Made by a program: the position numbers and the translations under genes
Part shown: one piece after another, positions 1 through 64,000 of the stretch
How positions within the stretch are numbered: position 1 is the stretch's first letter
How the letters are laid out: every line of letters starts with the position of its first letter
NCBI GenBank assembly: GCA_037178625.1
Contig: CM074129.1
Coordinates: 4,587,963-4,651,962 of the forward strand
Length of the DNA stretch: 64,000 nt
DNA from: Skeletonema tropicum
Taxonomy: Eukaryota; Bacillariophyta; Thalassiosirophyceae; Thalassiosirales; Thalassiosiraceae
Reading direction: 5' to 3'
The notes under the pieces: model-generated
Databases searched by the model: none
What the model was told of the DNA's origin: nothing
Seen by the model: the letters and a program-made list of their open reading frames with translations, nothing else

Positions 1-680
1 GCAACATTAAAACTAGCCTCCTCGTCACCATCGAAGGGAGGAATATCCACCACGTTGCGTTCAGATTCAGACGTCTCGGGAGCAAGCGACATCTCTTGAC
101 ATATCTCTTCAATTGGCTGACCATCGGATCCCCCCCCTCCAACTACTACTTTTGATTGCTTCATCTCAGGGGGTCGCTCCCCTCCTGAAAATATCTCGTA
201 AAAGACGAGGCCAAGAGAATAAATGCGTCGCATAGCATCGTCAATCTGTCCATTATTACAGCTTGTATCGTCTGGCAAGAAGTCTGCCTTCTCAATCCTA
301 AAATGTACGTTTTTGCTAATGTCATTATTTACATCAGCACCCGAAGATAAATGAACTTGAACTCTATCCGCCCAACGAATGCCAGGTGCAGGCAGACTAC
401 TACCCTCCTTCAAATTATCTTCCACCTCACAAATCTGGTCCGCCAAAGAACGTGCCACGCTCAACGAAGAAATTAGGTACTCATCGGAGCATAGCGCCAA
501 TGAATGGCGAATATTTGCTGGCCATTGAGAAGGATGATTTGATGCATCATCAGTAGTTGAAGAGGAGCTGTTGGTGAGAGCGGAGAGATCGACCTCGTTC
601 AAGGCTCGGCGGATCCACTGTGATAGAAGAAACTTGTCTTTTTCGTTTGTGCTTGATGCTGCCTCTGCTGACATCATCAT
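1..680 (-). CDS. Kinase-like protein, N-terminal part, runs off the left edge
   Basis: On the minus strand an open frame starts at a run of three ATG codons (680 downward) and stays open to position 1, giving about 226 residues with the C-terminus outside the window. Residues near 146-170 read D-D-A-M-R-R then YSLGLVFYEIFSGG, which matches the helix-F region of protein kinase C-lobes (subdomain IX, normally D-x-W/Y-S-x-G). No glycine loop, HRD or DFG motif is visible before it, so the upstream lobe is missing or very divergent. From memory, diatoms have proteins in which such a kinase-like remnant precedes an ATPase/TPR region; that is not testable here. The Ser-rich N-terminus and the first 145 residues are unassigned. 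Which ATG is used is uncertain. Confidence 0.6.
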   Translation of the reverse strand, partial: MMMSAEAASSTNEKDKFLLSQWIRRALNEVDLSALTNSSSSTTDDASNHPSQWPANIRHSLALCSDEYLISSLSVARSLADQICEVEDNLKEGSSLPAPGIRWADRVQVHLSSGADVNNDISKNVHFRIEKADFLPDDTSCNNGQIDDAMRRIYSLGLVFYEIFSGGERPPEMKQSKVVVGGGGSDGQPIEEICQEMSLAPETSESERNVVDIPPFDGDEEASFNV

Positions 681-821
681 GACGACCAATGCAGCGCTAA
701 GACTTGAAGGATTCTGTATTGTACTGTCCAGCAATCAGCAATTCACAATTCAACTTCCGTACTTACTCCTCTAGTTTAAAATGCAGTAGGAGGTAGGAGT
801 TGGTACAATAGCTGTTGTCCT

Positions 822-1086
822 GTTAAGTGCCGTTTTTGTGTTGGGCCCAGTACCCATAATAAGGCTTGAAAACGGCACCTCGGTGCCGTTTTTGAAATCC
901 CATTTGTTAGCGGGCAAAGCTAGGCAGCTCCTACCGGCTTTTTTTCAAAAAATCTGTAGCCCTTGTATGCAATAATAACATCTATAGGCCACATTTTGGC
1001 TCATGCTTTATCTAACAAATATTTTGAGGCCTACTACCTTTTTTGAAAACGGCACCGAGGTGCCGTTTTGCCTCTCACGTAGAAAC
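822..1086 (-). repeat. Truncated inverted copy of the palindromic MITE
   Basis: The stretch contains AAACGGCAC...GTGCCGTTT hairpins (about 866-892 and 1043-1070) and a stem near 822-835. Read on the minus strand, its spacer segments match the elements at 1089-1431 and 43622-43956, including the TTTCTACGTGAGAGGC and TGGGTACTG segments. It ends abruptly where the next copy begins at a TA, so it has lost at least one terminus. It lies head to head with the complete copy. Confidence 0.6.
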
Positions 1087-1088
1087 TA

Positions 1089-1431
1089 TCCCAACCATTT
1101 TTTGAAAACGGCACCGTTTTGTGTAGAGCTCTGGTATGTTTCTACGTGTGAGGCAAAACGGCACTTTTGTGCCGTTTTGCTACTCCGACGAAGGCCTCGT
1201 GCAATTGTTAGAACAAAGCATGAGCCATTGTGTGGCCTTAAGGTTACTTTCTTGCGTAGAAGGGCTACAGGTTTGTAAGGGAAAACACAAAAGGAGCTGT
1301 ACTTTACTCGCTAGCTTTGACACTAACAAGTCGGAGTAGCAAAACGGCACTTTTGTGCCGTTTTCATGCCCTTGCGGTGCTGAGCCCATTGGCAAAACGG
1401 CACAAAAGTGCCGTTTTCAAAATGGTTGGGA
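1089..1431 (+). mobile_element. Palindrome-rich MITE, copy 1
   Basis: A 343-bp element with terminal inverted repeats TCCCAACCATTTT...GAAAACGGCA, flanked by TA at 1087-1088 and 1432-1433. A TA target duplication suggests Tc1/mariner-type transposition. It contains four hairpins of the form AAACGGCAC...GTGCCGTTT (near 1104, 1154, 1339 and 1392); the first has lost its loop. There is no convincing reading frame, so it is non-autonomous. The homologous copy is at 43622-43956, where every hairpin carries GGCAG/CTGCC instead. Confidence 0.75.
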
Positions 1432-2257
1432 TATAGGCGTGACTGACTTGATGAACCCACCCACTAATACCGCGACGGACTGCCATACTTAAAGCGGAGA
1501 GGTTGCGACAAAATATTATGCAGAGCTGGTTTCTAGCTGCGATCTTGTCTCATTCACTTCGCAAGCCTTCCGTACCTACAGCCAGTATCCATTGAAGTTG
1601 AACTATCGTATGTAGGAGTAACGTTTTGAATACCGGATAGATTGCATCCCCGTCAGGAAGAGGCAGTCAAGACAGTTTCAGAAATATGATCTGAGCGTTA
1701 TCCTTACTTCAACAGATGGTAAGAACCGTTCGTCATACTCTTAAGTACTATACTCCACGTACTCGAATGCTCGAAGGTCTTGCCAAGCGTTCGGGCGCTA
1801 GTCCCAATCTGTACCCAGCGCCCCCTCCTAGTTTAAGTTCTTTCTCTAAGGACGCTTAAGTTGGACGCTATAGTGTCTCTAGAGAGTAATAACTAAAGTA
1901 ATCTATCTCTACGTTGGATTTGGAGCATTGATTGATTGATTTTGGTAATGCTGGATGCTGTCAAAGGAACTGTAAAAGGAAGTATCATACTCACATTGAA
2001 GACAGACGACGAGGCTGATCGTCAACTGAGTCACCACGTGAGCACTGATAGATAAGTATATGGTGTGTTTACGAAGACAAGTCGCTACAATTACAATCCA
2101 AAATTTGTTAACAAATCTTCTAGCATCATCATCATGTCTACATAATGATTGATTATCCTAACACGAGTAAAAGAAATTCGTTACTCTAACTCTCTACATT
2201 ATCCCACTCTATTCATTCCTTTGTCACATTAATATTGAGTGGAAGTGGAAAGGCTCA
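1432..2257. other. No gene seen
   Basis: I see no supported reading frame, RNA or repeat boundary here. The right end is the 3' flank of the repeat-protein gene at 2263-4033. Confidence 0.5.
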
Positions 2258-5240
2258 GGGGATTAGATCAACGCCTTGCCTGACTTACTGCTGCTTGGCA
2301 TCATGGAAGGAGCTTCCGACTTCTCACTTTTAGATCCAGAACTGTGTGCAGCGGCAATGCCAAAGCCTTCGACCATAGGATCATTTCCAAGAAGGTCGGA
2401 AAGATTGTCAGCACGTAGATGTGCCTTACCTGACTTACTGCTGCTTGGCATCATGGAAGGAGCTTCCGACTTCTCACTTTTAGATCCAGCAATATGTGCA
2501 GCGGCAATGTCAAAGCCTTCGACCATAGGATCATTTCCAAGAAGGTCGGAAAGGTTGTCAGCACGTAGATATGCCTTACCTGACTTACTGCTGCTTGGCA
2601 TCATGGAAGGAGCTTCCGACTTCTCACTTTTAGATCCAGCACTATGTGCAGCGGCAATGTCAAAGCCGTCGACCATAAGATCATTTCCAAGAAGGTCGGA
2701 AAGGTTGTCAGCACGTAGATATGCCTTACCTGACTTACTGCTGCTTGGCATCATGGAAGGGGCTTCCGACTTCTCACTTTTAGATCCAGAACTGTGTGCA
2801 GCGGCAATGTCAAAGCCGTCGACCATAGAATCAGTGTCGAGAAGGTCAGAGAGGGCAGCAGAACGTGCACGTGACTTGCCTGATTTACCAGTGGGCATCG
2901 CTGAAGGACTGATACTTGGAGTAGGAGAAGGCTTACTGCTCGGCGAAGGTGAAGGCTTACTGCTCGGCATCGAAGAAGGCGAAGGTGAGGGCATACGACT
3001 TGGTGCCATTGACGGTGCTTCAGTCGCCTTTCCACTCTTAGATCCACCGCCACGGGCAGCAGCAAGGGCTGAGCTGTCGGGTATGTCAGCATCGTGGAGC
3101 TCAGAAAGATTAGAAACACGTTGTCTCGACTTGGCTGATTTAGTAGATGGCATCGCAGAAGGACTCGAAGATGGAGACATGGAGGGTGAAGGTGAGGGCA
3201 TACCACTTGGCTGAGATGAAGGTGCTGCAGTCGCCTTTCCACTCTTAGATCCACTTGCAGCGATGGCTGAGATTTCAGGCATGTCAGCAGCACCTAGGAG
3301 GTCAGAAAGGGCATCGGATCGTAGATTTGCCTTGCCTGATTTACCAGTGGGCGCCGCCGAAGGCATGCCACTTGGCATCGGGCATAGCACTTGGCTGAGA
3401 CGAAGGTGCTGCAGTCGCCTTTCCACTCTTAGATCCACTTGCAGCGATGGCTGAGCTTTCGGGCATGTCAATGTCAGCTGCATCTAGGAGGTCAGAGAGG
3501 GCATCGGATCGTAGATTTGCCTTGCCTGATTTACCAGTTGGCGCTGCCGAAGGCATAGCACTTGGCTGAGACGAAGGTGCTGCAGTAGCCTTTCCACTCT
3601 TAGATCCACTTGCAGCGATGGCTGAGCTTTCGGGCATGTCAATGTCAGCTGCATCTAGGAGGTCAGAGAGAGCATCAGAACGTGAACGTGTACTCGCCTT
3701 GCCTGATTTACTAGATGGCATCATGGAAGGAGAAGGTGAAGGCATAGCACTTGGCTGAGACGAAGGTGCTGCAGTCGCCTTTCCACTCTTAGATCCACTT
3801 GCAGCGATGGCTGAGCTTTCAGGCATGTCAGCAGCATCTAGGAGGTCAGAAAGGGCATCGGGGCGTAGATTTGCCTTGCCTGATTTACCAGTTGGCGCTG
3901 CCGAAGGCATAGCACTTGGCTGAGACGAAGGTGCTACAGTAGCCTTGCCACTCTTCGAACCTGAATCGGCAGCGTTGATGGGTGCAGCGCAAATGATAAT
4001 AGCGAGGATAGCGGCGGCGGTAGCGAACTTCATGATGAAAGGTTTTGATGTCGAATTTTGTGAGAGGTGTTCATGCACAAGCAATGCGATGCGCAACTAC
4101 CTTTCGGCTTCAATGAGAAATACCGAGAACGGTACTCAAAATTCACTTATCAAAATTGTCAAGATTATCAAGATGAAATTACGTCGGTGAACATGCATGT
4201 CATAAACCCAATATAAACGAAAGCAGAAATACATCCGGATGCCCGGGTTCAATTGCGAAAAAATGACGGGCTTCCCGGTTTTCATTTTACTGTATCCATT
4301 TGACCTCTTGCATGTAGGAGCTGGTATAAATTGAATCTAATCCACGATCTTTGTACGTTTAGATTGATTTGCCTCCTCTTCGTTTTTCCGTTTAGCCAAA
4401 AATGATTTTCCGTTCAGCTTCCAATATTGTGAAGAGAATGATAGGAGAATGAGGATCGAGATAGTGCTAACACACGTTACCCAGGTACGCGGATGTACCT
4501 CATCGTGGAGTGGGCCTAATTCCCAGCAATTCGTGGTAAATGCTTCTAACTTCAGCTAAATTAACCATTATTTTCTCAAGTTTGTAATTGTCTTCGCGAA
4601 AGATAATGAGAAGGGATGTGAATGTGAGAATCCTTATCGCGCTGCAAGATGATTTAGATTTATCCAAAATGCAAAATGAAGGCCACGAAAAGAAGCGAGG
4701 CACCAACCCAACCTCGCTCTCTTGTATGCGTACGTGGGTTGTGATCTACAGAACTCGCTGATATCGTTGCATTTGTCGCTGTTAAATATACAATGTACAT
4801 GATTTTGTCAATCATATGTATGTCAGAAGTCACTGCCGTGACCAGAAGCAGCCTCTTACAGTTACAGCTCACCGATACGGAGACCAGACAAGCTCTTCAT
4901 TAGGTTTGGCACATTATGTTCTAACGACACTTGTCGTCTTTACTAACGAGAAAGGATTACATTGTTGAACGACAAGCCGAGCAGAGTAGTGAAGAGCTGT
5001 GGTTCTGGTAGATCTTTTCATTATGTATACATCGTGTTATCACAACCACAACAATAAATTGATTGAGAGAGACAATCCTACTCCGCACGTTCATCATGAT
5101 TAGTTTGATCGTTTGGTGAGGCGGAAGTTATGGCCGCCAATGTCGACCTTTTAATCTTGCGTTGTCATGACACAACACAGTCTCTCTAACCTATGCAGAA
5201 GGTCATCAAGTGTGAATATGAATTGATTAAGACAGCTTGG
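2258..5240 (-). repeat. Segmental duplication, copy A (partner 52271-55545)
   Basis: The coding repeats, the 3' flank beginning GATTAGATCAACGCCTT, and more than 1 kb of 5' flank recur near 52271-55545 in the same orientation. Shared 5' blocks include the segment after 4215 (AACGAAAGCAGAAATACATC), the block near 4310 (TGTAGGAGCTGGTAT) and the block near 4930-4985 (GAGAAAGGATTACATTG). The 1.1 kb between 4034 and 5192 has no supported gene and probably holds the promoter of the repeat-protein gene. Confidence 0.8.
2263..4033 (-). pseudogene. Secreted Lys-Ser-Gly/Pro-Ser repeat protein, frameshifted copy
   Basis: The ATG at 4033 opens a signal peptide (MKFATAAAILAIIICAAP) followed by about ten tandem units of roughly 50-70 residues. 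Each unit starts GSKSGKA or GSKSEKS, continues with a Pro-Ser-Gln-Met spacer, a second GKSGKA, and ends with a leucine/aspartate segment such as RSDALSDLLDAAD. A 19-bp insertion at about 3367-3385, a near-duplicate of the adjacent 'cat agcacttgg' context, shifts the frame by one; without it the protein would be about 584 residues. The intact paralogue lies at 52283-54439. K-x-x-K clusters in Ser-rich context occur in diatom silaffins and related silica-matrix proteins, so secretion into the silica or wall compartment is plausible, but this is compositional inference. Whether the frameshift is real or a sequence error is unresolved. Confidence 0.75.
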
Positions 5241-5625
5241 ATGCAGCAACTTCGAAAAGGGACATTGGAACAGCAGAGTAATACAGCAACTAAAGATGAT
5301 CAGAAGCAGACGAGTCAATCATCATTATTTTCAAGACAATTGGCTTCCATCTTCCACTAAAGCAGAGGGAATGATGAATAAGCTTCGAGCATTGGAGGCC
5401 CTGTACTCGTCTCTCGGGCTTGCCACGGAACGATGTGAAAATAACTCTCTCATACGCAGTAGCGGTAGCGGTGACGAAGAACGACTCTACACAACTGCAG
5501 AGGATACTGCTGTAAATTATTGTGCAAGTCCGAGATGCAAACTATCTTCTTCTACAAGAAAGCTGCTGAAATATACATTCAAAGCTGTCAAAATCTTCTT
5601 CGCAGGTCACTTCATTGGTAAATAG
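5193..5625 (+). CDS. Possible small reading frames of unknown function
   Basis: Two overlapping open frames lie here: 5193-5360 (55 codons, starting MQKVIKCEYELIKTAWMQQL) and 5296-5625 (109 codons, with a Cys-containing middle and a basic C-terminus). They could be one short gene with a frameshift or chance frames. I recognise no domain. They sit just beyond the end of the segmental duplication. Confidence 0.2.
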
Positions 5626-6570
5626 AAGTAGCAAGTTCGAGATGATGCCATCGATCGAGAACACATCAATGACCTTGTTAAAATTTTAATGACCATTCGA
5701 TATCCAGGGGTGTCGATCTGATCACGTCTTAGTGATAAAATAGCAGCTAAATATGTGCTTTCGTCTTTCATTTGCTTGCCATGTACAACAAATCATGATA
5801 TGTACCAAGAGACGGACTTAAGTACGTACGTATCATCGGACAAGTACCAACAACTTAAACTTCAACAACGTTCACTCGGTACTCGTATTGTCCAACAGAA
5901 TCAAAAGTGAACAAAAAATCAACGAAGCCTCGTGATTTCATTTCCGATTGCTAAGTAGATCGACGATCGACTGGAGAACCATGTATCACAGATGAACTGG
6001 TAGAACGGAGGCGACATTTCATTGAAAGAGGAGATATTCTTGAGGCCTTTTCAGGGCGAAACTGATGCAGATATTGATTCGAAGTGTGCAGTGTTGCAAG
6101 ATAACGACGTGGATCCAGGCGAGGATGCATAGTTGAATGAGGAGGAGGAAGCAAGATAGATGGGGTTCGTCGATGATGACGGGATGATGGTGAACATGCG
6201 GCACCTATTCACACTGCTTTGAAGAGCAGTGTCTACCCTTGTTCGCGCATCCACAGCTCCTTTACTATTCTTTGCACAGGTCCCTGTGCAACAAAGCAAG
6301 CCTCGACCCTAACTGCTCCTATCGCTATCGCTCAATGGTGTATCTTCCGACCAACCTACATCCGATTAATGCACTGTCTATTATGGCCTACTTCTCCTCT
6401 TGTTTTGCTCGTCGCTGCTCTACTTGCATTATCTTCGCCATTATCTCTGTTTCTACTTACTGCCAACTATTGATGTGATGAAGCAATTCAGGAACTCAAG
6501 ACGTGTTACATAATGCATGGGAAAGGTCAGCGAAGAGATATATTTACTGCAGCATGTATACATTGCATAT
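5626..6570. other. No supported gene
   Basis: Short open frames occur on both strands between 5950 and 6480 but none has recognisable motifs or clear coding bias. I can assign nothing here. Confidence 0.4.
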
Positions 6571-6801
6571 TTATTGCAGTCGGGAGCGGCAAGAAGCAGA
6601 TTGGACAGTCACCGAGATGGCTGCTCTCGGGCTGCTTGAATAATTCAGCTGCCCGCTTTTTACAGTTAGCTGCGTGTTGTGATCGGTGATCTTCTTTTTG
6701 AAATCATCGCTGCAATATCTGACAAGATCATAGTCATCACAATTCTTCACTTTTATGTCATCTACTTCGCCGATGCCGCATGAAGCACAACAACTGTCCA
6801 T
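6571..6801 (-). pseudogene. MYND-type zinc finger fragment
   Basis: From ATG 6801 the frame reads MDSCCASCGIGEVDDIKVKN, then a Leu-Val-Arg-Tyr-Cys-Ser segment. This is the start of a MYND-type finger (C-x2-C, then YCS-x-x-C) as seen at the N-terminus of a large diatom family with MYND and Sel1-like parts. The finger is broken: the cysteine expected after YCSD is replaced by Phe-Lys and the following H/C ligands are not clear. The frame then runs into unrelated Ser-rich sequence and stops after 76 residues. I read it as a truncated remnant. MYND fingers normally bind partner proteins. Confidence 0.6.
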
Positions 6802-6986
6802 CGCCTCAATTTTTGACCGGTGTTAAAGACCATCTATTATTATTTTGTTGATTGCCGCGAGTTCTTCATTTGCCGCTCTCTGCTCTCTGGAGCTGGAGAG
6901 TACAAAGGTGAGCCAATCATTCAATCTACTTATGGTTGTTTGGCACCAATTATTGTCAACAATCTCTCTCTCTCAGCTCTCAGGTA

Positions 6987-7540
6987 CAGTCGAGTAGCAC
7001 GAACAGTACCCAGGGGGGGGGTACAGAAATTTTGGCTAGGCTGAGTTTTGGGGGGGTACAACTCGAAAATCACCACCTCAATGTCGACATCCACCACCAC
7101 CACACTATGTCGGAGGACTTTGCACATGCTACTACTATGAATTGCATCTTGTGTACTACTGAATTAAATGAAGCTCTGGAGTGACAGTCCGTTCCATTCA
7201 TACCAGTGCAATAAATTCCAAACATACTACAAGATTGTGAAGAAAAACAGTAAAGTGACTTGCGTTAATGCAAGCCTGCTGCAGGGAACAAGATCTGCTC
7301 GAGCAAAATGTGCAAGAAATGTTGCCTTCAGCATGACGTTCCCTGTCCTCAACACAAAAGAAAGAAGGAGTAAGGTATTCATTAAGATAGCTGTGTGTTC
7401 AATGGTCCTAACCTAAGCGTTTACCTAATAAGAGCCCTACAATTTTATCGGTGAGGGGGGTACAAAACTTTACCCTAGGCTGAGATTTGGAGGGGGGGTA
7501 CAAGCAAAGTTAGGGGGGTACTGTTCGTGCTACTCGACTG
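6987..7540 (+). mobile_element. Tc1/mariner-type MITE with 25-bp inverted ends
   Basis: The ends are CAGTCGAGTAGCACGAACAG... and its exact reverse complement, about 25 bp each, flanked by TA at 6985-6986 and 7541-7542. CAGT ends with TA duplication are characteristic of Tc1/mariner and pogo elements. G-rich subterminal segments (GGGGGGGTACA at 7010-7060 and 7450-7520) repeat near both ends. The 554-bp interior has no transposase-like frame, so it is non-autonomous. Excision leaves a plausible empty site AGCTCTCAGGTATCAGG. Confidence 0.8.
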
Positions 7541-7727
7541 TATCAGGTAGCATTTGGCGTCACGGTGGTGTGTCGGGAGTTTGTCCCCTACATGTCGGGA
7601 GTTTGTCAACATTATTTGTATACTTATTGTCAGTAAAGTGTCAGTGTAGTCAGAGGTGTCTGAGAGAAAGATAGGTACACTTTCGCTTTCAGAGAGCTTC
7701 TCAGCAGCTAGAAATGCTACGCTGGCA

Positions 7728-8212
7728 ATGGATGAATATGAATATGCCGACGTGTGGAAAGATTCGACCAAGATGAAATCGGTGGTATCCAACTTTTTGA
7801 ATTATGGAACACGACATTTTCTGGATGGGAGATATAATCACGCTCGACGGGTTGCTGTCATTGCCCGATATTTGGAGCAGCACATCGCAGTTTACTTGCA
7901 TCAAACTCAAGCTCTTCACAACTGGCCCAAAATGAGAGAAACAGCGAACTCGAGTGAATTCTTCAGGAAACGCATTCCCTCCTGCTTGGATGAGAAATAC
8001 AGAGAAGTGAAGAATATCACAAAGATAAGTATATGCTTCAACCTAGATTGCAGTATTCCAGGTAGGCGGGTGGAACGAAGCAGAATAATGTACTGTGAAC
8101 GATGCCGATGCGTAGCTTACTGTTCCCGAGAATGTTGGCAGATCACAAGACGTTATGTGACGAATGTGCTGCTGTAATTGCTGAGTTTGAAGCTAGTCAG
8201 CCGAAATATTGA
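7728..8212 (+). CDS. MYND-finger protein, one-base frameshift near the C-terminus
   Basis: The first ATG is 7728 (MDEYEYADVWKD...); an upstream exon is possible. The N-terminal 100 residues are helical and unassigned. The C-terminus has C-x4-C, then CERCRCVAYCSRECW, the core of a MYND finger. The original frame loses the last ligands, but after one missing base near 8133 the sequence reads D-H-K-T-L-C-D-E-C and continues 20 residues to a TGA at 8210-8212, supplying the expected H-x3-C pair. The restored length is about 161 residues. A C-terminal MYND finger points to a protein-interaction role; the partner is unknown. This is the only clear shift in the window equivalent to a missing base. 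Confidence 0.6.
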
Positions 8213-8379
8213 CCATCGGGAGCGCGCGAGGAACTACATTGATACAATCCTAAACCTGAAGATAATGATACTTTCTCTCTCTAGAGAGTGATGCATTCGA
8301 CCCGCGTGCGAAGCCCTTGATTTCTATTTACTAGCATTACTTATCTTTACCACAGGCCAAGACTCGAGAAAAGAAGGCT

Positions 8380-8830
8380 GTCAGGACAAGACGAGAGAGC
8401 CCTAAATGTGCTAGAAGAGAGAGAAGAGATAAGCAGTGTAGGCGCCTGCACGCCGCTGAAAGAGAGGCGGTAACTGCAGGAAGTCAGGCATCATCGATTT
8501 TCGAGCGCCGACCCCATTCTGCGAAAGGCAGGCGATGAGGTCGGCGGCAGATTCGTCCACTACAATACTCTATGTTGCTATTAAAAGCTATTTCTTTTCT
8601 TTCGTATTGCTAGCCGTTTCATTGTTTAACCAGGCACTATTGCCTTATTCGATCAATCGAATTGATTGTTGTACATACATAGTATGACTGTGCGACGCGA
8701 AACGACTGTAACATTTGTAACGATTCGACACGCTCGCGGGTCCCTCCTCCCTCCCCTCACGCGCCGGTCTATTGATCGTCGGAATAATTCACAGGGGCGG
8801 GGGGGTTACAATAGGCGATTCGAACAAGGT
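8380..8830 (+). repeat. Dispersed repeat, copy A (inverted partner 45712-46290)
   Basis: The segment from the CCCTAAATGTGCTAG block at about 8400 to the GTGAATTACGCC-like block near 8790 is matched in reverse orientation at 45712-46290. Both include AATCGATGATGCCTGACTTC, the GCGCCGACC hairpin and a C-run next to TTCGAATCGCCTA. A frame in copy A (8358-8539) is open but is shifted in copy B, so coding status is doubtful. It is probably a non-autonomous transposon. Confidence 0.65.
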
Positions 8831-9175
8831 GAAAAGTTTTCCTATCGAATAGGCGGCCCCGTAAACTTAATTCAGCTGACTACATAGTCAGCTGACTACT
8901 GATTGCCTAAGTAGCTGCTATTGTTTCAAGGGTAAATAAAAAAATTGTCCACCCGGGCCTCACAATTGTCATCTGGGGCTTGTGAGGCCAATGAGTTAAG
9001 CCTTATACGACTAGAAAACAGTTTATTTTGCACTCTCTTTTTACAATAATACTCCTCAAGCTTTAGATTTTTGATCGCTCGGAGATACAACATATATATG
9101 TACTGGAAGTCAAGTCTGGAAGGCTCTGCTGATGTTGATGATGACAAATAATATCATAAATACGACCAAATAAAA

Positions 9176-10099
9176 ATGGATTCATTGCCATCGCAAACAA
9201 CGTTCACCATGCCCCTCCCCAAGCTACCCATGGACGAAATCACCGACCGCGTCTGTGAATGCCTCGAAAGGATGGATCGAAGAGAGGCGGCGGAAAAGCG
9301 TCGTCGCGAGGCTTTGGAGGAGAAGCGATGGCGGGAGAGATGTAAGAAGATGAGTAATGGCGATGATAAGTGGCCGTTGTTTCCGACCTGGGCATCTGCG
9401 GGGGCTTCGTCATCTGAGTTATTAGATGAGGAGCTTGAAGCAGATGCGGTTGGGAGCAGTAGTCTGGCGGATGAGGAGGCCTTATCCGACAAGGAAGACT
9501 CAGCTGTCGGATCACCTCCTTATAAGAGCAAGTACTCTTACCTAGCACCTGCAAAGTCGGCTCCAGAACCTATCCCTGAAGAAGAACTGATACGACGGCG
9601 TAAGGTTGAGCAAGAACTCATGGCATTATCAAAAAAGATAACGGAGGAAAAGCTGAGAAAAGAGCGGATGATACCGCTAGTTTGGGATAAGCCGACGTTT
9701 GACCCCTTCCCTGATGCTGCTGCTGACAGTAGTGAAGGTGCTTCATCTTCTAGATCTAATTCTACTGGTGAAAAGTCAGAAGCCAAGGAGCCTCAGAATC
9801 CCAACCCTCGTAAGAGAGACATCGATCAAGTCGAGGGCAAGAAACCGTACCGCTATCTCAGCGCTATAGGGGTACCACCTCAAGCAAGTGCATACTATAC
9901 TCGCGATGAATCCTTGTATGGTCGAGGAGGACACAGTATGGGCTTTGGGTGCTTTAGCCACTGCTCGCAAGAGGAGATTGACGATTTTGTGGCGTTTGTA
10001 GATAAGTTGATCCCGGCGACAAATCCAAAGTGGAAAATAAGGAAGTCATCCAAGGAGTCATCAACAGATGATTATAAACACAAATGCAGCAGTGCGTAA
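9176..10099 (+). CDS. Hypothetical protein, 307 residues, charged
   Basis: A clean single-exon frame starts at ATG 9176. Residues 27-60 form a highly charged Arg/Glu helix (possible coiled coil), 75-110 are acidic and Ser-rich, and 135-165 form a second Lys/Glu helix. The C-terminal third (about 230-290), with SAIGVPPQASAYYTRDESLY and a Cys-Phe-Ser-His-Cys segment before a Glu-Asp-rich helix, looks most like a conserved domain. I do not recognise the family. There is no signal peptide or membrane segment, so a cytosolic or nuclear location is likely. Confidence 0.7.
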   Translation: MDSLPSQTTFTMPLPKLPMDEITDRVCECLERMDRREAAEKRRREALEEKRWRERCKKMSNGDDKWPLFPTWASAGASSSELLDEELEADAVGSSSLADEEALSDKEDSAVGSPPYKSKYSYLAPAKSAPEPIPEEELIRRRKVEQELMALSKKITEEKLRKERMIPLVWDKPTFDPFPDAAADSSEGASSSRSNSTGEKSEAKEPQNPNPRKRDIDQVEGKKPYRYLSAIGVPPQASAYYTRDESLYGRGGHSMGFGCFSHCSQEEIDDFVAFVDKLIPATNPKWKIRKSSKESSTDDYKHKCSSA

Positions 10100-10265
10100 T
10101 TAGTAGAGTAACAGTAGCTAATATTAATAGCTAAGTTTAAAGTTTATAGTAGTACTTGAGATTGGCAATAGATCCAGATCCGCGTAAAATACATAGACTG
10201 TGCTTGAATTTCTGGAGGCTTTCTTCTTCAATGAAAGTCGCAAGAAGTTGTTTCACGCTTCATGC

Positions 10266-10325
10266 ATGGGTACTTCATTTGGCTGGTTGATAGTTGAAAT
10301 TGAAAACGCACTCAGGCGCATTCAT
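10266..10325 (+). repeat. 60-bp repeat also at 11268-11325
   Basis: ATGGGTACTTCATTTGGCTG, then AATTGAAAACGCACTC and a GGCGCATTC block, occurs at both places in direct orientation on either side of the foldback element. A third shared segment (ACTACAGGTCTCG near 10370, inverted at 11205-11225) shows the flanks are rearranged copies of one older element. Confidence 0.6.
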
Positions 10326-10528
10326 CAAATTTATCTCGAGGTGCAAGCTGAAGAGAGCATCTGTCGCACACTACAGGTCTCGCTTCAACAGAAACATTTG
10401 ACGGTTGGTTGGAATAATAGAAGTGATAGTAGTGAACAAGGGATGTCAAATGAGTGCATTTGATGGTGTTTTGTGGTACTAGTATGTACAATTATGGTAA
10501 ATTTAGGTTATGTAGGGGAATGTTTTCT

Positions 10529-11082
10529 GTTAAAGCTCTAACTTCTCGACCGTCAAAACGGGTCCTCTGACTTGACCAAAAATAATGCCCGCGTTGAAAT
10601 CCTCACTAGCTTTCCACGCGATGACAGGAGATCACCCGAGGACCGAGGATCACCCGCCGCTCCACGGCAAATAACCGACAACCATGATGAACATTGCCGC
10701 TGCCGAAATAGAGCAAGTTAAACATCGACCTATCGACCGATCGGTGGCTGATCGTTACTATGGATTATTATGTAAGTGTTGAAGCCCTCGCCGCTGCCAA
10801 ATCCACCGAGGAGAGGCAGAATGGCGACGATTTATAACGGCGATGTTCGGCGTTCGCCGGTCGCCGAACAGGGGTTATTGAACACCTTAATGGCCGTTTC
10901 TTCTGCATCCAAGCACGATGACATGATCATAGTAATCCATAGTAACGTTCAGCCATCGATCGGCCGGTAGGTCGATGATTAAGTTGGTCTATTTCAGCAG
11001 CGGCGTGATTACCGTAGCGGCCGCCGTATTATTTTTTTGTCTCAGAGGACCCGTTTTGACGGTCGAGACCTTAGAGGTTAAC
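10529..11082. mobile_element. 554-bp foldback element
   Basis: Nearly the whole stretch is an imperfect inverted repeat. Outer arms: CTCGACCGTCAAAACGGGTC at 10547-10566, matched in reverse at 11050-11070. Inner arms: CATCGACC...TTACTATGGATTA (10719-10770) pairs with 10925-10975, and the ACACTTA/TAAGTGTT blocks flank the centre near 10770 and 10890. No transposase frame is present. It is a candidate foldback transposon or large MITE and would transcribe into a long hairpin RNA. Confidence 0.7.
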
Positions 11083-11329
11083 TCGAAGTCTCAGCACCCT
11101 ACATACACTAAAATACATAATCATAGATATTACCACCTACACAAAATCACTTGTTTCGCCCCTACCCCTTCATCCCAAACGATCCTCCCTGGTGCTGAGT
11201 AGAGTTAGCCGAGACCTGTAGTGTGATCTGTCGTGAGATGGTACTCTTTGTACCATAACCGCTTGATGCATGGGTACTTCATTTGGCTGGATGATAATTG
11301 AAAACGCACTCGGGCGCATTCGCGTGAGG

Positions 11330-13054
11330 TATTTCGCTTGCGGAAAATACTGGCTTCTTCGACCATACATGTGCACGCCAAATTTTGTGAAAAGAGGAGG
11401 AAGAGAAAAAGAAAAGGAGGAAAGAAAGGAGGAGGAAAGGAAAGAAAAAGAAGGAGGAAGTTCATATGAATCACAGTAGCGACCAATCTTGCTAATTGAA
11501 TTATATTAGTTCTAATTTGCTTCATTCTACTTATGATCCTCTGGCTGTAGAGTTACTCTCACTGTTTTTCATATCATAGATCAAGTTGCAAGACATTTCC
11601 AACTGAAACGCCTACTGTCTCTGATCCATCGTGTATTAGAGGTAAATTGTTGCATTGCATCAAACGTGTATCGCGACTTCTGAGCTAAAGGAGATTTTCT
11701 TGGCGAGCGAAAGAGCACCGACTCGTCAACACTCCGTCTGGAAGTGCATGTAAGAGATCCGTCCCTAGTTCCAATGCGCACTATTCCTCCACTTTGGAAT
11801 GAGAATGAAGATATCCCCTGTCATTCCGCTTCGTACCTCAGCTGCTCCACAACCGAAAGCAGAAATGATTGTGTATCAAGCGCTGAATTGTTGATTTCCT
11901 TTGGACGCAAATATTTTATTGAGGATTTCTCGCTGTTCCTACACTCAAATTTTTTACAGCGTGAATATACTACGCATGCAACGTTACAAAGCAGCACTTG
12001 TCGATCCTTTTTGACAGCAATCGACTATATATCTCGTAGGATACAATGCTTGGAAAGGTGCTTTCAATTGTGATACCGCCTCATCTTTCTTGCTTTGATT
12101 TTGCATGACTCCGGCATAATTTCGAATTAATTTGTTCTCCGACGTGTCATGCTTTCTCTTCCGGTGCTACCAATTGCACCTAACCATTGAAATAATTATC
12201 GGCCCCTCAACACCGTATCCGCTATTCTTGCCGTGGTTCCTGTTGTGGTTGTCCTCGCTCTGTTGTGTGCACCAGCCCACTCCCGGCGAGGAATTTGTTT
12301 TTTTGCTGCTGGTCAATCTCTCTCCATCCGCTCCATTCTTTGCAGTCCTATTTCTCCGCAGATTCCAAGCCGCCCCGCATCACTGTCTACAGTTCGACAT
12401 GGTGCAGAGTGCAGAGGCAGTTCTGCCCTCGGCGTATGAAGACTCCAATTGTTGGTTCAATGATGTCTAGGTAGCGATAATGCAACATTTACCTAATTTC
12501 CTAAGTGATATATTATGTATTGCGGCGCCGGCGCCGGTGACCGGTGAAGGAGTTGGTTAATTAAAGCGATAGAGATCCGGACAGACGTGAAATTTGGTGT
12601 TTCGAGCACATTTTTTGACCATGGCAGAGCCTACTAGCTTTGGCCAAAATCTCAAGCAAATCTGCCACAAGTGCTTTTATGGCGGAACAAGTGATAGAGT
12701 CGTATTCTTCTATATCTCAGGAGATGAGCAATGCACGTTTGGGTTCCATATCTCAGATGTGCTCGACAAAATTGTTAGAGAGAATTACTAGCAAAATCTA
12801 AATAAAATGGGCTTTATACCAGGAAAAACTCTATCGCTATCAAAAGACTTCATGCTGTTCACGATACTGGGACAGGAGGTGTTTGTCACGCACAAACGGT
12901 TGAAGGCAAGATAAATTTACTGAAATCGGCTAGAAATTTATGATCTGATTACAATTTGACTTTTAAGTCTATTATTGAAACTTTCTTCTTAGCTGTTATG
13001 CCATGGTTCTACTATCTTCTCTCCTTAAATCATGGTGACATTCCATTTCGTGCC
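11330..13054. other. No supported gene; purine-rich tract at 11390-11460
   Basis: 11390-11460 is a GGAAAG/GGAGGA purine run. Open frames at 11744-12073, 12132-12470 and 12594-12791 lack motifs and I cannot support them as genes. Confidence 0.35.
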
Positions 13055-13504
13055 TTATTGCTGTCTGGCATGCAGACCAAACATCTTGAGGAAGTCAAGA
13101 TCAATCTGCTCCAAAGTTGATTCATCATATTCCTCGTCTTCGAAATCTCCCAAAAGATCATCCATCAGGAGATCCGTATGACACTCATATGACACTCTTG
13201 TTCGTCGCTTGACGATAGTGGATCCTCTTAAGCTCTCTTTTAAGCTTGTAGGAGACATATCGGGCTCCTCAAGACTGAACGCCGTCCTTCGGACAACGGG
13301 GATAGAATAGTAGAGGAACGGGTCGTCTTGTTTCAGCGATTGCAGGTCTTTTGTACTCAGGGCACCAATATCAATATCGATTTCTATCGGCTCTGGGTGG
13401 CAAGATGCAGTAGTTGTGTGCACTGGTTCAGAGCTGGAAGAAGCCGAGGATTGGTCCTTCTTGATGATGAAGGGAGTCGTCTTGGTTGATCTGGCGTTGC
13501 ACAT
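13055..13504 (-). CDS. Acidic 149-residue paralogue, copy 1
   Basis: One of three near-identical genes. The protein starts MCNARSTKTTPFIIKKDQSS, continues with a Ser-rich region, then DDPFLYYSIPVVRR (about 77-90), a basic KRRTRVSYECHTDLLMDDLL segment (about 114-133) and an acidic C-terminus ending LDFLKMFGLHARQQ. This copy has four extra residues (K-E-S-L, a 12-bp insertion near 13225) relative to the other two. It is divergently arranged to copy 2. There is no signal peptide or membrane segment. I recall similar short acidic proteins in diatoms but know no function. The conserved upstream region suggests all three share expression control. Confidence 0.8.
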   Translation of the reverse strand: MCNARSTKTTPFIIKKDQSSASSSSEPVHTTTASCHPEPIEIDIDIGALSTKDLQSLKQDDPFLYYSIPVVRRTAFSLEEPDMSPTSLKESLRGSTIVKRRTRVSYECHTDLLMDDLLGDFEDEEYDESTLEQIDLDFLKMFGLHARQQ

Positions 13505-13556
13505 TATTGTATCGTGAGGATGCAGTTGTAACTTCTAGTAGTAAGTTGACAAGAGT
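13505..13556 (-). promoter_or_regulatory. Conserved proximal promoter/5'UTR, copy 1
   Basis: The 50 bp before the ATG match those at 14761-14811 and 18551-18603 (AGTTACAACTGCATCCTCAC, then GATACAATA). Here the element reads CTACTAGAAG, where the other two have TTCTAGAA. Confidence 0.5.
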
Positions 13557-13687
13557 AACTTGTTTGGCTTGGGCGGAATGTTGTGTTTGATTGACGGAAA
13601 ACAATTTTATGTGCAGTTGGAGCTCAGTTGGAGATGTGTTTTGTGTCTAAGCTACTTACGTAATATTTGATCGTAGTCAGTTGGCTA

Positions 13688-14070
13688 GAGTGAGAGCTGG
13701 TAAATTATGAGAAGGGTCAAAAGTTAGAGGCCTTTGGCTCAGGCATGCCTACTTCCCGGGATAGTTGGCGTGTGGTTATGTGCCCTGGTGTGGCCTAGAT
13801 CTTATTTGGAATGAAGGATGAGCGAGAGCTGGTAAATTTTGAGTGGGGTCAAAAGTAAGACAGAGGCCTTTGGTTCTATATACCGGGATGAATGGAGCGT
13901 GGGCGTGCCAACAACACGGTCATTGGTGGGTCATAGGATAAGTATTTTATTACGCGGTATTTCAAGCTGATATATCGTACCCGATTATTTACAGGTTTGC
14001 TTGGGCCGACGCGGGCGCCGCCAACAAGACAGATTCAAAAGCGCCGACTATCCCGGTAGGCCTTTGGCTC
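13688..14070 (-). repeat. Three copies of a promoter-associated block
   Basis: A block containing GAGAGCTGGTAAATT, GGGTCAAAAGT, AGGCCTTTGGCTC and CCCGGGATAG occurs at 13688-13770, again at 13818-13892, and as a partial copy at 14041-14070. In the opposite orientation it precedes copies 2 and 3 (14553-14634, 18359-18447) and stands alone at 19675-19755. Confidence 0.65.
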
Positions 14071-14552
14071 AAGCTAACTTAGAGTCGGAGTTGGAGAGTT
14101 GGTAGAAAAGGCCTAATCAAGTCTGCAATTGAAAGTAGTAAGGCAATAAAGTCTGCAATTGAAAGTAGGTATATACCAGGGTCTATAGCCTTTAAGCTAA
14201 GTAGCTCACTTGTCTTCTTCTCCTTCTGTTGTCCTCTCCATGTCGTGCCCTCTCTAGAGTAGCACGCGTGTAGATATCCGAAGGTAATGTCGCCTTAACT
14301 CCTTGCGTTGGGAGGAAGACCCTTGCAATCCCACTAGCAATACGAGGGGGAGACGGTGGTGACATCAGCCGTAGCCTCGTAGCGAACACGATCGACACCA
14401 TCAACTCGGCGGAGAAAGTATACAGTAAGGCAATTAAATTGGGCAAGGAAACTCACGCCAAAGTTGCACCAGTCTTTACTTCCATACTATTTCAAAGCAG
14501 GAATTTGGTCACAGCTGTAGTCACGTCAAATAAAAGCCTGCACGCCTAAATC

Positions 14553-14811
14553 CCGGTAGGTAGGCCTACCTGAGCCTAAGGCCTCTCTATCTTACTTTTC
14601 ACCCTACTCATAATTTACCAGCTCTCACCCTCAAACTCTACACCAAATTACATACTCCTATTAGAACCAAAACACATCTCAAACTGAGCTCCAACTGCAC
14701 ACAAAATTATTTTCCGTCCGTCAATCAAACACAACATTTCGATCCCAAGCCAAACAAGCTACACTGTTAACTTACTTCTAGAAGTTACAACTGCATCCTC
14801 ACGATACAATA
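14553..14811 (+). promoter_or_regulatory. Upstream region of copy 2, conserved blocks
   Basis: 14553-14634 is the repeated CCCGGTAGGTAGGCC...TTTACCAGCTCTCAC block. 14761-14811 is the proximal block, containing TTCTAGAA, a minimal heat-shock-element-like inverted pair (TTCnnGAA), then AGTTACAACTGCATCC and the ATG. Control by stress factors is inference from the motif only. Confidence 0.5.
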
Positions 14812-15249
14812 ATGTGCAACGCCAGATCAACCAAGACGACTCCCTTCATCATCAAGAAGGACCAATCCTCGGCTTCTTCCAGCTCCGAACCAGTGCACAC
14901 AACTACTGCACCCTGCCACCCGGAGCCGATAGAAATCTATATTGATATCGGTACCCTGAGTGCAAAAGACCTGCAATCGCTGAAACAAGACGACCCGTTC
15001 CTCTACTATTCTATCCCCGTTGTCCGAAGGGCAGCGTTCAGTCTTGAGGAGCCTGATATGTCTCCTACAAGCTTAAGAGGATCAACCATTGTCAAGCGAC
15101 GAACAAGAGTGTCATATGAGTGTCATACGGATCTCCTGATGGATGATCTTTTGGGAGATTTCGAAGACGAGGAATATGATGAATCAGCTTTGGAGCAGAT
15201 TGATCTTGACTTCCTCAAGATGTTTGGTCTGCATGCTAGACAGCAATGA
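14812..15249 (+). CDS. Acidic 145-residue paralogue, copy 2
   Basis: Nearly identical to the gene at 18604-19041 and very close to 13055-13504. Features in order: basic N-terminus (MCNARSTKTTPFIIKK), Ser-rich linker, a KDLQSLKQDDPFLYYSIP segment (residues 60-80), a basic KRRTRVSYEC stretch and an acidic DDLLGDFEDEEYDE tail. The mixture of basic and acidic patches without a fold signature suggests a small soluble regulatory or binding protein, but I cannot assign a function. Downstream sequence to about 15470 is also shared with copy 3, so the duplication extends past the gene on both sides. Confidence 0.8.
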   Translation: MCNARSTKTTPFIIKKDQSSASSSSEPVHTTTAPCHPEPIEIYIDIGTLSAKDLQSLKQDDPFLYYSIPVVRRAAFSLEEPDMSPTSLRGSTIVKRRTRVSYECHTDLLMDDLLGDFEDEEYDESALEQIDLDFLKMFGLHARQQ

Positions 15250-18200
15250 GACACGAAATGGGAATGTCACCGTGTAGGATTGAAGATACTTTCTAAACGA
15301 TAATAGAACAGCAAAAATGTAACATTACATAGTTAAATCATACTTATTATTTGGCAATCAATCTAGACGATTTCGTAATCTTTTCTTTATAAGAATTTCG
15401 AATTCACCTGGCACTAGCACACTCCCACATCAAATGCTGCATCTCTGGAGGAATGAATGAATGGTTTGGCTGATGCAAAAAGCCTCAAATGTAATACTAC
15501 GATACAACGAATTATATACCTACTACTTAGTCATTCGAGCTCGAGCGGGGGGAAGAGAGATTTTCTTTCGGGGGGAAAAGAATTGCGAGCGCAGCGAGCC
15601 AAATGCGAGCAAAGCGAGCATGCAGATCTAGAATTAAGCCAAACGCTACGAAATATTATTACAATCATCTCATGTATTGTTTGAGTCTCTCTTGGCGACA
15701 AAGAGAGAGTCTTATGTACCTTAATTGTGTTTGTGTAACTTGGCCTGATTGTCGGGACAGTAGCTTGTTGCGAAGATTATCTGCTCATTGATTTTGTATC
15801 CGTACTTTGTTGCACATTGTATCCTTTCTTTTCTTTCATTCAAATTCTGTTTCTTTTCAGAGCTTTTCTCTCCAGAGCATACTTAAGACCTCATCAGTAG
15901 CCTTCGCTTTCTTTTTGCCCTCTTTTGGTAAGACGCTCACACAGTGCCAGTCTTGCTCGGTTCAAACACACTTGCTGTCTCAACAGGGATGGTCAGCTCG
16001 AAATAGATGCTCATATTATAGCATAAGTTCGGCACTCTGACCTCTGTCCAATAAAATAATATAGCACTAGGTATTGCGCTTTGCCCCATCCTTGGCAATT
16101 GTTTCTCTTTTTTTGCAACTTGCTTGGTTGTTGATCAGCTTAAACATAATGGTCGTACCAACAGATTCAGATTCAATCTCTCTTTATTACATCTGTATCC
16201 ACATGAATTCGATTTATTTCCTGTCCTGACGAGAGACATCTCTTATTGTATTAGGTATCGTAGGCAACTACCTGCACTGCACACATAATTGTTACGTCTT
16301 TATTGCAAAAATGAAAATGCCGTCTCTGCTATCGGTATTCATTATCCCATGCACTTCCTCGTTGATTGTTGCCTTGCTTTACGACTATTGTCATCACCTC
16401 ACGAGTGTAGCCGAATGCGGTGCAAATCACTCAACGTAATATTGTAGAACTAAACGATGAGAATTGCCCTTACTACTTCGTGTTCTAACAACGTCCTCAA
16501 AAACAGTCTTTTATGCACAAGCTTTCAGAACCTCGAAGATTGAATACGTCTTCGGGTAGCTCCGGCTTTGCCTTGCCGAGGTGCAGGCATGTAACCTGCA
16601 TGTAACGTTGTGACGATGTAACGATGTAACGTTGTGGAATGCGTTCATTGCAAAAGATCCTCTCGTGTGGGCGTACAAATATGCTTTTTCATGGGTTGAC
16701 ATGTCTGAAGGAGCCCAAAAGCTGGCGAATGAGATGTGTCACCCGTATATTTCAATTCTTTTTGGTCTGAGCGTCTTTAGAGTTGCCGGCCCCCGGCCGT
16801 ATGATTGAGTTGACATGGTAGAAGTATGTATCCAATTTTTGAGGGGGATGCTTCTTTTTTGACATCAATCGGCGCAGAAGAGGCTAAATCTCCACGTGGA
16901 TCTTGCTGAGATAAGCGGACAGACATGTGGATCAGGGAAAGATAATCCAGGTCAAGGTTGCCCGAGCTCCGATCTCGCTCACCTATGTACCTCAGCATTG
17001 GAAGCTTACTTGAATGGAGGTCTTTGAGTGGCGAGCGCGTCTGCTATGACACTTGCTTTTTGTAGAGAGATCGAGTAAAAGCACTGCTGTGAAAGATAGC
17101 GTCGAATAAGAGTCTGACGCTGTTCTACCCAAGCTGCTGCTGCTGCTGCGAGTGCACATTGACCGAAGATTGGGATGTACGGATTTTCACGTCCAGAGTT
17201 AGTTAAAGAACAAATCGCAATCCAGATCTATTTCATCTTGCTTGGTGGCTTTCGGCTTGCTAATCATCTTCGATGATAATGTGGATTTGTTGAATAATAA
17301 GGAATGCTTTTAATTTGTAAGATTTGTTGCTTGTGGAGAGGGCTTGTCGTGCAGTGAATGTCGTGCGTAGCTGGGTCTTGCTTGTCACGAAGCCCAGCTC
17401 GGTCAAGCGGCGATTATCGAATTCAGCATTGGCACCAAAACATTCCCACACATATATAGAATCAACATGCATGAAGAGGAGGCGAGACGGACGTTTAAGT
17501 ACAGTTGACTTGACCATCGCCACACCTGCTTGACCTTGACGATGGCGATGGCTGAAAAAGAGATTGCCGAAGCTGCATGATGAGGCCTCATCGCAGCCCC
17601 CCACACACTACCCTTTCCAAAATCAATGGTCAACATTGATCATAATCATATTGATCCTGTTGATGATCCTGACGCAGGGTTTATTAGGCGGTTGGTGTCT
17701 CTAGGCATCCATTAGTGGCACACAGCTAGCTTGGATGATGAGGCATAGGCAGGTAAGACATCATTCCAGCGCGCGGGGAAGCGGGAGCCCCCTCCAACAT
17801 ATTCCACACACACAATCCCAAACTTTCTGAACACGTGGCACTTTGCACAACCATGGCGGAGATAGACTAGACGGCTGCTATGCTCTAGAGCGGAAAGACG
17901 GCCGGCATCACCACCAACCGAAGGCAACGAACTCAGCGGACCGAAATGACCTCATGATGGGAAGGAGGAATTATAGAGAAAGCGTTCCGAGCCTTTTGTG
18001 GTATTTATTTGACGTGACTACAGCAATGACCAAATTCCTGCTTTGAAATGTGACTCCGTGTCAAAAAACGGACTGTCGAATTGTGGACCCGTTGATTGGG
18101 TTAAGGATAAGCGGTAAAAAGGCTCGAAGTTAGGTGGTAATGCTGACGCAAGTGAGGCCAAATGCGTGCATGCCAAGAGGTGTTCTTCGGGCACATCCAG

Positions 18201-18358
18201 AGTAAAGTACTTATGTACGAAAACGTTGACGTGACTACAGCAATGACCCAAATCCTACATTGAGAACAATGACTCGGTGCAACTTTGGACATAACTTGTA
18301 TCGGGCTTCCTCGCTTCGATTGGTGTCAGATCTTCTCTTGGTCTTGGTAAGTAGGCAC
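15250..18358. other. No supported gene; duplicated flanks of the paralogue array
   Basis: 15370-15470 is repeated at 19160-19270 (CACCTGGCACTAGCACACTC). 16990-17100 is repeated at 19325-19440 (TGGAGGTCTTTGAG, TCTGCTATGACACTTGCTT). 18228-18375 is repeated at 19535-19690. A CTG run lies at 17131-17148. An open frame at 17260-17604 (minus) has no recognisable motif. Confidence 0.5.
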
Positions 18359-18603
18359 GCCTCACGCCAACTATCCCAGTAAGTAGGCAGGCCTGAGCCG
18401 AAGGCCTCTTACTTTTGACCCCAATCATAATTTACCAGCTCTCACTCGGCCAAATTCAAACACATGATCAACTCACAACTGAGCTCCAACTGCACATAAA
18501 ATTGTTTTCCGTCAATCAAACACAACATTTCGCCGCCCAAGCCAAACAAGCTACACTGTTAACTTACTTCTAGAAGTTACAACTGCATCCTCACGATACA
18601 ATA
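18359..18603 (+). promoter_or_regulatory. Upstream region of copy 3, conserved blocks
   Basis: It has the same two parts as copy 2: the long repeated block at 18359-18447 and the proximal block with TTCTAGAA at 18551-18603, separated by AACTGAGCTCCAACTGCAC. Confidence 0.5.
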
Positions 18604-19041
18604 ATGTGCAACGCCAGATCAACCAAGACGACTCCCTTCATCATCAAGAAGGACCAATCCTCGGCTTCTTCCAGCTCCGAACCAGTGAACACAACTACTG
18701 CACCCTGCCACCCGGAGCCGATAGAAATCTATATTGATATTGGTACCCTGAGTGCAAAAGACCTGCAATCGCTGAAACAAGACGACCCGTTCCTCTACTA
18801 TTCTATCCCCGTTGTCCGAAGGACGGCGTTCAGTCTTGAGGAGCCTGATATGTCTCCTTCAAGCTTAAGAGGATCAACCATTGTCAAGCGACGAACACGA
18901 GTGTCATATGAGTGTCATACGGATCTCCTGATGGATGATCTTTTGGGAGATTTCGAAGACGAGGAATATGATGAATCAGCTTTGGAGCAGATTGATCTTG
19001 ACTTCCTCAAGATGTTTGGTCTGCATGCTAGAGAGCAATGA
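18604..19041 (+). CDS. Acidic 145-residue paralogue, copy 3
   Basis: Differs from copy 2 at only a few residues, for example T for A in the VVRR-x-AF segment, S for T before SLRGST, and HAREQ rather than HARQQ at the end. The frame is intact. Its 5' and 3' flanks match copy 2, showing recent tandem duplication with a spacing of about 3.8 kb. Function is unknown. Preservation of three intact frames beside decayed sequence suggests that the proteins are under selection. Confidence 0.8.
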   Translation: MCNARSTKTTPFIIKKDQSSASSSSEPVNTTTAPCHPEPIEIYIDIGTLSAKDLQSLKQDDPFLYYSIPVVRRTAFSLEEPDMSPSSLRGSTIVKRRTRVSYECHTDLLMDDLLGDFEDEEYDESALEQIDLDFLKMFGLHAREQ

Positions 19042-19674
19042 GACACGAAATGGGAATGTCACCATCATATAAGGATATATAGAAGATATTGGAACAGTAA
19101 AAAAGTAACATTACATAGTTATATCATATTACATTTTTGGCAATCAATCTATGCGATTTCAGTAATCTTTACTTCATGAGAACTTCGAATTCACCTGGCA
19201 CTAGCACACTCCCACATCAAATGCTGCATCTCTGGAGGAATGAATGAATGAATGGGTTGCCTCAAATGTAATACTACAACGAATTACCTATACTATTCAT
19301 TCGTTGATCGATCTCCTACACCTACATACAGCATTGGAAGCTTTTGACAAGTGAATGGAGGTCTTTGAGTAGCGAGCGCTTCTGCTATGACACTTGCTTA
19401 CTTTTGTAGAGAGATCGAGAAAAAGCATTGCTGCGAGTGACATTGCAATCAACCCATCGCGGAGCCCACTCCACCGCGATGCGAATAAGAATGTGCTCCA
19501 TGAGGTCATAGAACTTGCTATAACAATCCATGGAAAACGTTGACATGACAACAGCAATGACCCAACTCCTACATTGAGAACTATGACTCATTGCAATTGC
19601 AACTTTGGACATAACTTGTATCGCGCTTCCTCGCTCGATTGGTACATAAGGTGTCTGATCTTCTCTTGGTCTTG

Positions 19675-19755
19675 GTAAGTAGGCACGCCCACAAGCCAAC
19701 TATGTATCCCGGTAAGTAGGCAGGCCTGAGCCAAAGGCCTCATACTTTTTTGACC
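19675..19755 (+). repeat. Orphan promoter block without a gene
   Basis: The block CCCGGTAAGTAGGCAGGCC...GCCAAAGGCCT is preceded by the same 150 bp that precede copy 3 (19535-19690 against 18228-18375), but unrelated sequence follows. It is the remains of a fourth array unit that lost its gene. Confidence 0.55.
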
Positions 19756-21364
19756 AGTAGCAGAGTGGAGAGACATCAGATCAAATGGCTGGTGATAACA
19801 GTAACATCGCTAGACATACTTTACAATGTAATTGTCTTCAATATTATCGTCAGTCTACTGCAACCAGGCCAAAAGAGTGAGATAGACTTGATCTCCTCAA
19901 CTATTAGTGCAATTGCCGATGCTCTTTGTGATATGTATCCCATAGTTCCCGCTACCCCGTGCGACTTCTGTGCCATTGAGCATTAACACAAAGATACCAG
20001 GACGACTCAGCTGCGTGAGGAAGAAATTGTTAGTTGAGCGAGCTGAACGAAAAAGTAGATAGGACAAGTGATTTGCAACATCCAAACGAGAACTCACTCC
20101 ATCTCCTTGAGCATCATTAACGAAGAACTTCACACATGATGTGGCTGGAACACACATGTCCTTAACATATGTAGTGTACTTGTGACCTGAAAGTGAGCCG
20201 CTTATCCACCTGGTTTGTGAATCAACCTGTAGCTCCCAACTCGTCTCCTCAGGGCTGGCATCTGTAGTGAATGAGATGTGCAGGGGTACTTCAGAAGGAT
20301 CGTCACATGGAGAGGGGGGACGAAAGCTATACACTCTTGTCGAGCCACCCTTCCACGCATCGAATGGTAATCCAACTGCGACAGCTTTTCCGTCACTAGA
20401 GAGAGAAACAGAAGAGGCGGGGCCTGCTGCTACTCCATTAAACAGCGCCCTGTAGTGTGTGCCATTCCATTTATACATGCGTATGGATTCATCATTTGGC
20501 TGCGGGTTTTCGACATCTGTTCCGACTGCCAGAATGCTTCCATCTTCACTCAGATCCACTGACCAACTGGAGGTGCATGCAAGTGCCAGATCAGAGAAAA
20601 GTCATTCACCCCAGATCAGAGAAAAGTCATTCACCCACGCAAGGAAGTACTGAATGAAATGAATACTCACCCTAACAAGCCATCAATCTCAGAATCCTTC
20701 AACACTATCTCCCTCGGCTTCCACTCCCATGCTGCTTCATTCCACGAGTAGACATCGACAGACGATTTGGAACCGATAGCTAGTATACTCCCTTTGATCA
20801 CAACAGGTTTAAGCGGCCATTGATCCCTGACGGACTCGTCAAAATAGAATCCCTTGTCCATTGTATTGCCCAATTTCATCCATCCATTTTCACCCCACTT
20901 GTACACTTGAGTTATCAAATTCATCTTTGATGCCGTACCTGAGGCTTCGATTTTATCCCCTTCTAGTGTACCCAAAGCTAGATAATCACCGGATAATGAA
21001 ACATAATGACCTTGTTGCATGTACACGATGGGCATTTGTTGACCTCTCCCAGGTTCTACTAATTCTGTGATCTCACTTTTTAGCAATGCTCTCGTAAAAA
21101 TTGTTCCATCTCCTTTTTGCTGCCAATTCTTATCCTTGGACCAAGTGTACACTTTTACCTCTCCATTAGCACTCCCTGCAGAAGAAAATGATTCCATATC
21201 AGCGCCACCTCCGATTGCTATACTTTTACCGTCTTTTGCAATCGAAAGGCTGCTGCCGATTCTTCCATTTTCGCTACCTTGGCCTTGAATGTCATTACCC
21301 TTTTGCATGCACCCAATCGAAGAGCAATTGAAGACACGGACAAACCCAAACCCCACACCGATTT

Positions 21365-23320
21365 CACATCGCGCATCCCGTGTTAAATTTTTTTACTTGT
21401 AAACTAATGTACAGTCACATAACATACCGTCTTACGTACAAAAATAACAAGCAGCACCACGACTTTTTTTTAATTTGCGCTGCAATAGCATCGAGGAAGT
21501 TACCATCATAACCACCAATAACAACGGCATCATTCGGTAGACCGTTGCGAAAACTTACGAATCCAATCTATACCATATATTCAACTTACTGTTAAATTTT
21601 CGCAACGACGCATTGAACAGTCAAGACAGCACAGTACGGTCATAAACACAACTACCCTGCACACCTCGCCATCTTTTTTCAACACAACGAGCGCAATGGA
21701 GACAATCAACGTCAAAGATTGTCCACGAGAAAAACCCGAATTATTATTAGCGGGTATGCTATTGTATATATGCAAGTACTCAATGATTTCCCATTGGTAC
21801 CGCATCTGGGATCGTGATGAGGACAACCCTCCACCGGAAGTACGTCAAATCATGGACGCCGACAAGTTGGGAAATATTTTACAATTGAACAAATTATCAT
21901 TACAAAAATTCGCTGGAATAGACGATGACCTCTGGATATGGGTATTAGAACAATGTAAGTTGGTGAAAGTAAATGCAGCTGATAAAGTCATCTGTGCAGG
22001 CGCTGATAAATGGAAAGCATTTTTTGAGGAACACACGATTGATGCAGAGGTCGTCTCCGCCGCACCATTGAAATCAAGTACGCGGTGGTACATTCGTCTA
22101 GGAGTGGAAGGATAGAGTGGATGAACTGAATCGCCTAATCCCCGACAAACGGAAGGAAGTTAATGCTTGGGTAAAGAGTATTGATGGGAAGAGACGAACG
22201 CAATTAATGGCGTTACGGAGAACCAGAGCATCTTCTGTTGGTTTGCAGCCCAACGAAGTCGAAGAACTTGCTGCACTTGATGCCACCTTCATTGCACTGG
22301 GAAAATCAAGAGATGCTCTAGTAGATGAGAGGAAAGATTTGAAGAAGAAAATTGAGGCGGCGCATGAAACGAGGAGGAGGCCGCCAGAAGGCGCTGACGA
22401 TACTTGGTATTTGCTCATGGAAAGGATATATAGAAATCATGGTGTGAAGCGAGAGGATTACCACAAGAGGAAATTTCAAGGCCGCCCATTGAAGGATATC
22501 ATGAAGAAAGCTGAAGATATTTTCACCGAGGCAAAGGCAATGCTCCGTGAGTTCAAAGACGACAGCGTTGCTAATATTGATGACCAAATTGACAAGACCT
22601 GTGACGAAATGATCTCTCTCTTACGCAGTTGGGGTAAAGTGTTCAAAGTGTTCTACACGGAGAAACCATCAGCTGCAGACAAGGTAAACTTCAAAAATGA
22701 CATGGACGATGCAGTTGAAAAGCACCGCGCACTAAGGGCACAAGTTGACGACAATGATGATACACCAAAGCTTCATTATGCAGCAGATCATGGACTTGAA
22801 ACTCTTGAGACACACCCTGACTTGTTTCTGATGATTGAGGAATGGGTAGAACAGTTCCATCAAACGGAAAGGAAGAGAGTGGAGGAGAGATGCAGGTTTG
22901 TCAAAGACGCAGATAAACATGCAGAAGCCGTTGGGAAGAAGAGAGCGAGTCAGAACAATGAAGATATCATGGCAAAAACTAGAGATACGAAGAGGCCACG
23001 AGGAAAGTACAAACAAAATAACGAATAATTGGTTGACATCGAGATTATACGAAGCGCTGAAAATTTAGGCATTAATAGAGCATGGCATCCGGCACCTGTT
23101 TTGGGTATCAATTTCGATCGATGTCATGGATTGGATGTTGTATGGGACGTCGTATTGAGCTAGCGGGTGGCATGTTCATGGTGGAATCGGATCGGTTAGC
23201 TGTGAGAAAAAGGGGGCACTTAGGGGGGATAAAACCTAAACACGTAATATCTAGTAAGATTATCTATGTGACCCCCGAAAAGGGGGATGGTAGGAAATTT
23301 TTTTTTAACTAGTGGCGAAA
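21365..23320 (+). mobile_element. 2-kb transposon inserted in a propeller exon
   Basis: Removing about 21365-23320 with a 2-bp TT duplication rejoins the exon in frame (S-H-Q | I-G-V-G-F-G-F). Outer sequences are CACATCGCGCATCCCGTG and, inverted, CGCCACTAGTTAAA, sharing only weak terminal symmetry (GTTAAA plus an A/T run), so the superfamily is not assigned. It carries one frameshifted gene (21696-23028). Boundaries are accurate to a few bases. Confidence 0.65.
21696..23028 (+). CDS. Transposon-borne protein, about 443 residues, one frameshift
   Basis: The ATG at 21696 opens 140 codons; a single extra base near 22099-22102 then moves the reading into a 303-codon frame. The join reads R-L-E-W-K-D-R-V-D-E-L-N-R. 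The protein is rich in charged helices: KRKEVNAWVKSIDGKRRTQL, LLMERIYRNHGVKREDYHKR, PKLHYAADHGLETLETHPDL, and a basic C-terminus (KRPRGKYKQNN). I recall closely similar sequences repeated in diatom genomes. The PKLH...EEWVEQFHQTE segment resembles the C-terminal region of large cut-and-paste transposases of the Kyakuja/Dileera/Zisupton type, but I see no confident DDE set. It is probably a truncated transposon protein. Confidence 0.55.
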
Positions 23321-25830
23321 TTGGTGTGACCCTGAAGACTTGGTCTTGAAATTGGGTGCTCCCACTGCCAGAGTAACAATCGGGGACGAGAGCGGATTAC
23401 GTGCGATGTTGAAAGACTCGTCAGATAAACTAATTGCAAGACCGAAATCCGATTCTGGCGGACCTCGAACTTGACCTCTTTCAATCCACTCTGCCCCGAC
23501 CTTGTCAAACAACCGGACGATAGACTCACCAGGATCGGCAACAGCAAGAATTGTGCCCTTCCCGCTTAAAGCAACAGCGAGACCGGATCTTGACGCACTG
23601 CTAACTCCATATACTGGATCTCCACTTAATTGCCATTCATTTTCTGCACTTTTACACCAAGGATACCCTGTATCAATGAAACCTCCATCTGCCTTACCGC
23701 ATGTATTCTCGTGGGTGCTCCTGCAGGTGTGACCACAGCAATCACCTCCATCAAAATCGAATTTGATGCTGTTGAAGTATTGATCGCACTGTGCATTCGA
23801 AATAGGAGGTATTTGGCACAGTGTACCTGAGGCGTTGTTCGGACAATTTGCTTCACAAGAACCATCCGGTTGACACACAGCTCCGTAATAGCACGGATTC
23901 GTTGTGTTGTTACACTCCGCACAAAAGAACGATGCATCGATAAAGTCTTTTTGCAGATCAGGCCGTAGTCTTTGATCTCCGCCATTCATAGTGTATCGCC
24001 ATCGTAAGCTCATAGGCGATGCCGTGGTGTCTACTGTTGAGTCTGTAAGAACAGGGTCGCTGACATACGAGGCACTATAATTAGTGAAGTGCCCATGGAA
24101 TTGAGAGAAATATTCAACTAGCCCAGCTCTGTCGGTGATATCTGTCCAGCCCTGGAAACGAATACTTCGAGCTCAATATCCAGCGCATCCCAGTGAATAC
24201 AATGAAGTCAGTTCCATCGTCAGGAGTCTCATCATCATGAAGGCTTGTGTAAACTGGGTGGCTGTATGTTTCGGCGCCTTCAAGCCGATGATACTTGCTA
24301 GCAAAATAACTACCACCTGTCTTGACGAAGCCTTTGTCTCGAGGGTCAATCTCCAACCTTTGACAAGGTGATGGATGTTCGCACCTCAAACCATAATCCC
24401 CCGATTCACACTCGAGTTTCACATAGCAGGCAAGGAAATGTTGTCTCAAAGGTAAGAATCGCTTTGTTGTTGGAGAGGGTTTGACTACCCATTGTGTATT
24501 CGCAGTCGCGAACACATCGAAATCGACAGACTCGGAGGATGCGGCGTACCAATTGTTACATGGGTCAAGAACATCTTTTGTTAGGGAGAGTGTCCAACGC
24601 TTCTCTTCAAGACAGTATGCCAGCAAAGCCCCTTCATCTTGATCGTCTCTGAAACTTAATCTACCACCAAACTGCTTAGAATGTCGATGAAATAATCCAG
24701 TGAACGTTCCCAGCATCGGCACTACCTCATCACCAAATTGAGCAAAGATATGATCACACAAATATTCGCCTCTCTTTTGCTGCCAGAAGATAACGCCCCA
24801 ACCAGCGAAGAAGGCAGTGAAGAGAACGACAAAATACGCAACTGTCACAATCATTGCAGCCCTCGAATCAACGGAGCGATGGCTCACATGATAGCACGTA
24901 TTGGATACCATTGTCGCTTCCCTCTTCAGCAACCTTCCTAGAAATCCTTCGGATATCAGTGCGAACACCTGTCATGATGTATGAGCATGGGACGATAGAG
25001 TGAGACAGCAATATTCCATTACAATTTTGTGCAATATTGTTCCTAAAGAACAGCTTACCACATCATCAAGCATGGTCACAAATTCGACGGCCAAAAAGTT
25101 CAGCAATAAATCCAGGACGGAAGCTCGATCGCATGATCAAAAGGAAAGTAACAAACAATCCCAGCAACCCTTCAGATGCACGTGATGCAATGGATAGCAC
25201 CCATCTCTCAAAAGTGGCCCCTTTGAATTTCTTCTGTAGATTCTCATCAAACCCATCTCGTAACAAGGACACCGCCTTCCTTATATCCTCTTGAGTGATG
25301 ATAGCAATCATGATGGCTAAGACCTCTGAGACTCTCACAGGGTATTCTACATTGGGTGGGAAATTCATTGGATTCTTCGCATTGTCATTATCCAAGTTAA
25401 TTATGTCCAAGCTTAGAATCACAAGTATCGCAATTTGAAGTAAGAAGACAAATGCTGCCAAGAAGAAGGGACGACTTTGTACGCTCGAATAAATGAGAAA
25501 GCTGAAGGTATCTGCAGGTAGACAGTGTTTGGTGTAGTCGCTGATGGATGATCTTCTGCGGGGCGACTTGAGCTCAATGCTCATGCTCATGCCATTGTTG
25601 ATGTCATTATCCTGCTTGTCGTAATCGTAATCGTAATCGTATTCTTCAATAGATGTGTGAGTCAAGCTTCCTTCTTCGCAGAGCTTCTCACGATCATCCA
25701 GCCGTAATTGCAGCGGACTGGTTGTAGCGTCAGCTCCCTCGGTTGTATCTGGAGCATGATCTTGAGGAAAACTTTTTGAGGAAGCAAAGGAGAGCTGCTG
25801 CCATGGGCTTACGTTCGAATAAATGTCCAT

Positions 25831-26398
25831 GATGATTGCGTTCGTGATTTGTTAAGTAGTGAGATTGAATTCTTCTATTTCTATCAATTTGTTGTCGTGT
25901 GTAAGTACGATAACGATAGTCCATCTCTGCCAAAACCGTGCATTCAGAGTGCTGTTGGCTTCGGTTCTCGAACATGGCTTCGGTTCTCGACCATGGCTTC
26001 GGTTCTCTTCTATCAACTGATAAGCTCATATGCATCACTTCACATGTGTATCACTTGCAGAAAGAGACGAATGCAAAATGTGAGCTGAATAGTGTACTTG
26101 TCACAGTGACTTTACTGGAAGTATGCGGTACTTACATCAGACAGTTACATAATTTACTATTATTTTTTGTGCCCCAAGCCCAAGCAAGCACAGCATAACA
26201 AAACATACAGTTCAGCGCATTGAATGCCCCTCCATTATGATGCAGATGTACTGCATTGAGTGGGTTCACGTCGATAGAAGTACTTGACTCCCGCAACAAT
26301 AGACGATAGTAGATAACACTTTCCCAAGTGAATCCCTTATATACTTACCACAGGCTCAAGGAGTCGTAACTGTGAAGAATTGGCACACAATGATTACT
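25831..26398. other. Intergenic, probable promoter region
   Basis: Upstream of the LNR/propeller gene. A tandem GCTTCGGTTCTCGAACCATG-like motif occurs three times at 25966-26006. No gene seen. Confidence 0.4.
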
Positions 26399-26671
26399 TT
26401 AGAACATCCCCTTGACTGCCAGCTCAATGATAGATGATCCTCCAGAGATGGAATTATCGTGATTGTTGGTATCTTTCTTTTTGTGAGTGGGTTTTAGGTT
26501 CAAGTTTTTGGTACGGATGTTAGTTACATGGTAATGGTAGGGCTTCGATGGGGAAGATTTAAGTGCGGTGATTGCGGTCGTCGAGCTACTCCGGTCCGAA
26601 GTAGTATCATCTGTACAATCAAGCGAAGAGGATGATGACTGGGATTGTGGACCTTGCTTTGTGTTCTCCAT
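26399..26671 (-). CDS. Possible small Ser/Thr-rich protein, 90 residues
   Basis: The ATG at 26671 opens a frame with a Ser-rich N-terminal half (SQSSSSSLDC) and a Lys/Asn-rich second half (KPTHKKKDTNN). No domain is recognised. It lies 278 bp from, and divergent to, the dehydrogenase gene. It may be a first exon or a chance frame. Confidence 0.3.
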   Translation of the reverse strand: MENTKQGPQSQSSSSSLDCTDDTTSDRSSSTTAITALKSSPSKPYHYHVTNIRTKNLNLKPTHKKKDTNNHDNSISGGSSIIELAVKGMF

Positions 26672-26948
26672 AGAGAGGGAGGGCTCTGAGTCTGACTGAT
26701 CCCCGCCGTAGTGCTAGGATGCTTGTTTTGATTTCTAGACGTTGTTTGCTTGTTGGATTGTGTGTGGCCATGTTGTGTCTTTTGGTGTCGATTTTGATTG
26801 TGTCGAGATGATTGAGATGTGTGTGTGTTTCGGATTGCTGATAAATAAGATAGCCATCTTCATTTGCTCAACTTCTCTTTGTGATGGATGAGAAGGCCAA
26901 CTCACGATAAGTAGGAAGGGGCTGCGTTTACAAAGCAACCAAACAACC

Positions 26949-28129
26949 ATGTTATCTGCGTACCTCAGAAGAAACAAACAATCTAACAGCAGTAATGGGA
27001 AAGAGAAGGACCTAATAGCTCACTATGAGTTGAGAAGTTACCCCATTCCTAGCTTGAATCTAAACGATTATCCTCCAAATACGGTCCTCATTCGAACCAT
27101 TGCCGCTTCGATTTGCGGAAGCGATCTCTTTGGACTTGGAGGATGTGCTTCCTGCCCGGAATGGCGACGCCCGACTGCATTGTTTGATGTTATGCCCGAG
27201 ATATGTGGAGGATCTAGACATGAAGCGATCGGTATCATCGCGTGGATATTCGTTCCTCCTATATCAACAGTCTTGTGAACTATCCATCGGCCAAAAGGTA
27301 CTTGCCATGTCAACAGCGTACATGTACAAAGTTGATAGCGTAAGAGAAGTAATCGAAAAGGAGACAGGACAAGATATATCGAGTGTCTATCCAGAGCAAG
27401 TGCGGTGCATTCGCTGAATACTTCATCACCCATGTGAGCACATGTGTCAAGCTTCCAGACAGTATTCCATCTTTGGATTTTGACCCACGTTGGTATGTTT
27501 TGGCCCAGCCGCTTGGAACCATCCTTCATGGTTGTCAGAAGCTTGGATCTGTCGTTAATACAACTGTGGCCGTGATTGGACAAGGTCAAAACGGTCTCAT
27601 CATGACGCAAATGCTAGCAAAAATGGGGGCTCGTCGAATAATTGCATTGGATCTATTGGATGAGAGGTTGTCGTACTCATTGAAGAACAATGCTACGCAT
27701 ACAATCAAAGTAACATCATCGATGGACATTGACAAGATCAAACAACAAGTAAGAGCTATCAATGGTGGGAAGATATGCGATGTCACTATTGAAATGGCCG
27801 GTCATCAGGCAAACACTATCCAGCTCTGTTCCAAGCTCACAAGAGATGGAGGAAAAGTCTTGCTTTTCGGTCTACCACCTGCCAAGTCTGAAAGCCAAAT
27901 GAGCATCGGTTATGAGGATCTGGCACGAAATCTCACGTATATTTGTTCGCACTCTCCTGAGATGAAGTCGTTTGAGACAGCAGTAGAGTTGATTGAGCGA
28001 GGTGTTATTGATCCGTCTATCATCTTTTCACATACTATCCCATTCTCTCGTTTCGTGGAGGCTTATCAAATGGCAAATAGATATGAGGATGGTGTTGTCA
28101 AGATACTTTTGTCGATGGAGGAGCATTAG
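26949..28129 (+). pseudogene. Zinc-type medium-chain dehydrogenase, two frameshifts
   Basis: ATG at 26949. The first segment has ICGSDLFGLGG and GGSRHEAIG, matching the catalytic-zinc Cys and His-Glu of medium-chain dehydrogenases (alcohol/sorbitol/threonine dehydrogenase-like). The second frame has GQKVLAMSTAYM. The third has CGAFAEYF, the nucleotide-binding glycine motif VAVIGQGQNGL (G-x-G-x-x-G) followed by IIALDL, and DGGKVLLFGLP near the C-terminus. Two +1 shifts separate the segments (about 27230-27290 and 27395-27405), each equal to one extra base. Repaired length is about 393 residues, slightly longer than the family norm of about 350. The reaction would be NAD(P)-dependent oxidation of an alcohol or polyol; substrate is unknown. 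The missing structural-zinc cysteine cluster suggests a polyol-dehydrogenase-like branch. Confidence 0.75.
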
Positions 28130-28334
28130 CTACAAGCTATGGGACATTGATAATTTATAAGTCTTGATTCATCTCTCTCCATCTCCGTGGCTCTCTCAGC
28201 AAGACACGCAACACGGGCAAGGTTGAATTTTGTTGTAGTAGTTGTTGCTCAAAATGGTTACTGTTAGAGTAATGAATGAATGAATGTAGTTGTATATCGT
28301 TAGACGTACACAACAGAAAAGAAGGGAGATTCTT

Positions 28335-31300
28335 CTACCCTTCAAATTCTTCTTCTTCGGACGAAGATTCTGAGCCCAACCCAAGCGAGGAGTCATCATC
28401 ATCGTCATCCACACCAGCGGCCGCTTTCTTTGCATCATTGTCATCATCGTCCAGATCAACTGGATTGGCATCTTCATCAACCACATGAACAAATGATAGA
28501 GTGTCAGCCTTGTCTTCACACACTCCAAGGAGAGGCGCATCTGCAAACCCATCATCACGCAACGAATCAGCACCGTTGTAATCACTCCACTTATTCCCAA
28601 GCTTCGTCTTTGTGTCACATTTACAACCCTCTTTCAACGTGAAGCAGTCACGAAGTTCTTCTTTGGTGAAAGATGCGTTGGTTCTACTCCCCTTCTTGCT
28701 CCCTCCATCATTTGCAATCTTGGCCAGATTACCCTTTTGAGTTTGCCTCTGGTAAATAATCTCCTCAACAGTTCCAGTAGTGAACAATCGGTAAATGAAG
28801 CACGGCTTTGTTTGACCCTGACGATAGATACGGGCCATGCTTTGCTGATCCGTCGCTGGGTTCCAATCTGCATCCACCATAATGAGACGATTAGCCCCTA
28901 TCAAGTTCAGCCCACACCCACCAGCCTTGGAGCTGAGCATGAAGGCAAAGCTATGTTCGATTGATCTCTTGTTGAATGAATCAACGGTTGGACCTCGAGA
29001 TGCATTATCTGTAGATCCATCGAGGCGAACGAATGGTAAGTTCTTCTTGCGCAAGATGGAATCTTCTATGACGGTGAGCGCCGACGTAAAGTTGGAAATG
29101 ATGACAACCTTATCGGTGGGATTGTTTTGCCGAATGGAGTCAAGCAAGCTACTGAGGACGATCATCTTTCCGGAGAGTTCCAATGATGAATCACTAGCTT
29201 CACCCAACAGTGAGGGATGTGTACACAACTTCCGCGCTTCAGTGAGAAGCATCAATGGATTGTTACTTGCTTCAATACCACCAATCGATCCAATCGATTT
29301 GGAGGCACGATTTGAAATGTTCTTGTACAGTTGACATTGACGTTCCGTAGGACGACAAAACAATAAAATTTCCTGCCTCGGTGGCAGAATTGATTTCAAG
29401 ACATCCTTCTGTGTACGACGCAGCACGAATGTAGATGTGATACTATCCAACAGCTTGGACTGTTGTCGGCCCTTCTCCTTTTGACCCGAAGTTGCATTCT
29501 TTTGATTCGCACGAGACATTGGACGTTCATAGAGACGACGGAATGTATTCAAATCCCCCAGAATACCTGGCTACCGCAAAAGAAGCCAGGGTAAAAAATT
29601 CCGATAGATTGTTTTGAATGACCGTTCCAGAAATGAGGATCCTCGCCTCTGCGCTAATGGAATTCAATGCCGACAAAGTTTGTGATCCTGCTGTATTCTT
29701 GAGACGATGTCCTTCATCTACGACCAAGAGACCAATCTTGGCAGCATTACAAATTACCTTCTTATGAATTCGGAACAGTTCAGTACGACAAAATGAGCAC
29801 CTCACTCTGATTTGGTTTGATTGGGACAAACGAACGCAATTTACACAGACCCTCCTCATTGCCATTTCTAACTATAACTCGTTTGGGTTGTGATGCCTTG
29901 CCGATCCACTTATCAAATTCCTTTGTCCAATTGGACACTAGTGAAGAGGGACATACAACAATGAAGCGACGATCGCGTTTACGACGATGGAGTGCAAAGA
30001 TTGTAGCAATAGTCATCAATGTCTTCCCGAGACCCATCTCATCAGCCAAGACTGCTCCCCTGGGCATGGGATTGTCACCACCCTCCTTCTTCTTGTTATT
30101 CGCCATTGCAATTGCACCGCCACCAACACCACTACCATTTGTTTGGAGCGAAGAAACACCACAATCATCATATTCCACATCACTATCATCCATTCCACCG
30201 TCATCCTCCAAATCAAACGAACCCATACTACTCAGCGACGACGAACAAGAAGAAGCACTTTGCTCTCTTGCTCGAACAATTGCATGATTCAACCCAACAC
30301 TAACACCGGTCACACAATTCCATAAAAATGCAATCCCCTCACGTTGATGTGGACGCAATACCTCACGGATAGAGTTGGGAATGTTGATTTTGTCACCTAG
30401 TGCTCCTGGAAAGAAGTTGTTGTTGTTGTTGTTGGATATAGCAGCAGCAGTGGATGATGTTGATTTTTTGGTATTGCTCAATGCTGCTGTAGATGTTGAT
30501 TTGAGATGATTGCCACTCATCATATTTATATTCATATTGCGTTTCAGTAGCCCTCCACCACCACTACTACTGCTGATACCACCGGCAATACTACCAAGTG
30601 GACGTTTCCGTATCAATCCTGCACCAAGAGTAGACGATGATGCTCCTTTCGCCCTGACAAGTAGTGAGGATGGAATAGATGATGTCTTTTTCAACGTCGT
30701 GATATTTGATGTCAATGTTACATTGTCACCATCGTCGCCGTCATGATCATCATCATGTTTGGAAGATGCAGCATTGACATTGTCCAAGTACCATTCCCCA
30801 TTTTTATCCTTCTTCATTACATTTCCAGATGCTACCGCTTCTGCTGCTGATGATGACGAAGAAGCTACTGACTTCAAAGAGGCAGCATTATTACTATTAT
30901 TTGACACAGCAGCAGCATGACCAATGGCAGTGGCAGTACTAACAGGTGCTTTGATGAGCCCATGATCAGCTGCACGTGCGCCTAATAATTTGTTGGACGG
31001 TTGTTTCATTCCTACGTCATGATTACTTAGCTTGACAGAATGAAGTGGTGCTCTAGCTCTACTGCTAGCGACAGAAGAAGGACCACCAGTTGAAACTGCA
31101 CCCCTTGACCTTGATATCAACCCTCCTCGCTGTGGTGGTTTCGTCATGAATAATTTTCGAGTGCCAATCTTGGCTGCAATACTACTGTTACTGTGATTGT
31201 TACTGTGCGCCGCTCCCGAAATCGGTGTCTTGGTACTTCTAGCCCCATCATGTCCACAACCATCCTCCTCCAACAACTTGCTAATGATCTGACACTCCCA

Positions 31301-31799
31301 TTGACCACTCAAGCACGATCTCCTCATCATCTTGAATGTCCGCTGCCCTCTTGGCCAGTTCTTGATTGACACCGCTGTAAATTATTACTGCAGCAGCGCT
31401 CTTGCTTGTCTTTTTTTGGAAGTGCGCTTCGTTGGTTCGATTTCGATTTGCTGAAATTCTTTTGTTTGCCGCGTCGCTTGTAATAGCTCTTGCCAGCTGC
31501 GATATCTTCGTCATCGCTATCGTCAGTCATTCATATCGTCATCATGATCATCAGCGGCGTTGGCGACATCATTGTCCAGCAAGTGCACCGAGCTCAACGG
31601 CGGAGGGGCAATGCTCAATATTCCATCTTGGCGGGAAGTGCCTCGATGTTTGTGCACTTTGTTCGTTCGTTTGTAGTAGAGAACTGTGAAGCGGTACAGG
31701 TTGAGGAGTTGTTGACGTCATGATTGGCTGTGTTGAGTTTGATGATGGGCCGGTGCTGGATGGTGGATGTATTGTGTAGTGAGAGCGTTTCAGTTTCAT
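28335..31799 (-). pseudogene. Rad54-like SNF2 helicase with six one-base frameshifts
   Basis: Start ATG 31799 (MKLKRSHYTIHPP). A disordered Ser/Asn-rich N-terminus of about 450 residues includes WECQIISKLLEEDG. It is followed by LRPHQREGIAFLW (Q-motif region), ADEMGLGKT (Walker A), PSSLVSNWTKEFDKW, SYELFR, VVDEGHRLKN (DEGH box), LISGTVIQNN (motif III), RTQKDVLKSILPPRQE, then the C-terminal lobe with AGGCGLNLIGANRLI, DWNPATDQQSMARIYRQGQ (motif VI) and an acidic tail. Motif order and the ISYE-x-FR and RIYRQGQ signatures place it near Rad54, a DNA translocase of homologous recombination. The frame shifts six times in the same direction, near 31640, 31534, 31395, 31290, 29797 and 29570, each equal to one extra base. 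So many uniform shifts with every motif conserved fits sequence error better than old decay. Confidence 0.8.
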
Positions 31800-31830
31800 G
31801 GTCAACGTCGATTTTTCAGCGTCCTCGAAT

Positions 31831-31920
31831 CGCGGAGTTTGTGTGGGGGGTGGGGGCTTTATAATGAGATGGGTACCAGTCTAAAACTAGTGTGTCCCGT
31901 CATTTTCATCTCATCTTTGC
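31831..31920 (+). repeat. Dispersed repeat, first of three copies
   Basis: TCGCGGAGTTTGTGTGG, GGCTTTATAATGAGATGGGTA and ACCAGTCTAAAACTA occur here. The first two recur at 36170-36215, and the last recurs inverted at 34460-34485, next to AATATCTGTTGCATCGCCAG, which is itself shared with 36215-36245. Confidence 0.6.
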
Positions 31921-32222
31921 GTTCTTCGATCTCGGTCAATAAACGTCCGATAAAGCCGTGCATTGAAGCTGGCTGCAGCTGAGATGATACTCTATCGATT
32001 ACGCATGTTGGTTTTGTCGCCGGGGTCAGTGTGGACGACTATATTGTGGCCGCGCCGAGACCATTTTGGTTGATTTCGGTTGATGATGGAGCTGAAAAAG
32101 TCTGTCCCGTTACGGATGAAGCTAGTAGACTCGCTAGCTTTAAGCGTGGAGTCACGGGAAACGTGACTGCTTTTTGCTCTCTGGAGTCATCAGTCATCTC
32201 ATCTTTTTATTTCATTTTCATT

Positions 32223-32437
32223 ACTTCCTCCACACTAGTGTTGTCATCTTGGCACCCTTTTCAATCTGTTTAATAAATGTAGGGGTGAAAATACTTAATC
32301 TTATACCGTTATGATGGGACAAGATCTAACTATAAAACTCGAATTCAATGCAATTCGCTGAGAGGTTAAGTATTTTCACCCCTACATTTATTAAACTTCC
32401 TCCACACTAGTGTTGTCATCTTGGCACCCTTTTCAAT
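32223..32437. mobile_element. 129-bp palindrome flanked by 43-bp direct repeats
   Basis: 32268-32396 has perfect 31-bp inverted ends starting GTTTAATAAATGTAGGGG, around a short AT-rich centre. It is bounded by 43-bp direct repeats (32223-32265 and 32395-32437) that begin ACTTCCTCCACACTAGTG and end CACCCTTTTCAAT. No coding capacity. Confidence 0.75.
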
Positions 32438-33212
32438 GGCAATGCAGGGACTAACACCACTAAAATACCGCGTCCATTCCTCTATGGTCACATAGCATCC
32501 TTCCGACTCCATTTTTGATGTCATCGGGTTTGCGAACAGCCTCTACTGCACCCAGAAATGATTTTGTGCCGTCAACTGAGCGTCGGCCATGTCTCCAAAA
32601 TCAACATGTGGGGCACTTGGTGATTGTCTCATGGTCCCTCCACCAGTCGGAATAGTTTATTATTGAGTTCGAGAGTGGTGATGAACTCATCTTTTGTTAA
32701 ATATCTGGATGTTCATTCTTTAGAGATGTAAATGTTGGAAATTATTTGGGTGTCCTTTGATTGTGTCGGAGGGGATTTGTTTCGTTAGTGTATGATGGCA
32801 TCATTTTGCAGACATGATTCCTTCGGTAAAGATGCCATTATTAGTTGTGGGATGCATAAAGTTACTTTGCTGCTTCGGTCGAATGGTGGGTGTGCATGGA
32901 AGACGTATCATCTTCTGAAAATGAATGCTTGCGCTTCCTCTCTAGAAAGGAGAGATGAAAGATGATATTGACTTATTATTAATCAGTGCAGGACGAAGGG
33001 GGGACTGGCAACATCATTGAGAATTGCTACGTATGTTTATATGTTATCTAAGACATACAGTCTTTCGAGATTATGATTATGGAATCAGTGAGGGGGGGGG
33101 GAGGAACCGGATAGAGTGGAGCTTTACGAGAGCAGACGCAATTAGATATGAGAAGATCAAGTTTGGTGTTTAACTAATTAGTGCCTCGTTTGTGAGCTAC
33201 TAAGAAGACAAC
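32438..33212. other. No gene seen
   Basis: I find no supported frame; a G-run lies at 33094-33102. Confidence 0.5.
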
Positions 33213-34017
33213 TCAAACTTCTTCTCTCTGCCCGATCTCATCGCATTCTTCTTCATCATCATCTCCACTCTCGTCATCGATATCAGCGTTGTATCGTGTC
33301 AAGAAATCATCGATTTGCTCTTCAGTGCACTTAATATGAGGCTTTAGGTGACCCTTCAAATCAACTGGTTCGCAGGTAGCAAGACGGTGTTTCATTTGAA
33401 TCAAATCATCATCTTTCTTGGTTGGGACGGATTTCGTTCCTTCAACCGCCTTGCTTTGATAAACGCCTTCAAGTTGTCGCAGTTGTAGGCTGATTTTCGG
33501 CCTTGCCAGATCGCAATCGCAAGAGCTGTCTGTATTCGTCGTTGACCGCATCGAATGCTACCGCCTTCTTCCAGAGTCTCTCGTACAATTTATCGACCTT
33601 CATCTGCGCAGATCGTTCTACCAGTGCAAGTACCTCACTATCAAGTGCAACAGTCCCACTTCAGAACAATCTGCCGGCAGTGAGTCTCCCCTTGATGTGT
33701 TCCAATGATCCAGCTGCTTGTTCACTTTCTCGACGACGCTCCGCTCGTGCCTGCTTGAGTGCCATATTTCTTTGAGTTGAAGAAGTCTCTCCGCAATCTC
33801 ATCAACAATTCGTTTGCGCTGTGCTTCCTGTTCCGGGAGATTTGAGGAGCAGGTGGAGGATCGATTCCGCCGCCGCCGTCACCCCTTGGAAGAGGGGTTG
33901 ACGCAGTTGATTATTCCGCTGACGCACTCGTGGACGATTTATTTCATCGTCATTATTATCATCAGCGTCATTTCTCTTTTGTGCGCTGTGGCGACTTACC
34001 CTAGATTTGGTGGGCAT
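33213..34017 (-). pseudogene. Unknown charged, helical protein, several frame breaks
   Basis: ATG 34017 starts MPTKSRVSRHSAQKRND. Coding-like sequence then moves through frames: EAQRKRIVDEIAERLLQLKE, MALKQARAERRRESEQAAGS, SEVLALVERSAQMKVDKLYE, KKAVAFDAVNDEYRQLLRL, then ISLQLRQLEGVYQSKAVEG and an acidic DIDDESGDDDEEE tail ending at 33213. Three shifts and one in-frame TGA (near 33660) interrupt it. The total is about 265 residues, dominated by Arg/Glu helices consistent with coiled coils. I do not recognise the family. It may be a pseudogene or intact with sequence errors. Confidence 0.5.
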
Positions 34018-34429
34018 TGCTGAAGGAGAGTGGAAGTACGGGAGTGGAAATGCAGTGTAATAATGGATGAACAGTGGACACTAAAGCGCCTAACTCATTG
34101 ACGATTATAATATTAATAATGCTGTAGTGCTGCTCATGTGCTCATTGTCGTCTTCATGAGGGGAGGAGGAGTGAAATTCTCGTAACGCGGTCGGAAAATG
34201 ACGGTCGTCGGCGTGACTGAAACTAAAAAGATGAGATGAAAAATAAATTCACACATCAATTCACAGCACATTCGACTTCATCAGCAACACCGCCTCCGAT
34301 AGCGCCTCGGTCGATGCGTTGGTGGCGGCCGATCATCATAACCTTCCATACATTGGCCTAGCTAACTCCCCCTGGCTTTACTACGCTCAAATCGACCGAC
34401 AAGGCGCTCGGAACGGACAGTCCGAAAAT

Positions 34430-34530
34430 TCATCTCATCTCAACGGGACAGACTCGTCCAACGGGACAGATTAGTTTTAGACTGGTATCTGAATATCTGT
34501 TGCATCGCCAGCAGATATCGTAGGCAGATA
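34430..34530 (-). repeat. Dispersed repeat, second copy (inverted)
   Basis: Contains AACGGGACAGA twice, TTTTAGACTGGTATCTGAAT and TCTGTTGCATCGCCAGCAGA; partners at 31831-31920 and 36170-36245. Confidence 0.6.
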
Positions 34531-36391
34531 TCTGATAGCTGTGGCTGGGTGTATTTTTGATCCGGCGCAGCCGGATCAGCGCTGCACGAAGAGAGGAAAG
34601 AAAGGAAGGGGAAAGGAGAGGAGAAAGGGTAGGAGGATGTAGATGTATGCTCTGTTTTGATTTCACTAGCTTTAAAGCTAGTTATACCTGCTTTTGCTCG
34701 ATCCTAATTGCTGTCATTCTTTGTTGGGCCCCATGCTGTGCCTTGCGATGCTTTACATCATTGCCTCATGCTCATTAGAGGGTATACTACCACATCAATT
34801 CCATCTGTACCATACACGTTGCACGCGACGCTATGACCCACACTGTACATCCAAGCCAAATACCTCAAAGACATTCTAAATCTATTGCTCGTTTGTGTTG
34901 TTGCTATCAATTAAGTTGTGGTGCTTCGTTGTTGTGCTCGGCTGATGCTGGACCTTTTTAGATGCTGTCAAAGAAATGCTTTATTGCGGCTGCTGATCCG
35001 TCCTGGCTGGGCATGCACGGGATGTGGTCAGTGTGTCAGATGTCTTCTTCTAAGCCTCCTCGAGATTATGATTGATTGCCATGCCAGTCGAACAATTGTC
35101 ATGCCAGTCGATCTATGTGGAACAGTGTTTCCTTGTCGTTTCAAATCGTTTTCTGAATCTAGATTATCTAGTGTAGGCATCTCTCCCTCTCTTCTTCATA
35201 CGCTACGCTAGTGATTTTGATTGCCTCTGGCATATCTGACATTAGAGTTGCTTTCCATCTTAACCTTCTATCTACTACCACTTGACTGCTAGTTGATTTG
35301 TATGTTTCTACTCTCTGTTGATTTGTATGTTTGGTTACAGTGTCACTGCTACTGGTGTTGTCATTATTGTTGTTATTATCATTCACTGTCGTCTTAGGCG
35401 TCGCGGCTGGTGATAATTAAGTGCATCGCTGCAGGAAATTACGGTGGCTGCTAGAGTACGTGTCCTCTCTCTGTAGTTGCTGCATCTACGTGCATGAACT
35501 GCAACTATTTGCATTTTTGTCTATTTTTGTATTCCGTGCAGTGTTGTCGAATAGCCAATGATCAAATTCACCCAAATCGAGCAGAATCTGCAAGGTAACC
35601 TACGGCGATGACATAATGCGACTTGCATTTCATTCGGTGGTGTTCATTTCTATCTACTTATACTGACTGCTGCGCTGCTTTGTGTGTTGGCATCGGAGCG
35701 AGTGCTGAAAAAACGAGCATGAACTTTCAGAGCAATTTCCTCGCACTTCTGATTAGCTACGCTTTTCCGAAGATGATATCGAGAGTGATTAGATTAAATG
35801 GATTGTCGGCTGCTGCATAAGTAAGTTCTTGAGTCGATATTGCTTCCACTGGAGTTGTATGGTTATTGCGAGGTTGGTCGACATCATGGTCCTTTGTCCT
35901 TCGCAAAAGCAAAGATCCAGTCTAAAATTTGGCGCGCCTCGAAAAGATCCATTCTAGTGTGGTCGGGCCGGTATTTTTACGGGTAAAATATTCTTGCCCG
36001 TTGTCTCCATCAAATTTGTGTGTGACGAAGTTAGTGTCTCCATCAAATTTGATGGAGACACCCGCTTCGGTGTGAAATCAGTTATTAGGGAGTAAGCTAG
36101 ACAGAGGCGGGTGAAAACTGAAAACGCTGTCTCCATCAAATTTTTTGGCCCCCGCTGTTTACCATCTGCCCGGATCGCGGAGTTTGTGTGGGGCTTTATA
36201 ATGAAATGGGTATCTGAATATCTGTTGCATCGCCAGCAGATATCTTCTCGCTCCATAGAGCTATCTTGGCTTGAGCTGGTTCAGCACACTGGTATATCTT
36301 ATAAGGCAATTGGTCTCGAGCTGTTCTAGCGACTGATCAAAATCAGTAAATTATCGAGTGTTCGCCCCCAGACCCAGCGCTTGGGCTGATG
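34531..36391. other. No gene; hairpin cluster at 36000-36145
   Basis: TGTCTCCATCAAATTTG recurs four times between 36003 and 36145, one pair forming a perfect GTCTCCATCAAATTTGATGG palindrome at about 36038-36061. The third copy of the dispersed repeat lies at 36170-36245. No supported coding frame. Confidence 0.5.
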
Positions 36392-36482
36392 AATTATTTG
36401 GCAGCAAAGGCAAAGGCAAAGGCAAGCAAAGGCAGAGGCGAAGGCAAAGGCAAAGGCAAAGGCAAAGGCAAAGGAAAAGAAA
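36392..36482 (+). repeat. GGCAAA hexanucleotide tandem array
   Basis: About fifteen imperfect copies of GGCAAA with occasional GGCAGA/GGCGAA variants. In one frame it encodes a short Ala-Lys-Gly repeat, but there is no supporting gene context. Confidence 0.8.
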
Positions 36483-36717
36483 GTCTGCCTGCGCCAAAGT
36501 TCGAATCCAAAGTGGAAGTGAAGTTTGTTGACATCGTTGAAATGTTTGGCAAGCTTCTTTAAGCTAGCGCTATCGTTACTTTGCAGAGTTCGGTCAAATA
36601 TATTCGGTATATATGGCTGTACATCACTTTATCTTTATTACAATATTACAATATACCAATACCTACTAAATAAACATAAACAACGTTTGTGCTTGTGCCC
36701 TCTACTTCTACTTCTGT

Positions 36718-39700
36718 CTATGGCTCAATGGTGAGGCAACGACGAATCCAAAACAATCTTTCATCGCAGCAATGTGCCTTGCTATCATAGAGCTCGTCCC
36801 ACGACTCTGCATAGCCACCACAAGGCGACGGCCCATCACAATCTTGAACGCACGTGTTCGCACTAAATTTGACATACCACTTTGCTGTACTGTAGTCTAC
36901 AGCTACAGCTGTAGATGAAGGTGAAGACACTGGAGATGAAGGTGAAGACACTGACGCTGAAGCTGATGAGCCCGGACAGTCCTTCCTCCAGAACAACAAC
37001 TCATCACAACAAATTTCTATACTACTATAGAGTTCTTCCCACGATTCTGCAATGCCACCACAAGGCGACTCTCCAGTGCAATCTTGGACACACTCATAGT
37101 TGTCCCAATCGACGTACCACTTCTCTGAACCTACATCTACATTTCCACCACCACTTGCACTGCCTGAAGATGAAGAGCTAATGCAATCATTCTTGTAGGA
37201 CAACCTTACATCGCAGCACTGCTGCTTGCTACTGTAGAGCTCTACCCAAGTATTTGCAATTCCACCACAAGGTGAATTTCCAACACAATCTTGGATGCAT
37301 GTTTCGGTATCCCAATCGACGTACCATTTATCTGTACCAGCTTCAGTTGATTCGCCTAGGCACTCACGAATATTCCAGTAGTAGTGTCTCTCACAGCATT
37401 CTTCTCTTGTATTGAATAAGTAACTTTCGGTCTCGACCAGCATGTAGTAGGGCTCCTGGCCTATACAGAAACAGAAGAGATATTGAAGGTGAAGATAAAT
37501 CAGCTATGTTGCAGGTATCAACATATGACAGATACACACATCTAGAGAGCATTTGCATTTGCTAACTTACCATCATTTTTGCATTCCCTATTTGATCCAT
37601 TCCAATCAGGGTAAAATAACCGCGTAATGCAATCATCATGGTCCAGCGGATATCTTTTCATACAAGCATCAAATTGATATCCATCAAAGAACTTTTTACA
37701 GCAAGCTTCCAACGTGCTAGATAGCCAAGTTATAGGATTCAGCGCCATGTAATCTGGCTGATCACCATCGTTCCTGTTGAGAGAGCCACAAGCACAAGCA
37801 CAAGTAGTAAATGAAATGAGAATTATTCATCTGCGCATTGAATAAATATGCAGACTGAGCAGAGAATAGACTCACCTACACCCATCATTGCCTTGTGTCC
37901 AATGAGGATAGAACAAATATACACCATGTGGCATCGAAGGTGCTTCAGTTGGTGATGCAGAGGGGGCGCAAGAAGGAGCAGAAGAAGGTACTGTGGATGG
38001 TTCCAAGGAGGGCTCTGACGAAGGATCTGTAGAGTGCTCAGATGATGGCTTCGTGGAAGGCTGTAGTGATTCGGAGGGCTCCATACTAGGCTCTGATGAT
38101 GGCTCGGATGAGGGAAGCATACTAGGCTCTGACGATGGCTCGGATGAGGGAAGCATACTAGGCTCTGACGATGGCTTCAGCGATGGATCTGGTGTAGGTG
38201 TAGGTGCAGCTCCAGATGAGGATGGAGGTGTTACTGTTCCAGGCCCAGGTGGTACAGGTACAGCTAATATCAAAGTCGGCTTCAACGACGGCTCGCTTGA
38301 GGGCTGCGCACTTTTTGAGGGAGACAAACTCGGCTCAGCTGAAGGTTGCGAGGATGGACCTGACGAAGGCATTGCAGAAGGTATAGATGAAGGCTCCGCC
38401 TCCGCACTTTCAGAGGGAGCTACACTTATACTTGGCACAGTCGAAGGCTCAACAGACGGCGCAGTTCTCTCCGTACAAGTGTCACCAATCCATTCGCAGT
38501 TACTGCAGTAAATGCATTGATTTACTTTCAGTTCAGTGCATGGCGAACAATTCCATAATTCCTGGCAACCGGTGTCTTTTCCTAATCCTGCAATCCATTC
38601 GCAATTAATGCATTGACCGCATTGCGGATTTACCAGTGGAGGATTCATGCATGATGGACATAATGTTTTGGAAATGCACTCTCCGTTCGACCAGACGCAG
38701 TCAGTACATAAATCGCATTGATTTTTGCTCCTTCCATCGCAGGCTTGATAACATGTCGCCAATTCAACGCATTCTCCTCCTGGACTCCAGTCGCAGTTAT
38801 TGCACGCCCTGCATTGTTGTTGGTCCCATTTGGATTCAGTATCATTGCTATTGCATGATGAACATGACTCTGATCCAATGCATTTTGCATTACTCCATTC
38901 GCAGTATGATCCGCATGAATAAATGCAATCTTCAAAGCTCAAATCATAACACGATGTAGTTGATGTACAAGAAGTAGAAGCAGAAGTAGTACTTTGCAGT
39001 CCTCGTTGTATATGTGTCATTGCTGTCGAAGTACTCTCCCTAGAGCCAGAGCATTGATGCGCAGAAGAGTGAACATTATTTTTGTTCACATAGGGAGTAC
39101 CAGCAACATCTATCCAAGCCGTGGCCCCACCTCGACCTTCTTCCTCGCCTAGACCGTAAGAATGCTGTTGTAGAATGAAAAATGGATGCGTGTGAGAAAA
39201 CGTTTTGTTTGATGCTAATGCTAATGAATCAGTCAATCCACCATATCCCTACATGTACTTACCAGGACCATTCTCTGCCCGACATCTATGGCATAGAATC
39301 GTACACGACAACTGACAGAAGAAGAGATGGTATCATAGAATTCACCTTCTTCGTGCGGGCCACACCCTCCCGGCTCAACGATCAACATGCGGTACAAATA
39401 TTGATGGTAGGGATGAGTATCAGTACCACTAATTGTCCACTCATAGATTTCACCATATCGGATAGTTTCAAGAGGCACGTCTTCGTCCCAGCTTTGTGCA
39501 CCTGACATGCCAATCGCTAACGTACCATCAGGAGTAGCGGATTCCAAACCGATAAGGGAAGCTGGTTTTCGTGGGGCATCACCAAGGTCTAATAGTTCAT
39601 GTAAATCGGTGTTGGAGTCGAATATACCTGCCACTATTGTTGCGACGTCTCCCCTCCCCCAATGAATTGTAGTAGCACCGGCGGAGTCACAGTTTATGGC

Positions 39701-40674
39701 ATAGTCTGCACGGGACGCACCAGTCATATCAAAGCTAGATCCAGAGTAAGTCGTAAGAGGTGCATTATGCCAAATACCATCACTGGCGACTTTATACACT
39801 GTGCAGCTGCCACCATGAAACGACAGGGCGGCTGTTCTTGCGAAAGGCTCCACGGTAGAAACTCGCAGCCTATTCCATTTCCCAACTTGCACCTGAAAGG
39901 TCTCGTTTCGATTGGCGTTTCCAAGAACAGAAGTTGTTCCCATATCCGAAACTAGAAGCAACAACTCATTATGAGGATGAGCCCATGAGTTCAATTGAGA
40001 GTAATCATCGTCAATAATCAACATTCCGAAAGCAGCCCCTAACTGCGTCTGGTCGACGGTAAGAGCATGATAGTGGGGATGATACCAATTAGTACCGCCA
40101 GGATGATCCCACGGAATGTCCCACGTATAATCGATGCAATCACCTCCCGAAACGAATCTGGTGATATCATCGCCATCTTCGCTGCCGGCAATGTGAAGTC
40201 CATGAGTGTGAATGTTTGTCTTGATGGTCGAGTCCTCCACAGAGTTGCGAAGGGTGAGTTTATATCTGGTGCCTGGCGACATTCGAATGAGAGGGCCTGG
40301 TGTGCTACCGCACGGGGTGATGTCTCCTGGATTTCGATAACCTGTAAAGCATGCAGAGAAATGGTGTATTGGTATTGATAGCCGAGAATGTGATGAGAAA
40401 TGAGAATGAGTCAAAGTCAAAGACAAGCAACGTAGAATATGAATATATGAATATGACGAGCCGGGAGCTGGTCGGCGTCGGCGTGTCTTGACTTACCATA
40501 GTTTGAGCCTTCCTTGCAGAACTCGAGAGAAGCGCATTTTTCTTGACCGCAATCCGACCATATCAGCGTACTGGGGTATGCAGCGTTGACAATAACATGT
40601 TGTGCGTTTGATAATAACGTCATGGCGAAGGCGAGGATTACCGAAGTGTTGGTCGAACGAAAGTGATTCATCAT
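36718..40674 (-). CDS. Secreted multicopper-oxidase fold fused to Cys-rich and Pro-Ser-rich modules
   Basis: Five exons: 40674-40497, 40341-39263, 39164-37876, 37773-37571, 37460-36718. All introns are GT-AG, phases agree throughout and the CDS totals 3492 nt (1163 residues). Exon 1 encodes a signal peptide. Exon 2 is a multicopper-oxidase fold with HTHG (about residue 104), WYHPHYH (about 145) and [10 protein letters not shown] (about 369). The usual C-terminal HCH...H box is absent: the exon 2-3 join reads [20 protein letters not shown], so copper oxidation may be lost. Exon 3 holds five C-x2-C-x-W-x4-C modules (for example [15 protein letters not shown]), then about 150 residues of Pro-Ser-Ser repeats. 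Exons 4-5 encode two YPDW...CC modules and three KWYVDWD...CGG...CC modules. Likely location: cell surface or wall. The tail is paralogous to 58958-59627. Confidence 0.85.
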
Positions 40675-41069
40675 GGAAGAGAGCGAGTCTCGTTTGCCAG
40701 CATCAATATTTTGTTCTCTTGTGGCGGCGTCTGCGTAGAGTAAAGGCAGCAAGGGAGTATGCTATGCTAATGTTGATATTGATATGTTAGGGGAGCAAAA
40801 GTTCAACTTCATTGGCAGCCAAGTTGTGTCCATGTTTTTTCATGTCCACCTTTAGTCTTTACTTTGCTTCTCTCCGGGCAAAAGAACTGTCTTTGGTTCT
40901 CTGTTCTCTCATTCTCGTCATTTTTTCCGATCACGTCAGTTGCAAGACTACATAATTATTGTACAGGTAGCCTCAATTGTCATAACAACGATCTATCTAT
41001 TGATACTGTATTTGATTCCTCTGTTGGACGAGAATATTAACTATCTTCGGTACTCAAATGACCCTCTGA
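40675..41069. other. Intergenic, upstream of the fusion gene
   Basis: Probable promoter region. I see no distinct motif. CAAATGACCCTCTGAGG occurs twice in tandem at its right end (41056-41098). Confidence 0.4.
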
Positions 41070-41084
41070 GGTTTTTTTCAAATG

Positions 41085-41205
41085 ACCCTCTGAGGTTTTT
41101 TAGTACCGAGCGTGGTCGTCGACGATTCAGTTTTGTTTGGCCTCATCGGTTGAAAACCGGTAGGACACGATAGTGCGAACCCACACGTCCCTCAAATCGG
41201 GATCT
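41085..41205 (+). repeat. 120-bp dispersed repeat, direct partner at 43292-43412
   Basis: Both copies contain TTTAGTACCGAGCGTGGTCG, TTTTGTTTGGCCTCATCGG, TTGAAAACCGGTAGGACACG and GTGCGAACCCAC, with few differences. The 2.2-kb spacing in direct orientation is LTR-like, but no retroelement genes lie between. Confidence 0.65.
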
Positions 41206-43291
41206 ATCCAGCGTGACTTGAGAACTAAAATCTTCTACGATGCTATGATAGATGGCAGTAGAAGATAAACTATTGAATTATTGATCGTCGAAATTGACAT
41301 AGCACTTTTGTCACGCGATCTCAGCGGTAGCAGCGGCAGCAGTATCATCAATTATGCACAAGATGTAGTCGTCCATTACTGCATGCGTTCAAATAACTCT
41401 GACTGCCAGATCCAGATGCAACAAAACAACAACAACAACAATAAATAAAGGACCGCCAGCGATAAAGCTAAAGCACCGCCAGCATCCAGCGTCAACAACA
41501 GCACCTACGGTAACTAAACAACAAGGAATGAAAGCATGACACAACAAAATGGCAACGATTATGAACATTTTTATTTTCATGAATATACCAAATACTTTTA
41601 TGCAACAGTCCAGCAACTTTTACTTGCGGAGACTCAAGAACAAGAATTGAGGAAATGGACGAATAAATGCCGAAACGCCTAACTTTCCTCCGAGGAGATG
41701 GTGAATATTTATTAGCCTCACTTTCTGCATTGACATCAATTTCAACAGCACGAGCACGAGAATTCACTTCATTACGAATATCTATCTGCTAGAGCCACGT
41801 CTTCGCTACCGCTTCCACCAGCAACGGCATTACAATCCCTGCCACCAACAGAAACAGTACTTAGGTTAGCCCCTTAACTTGATATCACATCGACACTACA
41901 CTTGATATCATACTTAACCAGAAGATGCCCAGAGGATAATGAAAAAAATCACTAGCGATCACCATGGCGCACCTCGACCCCGTACGTGCTGACATCAACA
42001 ACACTAGCTACACATAAAATTAGACAGCCCCACTGCAGTAACTCCCTCTCCAATAGCCTTTCTGTGAAGTGATGTCCTCAGTTGGTCATCGACCGACGCC
42101 ATTGCTACATATCATGGCACCAAAGTAGAGGTGTCGGAAAATTGCGCTTTGACATCGGTGTGATGATACACATTCAATATGGTCTTCAGATGAATAGATG
42201 GAGCTGCTCTGCCACCGAACTGGTTTGCACACGCCAACTATATACTATTAAGCGGCGATCAGTTCCCTCTAGAGTGTGCCTGGGCGTTATATGACGCATG
42301 CAGTGGTATGGTGAATACAGGTGGTGAAAATGGATAATTTCCACAAAATACATCAAAAAGGAGAATGCATATATCTGACAGAATACAAGATGGTGATGAC
42401 TATTATATAACAATCAACGATGTTTGACCAGGTTTCTCTATTTCATTGCGGCTACAACATAATTGGACTGGTTGGAATATAGCATGTTTTCATGGAAAAT
42501 CAGGAGCCCTACACCGTCACATACACGAGTATTTGAAGTGATATTGAGTGCATTCACTCCGCGAAATAGGGGGCCTTTCACCACATAACACCAATGGCCA
42601 TCTGTTGCGAGCATTATACAGTGGTTTCAGGGTATCATATGACTCCTAACAGCACCATTCCTACCAGATGGCATCAAAGCAACAGCGGATGATTCGGCCT
42701 ACTACTCCATTATTACGTCTAATTGGCAAGTCATTAATAAAACTGATAATAATTATCAATTATCATAATATATAGAAGGTGTCTGTGACGCACCATGGCT
42801 ATTAATAACCGAATTGTATTAAATATGAGTATATCATGATGTTGCCCGGCAGGTGCAGAATTTATGTCTGCGTCGGTTAGAGCCGCATACCATCACAATG
42901 ACCTTGATTCGACCGCCGACGCTTACATAATCGGAATCTACATAAAAAATTGGATTAGACGGAGTGTCATTTATCATGGTTTTGGGTGCATTGGCCCAAT
43001 AGTACCATGGTTTGCCGTCGGATTCGTCATGGTGGAGATGTTTTTTTTTAGTGTGTGATGCGTGATGGCCGAGCACCGCCGCCGGCCGATGTCGATACTA
43101 CTGAAATGGCACCCCCAAGATCTCGGGGAATGGTCGGAATACCACCATGGCGCGTTGCAGAGGCGTTCTAAACTCACTAAATGGAAAGTTGTTGGTCTTT
43201 GAACCATAAGAATCGGCCTATTATTGACGAAGTTATGCTGTAAAGACGCTAACCCGGGGAAACCCGGGGCTGGGCATCTTCTGGTTAAGTC
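41206..43291. other. No supported gene between the direct repeats
   Basis: The minus-strand frame 42834-43076 (with DESDGKPWYYWANAP and a FYVDSDYVSVGG segment) looks more coding-like than its surroundings but is short and unassigned. A CAA run lies at 41420-41440. Confidence 0.3.
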
Positions 43292-43412
43292 GATTCCTCT
43301 GAGTTTCTTTAGTACCGAGCGTGGTCGTCGATGATTCAGTTTTGTTTGGCCTCATCGGTTGAAAACCGGTAGGACACGATAGTGCGAACCCACCGGTCCC
43401 GTCAAATCGGGA
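43292..43412 (+). repeat. 120-bp dispersed repeat, second copy
   Basis: Partner of 41085-41205. This copy ends in a small hairpin, GGTCCCGTCAAATCGGGAC. Confidence 0.65.
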
Positions 43413-43621
43413 CATGTGTCCTTCATGACGGCAGCAAGTCAATTTTGTTCACAAATAATGATACTTACCAAAAATTACGGTGTAAAATACGGCGGAATTC
43501 GGTATTCTGTGTACTTTCCCGGTGTAACTTTTACACTTTTTCTTGAAATACACGAATATATTTTATCTCAATTCCTCTTGCTTTGTTGGCTCTTTGCTGT
43601 GGCAAGTAAAAATACACGATA

Positions 43622-43956
43622 TCCCAACCATTTTTTGAAAACGGCAGTTTACTGCCGTTTTCTGTAGAGCTCTCTGGTATGTTTCTACGTGAGAGGCAAA
43701 ACGGCAGTTTACTGCCGTTTTCAAAAAAGCCTTTAGGCCTCACGCAAATAAGTAACATTTAGTTAGTGTGATGTGTGGCCTTTAGTTACTTTCTTGCGTT
43801 GAAGGGCTACATGTTTTTTGAGGGGAAAACACAAAAGGAGCTGCACTCTACTCGCTCTAGCTTTGAAAACGGCAGTGAACTGCCGTTTTCAAGCCGTATG
43901 GGTACTGAGCACAACTTGAAAACGGCAGTAAACTGCCGTTTTCAAAATGGTTGGGA
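43622..43956 (+). mobile_element. Palindrome-rich MITE, copy 2
   Basis: 335 bp with TCCCAACCATTTT ends and flanking TA (43620-43621, 43957-43958). Four complete hairpins AAACGGCAG...CTGCCGTTT lie near 43637, 43698, 43865 and 43918. Internal spacers (TAGAGCTCTCTGGTATG, AGGGCTACATG, AACACAAAAGGAGCTGCACT) align with the copy at 1089-1431 in order. Confidence 0.8.
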
Positions 43957-43970
43957 TATTACTCCATCTT

Positions 43971-43993
43971 CCGGTGTAACTTTTACACCGGGA
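43971..43993. repeat. GGTGTAACTTTTACACC hairpin, one of three
   Basis: The same 17-bp hairpin sequence occurs at about 46396-46412, and with an imperfect right arm at about 43519-43537. Confidence 0.5.
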
Positions 43994-44171
43994 GACAAAC
44001 CAGCCCAGTGGACTGCCCACGGTCATGCTTTTTGCGGCGATGCCCGTAAAGTACGTTCATGCGTTCACGAAAATTCAAAAATTTGTCACACTGCTCAATG
44101 GCAATGGCGACATGGACATGGCACCCTATCACACACTACTAATATCCAACTCACAATCACCGCCCACAAAG

Positions 44172-45683
44172 ATGCCGGATCTAATGAAGTCAAAGGGCCG
44201 CCCCAGCAAGAACAAGAAGAAGGCGCCGACGAAATCACCGCTGCGAATGCTTCCCGCAACAACCTCTCCTGCTGCCGATGCAAGTGCAAGGGCATCCACC
44301 GATCGTGTTGAAAAGATCCTAAGTGATATGATATAGAAAAAGAGTGTTTTTGATGACGGCAGCGTTGCAACTTTCCTCATTTGGTTTGGTACTTCTTTTC
44401 GATAACCGCATAGAAATTGAACGATGAGCACCTGGAAAAGATGATAGATGCTGACAATGAAGATCAGAACAAAAATGATCACAAGAGGACGGCTCTCCGA
44501 AATTATATCGTCGATGCTGTTGACGCGCTCAAACCATTGCGTGATAGGCACCACCATATCAGTTTCCTCAGGATAGATGGGGTGAAGCTCTTGATTATGA
44601 TATAGTTGTGGAGTACATATGACTACTAAGTTTAATGTTGCTGTGGTTGAACGTTCATGCGCCGAGAAGTACATGAAGGCGCTGAAAATAACAGATGAAA
44701 TCACCCCCGACATTGTAGTCGAAGATGGTAGAGTCTTCCAATGGAGCAATATAATGGAATACGCAGTGCAATTGCTTGGGTCTACGAAGTAGCAGTAGCA
44801 AGAGCGGAGATGCCTTTTGCGCAAGATCTTGGGACCTACATTAATAACACGCCACGTTGCTGCAGCAAAGCAACAACTCGGTCTCAAGCTCACGAAGGGC
44901 AAAGACGTGATGAAACCCGAAGTATACGAGGTAATTGCAGAGCATTTGAAAGTGGAGAGAAAGATATTTTCAATCATCTCCTGCTTCTTTTGGACTGTAA
45001 CTTGATGATTGATGAAGAGCAGTGAGAACTGTTTGAATGTGAAATGATACGCATTGACTTCGAGGAAGTTTACTTGAATTGTTTGTATTCGAGAAGGAGA
45101 AGGGTAAGCAGCTTGAGGCATGCACGGTCCATAGCACTGCTTCGCCAATCAAGAAAAGCCTCACATCTGTCTCGTGCTGTTCGCAAGGTAGATCTTTGCG
45201 TGTTTTCTGGCACCAACCAGTATACTAGGTAGAGTAGTCGAATGCATGATCTCGTTGAGGAAATGAAGGATGATTTTTACGACATTGGGATCAACTGGCA
45301 AGAACTTGGTACTCATTCTACTTGAAAGGCGTCGGAAGTATGGTCGCCAATGCCAGCACTGTGGGCCCATCGATTGTTGCCTTGTGTCTACGAGCGGGCT
45401 GGAAGCTTGGAGTTGTGACGGAGATGTATCACTTTCGTTAAGACGCAGGTGATTTGAATGTGGTAAGAAGAGCTGCCTGTCTCGATATCGAGACGACATA
45501 TTATGGATAATGCCGCCATATTTCAACTGTTTGGACTTGGACCAAGATGGCAAGCTTGCGGCAATGGCAATGGCAATGGCCAAAGCTGACCGCTGGCTGA
45601 AAGAGAACATTCCAAAGTTTTGGAGATTACAAAACAACAGCAATAGGCAGATGAAAATCTTGTGTATCGTAGGTCTACATTAA
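44172..45683 (+). pseudogene. Tyrosine recombinase of a diatom-type mobile element, dead
   Basis: A Lys/Arg-rich start (MPDLMKSKGRPSKNKKKAPT) is followed by segments in shifting frames: TRHVAAAKQQLGLKLTKGKD, VMKPEVYEVIAEHL, FNHLLLLLDCNLM, FEKEKGKQLEACTVHS, VFSGTNQYTR, ELGTHST, GVGSMVANASTVGPSIVALC, LRAGWKLGVVTEMY and AGDLNVVRRAACLDIE. From memory these follow the order of diatom tyrosine-recombinase-like proteins, including the LDW-x-LM, FPG-x-x-QY, H-S-x-R-K-G and RAGW motifs. The expected catalytic Arg of H-x-x-R is a TGA at 45323-45325, and a TAA replaces the residue before the AGD segment. There are several other shifts and stops, so the gene is dead. In the active family this enzyme breaks and rejoins DNA strands. 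Confidence 0.6.
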
Positions 45684-45711
45684 ATAATGTACATTTTTAC
45701 TTCAACAACCT

Positions 45712-46290
45712 CGTTCGAATCGCCTAACCCCCCCCTGTGAATTACGCCATGGCGTCGAAAGACCGGCGCGTGCGGGGAGGGACCCGCGAGCGCCTGAAAA
45801 AAAAAATCTGGGAACTAGCGAACGGACCTGTCGATTCATGTTGTCCGCGAACGGCTTATTTCGAAGTTTCGAAGAGGGCCCACCAGACGTACTTTAAAAT
45901 TTCTGTTACATATATCTAGTGTGTTACGTTATTGTTACATTTCGTTACCCGAAAATTCGAATCGTTACAAATGTTACATTCGTTTCGAGTCGCACACATA
46001 CAATCAATTTCAATTCGAATGATCGAATAAAGAATGCTGCCCGATTAAGCAATGAAATTGCTAGCAATTCGAGAGAAAAGAAATAGCTTTTAATAGCAAC
46101 ATAAGTAGATTATAGTGGACTAAAATCTGCCGCCGACCCCACGCCTGCCTTTCGCAGGCATGTGGTCGGCGCTCGAAAATCGATGATGCCTGACTTCCTG
46201 CGGTTACCGCCTCACTTTCAGCTGGCGTGCAGGCGCCTACACTGCTTATCTCTTCTCTCTTCTAGCACATTTAGGGCTCTCTTGTTCGTT
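45712..46290 (-). repeat. Dispersed repeat, copy B (inverted partner 8380-8830)
   Basis: Reads on the minus strand like 8380-8830, but with an extra segment around 45795-45965. Contains the hairpin GCCTGCCTTTCGCAGGC at about 46143-46159. Confidence 0.65.
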
Positions 46291-46431
46291 TCATTGCTTT
46301 ATGTAACTTTGCGTGGTCTGGAGTGGGCGGTCTTGAGGGCACGAGCGGACACCTTGGAGGCAAATTATACCCCGTTGACAGGGCCTTTTGTACCCGGTGT
46401 AACTTTTACACCAGAATTTTATCCACTTGTA

Positions 46432-47860
46432 CCGTCTATACCTTAAAAAGTGTCCGTAGGACAGGACCACACTATTGCAGCCCGGACACTGTCACTCCCC
46501 CTGCAAGGATGCACGGACACATTCTAGAATCCGGACACTTTCAAGGGTTTCTTAGAGCGCAACATGTAACAATTCTACTCCATCTCTCCATCGCTATTGT
46601 CCCCATCCTCATCAATGATGCCAAATGCTGCTTCAATCGCGACAAAGTCATCTTCATTCCCATTTTCCTCGTCTAAAAGATGGTCCAGCCCCTCCTGGCC
46701 ACAATACTGCTTCACCATTTTATGTACCTCATCTTCGGTCCAAAGCACAACCTGCCCTTTATCCGAAAAGGAGAGCTCCTCTTCCGGAGTGTATCCACAT
46801 GCAGTCCATGACTTTCTAACCATTTCTTCAGGAATCTTATCCCAGGCCTGAACAACCCATGTTGCCAATTGCTGTCGTGATGGAGCTTCAGGCGTCCCTT
46901 TTTCTGTGACGGGAGCAATGAGGCTGTATGCATCGTACAAGTCACGGAAGTAACCTTTGAAGACCTTGTTGATCACCTTGTCAAGAGGCTGTCCACATGG
47001 GGTTAGTCCTCCTGGCAAGATATCCACAGAAAGACAAGGAAGTGATAGGCAAAAGTCTTTCACCTCAGCTGTAGAATATGACTTGAAGTCATCCCACAGC
47101 ACACCAATCTTGTTTTCGCATTCTCCTGTCTCTTTGTCATATCCACCAGCGGGCAAGATAATCTTCTTCAGGTAGAGCTTGGTAAGAGCATGGTTTGAGC
47201 AAGCCTTCGGCGCTACTGTAATGTACGCTTTGTCGCGAGGAGGGTAATGGTTGCCATGGCGATCAGGTTTTTTTGTTCCTTTGTTTTAATGACCTTCACC
47301 GTAAAGCCAAACGAATCCATCTTTAAGGAACTCCCGTCATCCTTGTGAGGTGCCTTTTTGGCTGGAGTTTTTTTACTGATGCTGCCGCTGCCGGTTTCAG
47401 ATGTAGTTCCGTCGCACACTTCTTCAGATCAACGGCTTCATTAAGATATTTATCATACACCATTCCTGCAGTGAGTTGGACAACCTTTTTTTCTGTCGAG
47501 AACAGCCCATCCCACTGGTCCTTTGTAATAAACTTCAGTTGCTCGACAGTCTCAACACCTATATCATCGAGGAAATCTTCGATCTCATCATTCCATGGTA
47601 GGGTGTTCGATCTAAACCAGTATTCGATGGCATCCTCCGACATGATGGTATGATGTGTGTAGTCGTATTATTCTTATTTTAACACAACATGGTGTGGTGG
47701 CCCGCCGTGCTGGGTTGTGCGTGCTGGCTTCGCACAAAGCATTTGAAAGTGTCCGAATCTGGTCGGACACTTCCTCGAAAAAGGCTGCGGACACCTACAA
47801 GTCACCTGAAAAACAGTCCGGACAACAGAAAAATCCGGACACTTTTTAAGGTATAGACGG
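46432..47860 (-). mobile_element. Pogo-type DNA transposon, internally deleted
   Basis: Inverted ends of at least 25 bp (CCGTCTATACCTTAAAAAGT...) are flanked by TA at 46430-46431 and 47861-47862. GGACAC/GTGTCC and CCGGAC motifs recur inside both ends (46450-46540 and 47748-47845) and are likely transposase-binding sites. It carries a partial transposase gene on the minus strand. Confidence 0.8.
46575..47643 (-). pseudogene. Partial pogo/CENP-B-like transposase
   Basis: ATG 47643 begins a 100-residue helical N-terminal segment (DFLDDIGVETVEQLKF) that I cannot assign. A basic linker (KKTPAKKAPHKDD) and two frame shifts lead into PDRHGNHYPPRDKAYITVAP, then VLWDDFKSYSTAEVKDF, DILPGGLTPCGQPLDKVINK and PSRQQLATWVVQAWDKIPEE, followed by SWTACGYTPEEEL and an acidic tail. 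The last blocks are the second and third acidic positions and the C-terminal region of pogo/Tigger/CENP-B-type DDE transposases. The first catalytic Asp and the HTH DNA-binding domains are missing, so the protein could not transpose the element by itself. It ends in Asp-Gly-Asp repeats at 46575. Confidence 0.75.
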
Positions 47861-47862
47861 TA

Positions 47863-49098
47863 CTTATCACAAGTAAGTCGAATAGAAGTAAGTACTTGTA
47901 GATTTCTACTTAAATGGAGAGAGTTGTTGTTCACGAAACAGTAGCTAGATCTACCTACTTCCTCGTCTAGAATTGTTGCTATTCATTTTTTACTGATGGG
48001 ATGCCTTTCATTGTCATTGTACAAGAACAAGACCCAATCCAACTCTAAGTACAATAGCTTTTCCATTCTCTTCCATTCTCTAGCTTTGTCTTGGTTTCCA
48101 TTGTTGTCGCTGTGTCTGTGTTGTGCTCTCTTCTTGCGTGGGCTACTTCTTCTGCAGTTTCACGATCGTAGTGCAGGCGCCTCAGTTTATCTGTTACTGT
48201 TATATTCCTTCTAACTATCGCAAAACTCCAAATATGCCTCCAGAACTGCTAGCTGAACATAATACATAGGATACGCTCCTCCTTTCCTATCCATACTAAC
48301 TATTTATTAGTTTAACAGATTTAAGTTGAGCTATATAAGTACGTTTGTTGAACCCTCTCAGAGGCGAAATTATCAACCTATCCCTATCGGTATTAACTAT
48401 GGGGATACTGTCATTCCGTCATCACTAGCGCGCTGCTGCTTCTCTTGCTAGAATGCCTGGTATATTCTATATCTTTAGCATCTAATTGAAGTCATCAATA
48501 GATATTCATTCTCCATCTCCAAGCCAACCTACCAATGAAAGAGGAATGACCTGTCTATGTCTAACTAAAATTCTTGCATTGAGTTGCAAGCTCAATTGCT
48601 GCTTTGCAATTCTGCGCAAATAGAACAGTTGTATGTATATGCACGTGTAACTGCTGTACTGATTTTGCTTACTACTTAGCATCCTTCCGGAGGGCAAAAT
48701 GGTCGGCAGCTGCTCGAATCTTTCATTACCGCCTTCATCCACCATTCTTTGCTGCCATCATCAAAACTTCGTATGCTACAATTTCCTGCCCTCGCATATC
48801 GACAGACTTGGTATCTGCAAACAACACCACTCGATTTCACACCTACTGAATCTGCGCATCCAACGTGTGTTGTCGCATATTGTACCAAAGTACTTGTGTA
48901 AAGTGACCATTGGCAGGTGGTTCCCATGTGCTCTCTCTCTCTACAAATCGAGTCACGAGTCATTGCTCATTCCACGCACTGGCTTAAATTCGCCCCAGGA
49001 CCCGCCACCTTCTGCGTCCAGTATTGGAGCACGGGAACCATTGGAGGCAAGGTTTTCTCCAATCCTTCACGATTTTCGTAGGAGTCATGGACTGTGGG
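47863..49098. other. No supported gene
   Basis: Several short open frames, none with motifs. I see nothing reliable. Confidence 0.45.
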
Positions 49099-49322
49099 TG
49101 TTGAAATGCTCTCTAGCTACGTAACAGTTCGGTCTCTCTCTCTTGATATTCTCCTGTATCCTACTACTCTGTAGATTACTAACTTTAAAGTTGTTTTACG
49201 TTATTGTTCTCTAAGGAAAGGTCGAGTAGAAAAGTGTGCTTGTCAAAACGCTCTATTTGTTGCTTGTCGTGCATCTTTGACTAGTCCTATACTTGGCCGT
49301 GGACCTACATGTCATGGACCTA
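49099..49322 (+). repeat. LTR-like 224-bp direct repeat, left copy
   Basis: Starts TGTTGAAATGCTC and ends CATGGACCTA. It matches 51521-51744 with three mismatches that I can see (about 99 percent identity) and no gaps. It lacks a canonical CA end and I see no obvious primer-binding site, so an LTR is only one explanation. Confidence 0.65.
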
Positions 49323-49422
49323 ATGTGTGGTTGGTACACTTAGCTCTCATCGGTCTTCAACTTGAAGTTGCTCTTCTCGGCTTGGCAACCACAAAAGTAG
49401 AGAACTGCTGCGGCTTCACGCT

Positions 49423-49858
49423 TCACCGATGATAATCAGACATGGTCGACGTCATCCTCTTTCCTTCCTGATTCGTGTCGGCTGTCCTTCCTGATTCGTT
49501 GTCAGCAGATTGCTCAGTATCATTATCTGTAATATTCCTTCCTACTGAGGAAGCTGTTGATAAAGACATCGTTCGTCTGCGGTATTCCTTCCTTCTCATA
49601 AAATGGGTTTGTAAGAGACGTCGAGACGGACGCAAGTAGGGGGTGGGATCGCCGCTGATTCTTGATCAGATTGGTCATGGGTCGGCATCTCGTCATGTGT
49701 CGTCTCAAAGCTCTCATATTGGTTTTGTGGTGGTCATTATTATCCTCGTCATCACTAGTGCAGTTTGCTGCGGGTGAGGATGTGGAGGGTTGAGCTGCTT
49801 CATCTTCTATGGGCTCCCACAAATTGAGTTTTGCAGCGTCATTGTCTTCCAGATACAA
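49423..49858 (-). CDS. Possible acidic/Ser-rich protein inside the direct-repeat pair
   Basis: The minus-strand frame from 49858 reads YLEDNDAAKLNLWEPIEDE, then a Ser/Asp region and RRHMTRCRPMTNLIKNQRRS. A +1 shift near 49570-49630 continues into KEYRRRTMSLSTASSVGRN and an Asn/Glu-rich C-terminus ending at 49423. No upstream ATG is in frame, so the start is unknown. No family recognised. Confidence 0.3.
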
Positions 49859-49949
49859 GTGGAGACTCGGTAAACATCGTAGGGCACCTCAGTCTTCTCA
49901 TGAAATATCAACCCGTATGGCTCCTTTGTTTAATGGGTACTTGGAAGTG

Positions 49950-50160
49950 GTCAGGTCACATCATTTCAGCTTGAAGCGCGGAGTGGTCAGGTCACATGTT
50001 GACTTGAAGTTCATAGGTAGACACTTGGTATGTCCACTCCCACCTAAAATTCCAAGCGAGTTAGGTCATATGTCAACTTGAAGCGCATCAGTAAACATTT
50101 CGTGATAGTCCACTTCTACTCATAATTCCAAGCGATAGCTGGCAATTCACTGTCGCTGCG
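49950..50160. repeat. Imperfect tandem repeat of about 80 bp
   Basis: GGTCACATGTTGACTTGAAG...ATTCCAAGCGA is followed by GGTCATATGTCAACTTGAAG...ATTCCAAGCGA, with a shorter partial unit before them (GGTCACATCATTTCAGCTTG). Confidence 0.55.
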
Positions 50161-50562
50161 GGAAAGCACGAACTCTCGTGCGGTATTGCGATCTGCAAAG
50201 ATCAATTATTGGTCATTGAGAACAGCTATTGGTGTGGCCGAGCTCTCTGGTGTGCTCCTAACATTGGTAGCTGTACTCTCAGAGTGTAGACCCAAGAGTA
50301 AGACTATCGTAGGAGTCTAACTCAAGCGGACCCAGGTGGTCTTGGAAGTCAGAGTGACTACATCTTCCGAGTTGGGGTCGTCTGCATCGCGTCTGATGAC
50401 TCAAGTTGATGGGTGGTGGTATCTTTTATGGGGAACATCAACGTTGCGGTTGATGTAAAGGATTTCCATCGGAGTACACCGTCATCACGTCATTGTGGTA
50501 GGTAACTGAATAGACTACCAGTGTATTCATATCGTTTGTAATGGATGAATTAGGAAGGGAGT

Positions 50563-50991
50563 TCATCTCCTCATCACTGCCGTCTTCCTCTTCATCCCGT
50601 CTTCTTCTTCTTCATTATTCTCATACTCATCGGCCTCATCACCGATCATCTCAATTATTACTTCGCCTTCTCCATCGAACACTTCTCCTTCAATGTTGGC
50701 TTCTACATCTTCTTCTCCAACTTTCTCATCGGCCTCATCGCCGAGTGCTACTTTGCCTTCTCCATTGGATACTTCTCCTCCAATTTTGGCAACGTTTTCG
50801 TCTGCTTCAAATAGATCAGCCTCGCTGACCAACTTCTCTTCTTCGTCGGCCTCATCGCCGAGTACTACTTTGCCTTCTCCATTGGACACTTCTCCTCTCC
50901 AATTTTTGGCAACTTCTTCGTCTGCTTCAAATAGATCAGCCTCGCTGACCAACTTCTCTTCTTCGTCTACTTCGCCTTCTCTATTGAACAC
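50563..50991 (-). CDS. Acidic repeat protein, possible fragment
   Basis: The open minus-strand frame contains two nearly identical units of about 43 residues: DEADEEEKLVSEADLFEADE followed by VAK, then GGEVSNGEGKV and LGDEADE. A third degenerate unit (EGEVFDGEGEVIIEMIGDEA) and a Glu run follow. There is no in-frame ATG; an ATG at 51038 lies in another frame. Composition resembles intrinsically disordered acidic proteins. It lies between the LTR-like repeats and may belong to that element. Confidence 0.4.
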   Translation of the reverse strand: MFNREGEVDEEEKLVSEADLFEADEEVAKNWRGEVSNGEGKVVLGDEADEEEKLVSEADLFEADENVAKIGGEVSNGEGKVALGDEADEKVGEEDVEANIEGEVFDGEGEVIIEMIGDEADEYENNEEEEDGMKRKTAVMRR

Positions 50992-51052
50992 TTCTCTATT
51001 GATACTTCTTCTTCTTCAATTTTCTCAGTCCAATCCATGACGAACTCTGTTA

Positions 51053-51310
51053 AGGTATCTCAACCCGGTCAACTTCTGTTACCGCTTTACTTCTTGAGGT
51101 ATTTCAACCCGGTCTGACACAGCTGTTCCTGTGAACCGCTTAACTTTTTGAGGACTTTCAACCCGGTCTTCTCTGACCGCTTACTCTATTTAGGACTTTC
51201 AACCCGGCCTTCTCTGACCGCTTACTCTATTTAGGACTTTCAACCCGGCCTTCTCTGACCGCTTACACTTTTTAGGACTTTCAACCCGGCCTTCAAAGCT
51301 CTTCGATGAC
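51053..51310. repeat. 41-bp tandem repeats, TTTCAACCCGG type
   Basis: The unit AGGACTTTCAACCCGG...GACCGCTTACTC starts at 51151, 51192, 51233 and 51274. Two diverged units precede it (51053 and 51098). The 41-bp period is not a multiple of three, so the array is unlikely to be coding as a whole. Confidence 0.75.
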
Positions 51311-51520
51311 CGCTTCATTCTATGGCTCGATGCCCTCTCTTGCCTCACTGCGGCACTCTCTCTCTCTCCTTTCTCTGCGATCTGATTCTCCAGAGTTGAA
51401 CTATCTCTTCAATCACAACAGATCTAAGGTGTATCGTACCCTCGACGGACTTTTCTACTCTCTTTACGCTATACCTGTATTACTTACTAGAGGCTCCATC
51501 TTATCAGCCGTTTTAAAACG

Positions 51521-51744
51521 TGTTGAAATGCTCTCTAGCTACGTAACAGTTCGGTCTCTCTCTCTTGATATTCTCCTGTATCCTACTACTCTGTAGATTA
51601 CTAACTTTAAAGTTGTTTTACGTTATTGTTCTCTAAGGAAAGGTCGAGTAGAAAAGTGTGCTTGTCAAAATGCTCTATTTGTTGCTTGTCGTGCATCTTT
51701 GACTAGTCGTAAACTTGGCCGTGGACCTACATGTCATGGACCTA
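51521..51744 (+). repeat. LTR-like 224-bp direct repeat, right copy
   Basis: Partner of 49099-49322. The ACATGTCATGGACCTAC and ACATGTCGTGGAC motifs are repeated immediately after it. Confidence 0.65.
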
Positions 51745-52270
51745 CTATACATGTCGTGGACTTGTGTGTCGCGTGCGTATTTACAATCCGTAGTATTGAT
51801 ATTGTATCTTACGAGTACATTCCAACATGTGGGTCCACAGTTCGATGCCAGCAAGTCAGCATACGTTGTGCCATATCCTTCAATCCTTCACTCCACTTGA
51901 GAGGCTTGTATTTCTTCCCATACATTTCATGCCACTTCTTATTGTACTTGTACGTCTTAAGTACATTTTGTCCATCAAACCATTACTCTTCTCTCAACGT
52001 CAACCCTGACGATTGTTCTTCAAATGGATCGGGCGTAGGTTAATGGGGAAAACATGTCAGAAAAAAGCGAGAATTTCGCTACAGAACTAGGAAACACACT
52101 TGAACTGCAACACCCACTTCCGTCTTTCTTTTGCTCTCTAGAAAAATTTTTACTGTCGCAAAAGAATGATGAAAATTGATGTTTCTACTACACTAAAACT
52201 TGTTAAGGTTGAGACAAATCTTCTACTTCTACTTCTACTATCGTTTGTCTACGCAAATTGATTGATGACT
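51745..52270. other. No gene seen
   Basis: No supported frame or repeat. The right end is the 3' flank of the repeat-protein gene. Confidence 0.5.
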
Positions 52271-55200
52271 CTAAATCATGGATTAGATCAACGCCTTACC
52301 TGACTTACTGCTGCTTGGCATCATGGAAGGAGCTTCCGACTTCTCACTTTTAGATCCAGCACTATGTGCAGCGGCAATGTCAAAGCCGTCGACCATAGCC
52401 ATAGGATCATTTCCAAGAAGGTCGGAAAGGTTGTCAGCACGTAGATATGCCTTACCTGACTTGCTACTGCTTGGCATCATGGAAGGGGCTTCCGACTTTT
52501 CACTTTTAGATCCAGAACTGTGTGCAGCGGCAATGTCAAAGCCGTCGACCATAGAATCAGTGTCGAGAAGGTCAGAGAGGGCAGCAGAACGTGCACGTGA
52601 CTTGCCTGATTTACCAGTGGGCATCGCTGAAGGACTGATACTTGGAGTAGGAGAAGGCTTACTGCTCGGCGAAGGTGAAGGCTTACTGCTCGGCATAGAA
52701 GAAGGCGAAGGTGAAGGCTTACTGCTCGGCATCGAAGAAGGCGAAGGTGAGGGCATACGACTTGGTGCCATTGACGGTGCTTCAGACTTTCCACTCTTAG
52801 ATCCACCGCCACGGGCAGCAGCAAGGGCTGAGCTGTCGGGTATGTCAGCATCGTGGAGCCCAGAAAGATTAGAAACACGTTGTCTCGACTTGGCTGATTT
52901 AGTAGATGGCATCGCAGAAGGACTCGAAGATGGAGACATGGAGGGTGAAGGTGAGGGCATACCACTTGGCTGAGATGAAGGTGCTGCAGTAGCCTTTCCA
53001 CTCTTAGATCCATTAGCAGCGATGGCTGAGCTTTCAGGCATGTCAATGTCAGCTGCATCTAGGAGGTCAGAGAGGGCATCGGATCGTAGATTTGCCTTGC
53101 CTGATTTACCAGTGGGCGCCGCCGAAGGCATAGCACTTGGCTGAGATGAAGGTGCTGCAGTCGCCTTTCCACTCTTAGATCCATTAGCATTAGCAGCGAT
53201 GGCTGAGCTTTCAGGCATGTCAATGTCAGCTGCATCTAGGAGGTCAGAGAGGGCATCGGATCGTAGATTTGCCTTGCCTGATTTACCAGTGGGCGCCGCC
53301 GAAGGCATAGCACTTGGCTGAGACGAAGGTGCTGCAGTCGCCTTTCCACTCTTAGATCCATTAGCATTAGCAGCGATGGCTGAGCTTTCAGGCATGTCAA
53401 TGTCAGCAGCATCTAGGAGGTCAGAGAGGGCATCGGATCGTAGATTTGCCTTGCCTGATTTACCAGTGGGCGCCGCCGAAGGCATAGCACTTGGCTGAGA
53501 TGAAGGTGCTGCAGTCGCCTTTCCACTCTTAGATCCATTAGCAGCGATGGCTGAGCTTTCAGACATGTCAATGTCAGCTGCATCTAGGAGGTCAGAGAGG
53601 GCATCGGATCGTAGATTTGCCTTGCCTGATTTACCAGTGGGCGCCGCCGAAGGCATAGCACTTGGCTGAGATGAAGGTGCTGCAGTAGCCTTTCCACTCT
53701 TAGATCCATTAGCAGCGATGGCTGAGCTTTCAGGCATGTCAATGTCAGCAGCATCTAGGAGGTCAGAGAGGGCATCGGATCGTGTACTCGCCTTGGCTGA
53801 TTTAGTCGATGGCATCGCAGAAGGAGAAGGTGATGGCATGCCGCTTGGCTGAGACGAAGGTGCTGCGGTAGCCTTTCCACTCTTAGATCCATTAGCAGCG
53901 ATGGCTGAGATTTCGGGCATGTCAGCATCATCTAGAAGGTCAGAGAGGGCATCGGAACGTGTACTCGCCTTGGCTGATTTAGTCGATGGCATCATGGATG
54001 GCTGAGACGAAGGTGCTGCGGTAGCCTTTCCACTCTTAGATCCATTAGCAGCGATGGCCGAGATTTCGGGCATGTCAGCATCATCTAGAAGGTCAGAGAG
54101 AGCATCAGAGCGTAGATTTGCCTTGCCTGATTTAGTGGATGGCATCATGGATGGCTGAGATGAAGGTGCTTCAGTAGCCTTTCCACTCTTAGATCCATTA
54201 GCAGTAGCAGCGATGGCTGAGCTTTCGGGCATGTCAGCAGCATCTAGAAGGTCAGAAAGGGCATCGGATCGTAGATTTGCCTTGCCTGATTTACCAGTGG
54301 GCGCCGCCGAAGGCATAGCACTTGGCTGAGACGATGGTGCTGCAGTAGCCTTTCCACTCTTCGAACCTGAATCGGCAGCGTTGATGGGTGCAGCGCCAAT
54401 GATAATAGCGAGGGTGGCGGCGGCGGTAGCGAACTTCATGATGAAAGGTTTTGATGTCGAATTTTGTGAGAGGTGTTCATGCACAAGCAACTGCGATGCG
54501 CAACCTATAAACGAAAGCAGAAATACATCCGGATGCCCGGGTTCAATTGCGAAAAAATGACGGGCTTCCCGGTTTTCATTTTACTGTAGCCATTCGACCT
54601 CTTGTATGTAGGAGCTGGTATGAATTGAATCTCATCCACGATCTTTGTACGTTTAGATAAATTTGCCTCCTCTTCTTTTTTCCGTTTAGTCAAAAATGAT
54701 TTGCCGTTCAGCTGCCAATATTGTGAGAGAAATGATAGGAGAATGAGATCGAGATAGTGCTAACACACGTTACCCAGGTACGCGATGTACCTTATCGTGG
54801 AGTGGCCCTAATTCCCAGCATTTCGTGGTAAATGCTTCATAACTATATCTAAATTAACCATCACTTTCTCAAGTTATGTCTTCGCGAAAGACAAAGAGAA
54901 GGGATCTAAGAATCCTAATCGCGCTACAAGATGATTTAGATTTTTCCAAAAAAATGCAAAATGAAGGCCATCCTCGAAAAGATGGAGCGATCGATGCCAC
55001 CCAACCTCGCTCTGTTGTATGCGTGGGTTGTGATCTACAGAACTCGCTGATATCGTTGTATTACAGATTGACGCTGCACACTCCAAAATAATGTCTCGCA
55101 AGATGCCTGATTTTGTGCAAGTTTATCGTATGCCGTTGCCGCAGGTAGGTAGGTGGTAGGTGGTAGTATGGTAGGTGACCAAAAGCAGCTTCTTCACCGA

Positions 55201-55545
55201 GAACCGAGACGAAGAGAAGATCCCTTCATTTATATAGGTTTGACACATTATGTTCTAGTGTACACGACACTTGTTGTCTTTACTAACGAGAAAGGATTAC
55301 ATTGTTGAACGACAAGCCGAGCAGCAGTAGTTTTGATGGCATTGTGTGTTGCACTTTCTTGAGAAGAGCTGTGGTTCTGGTAGATCATTCATTACAAGTA
55401 GATATCGTTTTATTACAATAATTATATTACTCTACATATCCACCATGATGGCGGAAGTGATGTTATGTTATATCTTCTAGTGTTGTCATGACACAACACC
55501 GTTTCTCTCCTATGTTGATCTTTACTGCATCAAATGAGTATCACA
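52271..55545 (-). repeat. Segmental duplication, copy B (partner 2258-5240)
   Basis: Covers the gene and about 1.1 kb of its 5' flank, in the same orientation as copy A and 50 kb away. 5' blocks at 54505-54690 and 55235-55325 match copy A closely, with small indels between them. Confidence 0.8.
52283..54439 (-). CDS. Secreted Lys-Ser-Gly/Pro-Ser repeat protein, intact, 718 residues
   Basis: ATG 54439 starts a signal peptide (MKFATAAATLAIIIGAAP) with likely cleavage near INA-AD. Eleven full tandem units and a short terminal one follow. Units 1-8: GSKSGKATAAPSSQPSAMPS..., GKSGKANLRSDALSDLLDAA, D-M-P-E-S-S-A-I-A-A-N. Unit 9 has RQRVSNLSGLHDADI. Unit 10 carries a long Pro-Ser-Ser tract. Units 11-12 are the GSKSEKSEAPSMMPSSSKSG type with LRADNLSDLL. 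Each unit thus has two K-x-x-K clusters, a phosphorylatable Ser-rich spacer, one or more Arg residues and an amphipathic acidic helix. This resembles silaffin and silacidin-type precursors of Thalassiosira in composition. Cleavage into repeat peptides is possible but I do not see a strict RXL site. It differs from its paralogue at 2263-4033 by expansion of the first unit type. Confidence 0.85.
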   Translation of the reverse strand: MKFATAAATLAIIIGAAPINAADSGSKSGKATAAPSSQPSAMPSAAPTGKSGKANLRSDALSDLLDAADMPESSAIAATANGSKSGKATEAPSSQPSMMPSTKSGKANLRSDALSDLLDDADMPEISAIAANGSKSGKATAAPSSQPSMMPSTKSAKASTRSDALSDLLDDADMPEISAIAANGSKSGKATAAPSSQPSGMPSPSPSAMPSTKSAKASTRSDALSDLLDAADIDMPESSAIAANGSKSGKATAAPSSQPSAMPSAAPTGKSGKANLRSDALSDLLDAADIDMSESSAIAANGSKSGKATAAPSSQPSAMPSAAPTGKSGKANLRSDALSDLLDAADIDMPESSAIAANANGSKSGKATAAPSSQPSAMPSAAPTGKSGKANLRSDALSDLLDAADIDMPESSAIAANANGSKSGKATAAPSSQPSAMPSAAPTGKSGKANLRSDALSDLLDAADIDMPESSAIAANGSKSGKATAAPSSQPSGMPSPSPSMSPSSSPSAMPSTKSAKSRQRVSNLSGLHDADIPDSSALAAARGGGSKSGKSEAPSMAPSRMPSPSPSSMPSSKPSPSPSSMPSSKPSPSPSSKPSPTPSISPSAMPTGKSGKSRARSAALSDLLDTDSMVDGFDIAAAHSSGSKSEKSEAPSMMPSSSKSGKAYLRADNLSDLLGNDPMAMVDGFDIAAAHSAGSKSEKSEAPSMMPSSSKSGKALI

Positions 55546-56106
55546 ATGAGTGGCATGCCTCTCCTTAGCAGCATAGATAAGTTTGTGATAGAATGCTGCA
55601 GTAATCGCCGCTGAAGATGAGCTGTCTATGCCTGCGTTTAGTGTGGAAACTTTCGTTTTGGTGGTTCACATAAGATCGGCCTTCGAGTGTCATGGCAATG
55701 GAATGCCTATTATTTAACAATAAACTGGACTAACCTCGACAGAGAGAGGAGCTAGAACCAGGCTGTGACCTAAGAGAGAGTTAGAGAGAGCTTTAAAGCT
55801 TAAAGCTTTATTAGAAAATTGCTCTCTACCTAAGAGAGAGAGAGAGCTTTGAATAATAAATAGATACAAAATTAATCAGATTAGATATCTACACGAGTAT
55901 AATCTGGACCTGCTTAGGTACAATGATGCAGGCGAACCGCACGATGGATCGAATGCAATCGTCATACACGGATCACTTCAAAACTACAAAAGTACAATGT
56001 AATATATTAACTTCTTGCGAGTCACATTCAACCCATTTTTTACACGCAATAATGTCCATCATCAATAATTCACACGCCATGATTTAATGTACGATACAAT
56101 AATGGC
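55546..56106. other. No gene; AGAGAG-rich hairpin at 55740-55860
   Basis: CTAAGAGAGAG and TAGAGAGAGCTTTAAAGCTT segments form nested inverted and direct repeats. No coding frame. Confidence 0.5.
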
Positions 56107-57993
56107 CTACTCATCGACATCGTCGTCGTCATCCTCCTCCTCCAACTTCTTCCAATACAAAGGACTCAACTTGCTCTTCAACACGGTAAAATAATCCGCA
56201 ACCGTCTTATTACAAAATGTCAACTTGGTCGGATCCACCACACCCTTCTTCCGTAACGCTTCGACCATAAGTCGATTCACATCACTATTCTCATATATTC
56301 GCAAATCCTCCTCTTGAATCCTTTCCACAATGGTGTTAATTTCATCGTTACTAACGGCGGGGGGACGACCACGTCTCCCTACTGCGGTCCATTCCGTATC
56401 AAATATTGCATCACCCTTTTCGGACTTTTTCACTAATGCTGTCAATGATCGTTTCGTAGCGGCACCGACGTACCCTCGATACATTGCTGCACGTATCGGC
56501 AACATGATGATCATTGGTTGCAATGAATGGTTGGATGACTTGTACAAATTCAGTTGTTTTGTATAGTTTGGATCCATCTCTTGGGGGGGGTAGTTCGAAT
56601 GCAATTACGTTGGGGTTGATATCCCATTTCTTTTTACTTGGTCGAGAAGAATAACGCTTCTTTGTAGTAGCAGGTGGTGGCTTTCGATCACCTTCATTCA
56701 TAGAATTATCATCCTCAACAACTTCCATTTCCTCCTCCTCCTCACCACCATCAATACCCCCACTACCCCCCTCCCCCTCCTCTTCTTCATCAGTCTTTTG
56801 TTGTTTATTCTTATTCCTATCATACTCCACCACAATCCGATTCTCCCCCGTATCCAAATCCGCAAATGTCAAATTCCCATCCACCGGTTTGGGTTTCACA
56901 TGATCCGGAGGGTACAACAACTTATGAGGCCTCCCCACCCCAATATGCCACTCATCATCCAGAACAATCTCCCCATTTTCCATTTTTTTAAGTAACCGGT
57001 CGAGTGATCGACGATGGACCGGTATAAATTTTCGTTCGACCATGGCATTGATGATTTGACGTCGACCCGTCTCACCCTTTTTGTATTGCCTGGCGATGGC
57101 AATGGCTTCGGATTTGGTGTACGTTGATCCATTGCGTGGTTGAAGTAATGTCATGGTGAGTACTCGTTGAATGATGTGGAATGATGATGATGATGCCTTT
57201 CTCTTTTTTTGGTGAAGAAGAAGTAGTAGTGTTCGATGATTTCGATTTTGCTGAAGAAGCCGCCGTGTTCGTTGGAGGTGGAGGTGACCAATTGGATCGT
57301 TTGATGAAGTCATCAATCATGATGAGTGCCGGGCTCTTGTTGCTGCCCGCCTGATTATTAGTATTAGTATTATTATTCTGATGACTACTGATGATATTAC
57401 TATTATTATGGGCCTCAATCAACTTTCGCTTGCGCTCAATATCATTCCGCCCATGCAACCTCCCAGTCCCCTGAAACGGAGCAAAGCACATCCCCGCCTC
57501 TCGTAACGTAGTGGCGGTAATTTGCAATAAGGGGATTATCGACGACCGGATGTGATGTGCGGCATCGGACCGAGAATTGCGCGGACGGTGTTGAAGTTTG
57601 TGACCGTCCATGGCGAGGAGGGTGGCGTAGTGTTCGAGTTCGGAGATGGCATCTTCGATTCGTGAGGCGGTGTCGAGTAGTTGTTGATTGGTCTGTAGTT
57701 TGTGAGTGTCGCTGTTGGGATGGTTGAGGATTGAGAGGCGTCGTTGTTAGGATGTTGGTGGTGGTGGTGGTGGTGGATTTCTTTTTGGCCTTCTTTTTTT
57801 TGTTAGTCGGTGGTGGTGGTGGTGGTTGCTGTTGAATAATTTCTTCTTCGTCATCGCTGCTGGCGGGAGCTGGAGCGGCGGCGGCGGCAGCAGCAGCAGC
57901 GAAGGGAGGCGGCGCTTGCTGAATGAGCTGCTCTATGCCATGGTGGCTGTTGAGGGCAGCGGCGTTGAGGAGGGGCGCTAGAGTGTAGTCCAT
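56107..57993 (-). pseudogene. Putative DNA-binding protein with a duplicated module, three frameshifts
   Basis: ATG 57993 starts an Ala/Pro/Gln-rich region with a basic stretch (KKKKAKKKS). After a +1 shift it continues ASRIEDAISELEHYATLLAM, SDAAHHIRSSIIPLLQI and an Asn-rich linker. A second +1 shift leads to KSEAIAIARQYKKGETGRRQ, FIPVHRRSLDRLLKKMENGE, DDEWHIGVGRPHKL, then an acidic block. After a third +1 shift come RGYVGAATKRSLTALVKKSE, TEWTAVGRRGRPPAVSNDE and an acidic C-terminus ending at 56107. The two RSL-x2-L-x-KK-x-E-x-G...D-x-EW...GR segments are clearly related, so the protein has a tandem module; the second ends in an AT-hook-like GRRGRPP. Nuclear DNA binding is inferred. The family is not identified. 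Confidence 0.6.
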
Positions 57994-58957
57994 GGTGATT
58001 GATGGTATTGTACCAATTAATTTTTGCGGAATAATTTTTTGGAATTAAAATTTTGAGGCGATGAGATGAGATGGGAATCTGAAAGTCTGTCGCATCAAAA
58101 AGTCATCAATTCGCAAGAGTCAGAAAAGCGCCCACGCAAATTACTTACATAAAACCATCCACAGATGCTTTTCTTGTTTACAATACCAGGATACGTGTAA
58201 AGTTTACCGTAGCACAGAATTAACCTATAGCCCCAAATATATACTATATGAGCACCGAGCACAGATCTAGAGATGCACCATGTTGCCGAATAGTTGAGAT
58301 ATCTTACCTCCAAGAGCCAGCCAGTGTAGGCGATGAGTAGTAGTGTCTTGGAAAGCTCTCAACGAGCTCAATCGATTAAACTATAATGAGTCTGTATGGG
58401 TCCAAATTTGAGAATCGAAATCGAATCAGTCAAAAACGGAAACGGGGCTACTTTGTGCAGAGCTCGAAAAGATCCAGATCCAGCCCTGCATCAAGAATTT
58501 CAAAGCCGAGGTCAAATTTACATTGAAACTCTCTTCACGATCTATTAATTAGTACCATCATATGTATAAACAATGTAATAAACACTACTCAGGCTCAGGC
58601 AGGGGTCCTCGCAAGAGAACGACGTAAAATTAAATGCGATGAAGTGTGATGACAAACACGACAATCAGTACAATGCTTGAAATCACCCCCCTATCAAATA
58701 ATAGAGAGCATGTATTGTAGTAGAAGAATTGGATGCTCTAGCTCTAATAGTATTTACAATTTTATTTACATGACTAAAAACAAACATTGACGCAGGCAGA
58801 GTGCATCTAAAGATGTGATGGATTGGAAGCGATCTGTATCTGTGTATATGTACATACCTAAATCAACACAATTCAGCTCCCCAACTCCAACTTCCATTGG
58901 ATCCGTCATACTTTCTGATCCGTCATACTATTGCTATTGTACCTTCAACAAAGCAGT
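57994..58957. other. No gene seen
   Basis: No supported frame. GATGAGATGGGAATCTGAA near 58063 resembles the dispersed repeat at 36200. Confidence 0.45.
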
Positions 58958-61900
58958 CTAAGCAGAAATGGAGAGGCATCTACTATTCCACCACAATTTG
59001 TTCTTGCAACACTTTCTCTTGTCACTAAAGGTTTCATCCCATCCTGCCGCGAGTCCCCCACAGGGCGACGCTCCATCGCAATCTTGGACGCATGTGTCTG
59101 CACTGTATTTGACATACCATTTTCCTGACCCAACAGCCTCAGTGCCCAAGCACTCGTTTACATCCCAGTAAAAGTGTCTCTCGCAGCAGTCTTTGAGCGA
59201 AGAGGAGAAATACCAAGCTTGATTGTTGATCATGTATGGGGGTACTTCGTCAATGTTATTTGAACAAGAAGCGGAACTTCCTGACAATTTGGGATAGTAT
59301 TCACCATGTTTCAGCTCTGGAGTGGTCCCTGTACAGGCGTAGTAATCCCATTCATAGAACTTTTGACAGCATTCTTCTCTTGTTTCGGATAAGTAATAGT
59401 CGGAGTTGACCAGCATATAGTACGGCTCCTGAGCATCAGCCAGGCAACCCTTGTTAGAGCCATTCCAGTCAGGATAAAATAAACTGTCATTACATTTGTC
59501 TTGGTACAATCCCATGCAATGCTTGTACAAGTGGCCCCCAAAGAATTTCTTGCAGCAAGCTTCCCTTGAGCTTGAGAGCCAAGTTTTAGGATCCACAACC
59601 ATAAATTCTGGTTGATCACCATCGTTCCTGTTGGAGGTGATTCATGGGATTGAGAAAGCGTAAGCAAACATACATTTTCAAAAAGAGCATTCAGAGAGTG
59701 AGAGACAACAAACTTACCTGCACGCCTGGACGCTGTTTTCCCATTCAGGATAGAATAGATTGACGCCATGAGGCTTTGAAGGAGCTTGTGATGGTGCACT
59801 TACAGGTGAGCAGGATGGAGCTGTGCTGACACTAGGCATAAATGATGGCAACGAATCAGAAGGAGCTGGTATTGATGCGCTACCTGGGGATGCATTTGAA
59901 TTCAATGGAGGTCGGGGTTGTCGGGTTCTACTGTTTTTGGAAGGAGATGATGATTTGGAAGGAGAAGCTGATTTGGATGGAGAAGCTGATTCAGAGGGAG
60001 AAGCAGACTTGGAAGGAGAGAATGATTTGGATGGAGAAGCTGACTTTGAAGGAGAAGATGACTTGGAAGGTGAAGCTGATTTGGATGGAGTTAATGATTT
60101 AGAAGGTGAAGCTGATTTGGATGGAGAAGCTGATTCAGAGGGAGAAGCCGATTTGGAGGGAGCTACACTCGAACTTCGTGATGGCGCTACTGACTTGGAA
60201 GGCTCTGATGATAACGATGGTTGGAGAGAGGGTGACTGGCTTGGCAGCGACGATAATGTAGGATTGAATGATTGCGAGGGGACCGAACTTGACTGACGAG
60301 ATGGCAGAGAAGATTTTGATGGAGCCGTGCTCGTGGAAGGGACAGAGCTTGGCTGAGATGTGCTCGAACAAGTTCCTGTTTGTGGTGACCTAGTATCACT
60401 CTCCCACACGCAATTGTCACATGCGTTGCACTCTCTCTCATCACTAGGACGATTGCAAGTTTCACAAAGTGTCGACAAGGCAATGCAGGTGGTTGTTCCT
60501 GAAGAGAAGCAGATCCCGTTGCATTCACTTCTGTTGCACTCGTCACTTCTTCTGCGACCATTGCAGTAAGATGAGCTGCAAGTGAAACTGGGAGAAGAAG
60601 AGTTGGTAGGAAAAGATGATATAGAAGGAGATGATGACTTGGATGGAGATGCCGATTCAGAGGGTGATGCTGATTCGGAGGGGGCTACACTCGAACTACG
60701 CGATGGCGCTGCTGACTTGGAAGGCTCTGATGATAACGATGGTTGGAGAGAGGGTGACTGGCTTGGCAGCGACGATAATGTAGGATTGAATGATTGCGAG
60801 GGGACCGAACTTGACTGACGAGATGGCAGAGAAGATTTTGATGGAGCCGTGCTCGTGGAAGGGACAGAGCTTGGCTGAGATGTGCTCGAACAAGTTCCTG
60901 TTTGTGGTGACCTAGTATCACTCTCCCACACGCAATTGTCACATGCGTTGCACTCTCTCTCATCACTAGGACGATTGCAAGTTTCACAAAGTGTCGACAA
61001 GGCAATGCAGGTGGTTGTTCCTGAAGAGAAGCAGATCCCGTTGCATTCACTTCTGTTGCACTCGTCACTTGTTCTGCGACCATTGCAGTAAGATGAGCTG
61101 CAAGTGAAACTGGGAGAAGAAGAGTTGGTAGGAAAAGATGATATAGAAGGAGATGATGACTTGGATGGAGATGCCGATTCAGAGGGTGATGCTGATTCGG
61201 AGGGGGCTACACTCGAACTACGCGATGGCGCTGCTGACTTGGAAGGCTCTGATGATAACGATGGTTGGAGAGAGGGTGACTGGCTTGGCAGCGACGATAA
61301 TGTAGGATTGAATGATTGCGAGGGGACCGAACTTGACTGACGAGATGGCAGAGAAGATTTTGATGGAGCCGTGCTCGTGGAAGGGACAGAGCTTGGCTGA
61401 GATGTGCTCGAACAAGTTCCTGTTTGTGGTGACCTAGTATCACTCTCCCACACGCAATTGTCACATGCGTTGCACTCTCTCTCATCACTAGGACGATTGC
61501 AAGTTTCACAAAGTGTCGACAAGGCAATGCAGGTGGTTGTTCCTGAAGAGAAGCAGATCCCGTCGCATTCACTTCTGTTGCACTCGTCACTTCTTCTGCG
61601 ACCATCATTGCAGTAAGATGAGCTGCAAGTGAAACTGGGAGAAGAAGAGTTGGTAGGAAAAGATGATATAGAAGGAGATGATGACTTGGATGGAGATGCC
61701 GATTCAGAGGGTGATGCTGATTCAGAGGGAACTAAACTCGAACTAGGCGATGGCGCTGCTGACTTCGAAGGCTCTGATGATAACGATGGTTGGAGAGAGG
61801 GTGACTGGCTTGGCATCGACGATAATGTAGGATTGAATGACTGGGAAGGAGAAGCAGAATTGGAAGGTGATACCGATTCAGAGGGTGAAGCTGACACGGA

Positions 61901-63778
61901 AGGTGAATGCCTGATTCAGAGGGTGATGCTGATTTGGAGGGAGCTACACTCGAACTAGGCGATGGCGCTGCTGACTCGGAAGGCTTCTGATGATAACGAT
62001 GGTTGGAGAGAGGGTGACTGGCTTGGCATCGACGATAATGTAGGATTGAATGACTGGGAATGGAGAAGCAGATCTGGATGGAGATGCCGATTCAGACGGA
62101 GAGGCTGATCACTGGAAGGTGAAGCCTGATTCAGAGGGTGAAGCTGATTTGGAGGGAGCTACACTCGAACTAGGCGATGGCGCTACTGACTTGGAAGGCT
62201 CTGATGATAACGATGGTTGGAGAGAGGGTGACTGGCTTGGCAATCGACTGATAATGTAGGATTGAATGACTGGGAATGGAGAAGCTGATTTGGAATGGAT
62301 GATGCCGATTCAGAGGGTAGAAGCTGACATTGGAAGGTGATGCCGATTCAGAGGGTGATGCTGATTTGGAGGGAGCTACACTCGAACTAGGCGATGGCGC
62401 TGCTGACTCGGAAGGCTCTGATGATAGCGATGGTTGGAGAGAGGGTGACTGGCTTGGCATCGACGATAATGTAGGATTGAATGACTGGGATGGAGAAGCT
62501 GATTTGGAAGGAGATGCCGATTCAGAGGGAGAAGCTGACACGGAAGGTGAAGCTGATTTGGATGGAGAAGCAGAATTGGATGGAGAAGCTGATTCAGAGG
62601 GAGATGCTGATTTTGAAGGTGAAGCCGATTCGGTGGGCGAAGTTGATTTGGATGGAGAAGATGAATTAGAAGGAGAACCTGATTTGGATGGAGAACCTGA
62701 CAAGCTTGGACTCGTGCTCGTGGAAGGGAGAGAGCTTGGCTGAGATTTGCTCGAACAAACTGATGTGTCATCCCACACGCAATCTTCACATGCGTTACAC
62801 TGACCTTGATCTAATGCACTGCATATCGTACACGAAGTACTTGGACCACCGTTGTGTACTGGTTGCGGGATGATGGGATTCGCATCAATTAGTTTCATAC
62901 TTGGAACTGAGCTCGTCGCAAGTGAAGGTTTACCAGAAATAGATGGAACCAAACTTGGATGAGATGATGGTGTTGCTGATTTACTCGGACTAGACGATGG
63001 GACCGATGACTTGGACGGAGTCAAACTCAAACTGGGCTCTGAACTAATAGTTGGCACTAGGGACTCATCTTCGGAAGAACTCAAGGAATGACTATCAATT
63101 GAGGAAGGCGAAGGTTGACTGCTTGTGGTCGGAGATGGACTATCAGTTAAGGGAGGCAAAGCTTGACTGCTTGTGGTTGGAGGAGGAGAAGGACCTGAGC
63201 CTGTGGTCGATGATAGTGTTGCTGGTTTACTCGGACTAGACGATGGGACCGATGACTTGGACGGAGTCAAACTCAAACTGGGCTCTGAACTAATAGTTGG
63301 CACTAGGGACTCATCTGCGGAAGAACTCAAGGAATGACTATCAATTGAGGAAGGCGAAGGTTGACTGCTTGTGGTCGGAGATGGACTATCAGTTAAGGGA
63401 GGCAAAGCTTGACTGCTTGTGGTTGGAGGAGCAGAAGGACCTGAGCCTTGACATTTTTCTGACTGTTACCGCGTGTGGATTCCAGGTGCAGTCACACTGT
63501 TCGCATCTTTCTTTGCCCTCTATAATAGAGCATACTGAGCAGTCGCCTAAGTCCCCCACTCCAATTCCGCCGCCACCATTTTTGCCGACCCCCATTTGAA
63601 GTGAGCGGCGGTCTCCCAAGAGAGGGAATTCAGCGTTGACGTTAACGATAGACGCGGTGGATAACAATAACATCGTGTAGGGGAGGTACATCGCGGCGAC
63701 AGGGCGAAGAGTCGTAGCCGTAGCCGTAGCAAAGAGACTAATGAGGAAGAGAAAGATAGGAACGTTGGCGTGTCTCAT
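58958..63778 (-). CDS. Large secreted Pro-Ser / Cys-rich protein with tandem repeats
   Basis: ATG 63778 opens a signal peptide (MRHANVPIFLFLISLFATAT) and a CSVCSIIEGKERCEQCDCTW module. A one-base shift in a T-run (63454-63458) leads into a very long Pro-Ser region (units such as SASPSKS, SPSESAS) interrupted by Cys modules (CNACEDCVWDDTSVC). Then come three 522-bp repeats, each with CNGRRRSDECNRSECNGICF and CETCNRPSDERECNACDNC. An intron (59628-59717, GTAAGT/CAG) precedes the last exon 59627-58958, with [52 protein letters not shown] and KWYVKYSADTCVQDC modules. The last two exons are homologous to the tail of the 36718-40674 gene and share its first intron position there. 61900-62340 is corrupted by single-base insertions. 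It is probably a wall- or mucilage-associated protein; there is no enzyme domain. Confidence 0.7.
60180..61748 (-). repeat. Three tandem 522-bp coding repeats
   Basis: Units at about 60180-60701, 60702-61223 and 61224-61748 are almost identical; the last has an extra 3 bp (ATC near 61604). The length is a multiple of three, so each adds 174 residues in frame. Confidence 0.85.
61900..62340 (-). repeat. Degenerate repeat stretch with many single-base insertions
   Basis: Compared with 62340-62545 it carries extra bases, for example GGCTTCTG for GGCTCTG, GGGAATGG for GGGATGG, AAGCCTG for AAGCTG, GGCAATCGACTG for GGCATCGACG and TTGGAATGG for TTGGATGG. I count about ten insertions and almost no deletions. 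Confidence 0.7.
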
Positions 63779-64000
63779 CTTGATCAATTCAATCGATGTC
63801 AAAGGAAGAAGTTCAGGTGCTGTTGCCGATTACTTACATATGAGCAATTTTATGTGAAACAGCAACACGCAAGCAAGTTGTGTGAGTTGTGAAGGTAGGG
63901 CTGTGTTGTCGATCTTGGAACTGGACAAGAAAAGTTTTACACTCTACCACATCATGACAAAGACACCCTCGCTCCCGCTTTGTGGTGGAGAATGTGACCA
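63779..64000. other. Upstream of the Pro-Ser protein; possible divergent gene start
   Basis: An ATG at 63954 opens a plus-strand frame (MTKTPSLPLCGGECD) that runs off the window. It is too short to judge. Confidence 0.3.

Follow-up and report, generated by a model that had tools for sequence, protein, structure and literature searches.

A copper-ligand-depleted multicopper-oxidase head joined to a Cys-rich and Pro-Ser-rich scaffold in Skeletonema tropicum

Structure of the locus

The window, meaning the whole stretch of Skeletonema tropicum DNA that was analysed (64,000 nucleotides; C3:4587963-4651962 in the assembly), contains on its minus strand a five-exon gene whose product carries a multicopper oxidase (MCO) head on a Cys-rich and Pro-Ser-rich scaffold. 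Splicing and translation recovered the single frame of 1163 residues plus stop that a first-pass annotation had proposed. Features were placed as follows (window coordinates, strand, content).

40497..40674, minus, exon 1: N-terminus, hydrophobic and signal-like, then the first part of the head (translation and hydropathy scan)
40342..40496, minus, intron 1: GT...AG, position common to the C12 and C15 paralogs
39263..40341, minus, exon 2: cupredoxin domains 1 and 2 and most of 3 (Pfam and structure model)
40193..40216, minus, copper motif I, NIHTHGLH: His104 and His106 kept
40067..40087, minus, copper motif II, WYHPHYH: His147 and His149 kept
39386..39415, minus, copper motif III: His369 and His372 kept, Tyr374 in place of the third His
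39165..39262, minus, intron 2: GT...AG, position common to the C106 copy of the intact paralog
37876..39164, minus, exon 3: motif IV, Cys modules, Pro-Ser repeat and start of the tail
39126..39164, minus, copper motif IV, degenerate: paralog counterpart HCHVLGHEDNGAM (sequence comparison)
38463..38951, minus, five Cys modules: residues 491-653, 29 Cys (pattern scan)
37920..38462, minus, Pro-Ser repeat: residues 654-834 (composition; PF04886 at 23.2 bits, below the 26.2 cut-off)
37571..37773, minus, exon 4: the tail's first Cys-Cys module
36718..37460, minus, exon 5: four more Cys-Cys modules and the stop

All four introns were GT...AG with the exon 3/4 border as listed, which can slide by one base with the product unchanged. 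Alternative joins were rejected, as a shifted exon 3/4 border gave either an identical protein or a broken frame. The most hydrophobic 19-mer at the N-terminus started at residue 11 and is predicted by hydropathy to be signal-like. No C-terminal hydrophobic GPI-anchor signal was seen in the same kind of scan, the top 19-mer after residue 40 having a mean hydropathy of 0.99 and starting at residue 151.

The head has cupredoxin domains in the arrangement of the MCO superfamily. Pfam matched the product to Cu-oxidase_3 (5.4e-12) and to Cu-oxidase_2 (0.0075, under its cut-off), and a structure model of exon 2 only, without the motif IV loop, had an MCO fold. Structure alignments were built from 44 of 135 head relatives and 36 of 43 tail relatives. 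Five C-x2-C-x-W modules had been annotated after the head; four were exact (540, 572, 604 and 639), but the fifth reads C-x3-C-x-W (503-509). The Pro-Ser stretch was likewise present, but at 181 residues (54 Ser, 44 Pro) rather than about 150. Five Cys-Cys pairs follow (873, 938, 998, 1067 and 1147), as annotated, giving the succession of Pro-Ser repeat and paired-Cys modules that characterises diatom tail proteins.

Tails of this kind were found well beyond the locus. An exon 5 query gave 96 genome matches, including its own and several per gene, and the exon 5 tail had 43 public protein relatives, some labelled Skeletonema or Conticribra weissflogii. Frames of at least 250 residues with at least nine PS-x-x-PS repeats were present at 7 of 12 other module loci that were fetched. 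Pfam scans covered frames at six of the 12 loci and gave DUF285 plus a PT repeat in one (L018), PT alone above the cut-off in two, PT below the cut-off in one, nothing in one and an unrelated HSF domain in one. For the tail fold no more than a weak Kunitz-like resemblance was obtained.

Other features were recorded around the gene. A second scaffold-type gene lies at 58961-63780 (minus), with a signal-like start, a Cys module, a long Pro-Ser repeat and YPDW/Cys-Cys modules; no MCO head was seen in it. An inverted, head-less partial copy of window positions 36195-38497 (L015, C3:4671871-4674460, plus) lies about 48 kb away and is 86% and 92% identical in DNA to the window gene in two pieces; it may be a dead fragment, judging from its listed frame, in which no Met was seen before the repeat. 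At C3:4659642-4659818 a piece of the last paired-Cys module occurs once more, at 95% identity. The 24.6-31.8 kb region of the window is repeated in inverted orientation nearby at about 95.5%; SNF2-type helicase exons are at 28338-31381 (minus), a zinc-binding dehydrogenase exon at 27353-28126 (plus) and a transposase-like remnant with a DDE-superfamily endonuclease match at 46578-47285 (minus). Two frames about 50 kb apart, 3344-4096 and 52286-54580 (minus), have a common N-terminal SQNSTSKPFIMKFATAAA, and the latter matched the PT repeat model in Pfam.

The annotation had treated head and scaffold as one gene, a claim that would fail if neighbouring MCO and scaffold genes had been wrongly joined. 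Intron 2 of the window copy does lie near the junction of the two parts. A paralog on C15, in which the domain order of the window gene recurs, nevertheless has domains 1-2, Cys modules and a Pro-Ser repeat within one open frame: its 2277 codons begin upstream of the head start, take in the Cys modules and a Pro-Ser repeat of great length, and reach the exon end that the window gene also has (GCR, then GTAAGT), after which come paired-Cys exons of a similar kind. A similar join occurs inside one 384-residue ORF of the public relative P0092, which combines domain 1 and a portion of domain 2 with a Cys module and a Pro-Ser repeat; its source is a single 1797-base contig that could be misassembled. 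P0092 lies outside the assembly's four head copies and groups with the window copy at 100/98. Intron 2 of the intact paralog, moreover, connects two parts of the MCO itself. A wrong join is thus very improbable, and the single-gene model was retained.

Copper ligands of the head and its relatives

HTHG (residues 104-107) and WYHPHYH (145-151) were found where annotated, with the third motif at 369-378. Motifs I and II carry the HxH pairs of catalytic MCOs. At motif III the catalytic HxxHxH is absent, the window copy reading HPYHQY with the last His replaced by Tyr; the first-pass annotation was silent on this loss (HPYHQYL, without the third His). It had reported that the classical C-terminal HCH...H box was replaced, and the degenerate stretch indeed starts at residue 419: in place of the catalytic HCHxxxH the window reads HSYGLGE. 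Compared with the paralog, Cys has become Ser421, one His Tyr422 and another His Glu426, the axial Met is lost and two codons are added. The T1, T2 and T3 roles of the motif positions follow MCO structures and agree with the literature on insect MCORP. On this assignment the T1 site of the window copy is missing its Cys and its second His, the axial Met is gone, and the T3 site lacks two His. Each of the four His of domain 1 is retained, as is the T2 pair (His104, His372).

Two technical explanations of the motif IV change were rejected. An intact HCH box masked by a wrong exon 3 start was ruled out by alignment of that start with C12, in which HSY and HCH correspond through TP...NNV. A single sequencing error was ruled out since window and paralog differ by several separate codon changes and two extra codons, and also because two public relatives, P0034 and P0053, show intermediate-looking motif IV stretches.

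Four head copies are present in the S. tropicum assembly. The intact paralog, on C12 with a counterpart on C106 (97.9% identical over 10 kb, exon 2 identical), shows 76% identity to the window copy over exon 2 and encodes HPYHQHLYHM at motif III and HCHVLGHEDNGAM at motif IV. The C106 copy has a canonical intron 2 acceptor before HCH and the C12 copy is without one, either an allelic difference or an assembly error (L005, L006); the intact state of the paralog rests on the C106 copy, so this gap does not affect the odds given below. Introns 1 and 2 of the intact Skeletonema-type MCOs (C12/C106; public relatives P0032 and P0048) are at the same places as in the window gene, and a Pro-rich linker and Cys module follow the head, a single module after a short linker in the C12/C106 paralog. 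Unlike the window copy, these have all aligned ligands (the P0048 record is without domain 1), and the Pro-Ser array and paired-Cys tail, both present in the window gene, are absent from their records. In the C15 paralog domain 3 is almost entirely missing, and HPN stands at motif II.

Protein searches scored the 7996 and 7987 candidates that had the most words in common with the query, and one listing comprised the best 120 of 146 matches. The 11 ligand columns could be aligned in 106 of 135 relatives and were intact in 99; the other seven were P0034, P0053, P0036, P0054, P0113, P0106 and P0132. P0036, P0054 and P0113 were not counted as ligand losses, as by their letters the ORFs enter an intron or end early, and the departures of P0106 and P0132 fall outside the window clade. 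Motifs I-III were intact in 117 of 124 aligned relatives. The seven exceptions (P0034, P0035, P0049, P0050, P0051, P0053 and P0092) formed, together with the window copy and C15, one clade among intact oxidases, C15 and P0092 being counted in it for truncation. Trees were built from 32 and 27 of the 135 relatives, each with three paralogs; the clade was supported at 100/99 (8 rows, without P0092) and at 98/99 (9 rows, motif III masked), and the 32-relative tree had long branches and a bootstrap that was not fully settled.

Among the matches listed, P0034 is labelled S. marinoi and P0053 S. menzelii; another row labelled S. marinoi, P0048, is intact and P0034 is ligand-poor. Motif IV reads HFHGLGHEENGAM in P0034 and HSHAHSLSQEGYGSM in P0053, the P0053 alignment being ambiguous here, and on the letters both look like intermediate states. 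P0050, 90-91% identical over the head, carries a motif III change identical to that of the window copy. Several related long MCOs (P0001, P0002, P0012 and others) were listed with PF00801/PF18911 (PKD) and PF07995 (glucose/sorbosone dehydrogenase), so that MCOs apparently take part in further sorts of fusion.

Selection on the head

A three-branch codon model was applied to three sequences (window, C12 and C15) over 293-codon and 349-codon sets. Over 293 codons omega was 0.185 for the window branch, 0.163 for C12 and 0.326 for C15, and omega = 1 was rejected for the window (LRT 19.05, p 1.3e-5) and for C12 (LRT 63.23); for C15 the rejection was weak (p 0.04). Over 349 codons the values were 0.196, 0.174 and 0.392. 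Pairwise omega between window and C12 was 0.186 over 464 codons and 0.163 over the 77 domain 3 codons before motif IV. From motif IV onward constraint was not detected in the 28 codons available (omega 1.56, LRT 0.5 against 1). The MCO fold is therefore kept under selection, and the copper loop shows no constraint on these few codons. Ligand comparison and branch omega together support loss of the terminal copper box from a gene still under selection.

A decaying pseudogene was considered as a rival reading: the 28 codons from motif IV on, the higher omega of the C15 head (0.33-0.39) and the head-less partial copy nearby are in line with decay. Against this, 1163 codons stay open across four introns, the window branch is constrained at omega 0.185, the motif III change recurs in P0050, and the tail exon has relatives P0136 and P0137 at 81 and 77%. 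Decay of the whole gene is therefore very unlikely.

A probable pseudo-oxidase and its meaning

The preferred reading, to which we assign a probability of about 0.7, is that the window gene encodes a pseudo-oxidase: a duplicated MCO whose copper sites partly decayed and whose fold, still selected, serves as a binding or structural head on a surface scaffold. In an MCO without the T1 Cys and T1 His normal electron entry is impossible. The head is therefore taken as a binding or structural domain that probably does not act as an enzyme. Since the intact paralog carries a single Cys module behind its Pro-rich linker, the proposed path runs from duplication through expansion of the modules and gain of the tail to loss of ligands. 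The ancestor would have been an MCO of the Skeletonema type, its head followed by a short Pro-rich linker and a single Cys module; after duplication, one copy would have acquired further Cys modules, the Pro-Ser repeat and a paired-Cys tail of the kind present at many other loci of the genome, and in that copy the T1 copper site and part of the trinuclear site would have decayed. In the putatively secreted product the Pro-Ser stretch would act as a spacer between the head and the disulfide-rich parts that would hold the protein in the cell-surface matrix.

Retention of all domain-1 His and the T2 pair leaves room for some copper chemistry, and a head that keeps one or more coppers (for example at the T2 pair His104/His372 with the T3 His of domain 1) might do other redox work at the cell surface. 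His104, His106, His147, His149 and His372 are kept in the window copy, and among the six ligand-poor relatives with motif III the second motif III His is kept in all six and the first motif I His in five. Plant SKU5, without T1 and T3 ligands, is described as modulating apoplastic redox state, and LPR1 as a ferroxidase without a T1 site (PMC10315306). The window copy, on the other hand, has neither the T1 Cys nor the second T1 His and lacks two T3 His. Domain 3 is mostly or wholly dispensed with in C15 and P0092, and insect MCORP, in which the T2 pair is also kept, was described as holding very little copper, with oxidase activity not seen (PMC4203857). Redox work of this kind is accordingly judged unlikely, and the pseudo-oxidase reading is preferred.

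SufI, SKU5 and MCORP, as covered in the source portions consulted, are precedents for a binding or structural MCO head. In E. coli, SufI/FtsP has the MCO fold without copper and belongs to the septal ring; it is bacterial, keeps only 2 of 12 ligands, and a scaffold tail like that of the window protein is not described in those portions. Plant SKU5/SKS proteins resemble the window protein in being MCO-like with T1 and T3 ligands gone and T2 His kept, and SKU5/SKS itself acts on the cell wall; they differ in GPI anchoring and lineage, with no such tail described there. Insect MCORP keeps the T2 His pair, has lost most other ligands, had no oxidase activity found and is essential (PMC4203857, in part); it belongs to a different lineage, again with no such tail in the part seen. 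The pattern common to SKU5 and MCORP, T2 His pair kept and T1 Cys lost, is that of the window copy.

The architecture had been called new. No description of an MCO head on such a scaffold was found in the literature among the matches listed. The claim needs qualifying, because MCO-fold proteins depleted of copper have been described from plants, insects and bacteria, and a 2015 paper reported MCO paralogs of Skeletonema, Thalassiosira and others whose copper motifs are incomplete (PMC4460010, in the portion available). That portion names sites II and IV and describes no fusion, whereas the window gene has lost III and IV.

A broader claim, that Skeletonema made a duplicated oxidase into a lasting non-catalytic scaffold head, with an unconstrained copper loop, domain 3 mostly or wholly dispensed with in two relatives and possibly one copper site left, is put forward tentatively, at slightly less than even odds. 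If true, plant SKU5 and insect MCORP would be joined by another eukaryotic lineage that turned an extracellular MCO into a structural or matrix-binding module. Diatom MCOs are usually treated as candidate ferroxidases, according to the available part of PMC4460010, and the window gene suggests that the MCO label can mislead about function. Beyond this, the gene points to a family of diatom tails that is uncharacterised and bears different heads. Its close relatives form a natural series, from the intact paralog through loss of the Cys and of the box to loss of a domain, in which to ask how an enzyme becomes a part of the matrix.
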